A stretch of 34,618 nt of DNA from a virus, in the IMG/VR virus record IMGVR_UViG_3300042485_000754, positions 1-34,618 of that record. One strand, given 5' to 3'. The notes beneath the pieces were generated by a model. It saw nothing but the letters and a program-made list of their open reading frames with translations, had not been told where the DNA came from and ran no database searches. Positions 1 to 34,618 of this stretch are shown piece by piece. The first letter of the stretch is position 1. The number at the start of each line of letters is the position of its first letter. Position numbers and translations under genes: made by a program.

Positions 1-298
1 CGCTTATGCCCGTGCTTCCACTTGCATTGACAGAGTAAACTGTGCCTGTCCCTGCATCTACCCAAACTGTGTCATAATTAGTATTAGATGCCTTGCTTAA
101 TACTTGACCAGTAGTTCCACCTACTGCCACACCAGCACCAGCAGGACCTTGTGGTCCAGTTCCACCCGATGCAGAAACCTCAATGATTTGGTCGGTTACT
201 GAAACCAATACGGGTTGGTCAATGATGTTTACATTTACCTCATCCCCTACTGCCGTTACAACGACAGTCTGCTCAATAGCGTTAACATCAATTCCCAT
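1..298 (-). CDS. Collagen-like tail fibre protein, N-terminal part (runs off the window)
   Basis: The frame starts with ATG at 298, three bases after the stop of the preceding gene, and is open to position 1, giving 99 visible residues. The N-terminal half is rich in Val/Ile (DVNAIEQTVVVTAVGDEVNV), then comes a short collagen-like stretch (GPQGPAGAG) and a fibre-type sequence (GTTGQVLSKASN, then SVNASGSTGIS). Phage fibres commonly carry such Gly-X-Y linkers and GSG-rich beta modules, so a role in the distal tail or receptor-binding fibre is likely. The 3' end is missing. The open fibre frame at 31348-34618 is in the same orientation and style and is probably the remainder of this gene if the genome is circular. 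No enzymatic domain is visible. Confidence 0.75.
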   Translation of the reverse strand, partial: MGIDVNAIEQTVVVTAVGDEVNVNIIDQPVLVSVTDQIIEVSASGGTGPQGPAGAGVAVGGTTGQVLSKASNTNYDTVWVDAGTGTVYSVNASGSTGIS

Positions 299-301
299 TT
301 T

Positions 302-649
302 TTATGGTTTTGTTACATCATCATAAACAATAAAATCACCTGTCAAGTAAGTCTTTACAACTCCACCGCTGAATGCTACATTCATATCCCACACATAATT
401 GCCCTTTGCAATATTAATCAACTTGCTAACTGTAACTTGGTTATTCCCAACACCGCCAATCGTTATACCACTGCCATTTGTCAAAGTCAAAGCAAGAGTG
501 CCTCCACATCCTTTACGGATTTGGATTGTTATAGTTGAACCCGATAGATTTACGGGTGTTGAATTGGATGTTATAGTGAATGCCTGACCCCAAGTGTCAT
601 TCCTCCACATTTGGATATCAAGCGTTCCTGGTCTAAAATCTGATGCCAT
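302..649 (-). CDS. Putative baseplate/fibre-adaptor protein (BppU N-terminal-like)
   Basis: 115 residues. I chose the ATG at 649 (MASDFRPGTLDIQ) because it lies 20 nt after the stop of the preceding gene and follows a purine-rich AAAAGAA; the longer frame would begin inside that gene. The pattern (a short Trp-containing N-terminus, then 'PVNLSGSTITIQIRKG', then alternating beta strands ending 'GDFIVYDDV') resembles the small beta-sandwich at the N-terminus of baseplate upper proteins, which anchors fibres to the tail tip. Its place directly before the collagen-like fibre gene fits that role. The family assignment is by eye and moderate; it is clearly a small all-beta structural protein. Confidence 0.6.
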   Translation of the reverse strand: MASDFRPGTLDIQMWRNDTWGQAFTITSNSTPVNLSGSTITIQIRKGCGGTLALTLTNGSGITIGGVGNNQVTVSKLINIAKGNYVWDMNVAFSGGVVKTYLTGDFIVYDDVTKP

Positions 650-669
650 TTCTTTTCTTTTAAATAGAT

Positions 670-1116
670 TTATGATGGGTATGTGTAGTCTGTTGGAACT
701 ACGCACCTATTTTGTAAGTATGGTAAATCAAGTGCAATAGTTGCACTAACTCCTGCTAAGTATTCGGGTGTGTCTTCCGTAAAAAAATCAAGTGTAACCG
801 CATCTTGAAGAACAAAGTCATAATTATTGTAGTGTAACTGAGCAATTATGTCTTGAGCAGTGAGTAATTGGTCCGATAGAACCTCTTGCTCATTAGATTG
901 CTCGGGGAGTACCCTATCGCAAAAAAACAAGGTGAAGTTTAATGTTGAGGTCTTGCCATTGATAGATGCACCCGTTATGTCAAAAAAGAAAGCAGGGTAG
1001 GTATTGTCTGCACCTCTACTCAAAAAATCAAAAGCGTTGCCGTAATACGTTGTCTTGATTTGTTGGTGTGCATTTCCCAAGTCCTCTATTGTCTTTATGA
1101 TTTGGTTTAGGGTCAT
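670..1116 (-). CDS. Putative tail terminator/completion or connector protein
   Basis: 148 residues starting MTLNQIIKTIEDLG. It combines an N-terminal helix, a central beta segment (ASINGKTSTLNFTLFFCDRV), a helix with many polar residues (EVLSDQLLTAQDIIAQLH) and a C-terminal strand region. Small mixed alpha/beta proteins of this size downstream of portal and connector genes are typically neck or tail-terminator proteins in siphoviruses; that role is inferred from position and length. It lies 59 nt after the connector gene at 1176-1769 and 20 nt before the BppU-like gene. No catalytic motif is visible. Confidence 0.55.
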   Translation of the reverse strand: MTLNQIIKTIEDLGNAHQQIKTTYYGNAFDFLSRGADNTYPAFFFDITGASINGKTSTLNFTLFFCDRVLPEQSNEQEVLSDQLLTAQDIIAQLHYNNYDFVLQDAVTLDFFTEDTPEYLAGVSATIALDLPYLQNRCVVPTDYTYPS

Positions 1117-1175
1117 CCTTTTTTATTTTTTCAAGATAGACTTTTAGTTTCTCTTGGTTCTTTTTTGAATATGTC

Positions 1176-1769
1176 TTATTCGCCACAACAACGATTTACG
1201 TTTCCTTGATACATTTCTTCAAAGGTTTTGCCTTTGCAACAATCGTAATCCCCCAACCATATTGTGGTTGTGTAGGCATCATTATCCGGAACAATGGTAT
1301 CAACTCCAGTACCAGGATTGATGTATTCGGGGAACTTAGCACTTGCTTGGGATTCTTGTTTGAGGTATTTAATTAACCTTTGCTTGTAAAACTCTGCTCT
1401 TGCTCCGTATCTATTTGCTACATCTGCCAAATCCGATGCACTCGGTTCGGTTTGGTTATCACCAGTTTTCCTAATTACTCCCTTGTTATAGAATTGATAT
1501 GACAATGCCATTGGCAACTCACTCATAACGTAGTAAACTAAACAAGGTGTTATGTAAGTGTTTAACAAGGTTTCCTCATCACAGTTCAAATCTCCGCACT
1601 CAATCCCATTTTGCAACTTCTCGTAAAGTGCCGTTCCCAATGCAGGGAGGATATAAGCATCCTGTGCATAAAGGATATCGGGAAAGACCAATTTAGGGTC
1701 AACGTTTACGTGTAAACCTGTTCTGTCCTTTATCGTATCTACCGAAATAAAAAGTATATTTCTGCTCAT
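1176..1769 (-). CDS. Head-tail connector-like protein (DUF6712-like)
   Basis: 197 residues starting MSRNILFISVDTIKDRTGLHVNVD. The helical core (LVFPDILYAQDAYILPALGTALYEKLQ) and the acidic, helical middle resemble the DUF6712-type proteins that follow the portal gene in Bacteroidota phages and are thought to be head-tail adaptors. Its start codon shares one base with the portal gene end at 1769, so the two are probably translationally coupled. The C-terminus is Cys-rich (DYDCCKGK and NRCCGE), perhaps for disulphide or metal stabilisation. The connector role is inferred from order and fold-like pattern. Confidence 0.6.
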   Translation of the reverse strand: MSRNILFISVDTIKDRTGLHVNVDPKLVFPDILYAQDAYILPALGTALYEKLQNGIECGDLNCDEETLLNTYITPCLVYYVMSELPMALSYQFYNKGVIRKTGDNQTEPSASDLADVANRYGARAEFYKQRLIKYLKQESQASAKFPEYINPGTGVDTIVPDNDAYTTTIWLGDYDCCKGKTFEEMYQGNVNRCCGE

Positions 1770-3757
1770 TATTTTTTCTTTTTAACTACTACATTCCTTC
1801 TCCATTCGTGTCTGCAACTTGGTGAATCTCCCCACCAACCACCGCCTCGGTCAAACACCGAGTAACCAAGTCTTGCACTTAGCATCTCAATTCCTTTCCT
1901 TGTCCAAAACTTATCCTCCGCAATCAACTTCCTACAAAATTGGCGAGAAGGATGGGCAGCGGTATCTCTTTCGCTACTTGGTACAATCGGTTTCCACTCG
2001 TAAGAATATCTAACCTCAAAGGTTGTAACTTCCATATCATCAACTAACTTGCTTAATGGTTTAGTCAACTTCCTTTCCTCTATCTTTGGGTCATAATTAA
2101 TCGCACCCGATTCAACCAAGTAACTTAACCGACCTTGTACAACATCTCTGCTTTTCTTAGTTGCCCCCGCAATGTCATCAATGCTTATTTTAGGGTCTTT
2201 ATCAATCAAGGCAAGGATTTGCTTGTCTAATGCTTTATCTATCAAGGAATCCTCTGCAAATGCTTCTCTCGCACTAAATACCGCCTTTGATTGTATGATG
2301 TTATAATTCTCTTTCGGTTCACCTACCTCTCTAAACATTCCAATCACAGTGTCCTCATCAAGTGCCGAAAATTGAAAGTCATCAGTAGTCGGGTCATCAT
2401 CTATGCCGAGCATTGCATTAATATCTGAATCGGTCATTCCAAGACCTGCTTTGAGCATAGTAGTCGCAATCTCTTTGGTAATCTTACCTTGTGAGAATTG
2501 GCGAATAACCCTCATAACTTGCTGATATTGTCTACCGCTAAGGTTCTTTAAGTTATCGTTTACCTCCGATTGTACTTGGTCTATTGTCGGTTGGTTTGTT
2601 ACATTTGGTTGATATTTAGTTAAATCAATACCTGCCTTTTCCAATAACCACTCTTTAGGTGCAATCTGCAATAAAGCTGCTTCGCTTAACTCAAACCCGA
2701 TAGGTTCAACCGGGATAATTGTAATTTCCGAAGTCGCACCCCTCAACCTTGCAAGTTGATTGAATACCGCTTCAATGAATTGTTGTTTATCGTTTACATA
2801 AGTGTTCTTAAATATCTCATAAGAATCCCTTATCTGTGTTCTTGAACCAAGTTGCCCAGGTTCGGCAATACCGAAAAGACTTGGCGAGGTGATTTGATGA
2901 CCTGCAAACAAATTGTTTTGTATAATCAAGTCAACCCTTGTGAAGTCCTCTTTTGTGATATCACTTGCTCCGAGGTCCTCAATGATTGGTTTTCTTGCAG
3001 GGTCAGTAGTAAATGATAAGATAAATTTCTTACCATCGCTACCGCTAAACCTATCCGTAAATCTTCTTTCAATGTTCCTCTTCTCATCAGGAGAAGGTTC
3101 GCCATTGGGAAGGGTAATAAGTTTGGATGCACTGAATCCGGTTTGAGCATTCCCCAAAACGTGTCTGCTGACTTCAATATCTGATTCAATATAGTTCAAT
3201 GCACCCATGTAACCAGGCAAAGCGTAAGTATCTAAACCCGGTCTATATTCTTTTACATATAGTATCTGCTTTCCTTGCCTGACATTCGTATTGAATGCCA
3301 TCATTGCAAATGCCTCATCCTTTCTTTCTGCCCAGTCTTTTTTATACCAAAACTGGGTATTGTCAGCATTTGACCTTATTTTGGTGTAGTCAATATGCAA
3401 AACATCAACCAACTTGCCACCCGTTAAGGACCAAATTACTTCAAGATATGCACCTCCAAAGATTTCAATGTCAATAGATACCTTCCTTGTCAAATCATTT
3501 AAAGATTCAAACTGATTAGGTTGTGCGATGAACTGCATTGCAATCGGGTCTGCCTCATCCGCTTTCCATCCGTTTCCGATAATGTAATTGACCTTGCCTT
3601 TAACGATTGCGTTATGTTTGGCACTCTTATTGTAAAGCGAAAGCAAATACCCTGGGTAATCATTCCTTTCTCCGAACTCAATATACCCCTTGCCCCTCTT
3701 TTCTCTATATTCAGGTTGCCTTGCTTCTTGAAAATTAAGTATTACTAAATCATTCAT
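1769..3757 (-). CDS. Portal protein with a C-terminal extension
   Basis: 662 residues. The first ~400 residues look like an HK97-type portal: NDYPGYLLSLYNKSAKHNAI near the N-terminus, the clip/wing segment with 'IDIEIFGGAYLEV', then 'NNLFAGHQITSPSLFGI' and a long helical stem. The portal forms the dodecameric ring through which DNA is packaged and ejected. After about residue 500 there is extra sequence: a winged-helix-like stretch (ISIDDIAGATKKSRDVVQ) and a Cys/His-containing end (SRQFCRKL, then GGGWWGDSPSCRHEW). It starts with an ATGA overlap with the gene at 3754-4131. The portal call is firm at family level; the extension's function is unknown. Confidence 0.85.
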   Translation of the reverse strand: MNDLVILNFQEARQPEYREKRGKGYIEFGERNDYPGYLLSLYNKSAKHNAIVKGKVNYIIGNGWKADEADPIAMQFIAQPNQFESLNDLTRKVSIDIEIFGGAYLEVIWSLTGGKLVDVLHIDYTKIRSNADNTQFWYKKDWAERKDEAFAMMAFNTNVRQGKQILYVKEYRPGLDTYALPGYMGALNYIESDIEVSRHVLGNAQTGFSASKLITLPNGEPSPDEKRNIERRFTDRFSGSDGKKFILSFTTDPARKPIIEDLGASDITKEDFTRVDLIIQNNLFAGHQITSPSLFGIAEPGQLGSRTQIRDSYEIFKNTYVNDKQQFIEAVFNQLARLRGATSEITIIPVEPIGFELSEAALLQIAPKEWLLEKAGIDLTKYQPNVTNQPTIDQVQSEVNDNLKNLSGRQYQQVMRVIRQFSQGKITKEIATTMLKAGLGMTDSDINAMLGIDDDPTTDDFQFSALDEDTVIGMFREVGEPKENYNIIQSKAVFSAREAFAEDSLIDKALDKQILALIDKDPKISIDDIAGATKKSRDVVQGRLSYLVESGAINYDPKIEERKLTKPLSKLVDDMEVTTFEVRYSYEWKPIVPSSERDTAAHPSRQFCRKLIAEDKFWTRKGIEMLSARLGYSVFDRGGGWWGDSPSCRHEWRRNVVVKKKK

Positions 3758-4131
3758 CTTGTTACGTATGTATTGTCAACCTCGTGTTGTGTGTACTCAA
3801 ATGTGGTTGATGGTGACAGTTTCATAATTCCCTCTTCAAGCAATCCAGTCGCTTTGATATAGTCTATATTATAAGCACTTGTTTGTTCGTAAACATAGTA
3901 CAAATATTCGCCAATATGACCCAAACTAAAATACTTTGGTACTTTAATGCTAAACTTATTGTACCTATCCTTGAAAGGTGATACATCCAAGTTGTTAACC
4001 AAAACAAATAAAACCTCATCCCGTGTGGTCCTATTAACAAAACGGAATAAATAATTCGGAGTAGTAAGCGTTTGCTTCTCCGTTAAGGTTAAATAAATGA
4101 ACTCGGTTGCTCCTTGTGTGAGTTGTATCAT
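3754..4131 (-). CDS. Conserved phage structural protein of unknown function
   Basis: 125 residues. I chose the ATG at 4131 (MIQLTQGATEFIYLTLTEKQ); the longer frame would begin inside the upstream terminator. The sequence is beta-rich (YLFRFVNRTTRDEVLFVLV), without signal peptide or membrane helix. It is the first gene after the terminator hairpin at 4175-4194 and overlaps the portal start by 4 bases, so it should be co-translated with the portal. Small beta proteins here could be head decoration, fibre or neck components; I cannot tell which. Confidence 0.6.
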   Translation of the reverse strand: MIQLTQGATEFIYLTLTEKQTLTTPNYLFRFVNRTTRDEVLFVLVNNLDVSPFKDRYNKFSIKVPKYFSLGHIGEYLYYVYEQTSAYNIDYIKATGLLEEGIMKLSPSTTFEYTQHEVDNTYVTR

Positions 4132-4163
4132 TGTAACTAAATAGACAATCCCTTGACTTTTAC

Positions 4164-4194
4164 CCAAAAAGAAAGGCAACCGCTATGGGTTGCC
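4164..4194 (-). terminator. Rho-independent terminator after the 170-residue gene
   Basis: On the minus strand a perfect 7-bp stem, GGCAACC (4188-4194) and GGTTGCC (4175-4181), with a 6-nt loop is followed directly by the U-rich tract TTTCTTTTT. It lies in the 91-nt gap after the gene ending at 4223 and before the gene starting at 4131. Confidence 0.75.
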
Positions 4195-4222
4195 CTACTC
4201 ATTCCAAACCTTATGTCCTATT

Positions 4223-4735
4223 TTACGCAGTCAGACCTGCTATAATTGAACTTGATACCTCGGGTGCAAGTGCAGGTTCATTGCCCGTGAAGGTCAATGT
4301 ATAACCATTCCTATCTCCGAAGGCAGTACCAGTCGCACCATTGCCACCAGTCAAATCAGCACCATTTACCTTACCAAGCAACCAATATTTGTCGTTGCCA
4401 TCTTGAACTACTGCCAAGAGGTTGTTCTTAGCAAGAAGCAAGATTTCGTTGCGAGTATTTGCTTGAAGTTTGTTAAGGATGATTGACAATTCCTGTGCAT
4501 AGAAAACAGTTCCATTCTCAACGGATGCGGTTATGTTTTCAGTCAAAGAAGATGTCTGCTTAACAAGTTGGTACTTATAAAATACTTTACCAGCACTCTT
4601 GGTGATGGTAGTAACCACACCGGAGGCTTCTGTAATTGCGGTAACATTTTCAAACGGAATGAACCAAACCGCCTTAATGCCACCAATGGACTCTTTACAA
4701 TCCAGCGTATATCCTTGAGTTAAAGCACACGGCAT
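4223..4735 (-). CDS. Structural protein downstream of the capsid gene (tail tube or decoration candidate)
   Basis: 170 residues. The start at 4735 (MPCALTQGYTLDCKESIGG) is preferred over the upstream codon at 4786, which would put the hairpin at 4757-4781 inside the gene. It belongs to a family I recognise by pattern in Bacteroidota phages, always beside the capsid gene: N-terminal 'CALTQGYTLDC', then 'GKVFYKYQLVKQTSS', 'NGTVFYAQELSIILNKLQ', 'NEILLLAKNNLLAVV', and 'GDRNGYTLTFTG' near the end. The alternating strands and single domain would suit a tail-tube or capsid-decoration subunit; neither can be proven here. It is bracketed by hairpins on both sides and is probably strongly expressed together with the capsid protein. 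Confidence 0.7.
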   Translation of the reverse strand: MPCALTQGYTLDCKESIGGIKAVWFIPFENVTAITEASGVVTTITKSAGKVFYKYQLVKQTSSLTENITASVENGTVFYAQELSIILNKLQANTRNEILLLAKNNLLAVVQDGNDKYWLLGKVNGADLTGGNGATGTAFGDRNGYTLTFTGNEPALAPEVSSSIIAGLTA

Positions 4736-4756
4736 ATTATAAAATTTATAATGAAA

Positions 4757-4781
4757 GCAAGGGATGATTAACACCCCTTGC
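4757..4781 (-). terminator. Hairpin between the capsid gene and the next gene (weak terminator or processing site)
   Basis: On the minus strand GCAAGGG (4775-4781) pairs with CCCTTGC (4757-4763) around an 11-nt loop. The following TTTCATTAT is only weakly U-rich, so partial termination, mRNA processing or stabilisation of the capsid message are all possible. Confidence 0.5.
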
Positions 4782-4793
4782 CTCATTTGTTAT

Positions 4794-5744
4794 TTAAACG
4801 AAGAACTTAACAATCTCGTCAGGGAAGGCGAAGTTAACACCCATCTTGAACTCAGATACAAAACGAACCTGGTCGGCTTCTTTAGCGTAGAAGATTTCAA
4901 ATCTTTCTTCTTCGTTCAGAAGGTCAGTACCCAAGAACAAGTTAGAAATCCTCATTGCTACGATGTCACCGCTATTGTTCAAACCTTGTACTGCAATAAC
5001 TCTTACGTTAGTACCTGGGAGGAAGAACTGACCATTTGCTGCCTCATCATACTTGTAATGGAACAAGTTAGAAGATTTCAGCTTTACTGTGTAAGTACGG
5101 AAAACATCCATACCGCAGAAGATAACCATATCATCCTTGTCAACTACTTGGGCAGGGATTGCTTTGTAGATATCATCAAAGATGCTGATAACGTTTGCAT
5201 CGGTGATGGCAGTTTCTACAACTCCATGAAGAGCAACGCTATTCGCATTAACTACTGCTGAACCTGCTGCGGTAATCAAGGTTGTGATACCTGAAAACTT
5301 ATTCAAGTTTACGTCTACGCTTGAAGTGTTACCCAACCACAGAGTCCTTTCAAGTTGTTGAGCAATTTTCTCTGATTTACGCTTAGAATACTCTTCAGAA
5401 TAAACCATGCTATCATACATAGAACCAGCAGGAAGTGCTTTTTGCAGATACTTTGCTTCAAGGTCTTTCAAGCAAAGTGCTTCGTTAACCTTAATTTTTC
5501 CAACTGTAACTGCCCTCTGTGTGAAAGAAGTTGTACCTGATGCGTTAAATCCGCAAGATGAACCATCTTGGAAGATTGCATCTGTGTCCATAATGTTGAT
5601 GGTTTCGGAAGACTTAACCCCGACCATCACGTTTCCTTGCTCCTTAATTAAAGAAGCGGTTTTGCTACCAAGTACAGAAGAAGTTACAAGCAGTTGCTCG
5701 TTCTCTTTTGTATAGTTTGCCAATGTGCCAACTGAAAATCCCAT
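4794..5744 (-). CDS. Major capsid protein (HK97 fold)
   Basis: 316 residues starting MGFSVGTLANYTKENEQLL, close to the usual length for mature-size HK97-fold capsid proteins. Features are an N-terminal helical arm, a strand-rich segment 'TTSFTQRAVTVGKIKVNEALC', the helix 'EEYSKRKSEKIAQQLERTLW' typical of the spine helix, a P-domain-like 'DMVIFCGMDVFRTYTVKLK', and a final strand 'EADQVRFVSEFKMGVNFAF'. It forms the icosahedral shell. It follows the scaffold-like gene by 30 nt and is the last gene before a hairpin, as expected for an abundant late message. The neighbouring XkdF-like protease supports the assignment. Confidence 0.85.
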   Translation of the reverse strand: MGFSVGTLANYTKENEQLLVTSSVLGSKTASLIKEQGNVMVGVKSSETINIMDTDAIFQDGSSCGFNASGTTSFTQRAVTVGKIKVNEALCLKDLEAKYLQKALPAGSMYDSMVYSEEYSKRKSEKIAQQLERTLWLGNTSSVDVNLNKFSGITTLITAAGSAVVNANSVALHGVVETAITDANVISIFDDIYKAIPAQVVDKDDMVIFCGMDVFRTYTVKLKSSNLFHYKYDEAANGQFFLPGTNVRVIAVQGLNNSGDIVAMRISNLFLGTDLLNEEERFEIFYAKEADQVRFVSEFKMGVNFAFPDEIVKFFV

Positions 5745-5774
5745 TTTATTTAATTTTTATTGTTTGTTAATTAA

Positions 5775-6356
5775 TTACTTAATTGATTTTGCGAATGCGA
5801 GGAAACGACCGATTTTGTCATCCTTGCTTTCAACGTGTACGTTAAACTTGTCTTTAGGTTGCTCGGTAGCGTTTGCAGATGGTGTGTTGAGAATCTGAAC
5901 CAAAACATCAGAGATGTCGCTGATTCCTTTGCTGAACTTCAACTCTTGTGAGGCAAGTTTGGCATCGTATGCCATCTTAATCTCATCAAGTTGCTTCTGC
6001 ATTTCCTCAATTTTCTTCTTCATCAGGTCCTCGGCAATCGGCATTTCTACCTCTACCTCAACCTCAGGAACTTCTACCTCGGGAACTTTGATTTCCAAGA
6101 TAGTTGCTGCCTCATCAAGAACGATGATAGAACCATCAATGAGTTCGTGTTCTCCGGCAGGTGCAGGTGTTTCAACTCCTGCTTCATCAACCAAAGAAAC
6201 CTTACCGCCTACTTCCAACTTGTCAATCATTACTTTAGCACCACTCTTAAGGGAATATTCCGCAAAAGATTGTGTCGGTTCAACAGATGCAACGGGTAGT
6301 TCCCCTGCTTCTGCGAACATTTGTTTAATCTTGTTAATTGCTTCCAAAGTTGTCAT
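5775..6356 (-). CDS. Putative capsid scaffolding protein
   Basis: 193 residues. The start at 6356 (MTTLEAINKIKQMFAEAGE) is chosen because the longer frame would run into the terminator at 6412-6435. An N-terminal helix is followed by a beta segment (GGKVSLVDEAGVETPAPAGE), an acidic repetitive linker with alternating Pro-Glu-Val (around residues 110-125, KVPEVEVPEVEVEVEMP), then a coiled-coil helix (EDLMKKKIEEMQKQLDEIK) and a basic C-terminus (DDKIGRFLAFAKSIK). A charged coiled coil with a basic tail, placed between protease and capsid genes, is the pattern of scaffolding proteins, which bind the capsid N-arm and are removed by the protease. The family name is inferred. Confidence 0.7.
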   Translation of the reverse strand: MTTLEAINKIKQMFAEAGELPVASVEPTQSFAEYSLKSGAKVMIDKLEVGGKVSLVDEAGVETPAPAGEHELIDGSIIVLDEAATILEIKVPEVEVPEVEVEVEMPIAEDLMKKKIEEMQKQLDEIKMAYDAKLASQELKFSKGISDISDVLVQILNTPSANATEQPKDKFNVHVESKDDKIGRFLAFAKSIK

Positions 6357-6404
6357 AATAACTTTTGGTAATAAATAGGAGGCATTTACCAATGTACCAT
6401 ATAA

Positions 6405-6435
6405 GAAAAAAGGCAAGGTATAGAAATACCCTGCC
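6405..6435 (-). terminator. Rho-independent terminator after the protease gene
   Basis: On the minus strand GGCAGGGTAT (6426-6435) pairs with ATACCTTGCC (6412-6421), a 10-bp stem with one G-U pair and a 4-nt loop, followed by TTTTTTCTTAT. It sits in the 101-nt gap between the protease gene (ends 6458) and the scaffold-like gene (starts 6356). Confidence 0.8.
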
Positions 6436-6457
6436 TACCAAACGCTATGAAAAAATG

Positions 6458-7354
6458 CTACTTAACTTTAGATAGCACTTCAAGGACATTTTCCCAAAGT
6501 TGCTCAATTTTTTTATTGCCAGTCTTTCGGTAATTAAACTGCCCTTCAACCGAGAATCCCCGTACATTCCCTGCCTTAATTTCTGCCCATACTTCCGGAT
6601 TATCTACCTTGAAAGAACCAAACCAAGACCCATCGGGTACATCCTCAAAACCTTTCATCGGTTGGATTCCCCTAATCTTGTCGCTGATAAATGATTCAAA
6701 CATTGTCACCCCTTCAACGGATTGCCCCGAATCGTGCATAAGGTTTACGTTTGCTTGATACCCTTTCTTGAAGTACCTCTGTGCTATCTTTTTTATCGTT
6801 TCTTTAGAAAATACCACATAATATTCCCCGTTGTGGTCATTGCGATAGATAGGAGTATCTGCCAACATTAGTGGACCGCTGATGATTTGTTGGTCCTCAT
6901 CTTGGATGACAAAGGTCTGTTTATCAATCTTTTTAAGTTTGTTACTTGCCCATTCAATCATTGAAGTACCTCCCCAAGCATCCCACATAAGACCACCGCA
7001 TCCTTCGGAATAAGGTACATCTTTATTCTGTTGATGCCTTTTGAATCCACTAATTCTTGCGATTGTTTCACGTGAAATCGGTTCTCCCTTTGCGATTTGG
7101 TTTGCCCTTATCTTTCCAACCTCCGTGCCACATTCTCCCCATCCATTTTTCTCTGCCCAATCCAATGCCCTCTGTGCGTTGTTCTTTGCACTTTCGGGAT
7201 AGTCTGTGTAGGATTCCGCAAACTCATCCTCATTAAAGGCAAGGAAGGACCTTTCAATAGCAGGTCTATCTACTAAACTAATCACATCCACCTCAACATC
7301 ATCTTCAAGGTCGTTGGTTATTTCTAAGTTAAAAATCGGTATATTCTTTTCCAT
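6458..7354 (-). CDS. Prohead maturation protease, XkdF-like
   Basis: 298 residues. The C-terminal half (about 155-275) matches the XkdF putative serine protease family: 'GPLMLADTPIYRND', 'GEYYVVFSKETIKKIAQRYF', 'NVNLMHDSGQSVEGVTMFES', 'GIQPMKGFEDVPDGSWFGS' and 'GFSVEGQF'. His207 and Ser221 are candidate catalytic residues (inference). Residues 53-140 form an extra module with 'GTEVGKIRANQIAKGEPIS' and 'LMWDAWGGTSMIEWA', often seen joined to phage maturation proteases. The N-terminal 'ISLVDRPAIERSFLAF' is also typical. The enzyme should trim scaffold and capsid N-termini during head assembly. It comes 24 nt after the tape measure gene and is closed by a strong terminator. Confidence 0.8.
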   Translation of the reverse strand: MEKNIPIFNLEITNDLEDDVEVDVISLVDRPAIERSFLAFNEDEFAESYTDYPESAKNNAQRALDWAEKNGWGECGTEVGKIRANQIAKGEPISRETIARISGFKRHQQNKDVPYSEGCGGLMWDAWGGTSMIEWASNKLKKIDKQTFVIQDEDQQIISGPLMLADTPIYRNDHNGEYYVVFSKETIKKIAQRYFKKGYQANVNLMHDSGQSVEGVTMFESFISDKIRGIQPMKGFEDVPDGSWFGSFKVDNPEVWAEIKAGNVRGFSVEGQFNYRKTGNKKIEQLWENVLEVLSKVK

Positions 7355-7378
7355 TTTTGTATTTTTTATAAAATATTG

Positions 7379-9085
7379 TTATCCAAGTCTTGCTGCTCGG
7401 TTTATTCTTATAATCTTTTCTTGTTGGTTTGTAATATCGGATTCAACAACGTATGCCCTACCTGCTGCTGACCCCATTTGATTTATAGATGCTTGGTTTA
7501 ATTGTGTAAGTTGAGCAGTTGGTTCAGGAGGTGCTAAAGGTGCAGAACCGCCTACTGATGGAATACTTGGTGCAGAACCTCCACTTCCACCAGTACCTAA
7601 ACTACTTAATGCCTTACGAGTTGCCAATAAAGAAGATGCAATTCCTAACGCAGCACTAACTTTATTAATAGTTACAAAAGGTTGACCTAAAGTAGCTGGA
7701 CTTAAAGCGAGTGCTTTTGCATTTGCTACCTGCGTATTAATTATAATTCTTCCAATACCTGCTGCATTTTCTGCTATTATTGCTGCTGCTTGTACTGCTT
7801 TATTATTTCCTGCAACTTGCCTAAGAACACCTGACAACTGCAAAACCAAGTCTATCTCTGCCATTTGAATAGCAATCTTTGCATCTAATGTGTTTTGCTC
7901 ATTTTCAATGCTTTTTTTGTTGAGTTCTTGCATAAGAGCAAACCCTGCCTCTTCTGAATCATATTTATCTTGTGCTAATTGTACTTGCCAATCAAATAAC
8001 TCCTGCTCTTTTTTCTTTTGTTCTGATATTAGAAAATCTTGTAATTCTAATTCAGCATCAGTAGATGATTTTAAATCATTAACAAATTGCACGAAATCAT
8101 TATACTCTTGTTCTTTTCTTGCTTTCCTATCTGCTTCTGCTTTGTCTGCTATTGCTTTTTGCTCATCCGCTAACTTCTTACTTGCATCTTTTGCTAACTT
8201 ATTTCTGTCTAAATCTGATTTTGCTATTTCTCTATTCGCCTTTTCCCTTGCTTGTTTTATGTATGCGTTCTTTTCATCCTCTGTTAACTTTTGGTCATTT
8301 AAGAATTCATTTTCATTCTTTTTGTATTCAAGGTTTGCTTTAATCTTTCTTTGAGTAAATTCATCATACTTGTCTGCATTAAGTGCAAGAAATTTTTCGG
8401 TAGATGCGATTGCCTTTTCATTATCTGCTATAAGTTTTGCAGTTACTCTACCCGATTCACTTGTTACACCAATAAAGTCTGTAATCTTATTGACAAGGTT
8501 TCCAATGTAGTCTGCAACTTTACCAAGACCTGGAATAAAGTTTAAAACTACCTTCTTGACTGTTTCAAAGTTCGCAGCAACTAAACCAAGTGCTACCACA
8601 AATGCACCTATACCAGTTGCAATTAATCCACTTCTTAAAGTGCTAAATGTAGTCTTTATTGAAGTTCCAAAAGACTTAAAAGTGTTTGTGATTGCACCTC
8701 TAAACTCTGCAAGGTTTTGGACCGCATCACCAATGGCAAGTGCAGATTGAATCTTTGCGAGTTGTTTAATTGTGTCCTCTCCCGCAAGACCTGTTAACTC
8801 TAAAGCACCTTGAACACCACCATAAGCAGCAGATAATGCAGATACAGTTTTTGCAGCATCATCAATTCTTTGATTTTGTTGCTCTATCTTTTGATTGGTA
8901 ATTGTTTGAAGTTGTGAAAGCGTTTTTTGTGCTTCAATCGCTTCTTTACTTTGCTCACCATATGCTTTAGTTAATTGCTTAACTTGTGCCTCTGCTTCTG
9001 CAATCTTCTTGCGTAAATCTCCAACCGATTTGCCTACATCACTCGCATCAACTTCTACCTTGACGCCAATTATTTCTTCTGCCAT
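7379..9085 (-). CDS. Tail tape measure protein
   Basis: 568 residues starting MAEEIIGVKVEVDASDVGKS. The N-terminal ~90 residues are coiled coil (DLRKKIAEAEAQVKQLTKAYG). A hydrophobic block near residues 150-205 (LIATGIGAFVVALGLVAANF, VVLNFIPGLGKVADYIGNLV) matches the membrane-active core usual in tape measures. A long Lys/Glu/Asp helical region (about 225-420) is followed by an Ala-rich segment and a Gly/Ser/Pro-rich end. The protein sets tail length and enters the cell envelope on ejection. At about 1.5 angstrom per residue (rule of thumb) the tail would be roughly 80-90 nm, so a fairly short siphovirus tail. One nt separates it from the upstream hub-like gene. Confidence 0.85.
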   Translation of the reverse strand: MAEEIIGVKVEVDASDVGKSVGDLRKKIAEAEAQVKQLTKAYGEQSKEAIEAQKTLSQLQTITNQKIEQQNQRIDDAAKTVSALSAAYGGVQGALELTGLAGEDTIKQLAKIQSALAIGDAVQNLAEFRGAITNTFKSFGTSIKTTFSTLRSGLIATGIGAFVVALGLVAANFETVKKVVLNFIPGLGKVADYIGNLVNKITDFIGVTSESGRVTAKLIADNEKAIASTEKFLALNADKYDEFTQRKIKANLEYKKNENEFLNDQKLTEDEKNAYIKQAREKANREIAKSDLDRNKLAKDASKKLADEQKAIADKAEADRKARKEQEYNDFVQFVNDLKSSTDAELELQDFLISEQKKKEQELFDWQVQLAQDKYDSEEAGFALMQELNKKSIENEQNTLDAKIAIQMAEIDLVLQLSGVLRQVAGNNKAVQAAAIIAENAAGIGRIIINTQVANAKALALSPATLGQPFVTINKVSAALGIASSLLATRKALSSLGTGGSGGSAPSIPSVGGSAPLAPPEPTAQLTQLNQASINQMGSAAGRAYVVESDITNQQEKIIRINRAARLG

Positions 9086-9086
9086 A

Positions 9087-11120
9087 TTAAACGTATGTTA
9101 ATTCAATTACTTTAAGAAGTTCAACCTTTGTCACGTTAAAGTCCATTGGGTTATAATCCAAGACCTTATTCAATCGCCAAAGTGAACCATCAATATAAAT
9201 CAGTTTACTAAAATCAAGGTTATAAATGTCAACCTCATTCAATTTTACAGAGCAGGTCATCATTTTGCTATGCCCTTCTATATTTGTTATCTCTGCAATG
9301 TACTCGGACCAATATGCGTTAAAAAGATTTCCATCTGTATATGCAGATGCAGAGTAAAACAATTCCCTTGGTGCACCCCAACTAATATCTGCAAATGGAT
9401 TATATGGGTCGTCAAGATGTCCAGCATACCCATAAGCGGTGTATGATGCCAAAGTGGTTGCTCCGTTCTTGATTGCCCATGTTGCTCTGCCGGTTATCTT
9501 CTTTGCTTGGAGAATCCGTATGACAGAATCCATCTTATCCTCCGCAGCGTTGGCATTAGACTTCTTGTAAATGGTTGAATATATTTTATCCGTTCCCGTT
9601 AATTGCGTTAATACTGTACCTGCAAAAATTAACTCGGTACTATCAACCTCCTTTACAAACTCATTCTCACTATCATAGATAAAATCGCCATACCCTTCAT
9701 TGTACTTCTTGCGGTAGTTCTCTGCATAAAAGTCATTATCTTGCTTGTACTTATAATCGTAATAACGAGCAGTAAACTCGGACATCGGTTTAATCCTTAT
9801 AACACTATCTCGGTCCACCTTATCGGTCCAATCAATCTTCGTGCCATCGTAAAAGTCAATGAAAGGTTTTATGATTAGTTTCTTCTCAACCAATTTATCT
9901 TCATAGACATAAAGGTTAAACATCTTTACAATGGATGCAAAGAAATCTTTTTGGAAAATACCTTTCGGGATTGTATCATCAATAACAATATTTTCGCCAT
10001 AGTTTACAATCGTTTCCGTTGGATTGTTAGATGTGATATTAAATAAACCTTGCTCAATGTCAAGGTCTGAAAAGTTACCTATCAAATCAACATCTAAAGT
10101 GTCTGTGTTTACCAACGAGATAGATGCAAGACTAAGGATTGCATTAAAATTGTAACCACTCCCAGGGGTAGTGTAAGTAACAACCGAAATAGGTGTTCCG
10201 TTCTTCCTAAGTTGTACTGTAAAATCGCTTGTCGGACTTATTGCGTTTATTGTTCCCGATACGTTCAAGGTTACGCTACCAGCTAAAGGAGTAGCGGAAT
10301 TGTATGTAAAATCGCTACCGCTTCCCGTGATTGTAAAGTTACCTGCGGTCAATATGTCAAACTCAACATTCCCTGCTGCGGATGTATAGTTTTTTAGTTT
10401 AGTTGTTGCAAGTAATGCAACTGCTGTGTTTTTAGTCAATTCCTTTTGATTATGCGGAATGACCAACCTATTCATCAAGGATGTACTTAACAAAGGAAAG
10501 TCATAAGTGTAACCTGACCCATCAAGTATCTTGGTAAGGTATTGCTTGACATATAATGCAGGTCGGAATGCATCAAAGGAGAAGTCAACCTTATTAGTTG
10601 ATTCGTTCCCATAATCAATCAAAGGAAAGTAAACACCAGTTCCGCTAATGTTATCCCAACTATTTGCAATGTTGGTAAAGGTCCAAGCGGTGTCTGCGAT
10701 ACCAAAGTTTATATCTTCTAACTTGCTATTTCCTAATGCCGTTATGAATCCACCAAGTTCACCAAAAACAACAACCTCATACTCAATGCTTTTGCCATCA
10801 ATTATTATTTCAAGCAAACGCAAAACACCTTTAAAGATTTGTATCTTATCTACCAAGATGATGCAAGGAACTGATTTGGTAGCATTAAAGTTGTAACCCA
10901 CGTTGGGTTCTGCTGGGTTATATGTATTGGATATCCCGAATTCAAATATATTACCGAATAACTTATTGTTATTGTCATTGCCTGGGAGGATTATGGTTTT
11001 GCTAAATGATGTATTCCTTGTCGCAAAGTCTTGTATCTCATCAATGGCATAGGTAAACTCCGCTGATATGTTCTTCGTTAAATCAAGTTCATTCCCATCA
11101 ATGTATATCTCTGTCCTCAT
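9087..11120 (-). CDS. Large tail protein, probable baseplate hub/tail tip component
   Basis: 677 residues starting MRTEIYIDGNELDLTKNIS. It belongs to a family I recognise by pattern in Bacteroidota phages: 'EFTYAIDEIQDFATRNTSFS', 'TIILPGNDNNNKLFGNIFEF', 'GVLRLLEIIIDG', 'IEYEVVVFGELGGFITALG', then 'RPALYVKQYLTKILDGSGY', 'LVIPHNQKELT' and a C-terminal half with repeated Tyr-rich strands (FTARYYDYKYKQDNDFYAE). Residues ~240-380 are a beta insertion with GSG-type sequence. Its place directly before the tape measure and after another tail protein suits a hub or tail-tip ring protein. The start overlaps the upstream gene by 4 bases. The role is inferred, and no peptidase motif is seen. Confidence 0.65.
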   Translation of the reverse strand: MRTEIYIDGNELDLTKNISAEFTYAIDEIQDFATRNTSFSKTIILPGNDNNNKLFGNIFEFGISNTYNPAEPNVGYNFNATKSVPCIILVDKIQIFKGVLRLLEIIIDGKSIEYEVVVFGELGGFITALGNSKLEDINFGIADTAWTFTNIANSWDNISGTGVYFPLIDYGNESTNKVDFSFDAFRPALYVKQYLTKILDGSGYTYDFPLLSTSLMNRLVIPHNQKELTKNTAVALLATTKLKNYTSAAGNVEFDILTAGNFTITGSGSDFTYNSATPLAGSVTLNVSGTINAISPTSDFTVQLRKNGTPISVVTYTTPGSGYNFNAILSLASISLVNTDTLDVDLIGNFSDLDIEQGLFNITSNNPTETIVNYGENIVIDDTIPKGIFQKDFFASIVKMFNLYVYEDKLVEKKLIIKPFIDFYDGTKIDWTDKVDRDSVIRIKPMSEFTARYYDYKYKQDNDFYAENYRKKYNEGYGDFIYDSENEFVKEVDSTELIFAGTVLTQLTGTDKIYSTIYKKSNANAAEDKMDSVIRILQAKKITGRATWAIKNGATTLASYTAYGYAGHLDDPYNPFADISWGAPRELFYSASAYTDGNLFNAYWSEYIAEITNIEGHSKMMTCSVKLNEVDIYNLDFSKLIYIDGSLWRLNKVLDYNPMDFNVTKVELLKVIELTYV

Positions 11121-12304
11121 CGGAATTGACTATATTTTTTGTTCGCAATCTGTACATCAAGTTCAAGGTTAAACATCTTGTCCGCAATCCTTTTCTTCTC
11201 TTCCCAATTACTTGTCATCGTGACCACGGGATAGTAATATCCTCCTTGCTCAAAGTAAACTTCGGGTGATTGGATTAACTCTGCCAACCAGTTGTAATCG
11301 GTTACATTTAAGTAATTACTTCGCAGTTTATACATTGTGCTATGCTCAACAACATACTTAGTTGCACCTGGGTTGATTCGCTTAAAGTCATCGTAAGTAA
11401 GCATTGCTACCGCAGAAGAATTATATCTAAACTTGCTACCCTCGTACTGTTTAGATTCCACGTTCCTTGATTGCTTATTTACCAATCTAAAATGCATTGT
11501 ATCATACCCTCCAAGTTGATTTAGGAAGTGCAATGCGATTGGCGAGTAGTTAGGATTGCAAACAAGTTTCACTTTAGTTTCCGGACCAAAGGAAGTACCA
11601 TTGTGCAATTTAATGCCGTATGAGTATGCAGATTGTGGGATTACAGTTGAACCATACCAATCATTAATACCTCCTGGGGAGATATCAAGTAAACTATATG
11701 TGTTTTGTGGGTCTGTTCCCGTAGTTATTGCACTCCCACTTGGTGTTCCGTTCTCGTTGTATAATTGAAGCGATGGGTAGAGATTTGTGGTCACTCCCGA
11801 TGCGTTCATGTACCCGATATGCAACTTGTCAGTAAAAGCACATTCCACATTTGATAAATCCCTATTGGTCAACCATTTGTTGATGTATGACTTATAATAG
11901 GTCGGAGATTGAGCAGGGTTATAAAAGTCGGGATAGTAAAAGTTGAATGCCACATAGGTCTGTTCAAGCAGATTGGTGTAGGTAGTTCCTCCGTACTCTT
12001 CCCCGTATTTTATGGTATATTGCTTATAAATATTGTCGTTTGAACCGCTGAAAAGGTTCTGTACTGGGTTTGGTATGAAATAAGATTGAGCATAGTTACG
12101 CATAATGTTTCCTGCGTTAAATATTCCCTTTGTGCTTGTTACATCAGGAAACTGCTTTATCCTTGCTATCAATACCGAATCAACATAGACATCAAAGACA
12201 TACTTAAAATTGCTTAATGCCTTATTGTTAGAATCCACCACGAACCAAAGGTCATCGTGAAGGGATGCGTATTGTTCGGGTATGCTATTAACTGTAATTG
12301 CCAT
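11117..12304 (-). CDS. Tail structural protein (distal tail/tip candidate)
   Basis: 395 residues starting MAITVNSIPEQYASLHDDLWF. Beta-rich and aromatic throughout: 'YVFDVYVDSVLIARIKQFPD', 'GIFNAGNIMRNYAQSYF', 'YINKWLTNRD', 'ALHFLNQLGGYDTMHFRLVN', and a C-terminal 'YYPVVTMTSNWEEKKRIADK'. The last segment, in which a strand is aligned with a request for a replaced or reinforced surface, is common to tail-associated proteins in this phage group. It is coupled to the following hub-like gene by a 4-base overlap and starts 3 nt after the neck-like gene. I infer a distal tail role from the neighbours only. Confidence 0.55.
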   Translation of the reverse strand: MAITVNSIPEQYASLHDDLWFVVDSNNKALSNFKYVFDVYVDSVLIARIKQFPDVTSTKGIFNAGNIMRNYAQSYFIPNPVQNLFSGSNDNIYKQYTIKYGEEYGGTTYTNLLEQTYVAFNFYYPDFYNPAQSPTYYKSYINKWLTNRDLSNVECAFTDKLHIGYMNASGVTTNLYPSLQLYNENGTPSGSAITTGTDPQNTYSLLDISPGGINDWYGSTVIPQSAYSYGIKLHNGTSFGPETKVKLVCNPNYSPIALHFLNQLGGYDTMHFRLVNKQSRNVESKQYEGSKFRYNSSAVAMLTYDDFKRINPGATKYVVEHSTMYKLRSNYLNVTDYNWLAELIQSPEVYFEQGGYYYPVVTMTSNWEEKKRIADKMFNLELDVQIANKKYSQFR

Positions 12305-12307
12305 AAT

Positions 12308-13000
12308 TTACTTGTTCTCTTGATTAATTAGCGAATTCGCTTGTTTTATGTACACTACCAAGTCCGCACCGATTGCCTTACCCATTTTATCATAGAACTG
12401 CTGATTAAATACTTCATCAACGGCATTGTCAAAGAATCCGGTCTTGGGTAATCCCCTTTGCTTTATTTTCCTTGCTATAAGGAAGGCGGTTGTCCTGCCA
12501 GTGTTTAGTTCTGAAACTGATTTTCGCTTCCTTTGCAGTCCAGAGGTGTTATACTTTTGGTCCTCCCTTCTTGAAGCAAGTCCATTCCTCTTTACCCATT
12601 TCTGAATGGCAGTAACCATTGGTCCATTCATAGAAGGATAGGCAGACTTAAATGAGTATGGTGAATTCGGTTGACCGGACTTGAAACCTTTAACACCTTT
12701 GTTTACAAAGTCGTAATACTTTGCACCTGCTGAATCAACCGGATAACCAATGTCAATGGAATATGTTGAACCTTGCCTAATTATATCTCCTTGCGATAAA
12801 TCCTTTTCAAGAGTTCCCGTGTCTACTTTATTCGCTTTCTTTAAGTTATTCTGTGCTGCAAATATGAACCTCGCTGCATAGGCAACGAGCATCTTCTCAA
12901 TAAAAGGTAACTTGCCGAGTTTTAAATAATCCTCCCGACTTGATGCTTCCTTTTGTATTTCGGGTTCTGTTATTACTATGCTTGTATCAACCCTTGCCAT
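12308..13000 (-). CDS. Neck/tail-completion protein (HK97 gp10-like)
   Basis: 230 residues starting MARVDTSIVITEPEIQKEAS. Residues ~55-110 carry 'ANKVDTGTLEKDLSQGDI', 'YSIDIGYPVDSAGAKYYDF' and 'VNKGVKGF', the arrangement of HK97 gp10-type proteins, where N-terminal helices are followed by a strand pair and a conserved 'Y..fv..Gt' segment that sits against the tail end. The C-terminal half is helical and basic (RTTAFLIARKIKQRGL, DNAVDEVFNQQFYDKMG). Its start overlaps the frameshifted end of the tail chaperone gene by 14 nt. The role is the neck or head-proximal tail end, by family resemblance. Confidence 0.6.
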   Translation of the reverse strand: MARVDTSIVITEPEIQKEASSREDYLKLGKLPFIEKMLVAYAARFIFAAQNNLKKANKVDTGTLEKDLSQGDIIRQGSTYSIDIGYPVDSAGAKYYDFVNKGVKGFKSGQPNSPYSFKSAYPSMNGPMVTAIQKWVKRNGLASRREDQKYNTSGLQRKRKSVSELNTGRTTAFLIARKIKQRGLPKTGFFDNAVDEVFNQQFYDKMGKAIGADLVVYIKQANSLINQENK

Positions 13001-13747
13001 ATTGTTTTTTAATTAATTCGTTATCGTGTTCCATCTTTGCTTTTAGGTAGGCAAGGTCATTCAAGAAGTTTATTGTAGGTAAGTCAAATGCTTGGTTAAG
13101 GGTGATGCCTTCAAAATCGGCAACCAACTTGGTTTGATAAATCCATCCATAATGTTGCATAAAGCCTCCCATCCCTTCTCTGCTTCCTCCTTCGTTATCT
13201 TCGCCTCCATCATCTGATTGACCAAATAACCCTTGGAATTCTTTATCCAAAGTCTGTAAACTTGATAAAAAAAAACCACCGAACCAAGTACGTTTACAAT
13301 GGGTGCTTCAAGAATGTCCTGTGCATAGTCCGAATGTTTACTTGCATCGTACTTATCATCCTTCCAACCGAACCAGGTTTTCTTTTGAGGTATAACCATA
13401 CAAGCGAATATCTTATGTAGGTTTCCCATTACATCGGAACTAAAATGCTTTGATTCAATATAACGTGCAGCAGGTATGTTCCTAACATCGTAAATGCACT
13501 TGTAAACTCTACCATTTATCTTTATTCGGTCTACCGCTTGGGGTTGTATCTCTTCATGCACGAATGCGATAGATTCAAGCAATGGTCCAAGTTCCTTAAC
13601 CGGTAAACTATCTATCTGATGCTCGGTCATGTTCTTTAGAATAGATGTTACCTTGATGCTTAAATCAAGGTCAGTCAAGTCCTTGCTATTCGCATAGATA
13701 TCATTAATCTGCTGGTATTGGAATACTGTTACGTTGGACCAATTCAT
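12987..13747 (-). CDS. Tail assembly chaperone, long form made by -1 frameshift
   Basis: If ribosomes slip back one base on the run of nine T at 13275-13267 (minus strand; slippery T TTT TTT), translation leaves the 0 frame after residue 160 (VVFF) and continues LSSLQTLDKEFQGLFGQS to the stop at 12987, giving 253 residues. The -1 extension is acidic and Gly-rich (SDDGGEDNEGGSREGMGG), then has 'HYGWIYQTKLVADFEGIT' and 'FDLPTINFLNDLAYLKAKME', matching the T-domain pattern of G/GT-type tail chaperones in Bacteroidota phages. These proteins hold the tape measure before tube assembly. The -1 frame has no good start of its own (only TTG). A homopolymer length error is the main alternative. Confidence 0.65.
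13070..13747 (-). CDS. Tail assembly chaperone, short (0-frame) form
   Basis: 225 residues from the ATG at 13747 (MNWSNVTVFQYQQINDIYA). A longer frame exists but would overlap the end of the terminase gene; this start lies 35 nt after it. The first 160 residues are helical and of the gpG type (DLTDLDLSIKVTSILKNMTE, PAARYIESKHFSSDVMGNLH, KKTWFGWKDDKYDASKH). The last 65 residues after the T run overlap the -1 extension completely and look less protein-like, so the functional split may differ from lambda G/GT. Position between terminase and tape measure supports the tail chaperone role. Confidence 0.6.
   Translation of the reverse strand: MNWSNVTVFQYQQINDIYANSKDLTDLDLSIKVTSILKNMTEHQIDSLPVKELGPLLESIAFVHEEIQPQAVDRIKINGRVYKCIYDVRNIPAARYIESKHFSSDVMGNLHKIFACMVIPQKKTWFGWKDDKYDASKHSDYAQDILEAPIVNVLGSVVFFYQVYRLWIKNSKGYLVNQMMEAKITKEEAEKGWEALCNIMDGFIKPSWLPILKASPLTKHLTYLQ
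13267..13275 (-). promoter_or_regulatory. Slippery T9 run for programmed -1 frameshift
   Basis: On the minus strand the 0 frame reads GTG GTT TTT TTT TAT CAA. A shift of -1 reads TTA TCA AGT and enters the chaperone extension. The two frames overlap for 198 nt downstream. Transcriptional slippage on T9 would give the same product. Confidence 0.6.
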
Positions 13748-13782
13748 ATCTTTAAATAGTTTAAATGTGAAAATGGAACTTC

Positions 13783-14955
13783 CTACGCAAATGAATATCT
13801 TCCACTCCCTACATTCTTTTGCAGGTGTTGCCAAGCAAGGGAAAGACTAACCACGCAGTCATCATGGAATCCATGAGGTGCTGAATACTTAACTCCAAAG
13901 GATGTGTACTGATACTCAAAGATTTCAAGTTCATCCACGATAGGACCAGGTGGGAATGTAATCTTCCTTTGATGTATAGCGGATGCAAGACCCTCCATTA
14001 GCATTTGCTTTGAGGTTGAACTGAACTTATACCCTTGAACATCAAGACCCTCCCGTTGCATATCCTCAAAGATTGGGTCACCTACCCCCGTGCTATCCAT
14101 CAGGATAGGTGCTTTAGGTAGATTGATAATATACTCCTTAGTTTGCCTCCAATCTCTTTGGAAGCGTTCATAATGGCACACAGACCCATTCTTGTCTAAA
14201 CCTATTACCACAGTCCAGTCAACCGCCTTTGCAAGGTCTATGCCGTAACAGGCAACAGGAGCATTGGACATCGGGAAGATGCATTGGCGAATGTAAGCAG
14301 ACCCAAATGGATTGGCAGCGTTCTCGGCAGGGTTTGCCATGTACTCCTGCTCAAATACTACCTCAGGCAGTTGCATCCTTGCACTATCAACCTCTAACTT
14401 ATCTATGTACGGATTGTCATAGGTGCTGAACTTAAACGATTGCCAATCTTCCTCCCCTCCGTTCCCTTTCATAAACAAAGAGTAAAAGTAGTTCTTCCCC
14501 TTTGGAGTAGACAAGAACAATGCCTTGCCCTTGTAATCCGTAAGGGTAGGTCTGATTGAGTTTAACCAACCGCCTTCAAGATCAGGAATAAAACTTGCTT
14601 CATCAATAATACAAAGGTGAAACTTTAAACCTCGGAGGTTGTCCAACCTTTCCCCCGTGAAGAATCGGATTGTACCCCCAGTGATAAAGGTAATCACCAA
14701 GTCTGCCTCATTCTTTTTGTAGATTTCATTGGGTAGCATCTCTAACAACTCTTGAAAGAATATCTTACCGAGTTGATAGGTTGGTGTAATGTATGCAACC
14801 TTTTTACCTTCTATACCGCTTTCTAAAGCGATTGTCTGACTGATTAAGGACTTACCAAACCTTCGCCCTGCCATCATCACGATAAATCTTTTATCGCAAT
14901 CTATGACCTTCCTTTGGGCATCGTGTGGATTGTAAAGTTTTACGTTAGCGATCAC
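13783..14955 (-). CDS. terL: Terminase large subunit
   Basis: 390 residues with all hallmarks of a packaging motor. Walker A is AGRRFGKS at 29-36, Walker B with catalytic Glu is CIIDEAS at 115-121, and the coupling motif is LSTP at 148-151. The nuclease domain starts near 235 with acidic residues D240 (YGIDLA), D287 (LMDSTG) and D365/D366 (FHDDCV). The ATPase pumps DNA into the prohead through the portal; the RNase H-like nuclease cuts the concatemer. It overlaps the small subunit by 11 nt. It is slightly short for the family (often 400-500), but the domain set is complete. Confidence 0.93.
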   Translation of the reverse strand: MIANVKLYNPHDAQRKVIDCDKRFIVMMAGRRFGKSLISQTIALESGIEGKKVAYITPTYQLGKIFFQELLEMLPNEIYKKNEADLVITFITGGTIRFFTGERLDNLRGLKFHLCIIDEASFIPDLEGGWLNSIRPTLTDYKGKALFLSTPKGKNYFYSLFMKGNGGEEDWQSFKFSTYDNPYIDKLEVDSARMQLPEVVFEQEYMANPAENAANPFGSAYIRQCIFPMSNAPVACYGIDLAKAVDWTVVIGLDKNGSVCHYERFQRDWRQTKEYIINLPKAPILMDSTGVGDPIFEDMQREGLDVQGYKFSSTSKQMLMEGLASAIHQRKITFPPGPIVDELEIFEYQYTSFGVKYSAPHGFHDDCVVSLSLAWQHLQKNVGSGRYSFA

Positions 14956-15376
14956 GGGTGATTTTTATTTCGTTTACCTCATGTTTGTTCTCTGTTTTCT
15001 CTACCAGGTTGTTTAATCTTTGGGTTATGGATGGATTGTAGATACCTGCCATGCCCCCCTTGATTTGGTCATCTCTGATTATTCGCCTAATATTAGAGCA
15101 GATAGATACAAATTCTTCGTATCTGCCTTCCCGATTGGCAAAATATTGGTCTAATCCTATTACAAATCCTTGTCTAAATCCGTAAATCTCAAACCCCTCC
15201 ATAGTCAAAGGAACTTCTTTTTCCCTTATTACTGGTTTTGCCATACCTCCGACCCAATCTTTAACCTTGATTGGATTTGCTTTGGTATATTCGCAATACT
15301 CTTGGAATAGGTTATACATCACTTCGGGTGATTCTATTGCTTTTGGTCTGCCAACTTTATTCTTTTTCTTTTCCAT
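14945..15376 (-). CDS. terS: Terminase small subunit (gp3-type DNA-packaging protein)
   Basis: 143 residues. The N-terminus 'KVGRPKAIESPEVMYNLFQE' and the C-terminal signature 'GIYNPSITQRLNNLVEKTE' are characteristic of the DNA-packaging gp3 family of small terminases. An HTH-like central part (LTMEGFEIYGFRQGFVIGLD) should recognise the packaging site, and the oligomer feeds DNA to TerL. The gene directly precedes terL and follows the methyltransferase gene by one nt. Confidence 0.85.
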   Translation of the reverse strand: MEKKKNKVGRPKAIESPEVMYNLFQEYCEYTKANPIKVKDWVGGMAKPVIREKEVPLTMEGFEIYGFRQGFVIGLDQYFANREGRYEEFVSICSNIRRIIRDDQIKGGMAGIYNPSITQRLNNLVEKTENKHEVNEIKITRDR

Positions 15377-15377
15377 T

Positions 15378-16049
15378 TTACTTCAATTTAGTAAGTACCC
15401 TATTGTGTACTAAGTTTAGTTCATGCTTCCATAATTCGTTCTGTCCTTCTCTTGGTAGGAACTGGTCCACTGCGTTTGATACCGATTGAATCCCTGCGAA
15501 GTAACCCCAAGGCATTGGGATTGCGTTATTGCAGTCATCAATGACAAGTGTACCTCCAACCTTTAGGATTGGGATGTAGTTCTTCAGGTCTGCCATTACT
15601 ACCTCGTAAGTATGTCCTCCATCAATGTAAAGAACATCGGGAGGATTCTTTGAGGCAAGGTTTACCGCTACGGGATTAGTTGAATCAAGTTTGATTAGTT
15701 CATAGTCATCCGCAATCTTAAAGGTGTGGTGTAGTTTTTTAATGTCTGCTTCGTAGTCAGATTCCCAATGTCCATCGGATGTGTCAAGAGGTGTGATTCC
15801 GATTCGCCTAACCTTTTTGCCGTGTCGGTCTGCCAGTAACTTAACCAATCCAAGAATCTGTCCCCTAAACACCCCAATCTCTATAAAGGTAAACTCTTGG
15901 GGCATCCTTGCAACAATATCATTCCACATCCAAATAAAACACCTCTCCCCAAATCCGAATGCGTTTGCTTCTATCCAGTCCCGATATGCTTTAAGTTCTT
16001 GGTCAGCGTTTACCTTGTCGGTATATTCCTTAACTATCCATTCCATCAT
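15378..16049 (-). CDS. SAM-dependent methyltransferase (Methyltransf_24-like)
   Basis: 223 residues. Motif I is 'FIEIGVFRGQ' (55-64), followed by 'RIGITPLDTS' (82-91), 'PDVLYIDGGHTYEVVMADLK' (137-156) and 'GGTLVIDDCN' (165-174). This is the Rossmann arrangement of the Methyltransf_24/cephalosporin hydroxylase-like class; the DGGHTYE loop is typical of sugar or small-molecule O-methyltransferases in glycan clusters. It is linked by 4-base overlap to the glycosyltransferase gene upstream and lies beside two more, so O-methylation of a phage-attached glycan is the most natural reading. The substrate is not known. Confidence 0.7.
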   Translation of the reverse strand: MMEWIVKEYTDKVNADQELKAYRDWIEANAFGFGERCFIWMWNDIVARMPQEFTFIEIGVFRGQILGLVKLLADRHGKKVRRIGITPLDTSDGHWESDYEADIKKLHHTFKIADDYELIKLDSTNPVAVNLASKNPPDVLYIDGGHTYEVVMADLKNYIPILKVGGTLVIDDCNNAIPMPWGYFAGIQSVSNAVDQFLPREGQNELWKHELNLVHNRVLTKLK

Positions 16050-16666
16050 AATAAGTAAAATTTGCTCATGTCAGTCTTGCCATTCCCGTGAATGAACATA
16101 GGGAAGGTATGTGTTTTATTGTTGTACAATCTATTGTAAGTTAGGGTAAAGTCACCTTCCACCTCAAACGCAACCGATTGGAAGATGTTACAATAATCAA
16201 GTCCTATCTTGTCGGGCATTGCAAGGAAGCGGTCCGTGTACCAACGCTGGTCGTCATCCTCAAACCTTGGAGGATTCGTGTTGTAGATTTCAAGAAAGTC
16301 CTTTTTGTTTCCGTAAATCTGCCCACTATTTAGGAACTTCCATTCGTGATTAACCACTGGGAACATTCCCATCTTATGCGTATCGGGATAACATCCTTTC
16401 TCACTTGATACAATCATAGGGTAGTCCTTCTTTTTAAACTTAAACTCTTGAGGACTTGCGATGCAGTAATTGTCATAGGCATCAAGGTAAATGAAGTCAT
16501 CTATATCGGTTGAGCATAGATACTCATAAAGTCCGATTATCTTAGTGCCAAACCCTTTCCACTCCTTTACTATTGGATGATATGCCCACCCGTGTTGTTT
16601 TAAGGATTGTTCCAACTTCAACCAACCTGCGTGATTCGGATTATCAAGTGATACGATTACTTTCAT
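16046..16666 (-). CDS. Glycosyltransferase with procollagen (PLOD/GLT25D)-type GT fold
   Basis: 206 residues. The order of motifs matches the glycosyltransferase domain of procollagen galactosyl/glucosyltransferases: 'DFIYLDAYDNY' (57-67; D62 and D65 as metal-binding DxxD), 'MIVSSEKGCYPD' (84-95), 'FLNSGQIYGN' (111-120), 'DDDQRWYTDRFL' (137-148), 'GLDYCNIFQS' (155-164) and 'FIHGNGK' (191-197). Such enzymes transfer Gal or Glc to hydroxylysine or to other glycans. The gene is coupled on both sides by ATGA-type overlaps. The acceptor is unknown; the collagen-like GPQGPAG stretch in the fibre gene at 1-298 is one speculative candidate. Confidence 0.75.
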   Translation of the reverse strand: MKVIVSLDNPNHAGWLKLEQSLKQHGWAYHPIVKEWKGFGTKIIGLYEYLCSTDIDDFIYLDAYDNYCIASPQEFKFKKKDYPMIVSSEKGCYPDTHKMGMFPVVNHEWKFLNSGQIYGNKKDFLEIYNTNPPRFEDDDQRWYTDRFLAMPDKIGLDYCNIFQSVAFEVEGDFTLTYNRLYNNKTHTFPMFIHGNGKTDMSKFYLL

Positions 16667-17445
16667 AGGAAAGGATTGTAGTAGATTGGTCTTGTTCCGT
16701 GATAGTATTCATGAGTCATTTTTATGACTTCTTGGGTTACTTCTGCACTATGTTTCTCCTTCCACGTTTGGTATTCCGTTTCCCCTTTGTCTATGTGTTC
16801 AATCTCAATGTGAGGTAAAAACACATTCCACATACCTGCAACTGTTGACCTATGAGATGCAAGAACATCATCGTAACCATAGAGGTTAGGTTGGCAAAGA
16901 TACCCTATTTTGTCAAGCAAAGCGGATGAGTACATCTGACAAGTCCCTATAATGTGATGGCACTTCTCAACTATTATCCAACGCTGACCTGCAAGGTGTG
17001 GTAGCATAATCAACTCGCTTCTCCAATCAGGTAATGCGTGATTCGGTTCTTCCCAACAATCTTTTCTCTTTAGACCTACTATTCCAATCCTTGCCTCACG
17101 TTCTATTGCTTCAACCATTTCTTTAACCCAATCAACATTGTCTATAATTACATCGTTATCCATCTTGATACAATGCTGACCAGGTTTACGATGCTTCCAA
17201 GCAAGATTAACCGCCTCTGCCGTTCCAATGTTCTCATCATTAGTTATGATATTTACAAAACCATCTGCTGCATATTCTTTTATGATTTCCTTTGTTGCTT
17301 GGCAAGAGTTATTATCTATAATCCAAAACTCATGGTCATAAAAGATATGCTGAAAATGTAATTCATTTAAGACCTTTTCGGTTAGTTCTGACCTTTTGTT
17401 CTCTTCGGTGTCATGCACCGCCATTGCGATAAGGACTTTATCCAT
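16663..17445 (-). CDS. Family 2 (GT-A) glycosyltransferase
   Basis: 260 residues from the ATG at 17445 (MDKVLIAMAVHDTEENKRSE); a longer frame would run into the preceding small gene. GT2 landmarks are 'FWIIDNNS' (40-47), 'DENIGTAEAVNLAWKH' (70-85), the DxD motif 'KMDNDVII' (94-101), and 'GYDDVLASHR' near the expected acceptor/base region. GT-A enzymes use nucleotide sugars and a divalent metal. It overlaps its upstream neighbour by 8 nt and its downstream one by 4 nt, forming one operon with the other glycan genes. The substrate is unknown. Confidence 0.8.
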   Translation of the reverse strand: MDKVLIAMAVHDTEENKRSELTEKVLNELHFQHIFYDHEFWIIDNNSCQATKEIIKEYAADGFVNIITNDENIGTAEAVNLAWKHRKPGQHCIKMDNDVIIDNVDWVKEMVEAIEREARIGIVGLKRKDCWEEPNHALPDWRSELIMLPHLAGQRWIIVEKCHHIIGTCQMYSSALLDKIGYLCQPNLYGYDDVLASHRSTVAGMWNVFLPHIEIEHIDKGETEYQTWKEKHSAEVTQEVIKMTHEYYHGTRPIYYNPFL

Positions 17446-17605
17446 TCCGTTTGGTTTTTGTGTTTTTTTCTTTTGGTTTCTTGTAAGAATATTTACCCCC
17501 TGCAAGTATTGCGGTCCATACCTCAGTCGCCTTCTCTTTTGTATCGTAGATGCATTGACCCGAACCGATGCGATACTTTCCGTTACTGCACTTAATTACT
17601 GGCAT
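17438..17605 (-). CDS. Small conserved phage protein (55 aa)
   Basis: ATG at 17605, TAA at 17438-17440: MPVIKCSNGKYRIGSGQCIY, then DTKEKATEVWTAILAGGKYS and a Lys-rich tail. The pattern 'KC.NGKYRIGSG.C.YDTKEKA' is recurrent in tailed phages, where it occurs as a small separate protein or as the end of capsid-region proteins. The two Cys, Gly-rich turn and one helix suggest a small zinc- or disulphide-stabilised fold. It overlaps the GT4 gene by 10 nt upstream and the GT2 gene by 8 nt downstream, filling the gap exactly. Its function is unknown. Confidence 0.75.
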   Translation of the reverse strand: MPVIKCSNGKYRIGSGQCIYDTKEKATEVWTAILAGGKYSYKKPKEKNTKTKRNG

Positions 17606-18603
17606 AATGCTTCAAATATTTGTGAACGTATTTTGTTTACCTTGATAAGATTGAAGTTCTCCCTACACCATTCCCCATTAGCAATCCCCATCTCTTGCCT
17701 ATAAATAGCATCTTTGACAACTTTTTTAATATTTGTGAACCAATCGGATTGATTGTTTATAGGGATGATATGCTTACATTCGGAATAAGGTTTGACATTG
17801 GAACAGATGACAGGTGCATTCTTTGTCGCTGCCTCCAATACTTTTAGGTTAGACTTCATTGAGTTGAACTTTGAATCTACTAAAGGAATTAAACAAGCAT
17901 CCGCTTCATTGTAAAAGTTCATGTACTCATCAACCGGTAACGCTGCCCGTATGTAACCATCAACATTGAATCCGCATAAGTAGTCGTTAATCATTCTGCC
18001 CCATACGTTTGCCACGTTTTTGTCCTCGCTATATCCGCAAAGGATAAAACTTGACTTGCTCTTCACCATTGCATCTCCTGCCACCCTTTTCATTGGGTTT
18101 TTGAGGATTGCGATATCCTTTTCGTGTGTGATTGAACCTGCGTAAACAAATCGGACCTTATCCGATTCAGTCTTAACATCTGTGAACTGGTCCTCACCAT
18201 AAGGCAAAGCGTTTGGAATTACTATCCAATTCGGATTGAGTTCATCAATTTGAACCGCTAAATCATTGTTTGAGCAAGTTACAATATCTGCGACCTTGAT
18301 ATGGTCAATGACTTTCTGAGTTGGATATTTGCCGTAAAGGATATGCCAAGCATCTAAGTTCCAATAATCGTCAACATCAACCACCAACTTGAATCCATAC
18401 TTCTCCCTTAATCTAACAACCTCATCAACCTCCATACCTGCTATGTACCTATTGATAAAAAGTATGTCATACCCTTTTTCAAGTTCTTCTTCGGTAAGTA
18501 CATCGGTCATCATTGCATAATCCTTTGGCAAGTAGATTAACGGATTAAACAACCTATGAAATGATACCCCCGAATTACGCTGACCAACTGTGATTATTCT
18601 CAT
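17596..18603 (-). CDS. Family 4-like (GT-B) glycosyltransferase
   Basis: 335 residues with two Rossmann-like halves. The N-terminal half has 'ITVGQRNSGVSFHRLFNPL' and 'KLVVDVDDYWNLD' (72-84). The C-terminal half has 'VRFVYAGSITHEKDI' (150-164) and the nucleotide-sugar signature 'LIPLVDSKFNSMKSNLKVLE' (238-257), followed by 'APVICSNVKPY'. The KSNLKxxE segment corresponds to the conserved phosphate/base-binding stretch of GT4 enzymes. It is the first of three glycosyltransferases and is coupled by 4-base overlap to the small gene at 18600. Acceptor and sugar are unknown. Confidence 0.8.
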   Translation of the reverse strand: MRIITVGQRNSGVSFHRLFNPLIYLPKDYAMMTDVLTEEELEKGYDILFINRYIAGMEVDEVVRLREKYGFKLVVDVDDYWNLDAWHILYGKYPTQKVIDHIKVADIVTCSNNDLAVQIDELNPNWIVIPNALPYGEDQFTDVKTESDKVRFVYAGSITHEKDIAILKNPMKRVAGDAMVKSKSSFILCGYSEDKNVANVWGRMINDYLCGFNVDGYIRAALPVDEYMNFYNEADACLIPLVDSKFNSMKSNLKVLEAATKNAPVICSNVKPYSECKHIIPINNQSDWFTNIKKVVKDAIYRQEMGIANGEWCRENFNLIKVNKIRSQIFEALCQ

Positions 18604-18896
18604 TGTTTATTTTTAAATGGTCTGCCTTTCTTTTTCGGTATCGTTTGCTCTATAACTTCCGCATCAAGTAACTTGGATGCTTGATATGAATCCCAATAGT
18701 TACTCAACCTCTTCATCATATCCGCTACGCAGTTAGCACACCAACTTGTCAGGATGAATCCACCATCAAGGTATCTGCGATAAATCTGCTCATACCCTAC
18801 AAGAATATGCAAAGGAAGGTTCTTCATAAACCCAATCTTTACGCATTCAAAGTTGTAGATATTGTCTTGTATAAACTTTTCATCTTCTTGGTTCAT
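18600..18896 (-). CDS. Conserved phage protein with CxxC motif, unknown function
   Basis: 98 residues. It carries 'YEQIYRRYLDGGFILTSWC' followed by 'ANCVADMMKRLSNYW', so a WCANC Cys pair in a helical context, and a basic Lys-rich C-terminus (IPKKKGRPFKNKQ). Related small proteins with 'C..C' before 'ellkrl' occur near sigma-like genes in Bacteroidota phages. The Cys pair could bind metal as a dimer. It is joined to both neighbours by 4-base overlaps. Confidence 0.6.
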   Translation of the reverse strand: MNQEDEKFIQDNIYNFECVKIGFMKNLPLHILVGYEQIYRRYLDGGFILTSWCANCVADMMKRLSNYWDSYQASKLLDAEVIEQTIPKKKGRPFKNKQ

Positions 18897-19096
18897 TTGT
18901 TATAGGTTTTATTGTAGTATTCAATTGCCAAGTCTTTATTATGGTTTATTTTACCTTTAGAAAAAGCCTTCATAATCTGCTCTTTTTCTATTTTTTTTGC
19001 TTTTTTAATAAAATCATTCATTACGATTCTATCTTTTGGTATATAATTGCATTCCTGCAATCCATTTACGAACCATTCAAGTGCTGTTTGTGTCAT
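18893..19096 (-). CDS. Small conserved phage protein, unknown function
   Basis: 67 residues, MTQTALEWFVNGLQECNYIP, then a charged helix (FIKKAKKIEKEQIMKAFSKG) and 'AIEYYNKTYNK'. The 'TALEW...A..IEKEQI..A...G' pattern is common in short proteins of Bacteroidota phages. No known domain. Cytoplasmic and mostly helical by composition. It overlaps the next gene by 4 nt. Confidence 0.65.
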   Translation of the reverse strand: MTQTALEWFVNGLQECNYIPKDRIVMNDFIKKAKKIEKEQIMKAFSKGKINHNKDLAIEYYNKTYNK

Positions 19097-19101
19097 TGTG
19101 A

Positions 19102-19353
19102 TTATTTTTTAAAAAATATATTATTTAAAAGGTTACGGAATAGAGGAGCAGATACTCCTGCAACGAATGCCACCAAAACGCAATTTAAGACCCATACAGG
19201 TAGGAAGTATAAAGCAATGGCAATATATACGGATAGGCACATATTGCAGTTAAATGGTTTAAAATTGACCTTCCACCTTTCGGGTAGTCTTGCCATATCA
19301 ATAAAGTAGAAAACAAAGAAAAGGGATGCGATAACAATTTTAAGTGATAGCAT
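19102..19353 (-). CDS. Small inner-membrane protein with CxxC
   Basis: 83 residues with two or three hydrophobic segments: ~2-20 (SLKIVIASLFFVFYFIDMA), ~41-56 (YIAIALYFLPVWVLNC) and a third overlapping stretch to ~70 (VLVAFVAGVSAPLF). Between them lies 'KPFNCNMCLSVYIA', a CxxC at the membrane surface. It overlaps the sigma-like gene by 14 nt. The function is unknown; metal binding or superinfection exclusion are possibilities only. Confidence 0.6.
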   Translation of the reverse strand: MLSLKIVIASLFFVFYFIDMARLPERWKVNFKPFNCNMCLSVYIAIALYFLPVWVLNCVLVAFVAGVSAPLFRNLLNNIFFKK

Positions 19354-19855
19354 GGTTTTTGATTTTATATTTTAAAAGTGTTTTAGTTTTTTTAATGGTT
19401 TTCATTAGTGACCTATATGGGATGCCAGTGTCCCGTGATAATGACATTATTTTTTGCCCATTCTCTGAATAAAGTCTAAAGATTTCAAGTTCATACCAAT
19501 GTAAGATTTTTAAAGAATTATTTAGTTTCACAGTTATTTCATCTGTTTGAATGGTATCGCTTACATCAGGTGCATCATATTTTTCATTCCATTCAGTAAA
19601 TACTTTTCTAAACTTATTAAAAAATGTTGACCTATCAGACTTTATCATTGTAAGCATTGTTCGTACCAAGTAGAACTTTAAGAATCCCCCGTTGTGCATT
19701 GACATAAACTTTGCCTCATCCATCTCACAAAGTACCATAAACATCTCTTGCCTTAAATCATCCTGCAACTCTAATGGTTGCATCTTCTTGATGGCATTGT
19801 TTATATCCTTGTCCTTGTATAAACTTTCTATTATATCGTTTTTAGTTAAACACAT
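19340..19855 (-). CDS. Sigma-70-family-like transcription factor
   Basis: 171 residues. Residues ~28-82 resemble sigma region 2: 'LQDDLRQEMFMVLCEMDE' then 'FLKFYLVRTMLTMIKSD'. Residues ~115-165 resemble region 4 with its HTH: 'LHWYELEIFRLYSENGQKI', 'SLSRDTGIPYRSLMKTIKK'. Proteins of this shape are common in Bacteroidota phages near the late-gene start and probably redirect host RNA polymerase. It is the first gene downstream of the 323-nt repeat region and of a candidate TAnnTTTG promoter, so it may drive the late operon or autoregulate. Promoter specificity cannot be read from the sequence. Confidence 0.7.
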   Translation of the reverse strand: MCLTKNDIIESLYKDKDINNAIKKMQPLELQDDLRQEMFMVLCEMDEAKFMSMHNGGFLKFYLVRTMLTMIKSDRSTFFNKFRKVFTEWNEKYDAPDVSDTIQTDEITVKLNNSLKILHWYELEIFRLYSENGQKIMSLSRDTGIPYRSLMKTIKKTKTLLKYKIKNHAIT

Positions 19856-19920
19856 TATTTTATTTTAAGCATGCTTTTATTTTAATTTTTAATTTAATAG
19901 CTTTATTTACTTACTAAGTT

Positions 19921-19928
19921 CAAATTTA
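19921..19928 (-). promoter_or_regulatory. Candidate Bacteroidota promoter (-7 TAAATTTG) for the sigma-like gene
   Basis: The minus strand reads TAAATTTG, an exact fit to TAnnTTTG, about 66 nt upstream of the sigma-like start codon. I see no convincing -33 TTG at the right distance, so an activator bound to the upstream repeats may be needed. Confidence 0.45.
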
Positions 19929-19942
19929 AACTTTTTTCACAT

Positions 19943-19968
19943 GTGTTGTTTGCTTTAGCGAACAACAC
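19943..19968. repeat. Inverted repeat (GTGTTGTT / AACAACAC)
   Basis: Arms 19943-19950 and 19961-19968 are perfect complements, and inner bases (GCT/AGC) can extend the stem. No U-tract follows on the minus strand, so it is not an obvious terminator. It lies just upstream of the candidate -7 element and could be an operator. Confidence 0.6.
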
Positions 19969-19990
19969 GTATGTATATATTTTATTTATA

Positions 19991-20039
19991 GTTATAACAC
20001 TGTTATAGCAGTGTTATAGCAGTGTTATAACAGTGTTAT
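19991..20039. repeat. Phased GTTAT array 1 (five copies, 11-bp period)
   Basis: GTTAT begins at 19991, 20002, 20013, 20024 and 20035, each 11 bp apart. The repeat unit is close to AGTGTTATAGC, and several units contain parts of the palindrome TGTTATAACA. Confidence 0.9.
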
Positions 20040-20111
20040 TAATACATTGATTGTCATTAATTTATTTATTATAAAATTAATTAATATTGGTATTTTTATT
20101 ATTTTTGTTTT

Positions 20112-20171
20112 GTTATGAGTCTGTTATGGTTTTGTTATAACAGTGTTATGTGTCTGTTATAACAGTGTTAT
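20112..20171. repeat. Phased GTTAT array 2 (six copies, 11-bp period)
   Basis: GTTAT begins at 20112, 20123, 20134, 20145, 20156 and 20167. Array 2 starts 77 bp (7 x 11) after the last copy of array 1, so both share one register. It ends at the stop codon of the primase-helicase gene. Confidence 0.9.
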
Positions 20172-20178
20172 AACAAAA

Positions 20179-21945
20179 CTACTCAATAAACTCATATTGT
20201 CTAGTAAGTGTGTTATATTTATAGGTGATAAAACCTATTTTCCCTAGCCAAGAGTATCTTACTTTTTGCACATATACTGTCACATCGTTTGTTTGAAAAT
20301 CCCTATAAACTGTAATTCCATTATCTGTTTTATTAAAAAAATGAGCTGATCCTGATATTGAATATAGTGTAGGAACCTCATATTTACCTGTTGTTTTATC
20401 TTTCTGGAGTTTAGTAGGATGAGCAATTACTATAATATGTATACCTAGTTTTAAAGCTGTTTTTTTTATTTTAGTAAGGCATTCACTTACATATTGTGTT
20501 TCAGAATATCCATTTGGTATATTGTGTTCAATATAATTCCATGGATCTATTAATAAACCTTTAATTCCTTTTCTTAAAACCAACTCAGATGTTTTATTTA
20601 ATATACCATCTATTGTTATGTCTGTTTCACTTGTGTTTATAAAACTAAAATTACTCTTTAGATGATCAATAACCATCTCAAGTTCAAACTCTGATACTCT
20701 ATTGTTTTGATTAATTCTGTGATCAAATGCGCGTCCAGATAGTTTCTCGATTAGTTTTGTAGCATGGAACACAGGTGGAGTATTTTCAAATGAACATATT
20801 GCCCATTTCCATCCATGATTTATTGAAGTTCTACATATTATGTAGTCTGTGAATTCACTTTTACCTGAACCTGGAATACCTGTTATAACAGTTATTTGGC
20901 CATCCATTAGTCTAACATGATCATCAAAACCTTGAATACCTACTTGAACTCCTTTAGGATATCCATTATTGTAGTAATCCCATATATCAATTTCTATTTC
21001 ATCATTTGATACTATGCCTTCGATAGGAAATTGCTTAGCATAAAATACAAGTTTTTTTACTTCATCCTTTCCATATTTATTTAGAACATCATTTGCGTCT
21101 TTACAGTCATTCGGAAATTCAACTTGATAGCATCTTTCTTTACCAAGTCTTCTAGATAGTTCTTCTTTTAGTTTTTTACCTACATCATCATTGTCTGTTG
21201 CAATTATGATTTTCTTTTTATCTATAAAATACTCGTAGCAATTATCAAGGTATTTTAATTGCATCTTACCATTTGGTGTTGTTCCATTTGGTACAGATAT
21301 ACAATTATAAATACCTGATTCATACATACTTAGACAGTCTATTTCACCTTCTACTATAATTACTTCATCTGTACCTTTAATTGAGTCTATGTTGTAAAAT
21401 ATCAATTCGGCGTCTTTTGCCAGTTTAAAGTCTTTGCCCGGTCCTCTAAACTTTATGTTTACTAGTTCATCATCTTTAAAATAGTTAAAACATACTACAG
21501 GTACCTCAGCTTTTGATTTAGGCATCCACTCGGTCGCTTGTGTGATCTTAAATCTTAGCAGAGTATTGTTTGATATTAATCTATTTTCAAACCAATTTAT
21601 GTATCTTGGATTAATCTTCTCAAGTCTTTTAACTGGCTTGACGTATTCTTTAGTATAAGTATCTAACTCGAAGTTGTAGTGTCTAGCAACTATTTCAACT
21701 GATTCAGCAAATGTACAGTTTTCTATTTCATATACAAATGAGAATACATCTCCTGATTTACCACAACCAAAACATTTGTAAAAGTTATTTGATGTAGGTA
21801 TTTTAAATGATGGTGTTTTCTCATTATGAAATGGACAACATGCTACATAGTCTGATCCAGATCTTTTTGTTTTAACATATTTATCTACAATATCAGTTAG
21901 TTTACATATTTCTTTTAGTTTTATAATTGATTCATGGCTGATCAT
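20179..21945 (-). CDS. Bifunctional DNA primase-helicase
   Basis: 588 residues in three parts. (1) A CHC2-type zinc finger: C37, H40, C58, C61 in 'CCPFHNEKTPSF' and 'FYKCFGCGKSGD'. (2) A TOPRIM core with E199 (IIVEGEID) and the DxD-like D251-N-D253 (IATDNDD). (3) A RecA-like helicase with Walker A GIPGSGKS (356-363), Walker B-like LLIDPWN (464-470), and IIVIAHPTK (504-512) as the H3-like motif. This is the T7 gp4/Twinkle arrangement, which primes and unwinds at the fork. The start overlaps the DUF4373 gene by 4 bases. It ends exactly where the 11-bp repeats begin. Confidence 0.93.
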   Translation of the reverse strand: MISHESIIKLKEICKLTDIVDKYVKTKRSGSDYVACCPFHNEKTPSFKIPTSNNFYKCFGCGKSGDVFSFVYEIENCTFAESVEIVARHYNFELDTYTKEYVKPVKRLEKINPRYINWFENRLISNNTLLRFKITQATEWMPKSKAEVPVVCFNYFKDDELVNIKFRGPGKDFKLAKDAELIFYNIDSIKGTDEVIIVEGEIDCLSMYESGIYNCISVPNGTTPNGKMQLKYLDNCYEYFIDKKKIIIATDNDDVGKKLKEELSRRLGKERCYQVEFPNDCKDANDVLNKYGKDEVKKLVFYAKQFPIEGIVSNDEIEIDIWDYYNNGYPKGVQVGIQGFDDHVRLMDGQITVITGIPGSGKSEFTDYIICRTSINHGWKWAICSFENTPPVFHATKLIEKLSGRAFDHRINQNNRVSEFELEMVIDHLKSNFSFINTSETDITIDGILNKTSELVLRKGIKGLLIDPWNYIEHNIPNGYSETQYVSECLTKIKKTALKLGIHIIVIAHPTKLQKDKTTGKYEVPTLYSISGSAHFFNKTDNGITVYRDFQTNDVTVYVQKVRYSWLGKIGFITYKYNTLTRQYEFIE

Positions 21946-22325
21946 AAAATCATTTTATTTTGTTTGTTAGTTTTTTCCCATCTCTTTTTCATTCCTTCTT
22001 TTCCTGATATTGATTTTCTTTCTTTAAGAAGCTTGTACTGTTCCATACTTCTTACCAGTCTTTCGGAATAGAAGAGTTCATCCTCGGTTAAAAACAAATC
22101 AAAATCGTTAATGATTGATTTTATGATCTTTTGATCAATGTTAAATGAGAAGGCAATATCATCAATACAGTTTATTGATAGTTTATATTCAGGTGCTTCT
22201 CTAAGCATTTCAATCAAACACCAGTATAAACCATAACCTTCAAAACCAAGGTTTCTTCTAAGCTTTAATATCTTAACGTCGTTTCTAGCATTGCTATCGT
22301 GTGAAAAGTAAAATGACTCTTTCAT
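21942..22325 (-). CDS. DUF4373 (Lin1244/Lin1753-like) replication protein
   Basis: 127 residues. 'FYFSHDSNARNDVKILKLRR' and 'GFEGYGLYWCLIEMLREAPE' (5-47) are the signature of the DUF4373 N-terminal domain, a winged-helix found in phage and plasmid replication proteins. The C-terminus 'KSISGKEGMKKRWEK' is typical of the linker leading to DnaD-like parts, which are absent here, so the protein is a short version. It precedes the primase-helicase with a 4-base overlap and may load it or bind the origin. It is preceded by a structured 110-nt leader. Confidence 0.75.
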   Translation of the reverse strand: MKESFYFSHDSNARNDVKILKLRRNLGFEGYGLYWCLIEMLREAPEYKLSINCIDDIAFSFNIDQKIIKSIINDFDLFLTEDELFYSERLVRSMEQYKLLKERKSISGKEGMKKRWEKTNKQNKMIL

Positions 22326-22435
22326 TGTAAAAAAAAGAATGGCCCCAAAAACACACGATCAAGGTAGCATCTCAATCGGGTTAATGAGGCCAAAAAGTTA
22401 ATACGCTTATGCTACAAGCGTTAATAGTTGCTAAA
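22326..22435 (-). promoter_or_regulatory. Structured leader with possible pseudoknot before the DUF4373 gene
   Basis: On the minus strand ACGCTT (22416-22421) and AAGCGT (22403-22408) form a hairpin whose 7-nt loop GTAGCAT (22409-22415) is fully complementary to ATGCTAC (22364-22370) further on. GGCCTC (22386-22391) can pair with GGGGCC (22341-22346), and eight U residues then run up to the start codon at 22325. A cis-acting regulatory RNA or attenuator is possible. Confidence 0.45.
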
Positions 22436-22903
22436 TTACAAATTATCATAGAGATAAAAAAACTGTTCTGCATCTTTTATAAATTCATAAATGCCTCCAG
22501 CTTTTCTTTCTCTTACTTGTTCTTTTAATTGATCTTCTCTAGGTCTATCTAAACCAACTTTTATTTCAATCATAACAGATCTTCCTTTTATTGTTGCTGA
22601 AATATCTGCTGTACCTCTTCTAGTAGATGATGGAATCCATTTTTTTACTCCTATTTTTGCTCCTGATGCTTGTTTTTCAACTCCATCAATTAATCTACCA
22701 GATACATTAATTCTTGTTGCTCTATGTCCAGACCATGACAAAAAGTTACAGATAAAAGTAGTGAGACCATTTGATGTATCTACTTTAGGAAGTTTAGGAT
22801 CTAGATAAAATCCATCTTTATATGCATTAGGATATGATTCCTTAAACCAACTTTCATGAGCTTTGCAATATCTATCTTTCGTGTAACTTAAAGTGTTTTT
22901 CAT
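22436..22903 (-). CDS. VRR-NUC domain nuclease
   Basis: 155 residues from the ATG at 22903 (MKNTLSYTKDRYCKAHESWF). The C-terminal half matches the VRR-NUC fold: 'RRGTADISATIKGRSVMIEIK' spans the catalytic Asp100, Glu113 and Lys115, followed by 'RPREDQLKEQ' with Gln125 and 'GIYEFIKDAEQFFYLY'. Phage VRR-NUC proteins are thought to act as Holliday-junction or flap nucleases in replication and recombination. The start overlaps the end of the TS-family gene by 32 nt. It ends just before the structured leader. Confidence 0.8.
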   Translation of the reverse strand: MKNTLSYTKDRYCKAHESWFKESYPNAYKDGFYLDPKLPKVDTSNGLTTFICNFLSWSGHRATRINVSGRLIDGVEKQASGAKIGVKKWIPSSTRRGTADISATIKGRSVMIEIKVGLDRPREDQLKEQVRERKAGGIYEFIKDAEQFFYLYDNL

Positions 22904-23522
22904 ATATGTGTAGGTTTTGAGCAAAATGATAATACCAACCAACTTCTTTCTTTAGGCGAAGTGCAACCATCTGTTGTAACTTTGAAAAACAATATTGATC
23001 ATTACAAAATCCAAATACTAGATCATTACTTCTCATTGTTACAGTCATGCATAGTTTATCATCTTGTATACAAAACACAATAGATAATGTACATGGTGTA
23101 TCATATTTGTATTGATCATGTTCTTTACCATCATATATTGTAAGTACTGCTCTTCTAGAATTGTTGTTTCTTTCTAATTCTGATATGACATAATCAAGTT
23201 GATTGTTCCTGCTCCATTGCCAACCATAGTTACTGTTTACAATGTTATCACCATTATGCATGGTGTCCCAGATCTTAGCTTTCTGTTTTATGTTTTCAAC
23301 TGATCTATTTTTTGACAGGTACCAGTTAAATTCATACTCAGCATATTGCTTATTAAATTTTCTCCAAGATGTTTTGATGTCATTGTCTACTGGGTTAGAT
23401 ATTTCAAACCCAATATTGTGTAGCATTTTTGTATTACCTACTTCTAAACCTAAATGATTTATTAAAAAGTAGTAATATTCAAATGCCTTTTCTGCATTAT
23501 GAAATTTGTTCAATGTGTACAT
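22872..23522 (-). CDS. Thymidylate synthase family enzyme, possible dCMP hydroxymethylase
   Basis: 216 residues. The TS core is clear: 'YGWQWSRNNQLDYVI' (99-113), 'NSRRAVLTIYDGKEH' (121-135; R123/R124 phosphate binding), 'DTPCTLSIVF' with catalytic C144, 'MTVTMRSNDLVFGFCNDQYCF' cut at 159-179, and 'NLHIYEKH' (203-210). At the position of the TS Asn that recognises uracil (E. coli N177) this protein has D175 (by alignment with R164-S165-D167). That substitution is the hallmark of T4-type dCMP hydroxymethylase, so 5-hydroxymethyl-dCMP is a possible product. It is shorter than bacterial TS (~264). Neighbours are dCMP deaminase and MazG. TS activity remains the alternative. Confidence 0.75.
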   Translation of the reverse strand: MYTLNKFHNAEKAFEYYYFLINHLGLEVGNTKMLHNIGFEISNPVDNDIKTSWRKFNKQYAEYEFNWYLSKNRSVENIKQKAKIWDTMHNGDNIVNSNYGWQWSRNNQLDYVISELERNNNSRRAVLTIYDGKEHDQYKYDTPCTLSIVFCIQDDKLCMTVTMRSNDLVFGFCNDQYCFSKLQQMVALRLKKEVGWYYHFAQNLHIYEKHFKLHER

Positions 23523-23904
23523 TTGTTTGTTTTAGAAGTTCAATACCAGAAGTATCTCGATACTGTTCAATATAATATACTTCTTTTATTCCAGATTGAA
23601 TGATAAGTTTTGCACAGTCAAAGCATGGTGAAAGAGTTAGATACATTTGTGAATTATTTGAACTGTAGAAACTTTTAGCACACTTTGTAATAGCGTTAGA
23701 TTCAGCGTGTAAAACTTCTCTTTTTGTTTGTCCATTGATTTCACAAATATTTTCAAACCCAGAAGGGGTGCCATTATAACCAAAAGAGATAATATTATCT
23801 TCCTTGACTATAATAGCACCAACCTTAGATCTTTCACAATAAGAAGCTTTACTAACTTCTTTTGCTATTGATAAGTAAAATTTAATCTTTGACAAATGTT
23901 CCAT
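23497..23904 (-). CDS. Deoxycytidylate (dCMP) deaminase
   Basis: 135 residues. The zinc-dependent deaminase motif is HAE at 66-68 and PCFDC at 93-97 (C94 and C97), with 'GYNGTPSGFENI' (42-53) typical of the dCMP deaminase substrate loop. It makes dUMP from dCMP. Together with the TS-family gene (26-nt overlap) and MazG it forms a nucleotide-pool block. An active deaminase would compete with a dCMP hydroxymethylase for substrate. Confidence 0.85.
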   Translation of the reverse strand: MEHLSKIKFYLSIAKEVSKASYCERSKVGAIIVKEDNIISFGYNGTPSGFENICEINGQTKREVLHAESNAITKCAKSFYSSNNSQMYLTLSPCFDCAKLIIQSGIKEVYYIEQYRDTSGIELLKQTNVHIEQIS

Positions 23905-24181
23905 TGATCATTGATCCTTTTCTTTTAGCAATAACATTGTAAGCAGAATTAACACATGACTCTAATTTTAATCCAGACAACTCAGCCAAGTTTGTTAAAA
24001 CAACTACGCAATCTCCAATAGCGTCGCTTATTTCAAATTTGTCATTTGATAAAACAGCTTTTGCTAATTCTCCTACTTCTTCTTGTAACTTTAATGTTTG
24101 AGTTTTAGGATCTCCTTTTTCATATATTCCTCTTTCTTTTGCCCAGTCTCTAATAGATTCAAATTCATTAAATAATCTCAT
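23882..24181 (-). CDS. MazG-like nucleotide pyrophosphohydrolase
   Basis: 99 residues with the all-alpha NTP-PPase core: E34-E35-V-G-E38 (KLQEEVGELAKAV) and E50-x2-D53-x3-D57 (FEISDAIGDCVVVL), the Mg-binding EExxE...ExxD pattern. It hydrolyses (d)NTPs to monophosphates and could keep unmodified or alarmone nucleotides low during infection. It overlaps its neighbours by 14 and 23 nt. Confidence 0.85.
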   Translation of the reverse strand: MRLFNEFESIRDWAKERGIYEKGDPKTQTLKLQEEVGELAKAVLSNDKFEISDAIGDCVVVLTNLAELSGLKLESCVNSAYNVIAKRKGSMINGTFVKD

Positions 24182-24353
24182 TGCATATTTGTTTTTTTGT
24201 TATCAATCTTTTTTTGCCATTTAAATTTATTACGCAAAAAGTTTGACCTGTTTTTTTATACAGGTAGTCTTTTACATAAGTTCCAACTTGAATTTCTTTT
24301 TTCTTGTTTCTAAATGATACTTTCTGATCAACGGTAAAAGTTAAATTTTTCAT
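24168..24353 (-). CDS. Small hypothetical protein (61 aa)
   Basis: 61 residues, MKNLTFTVDQKVSFRNKKKE then beta-type 'YLYKKTGQTFCVINLNGKKR'. Basic, with five alternating strands by pattern, like a small SH3/KOW-like barrel. No named family recognised. It sits between the methyltransferase gene and MazG in the replication operon. Confidence 0.6.
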   Translation of the reverse strand: MKNLTFTVDQKVSFRNKKKEIQVGTYVKDYLYKKTGQTFCVINLNGKKRLITKKQICNEII

Positions 24354-24365
24354 GTTTTGTTTTTT

Positions 24366-25115
24366 TTATTTTTGTTTTAAAACCCAAAGAGTGTTTCTAG
24401 AATGTTCAGGGAACATAGGTGCCATTAGATTAGACAATAGATTGCTGTCATAATACTCATTTAAAGCATTATACATTTTAACTTGCCAATCTGATAGTCT
24501 TGGTTTATAATCTTTAACTGACGCAAATGTTCCAAATTTTTTGACTATAGTAAAATGTTTTTCTATATGCTCTTGTAATTCACTGTGTGCAAATTCATGT
24601 ATTGCAACTCCTCTACCATCTCCAGAATCATAAGTATGATTACCAGCTGCACCTACTTTTTCATCATAATTAGGTGTTGACAAATAATATTTAGCTTCAC
24701 TGTGTCCACATGCTTTAAAATTAATCAAAAAGCTTTCAATATTCTGTTTACCTATATGTTCTGCTACTTCAAATGAACATACTTTATCAGCATTAAAGTT
24801 TAGATCAATTGTAGGATAAATTAAATCTTGATCATAGAACTCAGCCCAATCTACTACTTGAAACTTTTCTTTTGCTTGTTCTATTGTTTTCTTACGAATA
24901 TCAAGACCTATAAATCTTTTGCATTTAAACCTATTTCTATACAGTACTTCTAGCAAGTTTCCTTTTCCACAACCAAAGTCAACTACTGTATCATTTATTT
25001 TAGATTCTTTAAGTATATGTGTCCATCTTAAATAATGAGCAAATTGATCCCTGTGAAAAACATGTCTTTCAAATGTTGTTTGTGGATCTAGATCCGTTGT
25101 GTTGTAATTCTTCAT
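24366..25115 (-). CDS. Class I SAM-dependent methyltransferase
   Basis: 249 residues. Motif I is 'VVDFGCGKGNLLEVL' (44-58), with 'FIGLDIRKKTIEQAKEKF' as motif II, 'VCSFEVAEHIGKQN' as the post-II acidic/His segment and 'KYYLSTPNYDEK' at motif IV. The absence of DPPY/NPPY argues against an N6-adenine or N4-cytosine DNA methylase; 'FEVAEHI' is the UbiE/Methyltransf_11 style used on small molecules, nucleosides or glycans. It stands in the replication operon between the DUF6378 gene and a small unknown. A base or nucleotide modification role is possible but unproven. Confidence 0.7.
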   Translation of the reverse strand: MKNYNTTDLDPQTTFERHVFHRDQFAHYLRWTHILKESKINDTVVDFGCGKGNLLEVLYRNRFKCKRFIGLDIRKKTIEQAKEKFQVVDWAEFYDQDLIYPTIDLNFNADKVCSFEVAEHIGKQNIESFLINFKACGHSEAKYYLSTPNYDEKVGAAGNHTYDSGDGRGVAIHEFAHSELQEHIEKHFTIVKKFGTFASVKDYKPRLSDWQVKMYNALNEYYDSNLLSNLMAPMFPEHSRNTLWVLKQK

Positions 25116-25119
25116 TTTA

Positions 25120-25383
25120 TTATTTTGAATTTAAGAAATCATTTAACGACGCTAGGTATGCAATAGCATCTAGTAGATTATCTTCTTTATGGTTATAAGA
25201 TTGCCTAGACAATTTTAAAGCGATCAAAGCCTTATACATGTCATCTGCTGTAGCTTCTTTACCAGTCATTCCAGAATAAATACTAGCTGCTCTTTGCATG
25301 CCTTCTATAAATGGTCCATACTGTCTTTCTTTTTCTTCGGCGCGTTCATATACTATCTTGTTTGCTTTTTCTAATATATTCAT
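25120..25383 (-). CDS. DUF6378 phage protein
   Basis: 87 residues: 'ANKIVYERAEEKERQYGPFI' followed by 'ASIYSGMTGKEATADDMYKA', 'ALKLSRQSYNHKEDNLLDAI' and 'AYLASLNDFL'. The 'R..QYG...E...RAA.IYS' plus 'D...ALI.LKLSR' pattern is that of the DUF6378 family, common in phage replication regions, with an acid/His pattern that resembles small all-alpha hydrolases. No confirmed activity. Four nt separate it from the methyltransferase gene. Confidence 0.65.
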   Translation of the reverse strand: MNILEKANKIVYERAEEKERQYGPFIEGMQRAASIYSGMTGKEATADDMYKALIALKLSRQSYNHKEDNLLDAIAYLASLNDFLNSK

Positions 25384-25394
25384 CTTGCTTTATT

Positions 25395-25661
25395 TTAAAA
25401 TGGAAGATCATCAAAATCAACCTTAGGTTGTTCTTGAACTTGCTTTTGAATATATCTGACATTACCAAGTATAGTACCTTTAATACCTTGTTCTCTTTCT
25501 TCTTTAGTACTATTTTGTACTATCATTCCAATATTACCATACTGATCTGGTTCATCTTTCATAATAATAACAGCGTCTAAATAGGTGCCTTTTTCACCTT
25601 GATAAAGTTTTTTCTTGTCAATCTTCATGACGTCGAGTTTTACTGAAATGTTTGTTGCCAT
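25395..25661 (-). CDS. SSB-like single-stranded DNA-binding protein
   Basis: 88 residues. 'SVKLDVMKIDKKKLYQGEKG' followed by 'TYLDAVIIMKDEPDQYGNIG' and 'MIVQNSTKEEREQGIKGTIL' is OB-fold-like, and the C-terminal 'VDFDDLPF' is the acidic tip typical of SSB proteins, which recruits replication and repair partners. It is smaller than bacterial SSB. Its position next to Sak4 and replication genes supports ssDNA binding. Confidence 0.75.
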   Translation of the reverse strand: MATNISVKLDVMKIDKKKLYQGEKGTYLDAVIIMKDEPDQYGNIGMIVQNSTKEEREQGIKGTILGNVRYIQKQVQEQPKVDFDDLPF

Positions 25662-25697
25662 AATTGTTTTGGTTAATTTTACCCGTCAACCAGCGGT

Positions 25698-26123
25698 TTA
25701 GATTTTACTTAGTTGTATTTTAAATGTTGAAGTTAAAGATTTTATAGGCAAATCACCTCTATGATATTTTTTTTCTACGTCTTCAATTTCTTTTTGTTTT
25801 AACTTTAAAGCAATTATTTGCTCTTCTAGTTCTGACCAGCCTGGTAAATTTGAATAGTCATACTTAACTAAATCCATTATTGATACAGTAGCGCCATGGA
25901 TTTCAGCTTTGTTTTTAGGATATTTATACAGTTCATCTAAAACATCTGACTGTATTTTTTCTTTAACCATTTTTGTTAAATGTTCTAGACTATTCATTAT
26001 AATTGCAACATGTATGCTATTATAAAATCCTTCATTAACTAATTCATATATGTTATCAACAATATTTGATATTTCTTCTTTAGACAATGGTCTTTCTATT
26101 ATATTTACTTCTCTTAAATTCAT
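25698..26123 (-). CDS. Conserved phage protein of unknown function, helical
   Basis: 141 residues, largely helical: 'RPLSKEEISNIVDNIYELVN', 'MNSLEHLTKMVKEKIQSDVL', 'WSELEEQIIALKLKQKEIED'. The end (SLTSTFKIQLSKI) is basic. The 4-base overlap with the Sak4-like gene suggests a joint role in recombination or ssDNA handling (in position it resembles Gp157-like genes, but I cannot confirm that family). No motif identified. Confidence 0.6.
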   Translation of the reverse strand: MNLREVNIIERPLSKEEISNIVDNIYELVNEGFYNSIHVAIIMNSLEHLTKMVKEKIQSDVLDELYKYPKNKAEIHGATVSIMDLVKYDYSNLPGWSELEEQIIALKLKQKEIEDVEKKYHRGDLPIKSLTSTFKIQLSKI

Positions 26124-26989
26124 AAATCAAGTATTTTATTAAAACTAGATGCTTTTACTTTACTAAAATCAATTACGTCTTGTGATGCTTTAATGCTAAC
26201 TGGAAGCGACTTCCACATTTCTGTTAGTTGTTCTTTAGACTTGCAATCGTCTAACATTGCAATGTAATCAATTTCTTTAGGTTTTTCAGGAATAACGCCT
26301 TTATCACACCATTCTTTTATCATTATACCAGTATTTTCTGTAATCATAAATGGTTCCTTACCTTCAAATATTTCAGTACGATCTTTTGATGCTACCGTTA
26401 AATGAGTGTCTCTGTCTATACTAAGTGATACTGTTAACTCATATTCCCAACCATCTCTTTGTATATCTTTCATACCAAGTTTTTTAACTCTCTTGTCATC
26501 ACCCATTACTGTTTCCATTTTAGATCTAGTACATGTAATAACATGAGCATCACATTGTAGTACTTTTTGAACAAAAGCATCATGCCTAGGAGTTGTTTCA
26601 TGCCATGCAGACCATGTGTTTCCACGGTATCTTGCATGAGCTAATTTCTCGTTAATTTCTAGACAACCTCCAGGACCTGACCATTCGTGAGAAGATGAGT
26701 CTATTATTATAGCTTCAATTCCAGCAGATACACACGCGTCAATGGATTCAATGTATCTTTCAGGTGAAAATGGAGGTGTAAGATCTATGACATTAAAATC
26801 ACCTAAATGTTCATACAGTGATGCAGAACCATTTTCTGTATCTATTACAGCAATTTTGTCCCATGATCCTACTAATCCTTTTGCTAACAGTAGTGCTCCA
26901 TAGGTTTTACCTGCTCCAGATGGTGCTGATAGGTTTAATCTTAGTTTTACTTTTTTTCTAGTTGCTTTCTTTAGTTGTAAGTTGTTCAT
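26120..26989 (-). CDS. Sak4-like RecA-fold ATPase (AAA_24)
   Basis: 289 residues. Walker A is APSGAGKT (22-29), followed by 'KIAVIDTENGSASLYE' (45-60) and Walker B-like 'EAIIIDSSSHEW' (92-103). The 'WHETTPRHDAFVQKVLQ' and 'VITCTRSKMETVM' segments are the usual later motifs of the phage Sak4/AAA_24 group. These proteins stimulate single-strand annealing with a phage SSB; the SSB-like gene two genes downstream fits this pairing. The C-terminal ~60 residues are extra helix. It is preceded by the RHH-like regulator with a 32-nt overlap. Confidence 0.8.
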   Translation of the reverse strand: MNNLQLKKATRKKVKLRLNLSAPSGAGKTYGALLLAKGLVGSWDKIAVIDTENGSASLYEHLGDFNVIDLTPPFSPERYIESIDACVSAGIEAIIIDSSSHEWSGPGGCLEINEKLAHARYRGNTWSAWHETTPRHDAFVQKVLQCDAHVITCTRSKMETVMGDDKRVKKLGMKDIQRDGWEYELTVSLSIDRDTHLTVASKDRTEIFEGKEPFMITENTGIMIKEWCDKGVIPEKPKEIDYIAMLDDCKSKEQLTEMWKSLPVSIKASQDVIDFSKVKASSFNKILDL

Positions 26990-27155
26990 TTGTCACTTTT
27001 TTTAATTTAGATAATATTACTTCTTTTATCGCCGCGGTTAAACTACCATACTTTTTAAGTATAGCTTTTTTATCCTTGTCATTAATGTAAGCACTTACCA
27101 TTTTGACCTTTTGATCATCTGGTATTTTTTTTCTACCTGGTTTTTGTTTCTCCAT
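26958..27155 (-). CDS. Small ribbon-helix-helix-like regulator, first gene of the early operon
   Basis: 65 residues with basic N-terminus 'EKQKPGRKKIPDDQKVKMVS' followed by a strand (VKMVSAYI), a helix (NDKDKKAILKKYG) and a second helix (SLTAAIKEVILSKLKK). This resembles a ribbon-helix-helix (CopG/Arc-type) DNA-binding unit; 'KKYGSLTAAIK' is a recurring string in small phage regulators. It is the first gene after the divergent promoter region and could repress its own promoter. The family call is by pattern. Confidence 0.55.
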   Translation of the reverse strand: MEKQKPGRKKIPDDQKVKMVSAYINDKDKKAILKKYGSLTAAIKEVILSKLKKVTNEQLTTKESN

Positions 27156-27177
27156 TTTGTATGTTTTTTTATTATTG

Positions 27178-27185
27178 CAAACCTA
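27178..27185 (-). promoter_or_regulatory. Candidate promoter (-7 TAGGTTTG) of the minus-strand early operon
   Basis: The minus strand has TAGGTTTG, an exact TAnnTTTG, 22 nt upstream of the first early gene start. The upstream DNA is very A/T-rich; a -33 TTG is not clear. Confidence 0.5.
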
Positions 27186-27234
27186 CAATTAATATTTCAT
27201 AAAAAAAAATATATTTATTTTAAAAAATATTTTT

Positions 27235-27261
27235 TTGTTTAGATCTGTTTATCTACTTTAG
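27235..27261 (+). promoter_or_regulatory. Candidate promoter of the plus-strand small-gene cluster
   Basis: TTG at 27235-27237 and TACTTTAG at 27254-27261, one mismatch from TAnnTTTG. Spacing of 16 nt is slightly short. It lies 31 nt upstream of the ATG at 27292. It is divergent from the minus-strand early promoter across ~50 bp of A/T-rich DNA. Confidence 0.35.
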
Positions 27262-27291
27262 CTCTATTAATAACAACTAAACACACTTTTT

Positions 27292-27453
27292 ATGAATTTT
27301 ATTTTGGTTAACAATGACGGTAAGTATTTAACTAATCATGGTTTTAAGTTCTGGTTTACTGATTCTTTATCTATAGCCATATATTTTGATACAGAGAATG
27401 AAGCTCAAAGATTGGCTAACTTTTATAACTGTAAGATCCAAAAACACATCTAA
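27292..27453 (+). CDS. Small early protein (53 aa), unknown
   Basis: ATG at 27292, TAA at 27451-27453: MNFILVNNDGKYLTNHGFKF followed by WFTDSLSIAIYFDTENEAQR and LANFYNCKIQKHI. The pattern (strand, turn, strand, then 'FDTENEAQRLANF' helix) looks like a real alpha/beta mini-fold and resembles small early proteins of Bacteroidota phages in style. It is the first plus-strand gene after the divergent region, so probably immediate-early. No known domain. Confidence 0.65.
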   Translation: MNFILVNNDGKYLTNHGFKFWFTDSLSIAIYFDTENEAQRLANFYNCKIQKHI

Positions 27454-27476
27454 TAGTAAACCATAAAACATTTAAA

Positions 27477-27668
27477 ATGAAGACAATTAAAAAACTAGAC
27501 AACGTTTTTAAGATCGATGAATCTAGCAAAAGTTACATTAAAGCTACTGTATCAAATAAAGATCTTGGTATAAAAGTTAGATGCTTTTATCCTGTTGGAG
27601 TGCATCACGATTTAATAATTGAACATCTTGAGAAAGCTGTAATGAATATAGCAAATCTTGGTAGATAA
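27477..27668 (+). CDS. Small early protein (63 aa), unknown
   Basis: 63 residues: MKTIKKLDNVFKIDESSKSY followed by 'IKATVSNKDLGIKVRCFYPV' and a helix 'HHDLIIEHLEKAVMNIANLG'. Basic strands and a C-terminal helix. It lies 23 nt after the previous gene with no Shine-Dalgarno. Unknown function; host-takeover peptides are often encoded in such clusters. Confidence 0.65.
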   Translation: MKTIKKLDNVFKIDESSKSYIKATVSNKDLGIKVRCFYPVGVHHDLIIEHLEKAVMNIANLGR

Positions 27669-27715
27669 AATAAAATAATAAATAAGGGGAGAGGCATCCT
27701 ACACCTCAACAAATC

Positions 27716-27802
27716 ATGAAACCTAAAACAATTATTACATGGGGAATTATTATTACGATGCTTTGGATAGTTGGTCAGATCCAAGATCAATTCTGCCGAT
27801 AA
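27716..27802 (+). CDS. Possible 28-aa membrane peptide
   Basis: ATG at 27716, TAA at 27800-27802: MKPKTIITWGIIITMLWIVG and QIQDQFCR. A basic start and one ~16-residue hydrophobic helix make a typical small inner-membrane peptide. It is preceded at about 25 nt by GGGGAGAGG. It overlaps the 61-aa frame at 27739 in a different phase, so one or both may be wrong. Confidence 0.45.
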   Translation: MKPKTIITWGIIITMLWIVGQIQDQFCR

Positions 27803-27924
27803 CACCTTATGAGATCTGGCAGTATAAAAAGTATGGAAACTTTTACAAAGAAAAAGATCCTGAACCACAAACCGATATGGATCAAATGCAGATGTTGCAA
27901 ACACAAATATACAATAACAACTAA
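27739..27924 (+). CDS. Small early protein (61 aa), unknown
   Basis: 61 residues: MGNYYYDALDSWSDPRSILP, then 'ITPYEIWQYKKYGNFYKEKD' and a Gln/Met-rich C-terminus. It ends 12 nt before the next gene at 27937 in the same frame, a neat tandem arrangement. The alternative frame in this stretch encodes a CxxC...CxxC protein (27833-28009), so this call is moderate. Confidence 0.5.
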   Translation: MGNYYYDALDSWSDPRSILPITPYEIWQYKKYGNFYKEKDPEPQTDMDQMQMLQTQIYNNN

Positions 27925-27936
27925 AATACAAAGCAC

Positions 27937-28137
27937 ATGTCCAAGATGCCTTTGCCTAAATGGGGTGACCTTAATACCTACGAACGACACAAATTACTTG
28001 GTGAACTGATTGACAGTATGATTTATTCTGGAGAAGCTGTTCAGCACCTTAAGATAACAGTAGAACAATTTAAATTAATGGGTTATGTTAGATCTGTCAT
28101 ATTACCACAAAATGAATTAAACTTATTAAACGAATGA
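27937..28137 (+). CDS. Small early protein (66 aa), unknown
   Basis: 66 residues: MSKMPLPKWGDLNTYERHKL then a helix-rich 'LGELIDSMIYSGEAVQHLKI' and 'TVEQFKLMGYVRSVILPQNE'. The TGA at 28135-28137 overlaps the ATG of the next gene (ATGA), which supports this frame. Helical, acidic/neutral, no known domain. Confidence 0.65.
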   Translation: MSKMPLPKWGDLNTYERHKLLGELIDSMIYSGEAVQHLKITVEQFKLMGYVRSVILPQNELNLLNE

Positions 28138-28250
28138 AAAACATTTACTTAATTTTTAAGATTATTTATTTTATATTTATTTCATTACCTATAATGATTA
28201 CATTGTATTTGGCTAATGAAATTATGTGGTTAATAAAAAGAAAATTATGA
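28134..28250 (+). CDS. Small membrane protein (38 aa)
   Basis: ATG at 28134, TGA at 28248-28250: MKNIYLIFKIIYFIFISLPI then MITLYLANEIMWLIKRKL. One long hydrophobic helix, basic at both ends. Joined to both neighbours by ATGA overlaps (28134-28137 and 28247-28250), a strong sign of translational coupling. Unknown function. Confidence 0.65.
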   Translation: MKNIYLIFKIIYFIFISLPIMITLYLANEIMWLIKRKL

Positions 28251-28450
28251 TAACAACACATTCAATAAAAGAATACATTGAAAAAAATAATGTACGCAAA
28301 ATGGTAAGATGGAAGATTCATGATGGCAAATGGTTCTTTGAATTGTTTCCAGGTTTTTGGCAACATGAACAATCTTTTGATAGATTTTTTCCTCAATACG
28401 AATATAAAAAAAATCCTAATGAAAACCCTGACGGAACATACATACAGTAA
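28247..28450 (+). CDS. Small early protein (67 aa), unknown
   Basis: 67 residues from ATG at 28247 (MITTHSIKEYIEKNNVRKMV), chosen over an upstream start at 28226 because of the ATGA overlap with the previous stop. Rich in aromatic residues: 'RWKIHDGKWFFELFPGFWQH' then 'FDRFFPQYEYKKNPNENPDG'. Trp/Phe-rich small proteins can bind host targets, but I recognise no family. Confidence 0.65.
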   Translation: MITTHSIKEYIEKNNVRKMVRWKIHDGKWFFELFPGFWQHEQSFDRFFPQYEYKKNPNENPDGTYIQ

Positions 28451-28661
28451 ATATTACGCAATTAAGTGCAATTTTATTTATGGATCTATACCTGCGTATT
28501 TTAACTATCAAAAAATAATGGGAGAAATACAAGTTTCATTTACTATATCATCTAGTATTGCCTTATTTTATAACTTTAAACAAATAGAAGAAGCTGAACT
28601 TTATTTACTTAAAAACTTAAAAAAACACTATGTCAAATACTATACAATTGAAAAAGTGTAA
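28419..28661 (+). CDS. Small early protein (80 aa), unknown
   Basis: 80 residues from ATG at 28419 (MKTLTEHTYSKYYAIKCNFI); a longer frame starts inside the previous gene. Pattern: N-terminal strands, 'FTISSSIALFYNFKQIEEAE' and a C-terminal helix 'LYLLKNLKKHYVKYYTIEKV'. It overlaps both neighbours by 32 nt. No known domain. Confidence 0.6.
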   Translation: MKTLTEHTYSKYYAIKCNFIYGSIPAYFNYQKIMGEIQVSFTISSSIALFYNFKQIEEAELYLLKNLKKHYVKYYTIEKV

Positions 28662-28809
28662 GTACTGTAAAGAAACAAAAAGTAGAAATGATTTCCCTGT
28701 GAACATTATGATGAATGATCACAGAGAAAATAAATGTAAAAAATGTAGATCAAATTATGATAAAATAAAAAGAGAAAAGCGTAAGTCTTCTGATATAAAA
28801 CACTTTTAA
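28630..28809 (+). CDS. Small zinc-finger protein (59 aa)
   Basis: ATG at 28630, TAA at 28807-28809. C10-x2-C13 and C36-x2-C39 (KKCKYCKETKSRNDF and ENKCKKCRSNYDKIK) form a four-Cys zinc site, with the 'D/F...MNDHRE' spacer of the knuckle that precedes HNH nuclease domains. No HNH core follows, so it is a lone knuckle, probably DNA/RNA-binding. The end is Lys/Arg-rich. Its stop overlaps the endolysin stop on the other strand (28806-28809). Confidence 0.7.
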   Translation: MSNTIQLKKCKYCKETKSRNDFPVNIMMNDHRENKCKKCRSNYDKIKREKRKSSDIKHF

Positions 28810-29270
28810 TAATTACTATATACCGTTTTACCATTTGACCTGGTTGCCCTTAGTATTTGCTTCCTTTGCTTACCAGTTGATTTATAAGAAACGTGAACCC
28901 AATCAGGATTCTTGGCATCTCCGAACTCGTAGATAAGTTGGTCAAAGTATAAGTTTTCCTTGATGTAATCAAAAACCATCCTATTTGTTACTCCGTTTGG
29001 TGTACCATCCATATCTATATCAATCGCTTCTCCCTGGCAATGTTGTGAGGTCAATGAACCACCAATGGCAGCGTTTAATTCCTTGCTTCTATATCCCGAT
29101 GAGATAATAATTGGGCATCTAAAATGATTCCTTATTGGTTCAAATATCTTCTCCGCTAATAACTTAAAATTGGCAATGTGTGCCTCGGTTGGCATATTGC
29201 TTATCCCTTTACGCTTTGCTGATTCGCTACGGGTTACTTCTGACAAATCAAGGTGTTCTGATAATTTCAT
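28806..29270 (-). CDS. Endolysin, M15A-type D-Ala-D-Ala peptidase
   Basis: 154 residues. The M15A zinc site is H77 and D84 in 'SQHCQGEAIDID' and H126 in 'PDWVHVS'; the upstream 'IIISSGYRSKELNAAIGG' (55-71) is also family-typical. It should cleave peptidoglycan cross-links and has no signal peptide, so export needs a holin. It is the last minus-strand gene of the lysis cassette, overlaps the spanin-like gene by 4 bases, and converges with the plus-strand cluster with shared stop bases and no terminator between. Confidence 0.88.
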   Translation of the reverse strand: MKLSEHLDLSEVTRSESAKRKGISNMPTEAHIANFKLLAEKIFEPIRNHFRCPIIISSGYRSKELNAAIGGSLTSQHCQGEAIDIDMDGTPNGVTNRMVFDYIKENLYFDQLIYEFGDAKNPDWVHVSYKSTGKQRKQILRATRSNGKTVYSNY

Positions 29271-29731
29271 ATTTTAGATTTTATATACAATGCACCGATT
29301 ATCATTGCAACGATTGCAAACAACCAAATTTGCCTTTTCTTTGCCTTTGCCTTCCATTCTATCACCTCACCTCCTAAACGTGCTGAATCTGCCTGTAATA
29401 ACCTCACACGAGCATTGTCAACAATGAATGACTTGATTGTATCGTGAATGGTGATTGAGTTGGTTATTTCTCTTGTTTTCCACTTGGTGATGTAGGTTGT
29501 ATCATTTAGGACATAGGTATCTGTAAGTGTATCAATCCTCACCAATGTATCAACCTCAACCAAAGTATCAGACTTGACAACAAAAGTTGTATCATTTGCA
29601 CACCATCCTCCCTTAACCACAACCTTTGCGACTTCTTCAAGTTTCTCTTGGTCACGAAGTACCTGTTTAACTGGGTTGCAGGCAATAAATAAAATTAGTA
29701 ATAGTAGGTATCTCATATTATTTTTTTTCAT
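29267..29731 (-). CDS. Probable unimolecular spanin (lipoprotein with C-terminal TM)
   Basis: 154 residues from the ATG at 29731 (MKKNNMRYLLLLILFIACNP); an alternative is 29716. The N-terminus is a lipoprotein signal with lipobox FIAC, giving Cys18 after processing. The middle is beta-rich with repeated Asp-Thr strings (SDTLVEVDTLVRIDTLTDTY). The C-terminus has one membrane helix (~134-149, IWLFAIVAMIIGALYI) with basic flanks. An outer-membrane lipid anchor plus an inner-membrane helix is the topology of u-spanins such as T1 gp11, which fuse the two membranes in the last lysis step. Neighbouring endolysin and membrane proteins support it. The call is from topology, not similarity. Confidence 0.65.
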   Translation of the reverse strand: MKKNNMRYLLLLILFIACNPVKQVLRDQEKLEEVAKVVVKGGWCANDTTFVVKSDTLVEVDTLVRIDTLTDTYVLNDTTYITKWKTREITNSITIHDTIKSFIVDNARVRLLQADSARLGGEVIEWKAKAKKRQIWLFAIVAMIIGALYIKSKI

Positions 29732-30461
29732 CTTGTGTTGCATACTTAATACCCATAATTGTCCCCACTATTGAGAAGGCATTTGTAAGTAATACGCTGA
29801 ACATATTTGACCAGGTTGACCCGATTATTTGCGTGTCCTTGTTGGATAGTATTGCGAAGGAGTACATAATTGTAGTGATAAACCCAACGCTTATAATAAC
29901 CGCTAAAGCACACTTGACAATCGTTTTAATTAATTCGTTTTGACTTTTCTTTAGGGTTGCATCCAAGTCCTCCAACGCAGCGTTTTTCTCAATCTCTATT
30001 GCTTCCCTTAATTTGTTTGTATTATCCAATTCCTTTTGTAAGTTCTTGGATAGTTCATTTATTTTGTTCTTGCTAACAATCATTTCGCTGATGTCAGTCG
30101 CTATCTTCATGACCTTAGTAATAGTACCACTCTCATCAAAGATAGGATTGTAAGTTGCTTGTAAGTAGATAGGTGAACCATCTATCTTCTTTCTTTCAAA
30201 CTCACCTTCAAAAAACTTTCCACCTCTTAACGTTTCCCAAAACTTCACATACTCATCAGACTTACTATATTCGTAACTTACAAATATGCTATGATGCTTT
30301 CCTATTAACTTATCGTGTTCATCCTCACCGAATCCCATTGCTTTTAAAAAGATGGCATTTACACCAAGAATGAATCCGTTGAGGTCAAAGTAAATAATCG
30401 CATTGCTACGATTAATTGCCTCCATCCTACTTAGGAGTTCTTCTTTACTTAGGTTCTTCAT
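29718..30461 (-). CDS. PAS-domain membrane protein, candidate sensor-holin
   Basis: 247 residues. Residues ~15-125 are a complete chemoreceptor-type PAS domain: 'AIIYFDLNGFILGVNAIFLK', 'KLIGKHHSIFV', 'EYVKFWETLRGGKFFEGEF', 'YLQATYNPIFDESGTI', 'KVMKIATDIS'. A coiled coil (~130-175) follows, then two membrane helices (~181-204 and ~219-238) with a short polar loop and a charged tail (YATQDEKK). No kinase, MCP signalling or GGDEF domain is present. The two-helix end and the place between small holin-like and spanin genes suggest a holin or lysis regulator gated by a ligand, as PAS domains of this type often bind FAD or haem. The function is inferred; the domains are clear. Confidence 0.75.
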   Translation of the reverse strand: MKNLSKEELLSRMEAINRSNAIIYFDLNGFILGVNAIFLKAMGFGEDEHDKLIGKHHSIFVSYEYSKSDEYVKFWETLRGGKFFEGEFERKKIDGSPIYLQATYNPIFDESGTITKVMKIATDISEMIVSKNKINELSKNLQKELDNTNKLREAIEIEKNAALEDLDATLKKSQNELIKTIVKCALAVIISVGFITTIMYSFAILSNKDTQIIGSTWSNMFSVLLTNAFSIVGTIMGIKYATQDEKK

Positions 30462-30684
30462 CTTTTTTCTTGAAGATAGTTTGCACCGCAGAGATACCTA
30501 ATGCACCGATAGCAACCGCAGTAACGCACTCAACCAGTATTGTTGATGGTGCGATGTGTTCTTCGCTAAAACTATTCCAAAGCAAGGTTATGCAAAGGAA
30601 CAAGGTTGATAGGATACCTGCGAAGCGTTTGCTACTAAGTTTCCCATCTTCAGCGAGTAAACTCCAAATGAAATTCTTTATCAT
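30445..30684 (-). CDS. Putative holin with two membrane helices
   Basis: 79 residues: 'MIKNFIWSLLAEDGKLSSKR' then helix 1 (~21-37, FAGILSTLFLCITLLW), polar loop, helix 2 (~50-69, LVECVTAVAIGALGISAVQT) and charged tail KKKDEEPK. The 'LLAEDGKLSSKRFAG' start followed by two helices is typical of small holin-like proteins in Bacteroidota phages. It overlaps the PAS gene by 17 nt and its upstream neighbour by 4 nt. Confidence 0.65.
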   Translation of the reverse strand: MIKNFIWSLLAEDGKLSSKRFAGILSTLFLCITLLWNSFSEEHIAPSTILVECVTAVAIGALGISAVQTIFKKKDEEPK

Positions 30685-30839
30685 TTTTTTAGTTCTTTAT
30701 AAAGCCTTACTATGTTATATACTATGGTTGTTAACCCTGCAAAAATGGCAACAACCACACCGACCTCGGAGAGAGCAATATCTGCCCAAACCTTAATCAA
30801 TATGGTTGCTACACACATTCCAATAGATTTGCTATCCAT
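30681..30839 (-). CDS. Small membrane protein (52 aa), holin-like
   Basis: Start at 30839 (MDSKSIGMCVATILIKVWAD), because the ATG overlaps the preceding stop (ATGGATAG); a longer frame up to 30923 lies inside that gene. Residues ~10-24 are amphipathic and ~28-46 (LSEVGVVVAIFAGLTTIVY) form a membrane helix, ending in basic 'RLYKELKK'. A second small membrane protein beside the holin could be an antiholin or accessory holin. Confidence 0.6.
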   Translation of the reverse strand: MDSKSIGMCVATILIKVWADIALSEVGVVVAIFAGLTTIVYNIVRLYKELKK

Positions 30840-30963
30840 TCTCGTTGTTCTGCTTTTGGAGTTCTTCGCCAATTTTAGCGTTAGTCTCTTGTAGTTGCTT
30901 CTGAAGGTACTCAATTTGAGCAAGAAGGTCGTAAGCAGCTGCTTTCAGTTCAATAAGTGTCAT
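30832..30963 (-). CDS. Small coiled-coil protein (43 aa)
   Basis: ATG at 30963, TAG at 30832-30834: MTLIELKAAAYDLLAQIEYL and QKQLQETNAKIGEELQKQNN. One amphipathic helix with heptad spacing. The same 'LK...YD..AQIEYLQKQLQE' pattern recurs in Bacteroidota phages before lysis genes. It overlaps the downstream membrane gene by 8 nt. Possibly part of the tail fibre or of the lysis complex; unknown. Confidence 0.65.
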   Translation of the reverse strand: MTLIELKAAAYDLLAQIEYLQKQLQETNAKIGEELQKQNNENG

Positions 30964-30983
30964 AGTATTTAATTTTTACAAAT

Positions 30984-31325
30984 TTATATATTATTTGTCA
31001 ACCAAGGCAAAGGAAGCGATACTTCTTTTGGGTTCTTTTGGTTCTCAATCTGCTTGTCAAGTGATGCATCAATTACCGCCACATCAAGTCCACTTTCCAA
31101 CCATCCCTCTACGATTGCCTGTGTGAGGTCAGCGTATGGGGTGAAATTCTCAGGTGATGGGGAAGGGATGCTTTGAGCACCATAGGTTTCAGCGAACCAA
31201 GTCTTGTCACCATCAATCTGCTCTGCTTGCCTTCTCCAATGAACGGTGAACACCACATCAGTAAGGTTGTCGGGAGTTGTTGGGTACTCGTTCATTTGCG
31301 AAATAATCCATTTGTACGTTGTCAT
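30984..31325 (-). CDS. DUF7936-like phage protein after the fibre gene
   Basis: 113 residues: 'TTYKWIISQMNEYPTTPDNL', 'VVFTVHWRRQAEQIDGDKTW', 'ETYGAQSIPSPSPENFTPYA', 'DLTQAIVEGWLESGLDVAVI' and 'QKNPKEVSLPLPW'. This motif order is characteristic of the DUF7936 type found next to tail fibre genes across several phage groups; the role may be fibre assembly or a virion component. It follows the fibre stop by 22 nt. Confidence 0.75.
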   Translation of the reverse strand: MTTYKWIISQMNEYPTTPDNLTDVVFTVHWRRQAEQIDGDKTWFAETYGAQSIPSPSPENFTPYADLTQAIVEGWLESGLDVAVIDASLDKQIENQKNPKEVSLPLPWLTNNI

Positions 31326-31347
31326 ATTTTATTTTGTTTTAAACTAT

Positions 31348-34300
31348 TTAAAATGTTGCTATTGCTACTCTTTTCCATGTATTAGTTGCGGTGCAAACGT
31401 ATATATGATTTGCATCAATTCTTATTTGTCCAACTGTTCCTGTTGATGATGATGTCGCTGGTGCGGTGTTTAATGCTGATAAATTATATTCAGTTGCCGT
31501 TACACTACTACTAAATGTTGCTGCTCCTGTAGATGCAAGAGTTAAAGCAAGAACGCTTGAACCAGCAGAGTAAGGGTAAAATTGCATCATACCATCAAGC
31601 AAAGTAGTTCCACTTACTTTTATCTGCCCCCTATTGTATGTATTAGTACCAAAAGACAAATAATTCAAATTTGTTGCTACATCAGTTGAACGTATTGAAA
31701 GTTCAGATATAGTAAGTCCAGTACCTACTACTAAAGTATTACTAAAAGTGCCTGCACCACTAACCTGCAACCTTGAACTTCCATCATCTGATGTCGTTCC
31801 CATCAAGATTCTCCCCCCACTTGTGATGCGGAGGCGTTCGGTTCCACCTGATGAAAATGCCATAAACCCTGCTGATTCAGCTAAAATATCAGTAGAACCA
31901 CTACCACTACCAGCTGCATATGTACCAAAGAAACCAGCAAAAGTACCAGCACTATTTCTTATACCTATACCACCACTTCTCGTTGCACTTGCATAAGATG
32001 TTATTGTAGCACCATATACGCTTGTGCCACCAACCATTAAATTCCCACTCGCATCTAATCTCATCACCTCTCCACTTGCATTACTAAACTTCAAAGGACC
32101 TTGACCTCCACCATACCAAGCATAGGTAATATTTGTCCCTAATGCTGCTGATGTTCCATCTGTGTTAATAGTGAATGCAGAATTACTTGTCCTAAAATCA
32201 ATTACTCTATTAGTAGCAGTTGTATAATCTCCAAGATGTATACTACCAATAACATTTAATGCAGCACTTGGCGATGTCGTGCCGATGCCTAATCCTGTGG
32301 AGGTTAGACGCATTTGTTCGCTACCGCCAGTTTGAAACCATATATGATTTGATGTTGATGATTCAATAGCAATTTGATTAGTACCAGCACCCTCTCCCTT
32401 AAGTCTTAATCCACCCCCTGCGTTACCATTAACATATAGATAATTACTTGAAGAATAATTTGAAATGTAACCATCTATATCGTAATAATTAACATTGTAA
32501 TTTGGTTTAAATGCGTTTGATGCAGTAACACCATTCACATCTAATTTAAACGCAGGAGTTGCACTTCCGATTCCAATATTTGTACCATCATCATAAACCA
32601 AACTATTCCCCAACGCACTACCACTTGTCCACTTAGGCAAGTAGTTGGTTGTTCCTGTACCTGTGACATATCCACTCAAAGATGGTATGTCGCTTGTTAA
32701 AGCAATTGTACCTGTTGCATTAGGGAATGTATAGTTTCTTTGAGTGCTAAGTCCATTTACATTAAAATATGCTCTTTTATTACTATCTAATGCTAAATAA
32801 AATCCACCACTATCAGAAGTAAATGTGCTATAACCAGTTTGGAAATTGACAGTGCTATTTTGGAACATCAATATATTTAGTCCAAACCTTGAAGTATCAG
32901 AAAATGATTTTTCGCCACTAATGCTTTGAGTACCCGTTAATTTAACAACCGCACTATCTAATGCGTAGGTACTATTGTCGTATGAAATTGTAGTTCCGCT
33001 AATCTTTACAAAACCCGTTCCGTTAAGTGCTGCTTGTTTATTGTTAAATGTAGTCCAATCCGTACTTGACAATGCACCCCTATTGGTTGCACTTGCCGTT
33101 GGTACGTTCAAAGTTATAACGGGTGTTGTTGTTCCGTTTGCAACAGTTGAACTCAAATCAGTTCCCGTTGTTCCTAAAGTTAACGCAGCAACGCTTGTTA
33201 CTGTTCCTACAAATTGGTCAGCATACTGCGGAATATTCAAAGTCGCACCTACTAAAGTCGCAGCACCGCTTGTACCCGTAGTTGTTAAGGTAATGGTGTT
33301 TTGTTTGCCATTAAAGGTTGACCAATCCGTTGAACTTAACGCACCATTTGCGGAGGAACTCGCCAATCCGAGAGAAAGAACTTGCGTACTTAAACTTAAC
33401 CCGTTTGCCGTTCCGATTGTAACTGCATCGTGAACGGGTATGGTAAATGACCTATCTGCACTAAGGTCTTGCGTAGTGCCATTAATAGTGATTGTCCTTG
33501 TTGTAGGAACACCACCTAAACCGCTTAAACTATAAATCGGAATGTTTAAAAATCCTCCGCTATATGTGGATGCACCACTTGAACCAGTTGTGGTTAATGT
33601 GATGGCATTCCTTGCTCTTGTATCGGTGTAGTAAAGATTGCTATTCTCCGGTACAACCGAGGTATCTAAAGTTTGAAAAGTTTTATCACCTCTGAAATAT
33701 TGTGTAGTTGCACCGGCAGTAATCGCAGGTTCGCCACCAAGACCAATTAAGGTGTATGTCGGTATATTAAGAACCGAACTTACAAAAGTAGCGGAACCAC
33801 TTGCGTTAAATGTAGTTAGCGTTATCGCACTTTGCTTGTTTATAAAAGTAGTCCAATCACTATTGCTTAACTTACCTGTATTGGTCGCAGATGCTATTGG
33901 TAGGTTAAAGGTATGCGTATCGGTTGCTGAACTAATCGCAAAGTCAGTTCCACTTGTACCGGTTGCAAAGTATTGCACCTGGGCAGTTAGACCATTGAGA
34001 GCATTTAAACCCGTTGAGAAGGTTGTAAGAACCTCGCAAAGGTTTCCATCCTCGGTGTGTAGTGTTATGTTTCTTCCATCAGGTATTACAAATATTCTTA
34101 CCGATATCCTATCGGTTGCAAGTAATGATGTTTGCGGAACGGGGATGCTTGTAAAATATTGGTCAACCACAGTCCCTTGCGTAATACCTTCTGGATTGGT
34201 TGAACCACTTGCGATAAGCGTAAATACATTTGAGGAACTTACTTTATAAAGTTCTGCATAAAATGATGGGTTACCTCCACCACTACTTGATTGAAAATAG

Positions 34301-34618
34301 AACTCTAAGTTCCAATTTCCACCAGGTATGTTCAAAAGTGATGGGTCACCTGCATCAGTTATGAACGATGCAATATATCCATTCCCTTGTCCGTTTGTTC
34401 TTGTAAAATTAGTTCCTGCACCAAGCACAGGTGTTTTACTCATTTCATAATAAGTAACTCCACCAAATGTTCCTTGTGAAACACTACCATTCAAGTAATA
34501 ATTAACAGATGAACCGCCACCACCATTGGTAGGGAAGTTTGCGAGTTGGCCATCTCCACGAACATATTGTGCCGATGTACCTGCACCCGTTACCGCAATC
34601 GTTCCATTGCTTGTTAGA
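31348..34618 (-). CDS. Large tail fibre/receptor-binding protein (5' end outside the window)
   Basis: The frame is open from the right edge, giving ~1089 residues to the stop at 31348. No start is needed in the window: upstream of a TTG at 34494 the frame continues (TSNGTIAVTGAGTSAQYVRG). The N-terminal half repeats a ~80-residue beta module with 'GALSSTDWTTFNNKQ' and 'ITLTTTGTSGAATLVG' elements. The second half has fibre-type 'LPKWTSGSALGNSLVYDDGT' and 'EQMRLTSTGLGIGTTSPSAA' repeats. The end 'GQIRIDANHIYVCTATNTW' is a common terminal fibre domain; no intramolecular chaperone (S74) domain is seen. It is the host-recognition fibre, probably continuous with the gene at 1-298. Confidence 0.8.
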   Translation of the reverse strand, partial: LTSNGTIAVTGAGTSAQYVRGDGQLANFPTNGGGGSSVNYYLNGSVSQGTFGGVTYYEMSKTPVLGAGTNFTRTNGQGNGYIASFITDAGDPSLLNIPGGNWNLEFYFQSSSGGGNPSFYAELYKVSSSNVFTLIASGSTNPEGITQGTVVDQYFTSIPVPQTSLLATDRISVRIFVIPDGRNITLHTEDGNLCEVLTTFSTGLNALNGLTAQVQYFATGTSGTDFAISSATDTHTFNLPIASATNTGKLSNSDWTTFINKQSAITLTTFNASGSATFVSSVLNIPTYTLIGLGGEPAITAGATTQYFRGDKTFQTLDTSVVPENSNLYYTDTRARNAITLTTTGSSGASTYSGGFLNIPIYSLSGLGGVPTTRTITINGTTQDLSADRSFTIPVHDAVTIGTANGLSLSTQVLSLGLASSSANGALSSTDWSTFNGKQNTITLTTTGTSGAATLVGATLNIPQYADQFVGTVTSVAALTLGTTGTDLSSTVANGTTTPVITLNVPTASATNRGALSSTDWTTFNNKQAALNGTGFVKISGTTISYDNSTYALDSAVVKLTGTQSISGEKSFSDTSRFGLNILMFQNSTVNFQTGYSTFTSDSGGFYLALDSNKRAYFNVNGLSTQRNYTFPNATGTIALTSDIPSLSGYVTGTGTTNYLPKWTSGSALGNSLVYDDGTNIGIGSATPAFKLDVNGVTASNAFKPNYNVNYYDIDGYISNYSSSNYLYVNGNAGGGLRLKGEGAGTNQIAIESSTSNHIWFQTGGSEQMRLTSTGLGIGTTSPSAALNVIGSIHLGDYTTATNRVIDFRTSNSAFTINTDGTSAALGTNITYAWYGGGQGPLKFSNASGEVMRLDASGNLMVGGTSVYGATITSYASATRSGGIGIRNSAGTFAGFFGTYAAGSGSGSTDILAESAGFMAFSSGGTERLRITSGGRILMGTTSDDGSSRLQVSGAGTFSNTLVVGTGLTISELSIRSTDVATNLNYLSFGTNTYNRGQIKVSGTTLLDGMMQFYPYSAGSSVLALTLASTGAATFSSSVTATEYNLSALNTAPATSSSTGTVGQIRIDANHIYVCTATNTWKRVAIATF

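Follow-up and report, generated by a model that had tools for sequence, protein, structure and literature searches.

The replication origins of phages lambda and SPP1 are each understood to depend on an initiator, lambda O or SPP1 gp38, that covers the iterons, opens an AT-rich element and brings in the helicase (PMC7466680, PMC6316719). In the lambda-type origin the iterons and the AT-rich tract are found in the middle of gene O (PMC7466680). SPP1 gp38 binds repeats beside an AT-rich unwinding element, and of the two SPP1 origins oriL is located inside the initiator gene and oriR elsewhere (PMC6316719). The origins of most phages that are known only from metagenomes are unmapped, and we found no papers on DUF4373 or Lin1244 origins or their iterons among open-licence papers.

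Here we describe two arrays of short repeats in a 34,618-base contig from an uncultivated virus, the whole of which was analysed and is referred to as the window. The arrays, which lie 3' of the primase gene, are very probably a lambda/SPP1-like phage replication origin that is bound by a DUF4373 protein. The locus resembles the lambda origin in having direct repeats, the proposed binding sites of the initiator, beside an AT-rich tract, and in the distant relatives of the window the module is located inside the initiator gene. It differs from lambda in its units, which are 10–11 bp long and arranged head to tail, in its initiator (DUF4373 instead of O), in the location of the origin outside the initiator gene, and in its helicase, which is fused to a primase. 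Lambda iterons are longer than 10–11 bp. The arrangement of initiator, repeats and AT-rich element proposed for the window is also that of SPP1; however, SPP1 uses gp38, the helicase loader gp39 and the DnaB-type gp40, whereas the window encodes a DUF4373 protein and a primase-helicase and holds only one such repeat cluster. Initiators of the same family (Lin1244/DUF4373, PF14297) are encoded by Enterococcus phage EF62phi, Lactobacillus phage LBR48 and Porphyromonas phage005a, and EF62phi carries 11-bp-spaced ATAGCAAA repeats inside its initiator gene. Unlike in the window, a DnaC-like loader lies beside the initiator in EF62phi and Porphyromonas phage005a, and their initiators are longer.

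Two iteron arrays and their surroundings

The genes near the arrays are all on the minus strand, in the order initiator, primase-helicase, arrays and an ORF that matched no family. The initiator gene (21942–22325, minus strand) encodes a DUF4373/Lin1244_N replication initiator of 127 amino acids with a predicted winged helix (PF14297, phrog_2562). It scores 47.9 bits against PF14297, above the curated Pfam cutoff of 25, and the PHROG is annotated as 'replication initiation protein'. The AlphaFold2 model of the protein has a pLDDT of 86 and its structural matches are only to generic winged helices (best Z 7.2); a sequence search of solved structures found no credible relative. Residues 107–116, SGKEGMKKRW (codons at 21978–22007, minus strand), assign it to motif class M and fall in the long C-terminal helix of the model. 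The primase-helicase gene (20179–21945, minus strand), with CHC2 zinc finger, Toprim and DnaB_C domains, separates the initiator gene directly upstream of it from the iterons, and the replication module thus contains a cognate initiator gene. The DUF4373 protein, already listed among possible binders in an earlier note on this DNA, is the best candidate for the iteron-binding protein as judged from sequence.

Initiators often end in hydrophobic residues (-MIL, -MVL, -VVL, -MVF), even where no gene overlaps the stop codon; such tails are found in the window (21942–21956) and in L029, L031, L049, L059 and L062, and possibly contact the primase-helicase. Genes for thymidylate synthase (PF00303) and dCMP deaminase (PF00383), at 22872–23904, adjoin the replication genes, which suggests nucleotide metabolism for phage DNA synthesis.

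GTTAT occurs eleven times between 19991 and 20171, at 19991, 20002, 20013, 20024 and 20035 in the first array and at 20112, 20123, 20134, 20145, 20156 and 20167 in the second. The steps inside each array are 11 bp, the pattern is far above chance, and every position listed in the earlier note proved exact. The best lag-11 self-match of the whole window (43 of 55) sits at the arrays; the highest value among 500 Markov genomes simulated with the local composition was 39. Three phased GTTATs were found nowhere else in the 34.6-kb record. The window therefore has multiple short direct repeats at helical spacing, as in iteron-type phage origins. The array adjoining the AT-rich tract (19991–20045, minus strand) comprises five 11-bp units, at 136, 147, 158, 169 and 180 after the primase stop, and is present in all close relatives. 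The primase-proximal array (20112–20175, minus strand) comprises six 11-bp units, including three full TGTTATAACA palindromes. Because five copies of ATAAC in the 19991–20171 stretch share one phase, several units are complete palindromes of this kind, as the earlier note had also observed.

Two candidate unwinding elements adjoin the arrays, providing the easily melted AT-rich element expected of an origin. By nearest-neighbour energies, the inter-array spacer (20056–20105) has the lowest stability of any 50-bp stretch in the window. The AT-rich tract beside the conserved array (19970–19990, ATAAATAAAATATATAC on the minus strand) occupies the position held by a AAAGGAAAGGAAA tract in relatives. 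After this tract, structure prediction and alignment reveal a hairpin, GTGTTGTTCGC-TAAA-GCAAACAACAC (19943–19968, minus strand). It is predicted in 12 of 12 window-type loci tested (z −3.3 to −4.9), and in the alignment of window-type relatives its structure is kept while the stem sequences differ; it was not detected in L018, L021 and L217–L224. No T run follows the hairpin on either strand, and an intrinsic terminator was rejected. A terminator call at 19991–20031 from a scan is the palindromic array itself. Hairpins that appeared conserved by eye within initiator genes (GCCTTCGGC, CCCTTCGGG) were not significant against synonymous shuffles (p = 0.13) and were discarded. GC skew, suggested earlier as an origin test, simply declines without a switch at the array, and is uninformative because nearly all genes lie on one strand.

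The distance between the last copy of one array and the first of the other is 77 bp (7 × 11), a multiple that the earlier note pointed out and that holds in the window and its near-identical relatives, but is shifted by 1 bp in L010, L011 and L014. The two arrays start 132 bp apart in the window, L008, L009 and L020 but 133 bp apart in L010, L011 and L014; an exact common register is therefore not conserved, and the single helical register that had been claimed for both arrays is not supported. Eleven bp differs from one turn of B-DNA: with 10.5 bp to the turn, 132 bp makes about 12.6 turns, and the arrays therefore do not lie on one face of relaxed DNA, contrary to the earlier suggestion. One register for both arrays, at 11 bp per step, is physically unlikely. 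The steps in L023 are 11, 11, 10, 11, 11 and 10 bp. The primase-proximal array is missing in L012 and L013, which form one lineage, while the AT-tract-side array is always present.

The module in related phages

We compared 79 viral loci with a related primase-helicase, most of them metagenomic fragments. In the nearest relatives the coding strand 3' of the primase-helicase gene carries iterons at 10–11-bp steps, the AT-rich tract TATAAATAAAATATATACA and, in most, the hairpin. The array matching the AT-tract-side one is kept in L008–L014, L020 and L036. Different genes follow the same module in L023–L028 and L215–L224. In L036 (after 1138) and L216 (after 2815) a few hundred bases separate the primase gene from the origin; this insert is apparently coding on the other strand and the AT-proximal array is kept.

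Many distant relatives encode a longer DUF4373 protein with iterons inside its gene and a purine tract, e.g. AAAGGAAAGGAAA, directly after them. The sequences of these in-gene iterons vary, and include TGCGAACGCAT, GGCTTAAGCC, ATCGC and GTTGAAC. In L047, L048, L244, L266 and L370 the in-gene iterons have the ATAAC core of the window, and an AAAGG/AAAGT tract comes after them. Iterons lie within the initiator coding sequence in distant relatives such as L029, L047 and L266 but not in the window, and no phased repeats were found in the window initiator gene or in window-type short initiators.

The AAAGG/AAAGT purine tract has a 5-bp period and lies just 3' of the iterons in L028, L029, L047, L215, L244, L266 and many others. 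When located in genes it encodes a Lys/Glu-rich linker, and it may be an unwinding element; TATAAATAAAATATATACA stands in its place in the window clade. Two arrays were also seen in some in-gene origins (L029, at ORF bp ~174–240 and 378–420, L033, L054 and L070), one in the part coding for the winged helix and one in the part coding for the linker, echoing the two arrays of the window. The Vibrio phages L120 and L123 carry, at ~320–364 of the DUF4373 ORF, GTCATGAC-like palindromes about 21 bp, or two helical turns, apart, hinting at the same origin type in phages of Proteobacteria.

Searching with a four-unit GTTAT pattern alone did not serve as an origin finder, as the 24 other contigs it returned hold unrelated repeats without DUF4373. 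Among named phages, those of Cellulophaga, Flavobacterium, Porphyromonas and Tenacibaculum encode distant relatives of the primase-helicase or the initiator, which suggests a Bacteroidota host; the initiator family also occurs in Enterococcus, Lactobacillus and Vibrio phages. A search of host genomes with the primase as query gave only weak DnaG-like matches and no prophage relatives.

The spacing was examined in pooled sets. Distances between repeated 6-mers at ORF positions 282–480 of 41 nonredundant initiator genes, compared with synonymous-codon shuffles, peak at 10, 11 and 22 (z 5.6, 8.2 and 8.3), and those in 18 nonredundant intergenic regions, compared with Markov sequences, peak at 10, 11, 22 and 33 (z 5.0, 9.7, 6.7 and 6.5). 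No peak at 10, 11, 21 or 22 was seen in either of two controls, the part of the ORF past position 480 and the short initiators of the window clade. A weaker peak in the first 282 bp of the initiator ORFs fits the second array located there in some phages, e.g. L029. Repeats in the protein do not account for the in-gene spacing, since 11 is not divisible by 3. Single-locus significance was weak for several in-gene arrays because their spacing mixes 10 and 11 bp, and the pooled test resolved this. The earlier note had made the spacing in relatives the test of its reading, and a spacing of 10–11 bp is indeed kept, not random.

Covariation of iteron core and initiator motif

Eighty-four nonredundant initiators were classed solely by the motif at the end of their DNA-binding region and their iteron regions were compared; about 20 initiators that matched no class were omitted. 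With motif classes and diagnostic cores both picked after looking at the data, ATAAC was found in 21 of the 22 class M (GM) loci, ATCGC in all five class N (GN) loci, AAGC in 12/12 class GG loci, TCAAC in seven of eight loci of class SA without W, and GCRAA-type cores in 22 of 33 loci of class AR..SA..RW (ARW). ATAAC was absent from three other classes (ARW 0/33, GG 0/12, SA 0/8). A comparison of iteron 5-mers, which is independent of the diagnostic cores but uses the motif classes, gave a cosine of 0.318 for same-class pairs versus 0.042 for different-class pairs. When the first 95 residues were less than 35% identical the values were 0.256 and 0.039, and none of 500 label permutations reached the observed similarity.

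On a tree built from the first 97 residues, motif class must have changed at least 21 times, and class M needs at least four changes even when only well-supported branches are counted. Both motif and iterons differ within the sister pairs L048 (M, ATAAC) and L364 (SA, GTTGAAC), and L404 (ARW) and L408 (SA). Inside genes the motif adjoins the iterons, and joint recombination could therefore yield part of the covariation. The natural pair L018 (GM, GTTATAACC iterons) and L021 (GA, GGCTTAAGCC iterons), a single pair, is free of this adjacency: the initiators are 73% identical and the iterons are intergenic, 1.8 kb from the initiator.

These data suggest that a short, swappable patch of the initiator reads the repeat sequence. 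We consider it reasonably likely that the DUF4373 patch AG[KR]x-G-X-xxRW acts as a repeat code (GM for ATAAC, GN for ATCGC, GG for AAGC, SA without W for TCAAC, AR..SA..RW for GCRAA), that it was swapped together with the iterons many times, changing replication specificity, and that in one lineage the whole origin is detached from the initiator gene.

Proposed origin and alternative explanations

What the sequences show directly is that the arrays exist, are ordered, spaced and conserved as described, and covary with the initiator; the steps of binding, melting and loading, and what the hairpin does, we infer. The DUF4373 initiator, whose gene directly precedes that of the primase-helicase, would bind the 11-bp units side by side, making contact through its winged-helix domain and the helix carrying SGKEGMKKRW. 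The resulting nucleoprotein complex would melt an AT-rich element, either the inter-array spacer or the tract beside the conserved array, where the primase-helicase fusion would be loaded and replication would start; the hairpin past the AT tract may aid priming or loading. The putative origin lies inside the initiator gene in most distant relatives, and the window lineage has it beyond the 3' end of the primase gene, at a distance of 1.8 kb from the initiator. SPP1, with one origin inside the initiator gene and one elsewhere, is a precedent for both positions seen among DUF4373 phages. The interpretation in the earlier note is therefore partly supported overall, and its proposal of an iteron origin with cooperative binding by one protein is strongly supported at the level of sequence.

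That note also offered an operator for the promoter of a 'sigma-like' gene about 60 bp away, and the arrays could be an operator or activator array for that gene and the downstream operon, to which the DUF4373 protein or a different regulator of the phage would bind. The arrays do lie 5' of this ORF (19340–19855, minus strand), for which no family match was found, and a possible Bacteroidetes −7 promoter element, TAAATTTG (19921–19928, minus strand), is located about 63 bp from them, with a similar TAnnTTTG in the corresponding position of L010, L011 and L012. However, TAnnTTTG matches in the window are no commoner than chance, the module precedes different genes in L023–L028 and L215–L224, and the arrays of distant relatives sit inside the initiator gene, so that we regard this explanation as improbable; the arrays may nevertheless have a secondary regulatory role beside that of an origin.

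Centromere proteins of the ParB/RHH type also make use of short phased repeats, and a small ORF (26958–27155) may be the RHH-like one of the earlier note. It has no family match and lies about 7 kb away, the terminase gene is about 5 kb away, and the arrays keep company with the primase or initiator gene, lie next to a tract prone to melting and have a core that follows the initiator motif; a partition or packaging site that is not an origin is thus rather less probable still. Slippage could in principle have left a functionless simple tandem repeat, as a scan for four phased TGTTAT units hit 24 viral contigs that are unrelated, in many cases at plain tandem repeats. Here the units are imperfect, yet core and phase are kept, the phasing holds where sequences have diverged and, within coding DNA, exceeds that of synonymous shuffles, and the core tracks the initiator motif, which makes this the least credible explanation, with hardly any weight.

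A replication origin bound by the DUF4373 protein would mean that a single type of origin occurs both within the initiator gene and away from it. If the link between initiator and iterons holds, the origin of many DUF4373 phages would be readable from sequence and its repeat predictable from a few initiator residues, and these phages would offer a clean system for the change of origin specificity, with natural protein/iteron pairs to test.

Follow-up and report, generated by a model that had tools for sequence, protein, structure and literature searches.

A PAS domain joined to a near-invariant membrane hairpin in phage lysis cassettes, and its possible role in setting the time of lysis

The lysis operon and its PAS protein

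The window analysed here is a virus record of 34.6 kb, whose terminase is around 32% identical to its best-ranked match among GenBank phages and whose gene content leads us to infer a host in the Bacteroidota. An operon with overlapping genes occupies positions 30923–28806 of its minus strand, and encodes, in order of transcription, a small membrane protein (80 aa; 30681–30923), a two-helix protein (79 aa; 30445–30684), a protein with a PAS domain (247 aa; 29718–30461), a lipobox protein (158 aa; 29267–29743) and a Peptidase_M15_3 endolysin (28806–29270). Each gene overlaps the next (by 4, 17, 26 and 4 nt in turn), which makes their joint translation probable. The endolysin was recognized both by Pfam (PF08291, E-value 1.4e-19) and by PHROG (endolysin, 1.4e-38). 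The 79-aa protein, whose family we designate HOL79, is a conventional holin candidate (PHROG holin, E-value 0.021) and its gene is the one sharing 17 nt with the PAS gene, while the 80-aa ORF product is, from its sequence, a further holin candidate with a weak PHROG holin match (E-value 0.4). The 158-aa protein is a probable u-spanin, judging by a layout that includes a lipobox (LLILFIAC) and a C-terminal helix; a search for a family match in Pfam and PHROG returned none. The first-pass annotation of this DNA had described these same neighbors, with a two-helix protein upstream and a spanin/endolysin pair downstream; the endolysin stands, but the spanin is a single-gene candidate and not part of a pair.

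Directly upstream of the operon, and downstream of a tail-fibre gene, lies a gene for a DUF7936 protein (30984–31325, minus strand; E-value 1.7e-26), relatives of which recur next to some of the PAS-type lysis cassettes described below. Elsewhere on the minus strand, between the DNA-packaging and replication genes, a block at 15378–18603 comprises genes for a methyltransferase (PF13578), a PLOD-type glycosyltransferase (PF25342), a GT2 enzyme and a GT1-like product, and is possibly involved in glycosylation of the virion or of the host surface. A long protein encoded at the portal position (1769–3757, minus strand) shows a C-terminal winged-helix match (HTH_24, residues 510–553).

The PAS gene starts with ATG, and its product combines a PAS domain, a coiled coil and two membrane helices, an arrangement that the first-pass annotation had proposed and that is borne out by the ORF, by Pfam and NCBIfam matches and by an AlphaFold model. 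The PAS domain spans approximately residues 20–126 (30084–30404) and matches PAS_9 (residues 22–126, E-value 2.3e-10), the PAS profile search that the annotation had called for, as well as PAS_3 (2.7e-9) and PAS (3.9e-9), all above the gathering score, and the NCBIfam model "sensory_box" (7.7e-13). A sequence search of the PDB ranked MmoS first (4.6e-8). In structural comparisons, a Foldseek search with the PAS model retrieved the FAD redox sensors NifL (1.9e-9), MmoS (2.6e-9) and Aer (5.5e-8), ranking among many LOV domains, and VIA-align gave Z-scores of 14.2 for MmoS, 13.6 for NifL and 12.9 for Aer. The significant profile matches together with the PAS fold place the domain in the PAS superfamily.

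In the AlphaFold model, of moderate quality (pLDDT 74.8, pTM 0.46), the PAS fold is followed by a long helix (residues 125–205), in which the coiled coil and the first membrane helix are continuous with each other, and by a second helix (residues 211–246); the packing of the hairpin is not readable from the model. We assign residues 127–180 (29922–30083) to a coiled-coil signaling helix, from the model and from sequence conservation, and approximately residues 181–205 (29847–29921) to transmembrane helix 1, from hydrophobicity and the modeled helix. Transmembrane helix 2 is contained in a block of residues 210–242 (29736–29834; TQIIGSTWSNMFSVLLTNAFSIVGTIMGIKYAT). Hydrophobicity and charge predict an N-in/C-in topology for this hairpin. 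The protein has no match in Pfam to the methyl-accepting signaling domain of chemoreceptors, and its C-terminus consists of the coil and the hairpin.

Binding of FAD by PAS domains is associated with a Trp on helix F-alpha plus a His and/or an Asn, with at least two of these residues conserved (PMC10468136). The window protein has Trp75 on helix F-alpha (30237–30239), predicted to be the main FAD-binding determinant, and His57 (30291–30293) as a predicted second determinant, whereas the Asn is replaced by Arg90. The Trp75 and His57 positions are invariant in all the PAS copies of the family, that is, 59 from single-PAS proteins and 53 first and 54 second copies from tandem-PAS proteins. With two of the three residues thus conserved, FAD is our best guess for the ligand, which would predict the sensing of redox or respiratory state.

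Conservation and genomic neighbors of the family

Searches of viral sequences identified 184 loci matching the whole protein and 551 matching a profile of the hairpin plus the coil; the best 80 of each were retrieved, and these sets favor close relatives. The PAS-type proteins show two architectures, with a single PAS (about 250 aa) or with PAS domains in tandem (about 370 aa), and the GKHHSIF and YNPI landmarks that the annotation had pointed out are largely invariant among them. Sequence variation was unevenly distributed. Amino acid changes affect 25–34% of the codons in the PAS domain, the coil and helix 1, whereas 131 of 132 distinct genes encode exactly the same 33 residues around helix 2, even though an average pair of genes shows synonymous differences at 48% of codons. 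Identity in spite of such synonymous divergence indicates a strong constraint at the protein level and not recent copying; likewise, hundreds of homologs with mostly synonymous changes at the C-terminus indicate that the gene is real and under selection for its product. Among GenBank phage records no match was found to the hairpin, to the kinase-type protein described below or to its regulator, and the only matches were to PAS domains in unannotated records. Hairpin patterns did not find a clear cellular host gene among 84,980 genomes, where a single match, of the kinase type, came from an uncultured bin. A PHROG of unknown function (1544) gives a weak match to the hairpin (1e-5 to 1e-3).

The neighborhoods of 84 loci with distinct proteins, 83 of them of the PAS type, were compared by calling genes, clustering the neighbors and identifying the clusters through Pfam and motifs; the classes beyond those confirmed by Pfam are our reading of the motifs. 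A lysin gene was present within four genes on the same strand in 81 of the 83 PAS-type loci, and in 32 of the 33 clusters formed at 90% identity. In the two other loci (L066 and L257) a holin candidate is situated directly upstream, and the immediate neighbor is a lysin or a holin gene in 75 of the 83. The lysins belong to four unrelated types (M15, GH19, GH24 and a YkuD-like type with an SxGC motif), so the association is with the function of lysis instead of with one conserved block of genes.

The first-pass annotation had interpreted the protein as a possible ligand- or redox-gated holin. The fusion of a sensor to the hairpin, the conserved location in lysis cassettes with unrelated endolysins and the predicted FAD-type sensing, from the Trp and the His, all agree with this proposal; its identification as the hole-forming holin is not established by our results. 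The gene lies beside an endolysin, as holin genes do, and its product has two predicted transmembrane helices, but it is 247–370 aa long and carries a sensor. No holin family of Pfam or NCBIfam matched the hairpin protein, and the match of the family to PHROG 689, annotated as holin, was poor (E-value 0.015–0.11) and confined to the coil and the first helix. A HOL79 candidate was found in 22 of 26 PAS-type records, so that another protein could form the hole; these HOL79 proteins are 13–47% identical to the copy in the window and in some phages are replaced by Phage_holin_4_1 or other proteins, and at several loci there is no recognized holin within 3 kb. We considered that the PAS protein might be the sole holin at loci that seemingly contain only this protein and a GH19 endolysin (L067, L072 and L187), and discarded it when a search of whole records found HOL79 elsewhere in four of six. 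A common origin of the hairpin and HOL79 was also rejected, as a comparison of profiles gave nothing.

Kinase–regulator cassettes with the same hairpin

The remaining locus of the neighborhood set, L242, encodes a hairpin protein without PAS, beside a YkuD-like lysin. Upstream, and overlapping, are genes for a response regulator (Response_reg, 2.2e-10) and for a kinase with two membrane helices and GAF, PAS and HATPase domains. A broader hairpin profile matched at least 553 loci, and the 80 nearest of these are nearly all of this kinase type, the product consisting of an N-terminal domain that we call LEGN, a coil and the hairpin. Genes for the kinase and the regulator precede the hairpin gene in 53 of 54 kinase-type loci with adequate flanks, and mostly the stop codon of the regulator gene touches the start of the hairpin gene. 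The H-box RHDMHSGIN is present in 85 of 85 kinases, and 66 distinct regulators keep the signature residues of REC domains and have no output domain; together with the Pfam matches to HATPase_c and Response_reg, this assigns the proteins to two-component systems. Some of the kinases bear a PAS domain of the type found in the window protein (L311 and L325).

No kinase or regulator of this type was found near any of the 83 PAS-type loci. A midpoint-rooted tree of the hairpin unites the PAS-type proteins in a single group (support 1.0). Most simply, this would mean a single exchange on the input side, of a fused PAS for a kinase–regulator pair or the reverse, with the output kept. One and the same membrane effector thus takes a one-component or a two-component sensory input, which, with the tandem-PAS version, goes beyond what the first-pass annotation described. 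It is this exchange of input, with the hairpin retained, that in our view argues most strongly for the hairpin as a signal-controlled effector.

A lysin match was present within 6 kb in 25 of the 54 kinase-type loci, a lower bound given that the search models derive from the PAS-type set, and these loci often lie among structural, nucleotide or metabolic, or unrelated genes. They are less strictly tied to lysis than the PAS type, and a wider role is conceivable. HOL79 candidates were found in 10 of 26 kinase-type records. Homologs outside lysis cassettes, which the annotation had said would speak against its proposal, are absent from the PAS type, but many relatives of the kinase type do lie in such places.

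The compact cassette of a kinase, a regulator without output and a coiled-coil protein with two helices (L242 and L258–L343; e.g., L262:5683–7573) occurs in hundreds of environmental phages and often has a gene for a 62-aa membrane protein (MKNWTSVRAVYLLMS...) upstream of the kinase. Variants of it include two different histidine kinases upstream of one regulator and hairpin gene (L259:3523–6571), and YceI-like proteins, recognized by eye, encoded in or beside the cassette (L268:4712–5236 and L262:5099–5686). A 170-aa hairpin protein in a record of 154 kb (L261:6758–7270) has no PAS, and no kinase or regulator gene nearby; it may have a third kind of input or no input. Matches of the kinase-type protein to the PADLOC models LeoBC, JetC and HEC-07 lie for the most part in the coiled coil, and we judged them to be due to chance.

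Possible role in lysis and comparison with known systems

In the usual view, a holin is a timer governed by its own accumulation; what lytic phages sense before lysis, if anything, is a long-standing question. We propose, with confidence that is about evenly balanced, that the window protein is a sensor-gated effector of the inner membrane and contributes to the timing of lysis, by triggering it or by performing it. The PAS domain would be cytoplasmic and, probably with FAD, would read the redox or respiratory state of the cell; it would dimerize, and a conformational change would pass along the continuous coiled-coil helix to the N-in/C-in hairpin. Given the right signal, the hairpin might oligomerize or leak, altering the membrane, and would then either act itself as a holin or depolarize the membrane and so trigger the adjacent conventional holin, with release of the endolysin. 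In the sister phages the hairpin would have lost its PAS, or never had one, and would be driven by the phage histidine kinase and the stand-alone response regulator, which presumably docks on the N-terminal domain of the hairpin protein. In its wider form, the proposal is that either a fused flavin PAS or a phage kinase and regulator has the near-invariant hairpin as its output, in an undescribed system that times lysis by the redox or energy state of the host through direct gating of the membrane, independently of transcription; to this we give a little less than even credence.

Other roles deserve consideration. The hairpin could be a sensor-controlled antiholin or holin partner, which would block the conventional two-helix holin until the signal from the PAS or the regulator changes, in the manner of RI-T in T4. 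The presence of a separate holin candidate in 22 of 26 PAS-type records, often overlapping the PAS gene, fits such a role, signal control of the T4 holin/antiholin is established (PMC11413866, PMC8385771) and cassettes with paired holin-like proteins are known (PMC13056207). Nevertheless, several loci have no recognized holin within 3 kb, and helix 2 is near-invariant whereas HOL79 is highly variable or replaced, a pattern unlike that of a partner fitted to a particular holin, which favors autonomous action on the membrane or a conserved target, perhaps in the host. We therefore consider an antiholin rather unlikely, but it is the foremost of the alternatives.

A conserved host target would equally suit a signaling protein working outside lysis, for example in host membrane energetics or superinfection exclusion, that sits beside late genes for the timing of its expression. 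Among the complete loci of the kinase type, roughly half have no lysin match within 6 kb and lie near structural, nucleotide or unrelated genes, which would agree with this; the PAS type argues against it, since chance placement in a late region would track the lysin less closely than in these 81 of 83 loci, where lysins of four unrelated families are usually adjacent or overlapping, and we deem it improbable. Finally, PAS domains can serve as dimerization modules and two helices arranged N-in/C-in would fit a class II holin, so the protein might be a plain holin whose acquired PAS is non-functional or purely structural, aiding dimerization. The invariance of the ligand-type residues in every copy, both tandem PAS included, and the active-looking kinase and regulator of the alternative architecture point instead to real sensing, and make this very hard to credit. 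Should the gated effector be correct, a sensor would be wired directly to a membrane effector within the lysis operon, and this in two designs that can replace each other, across hundreds of environmental phages, which would make testable the question of sensing before lysis; the kinase type would be a phage phosphorelay with a membrane protein, and not a promoter, as its output, and the family would offer synthetic biology a natural membrane module gated by redox or another signal. Phages of this family may, in short, sense when to lyse.

In a set of 5.39 million open papers (subscription papers and bioRxiv preprints lying outside this scope) we found no description of a PAS domain with a holin, of phage-encoded histidine kinases with this output or of sensors in lysis cassettes, and hence no precedent for a sensor-controlled membrane protein in a lysis cassette. 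A 46% identical PAS, over 136 columns, belongs to a BFVD entry from an uncultured Caudovirales phage (A0A6J5L941), annotated automatically as a histidine kinase and linked in none of the papers searched to lysis or to a membrane hairpin, which indicates that such kinases have been deposited without interpretation. Another BFVD match suggested gp108 of Cellulophaga phage phi19:1 as a relative from a cultured phage, and was discarded because the sequence of gp108 shows no relation to those of the hairpin proteins. This product (L419:46203–46925) is probably, from its length, the 240-aa protein behind the BFVD match with the PAS model (E-value 2.4e-5); it has a predicted membrane segment, its gene is about 1.5 kb upstream of that for a lysozyme, and it is possibly a non-homologous analog.

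The flavin PAS domains of MmoS, NifL and Aer share their fold with the window protein, are among its closest PDB matches and have in common with it the Trp on F-alpha and the His; the window protein differs in the Arg that replaces Asn and in its output, where a phage membrane hairpin takes the place of a kinase, of NifA binding or of a chemoreceptor. The chemoreceptors BdlA and McpS have tandem PAS domains of the GKHHxxF...YNPI type, a likeness to the phage proteins that for BdlA is one of motif type. The PAS domains of BdlA and McpS are predicted to bind FAD (PMC8694187); the phage proteins carry the hairpin in place of a methyl-accepting domain. With class II holins (two helices, N-in/C-in) the window protein shares the predicted topology and the location in the cassette, and it differs from them in its long cytoplasmic sensor and coiled coil, in its near-invariant helix 2 and in being accompanied by a separate holin candidate. 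In the lysis inhibition of T4, a membrane protein likewise relays a signal that adjusts when lysis occurs (PMC11413866). RI, however, senses in the periplasm and blocks T, whereas this family would use a cytoplasmic PAS or a kinase–regulator pair. VqmA of vibriophage VP882 is also a PAS-containing protein. It is likewise a phage-encoded sensor that couples lysis to a host signal (PMC7790227), but as a transcription factor that acts through Qtip, whereas the sensor of the window sits on a membrane protein encoded within the lysis operon.
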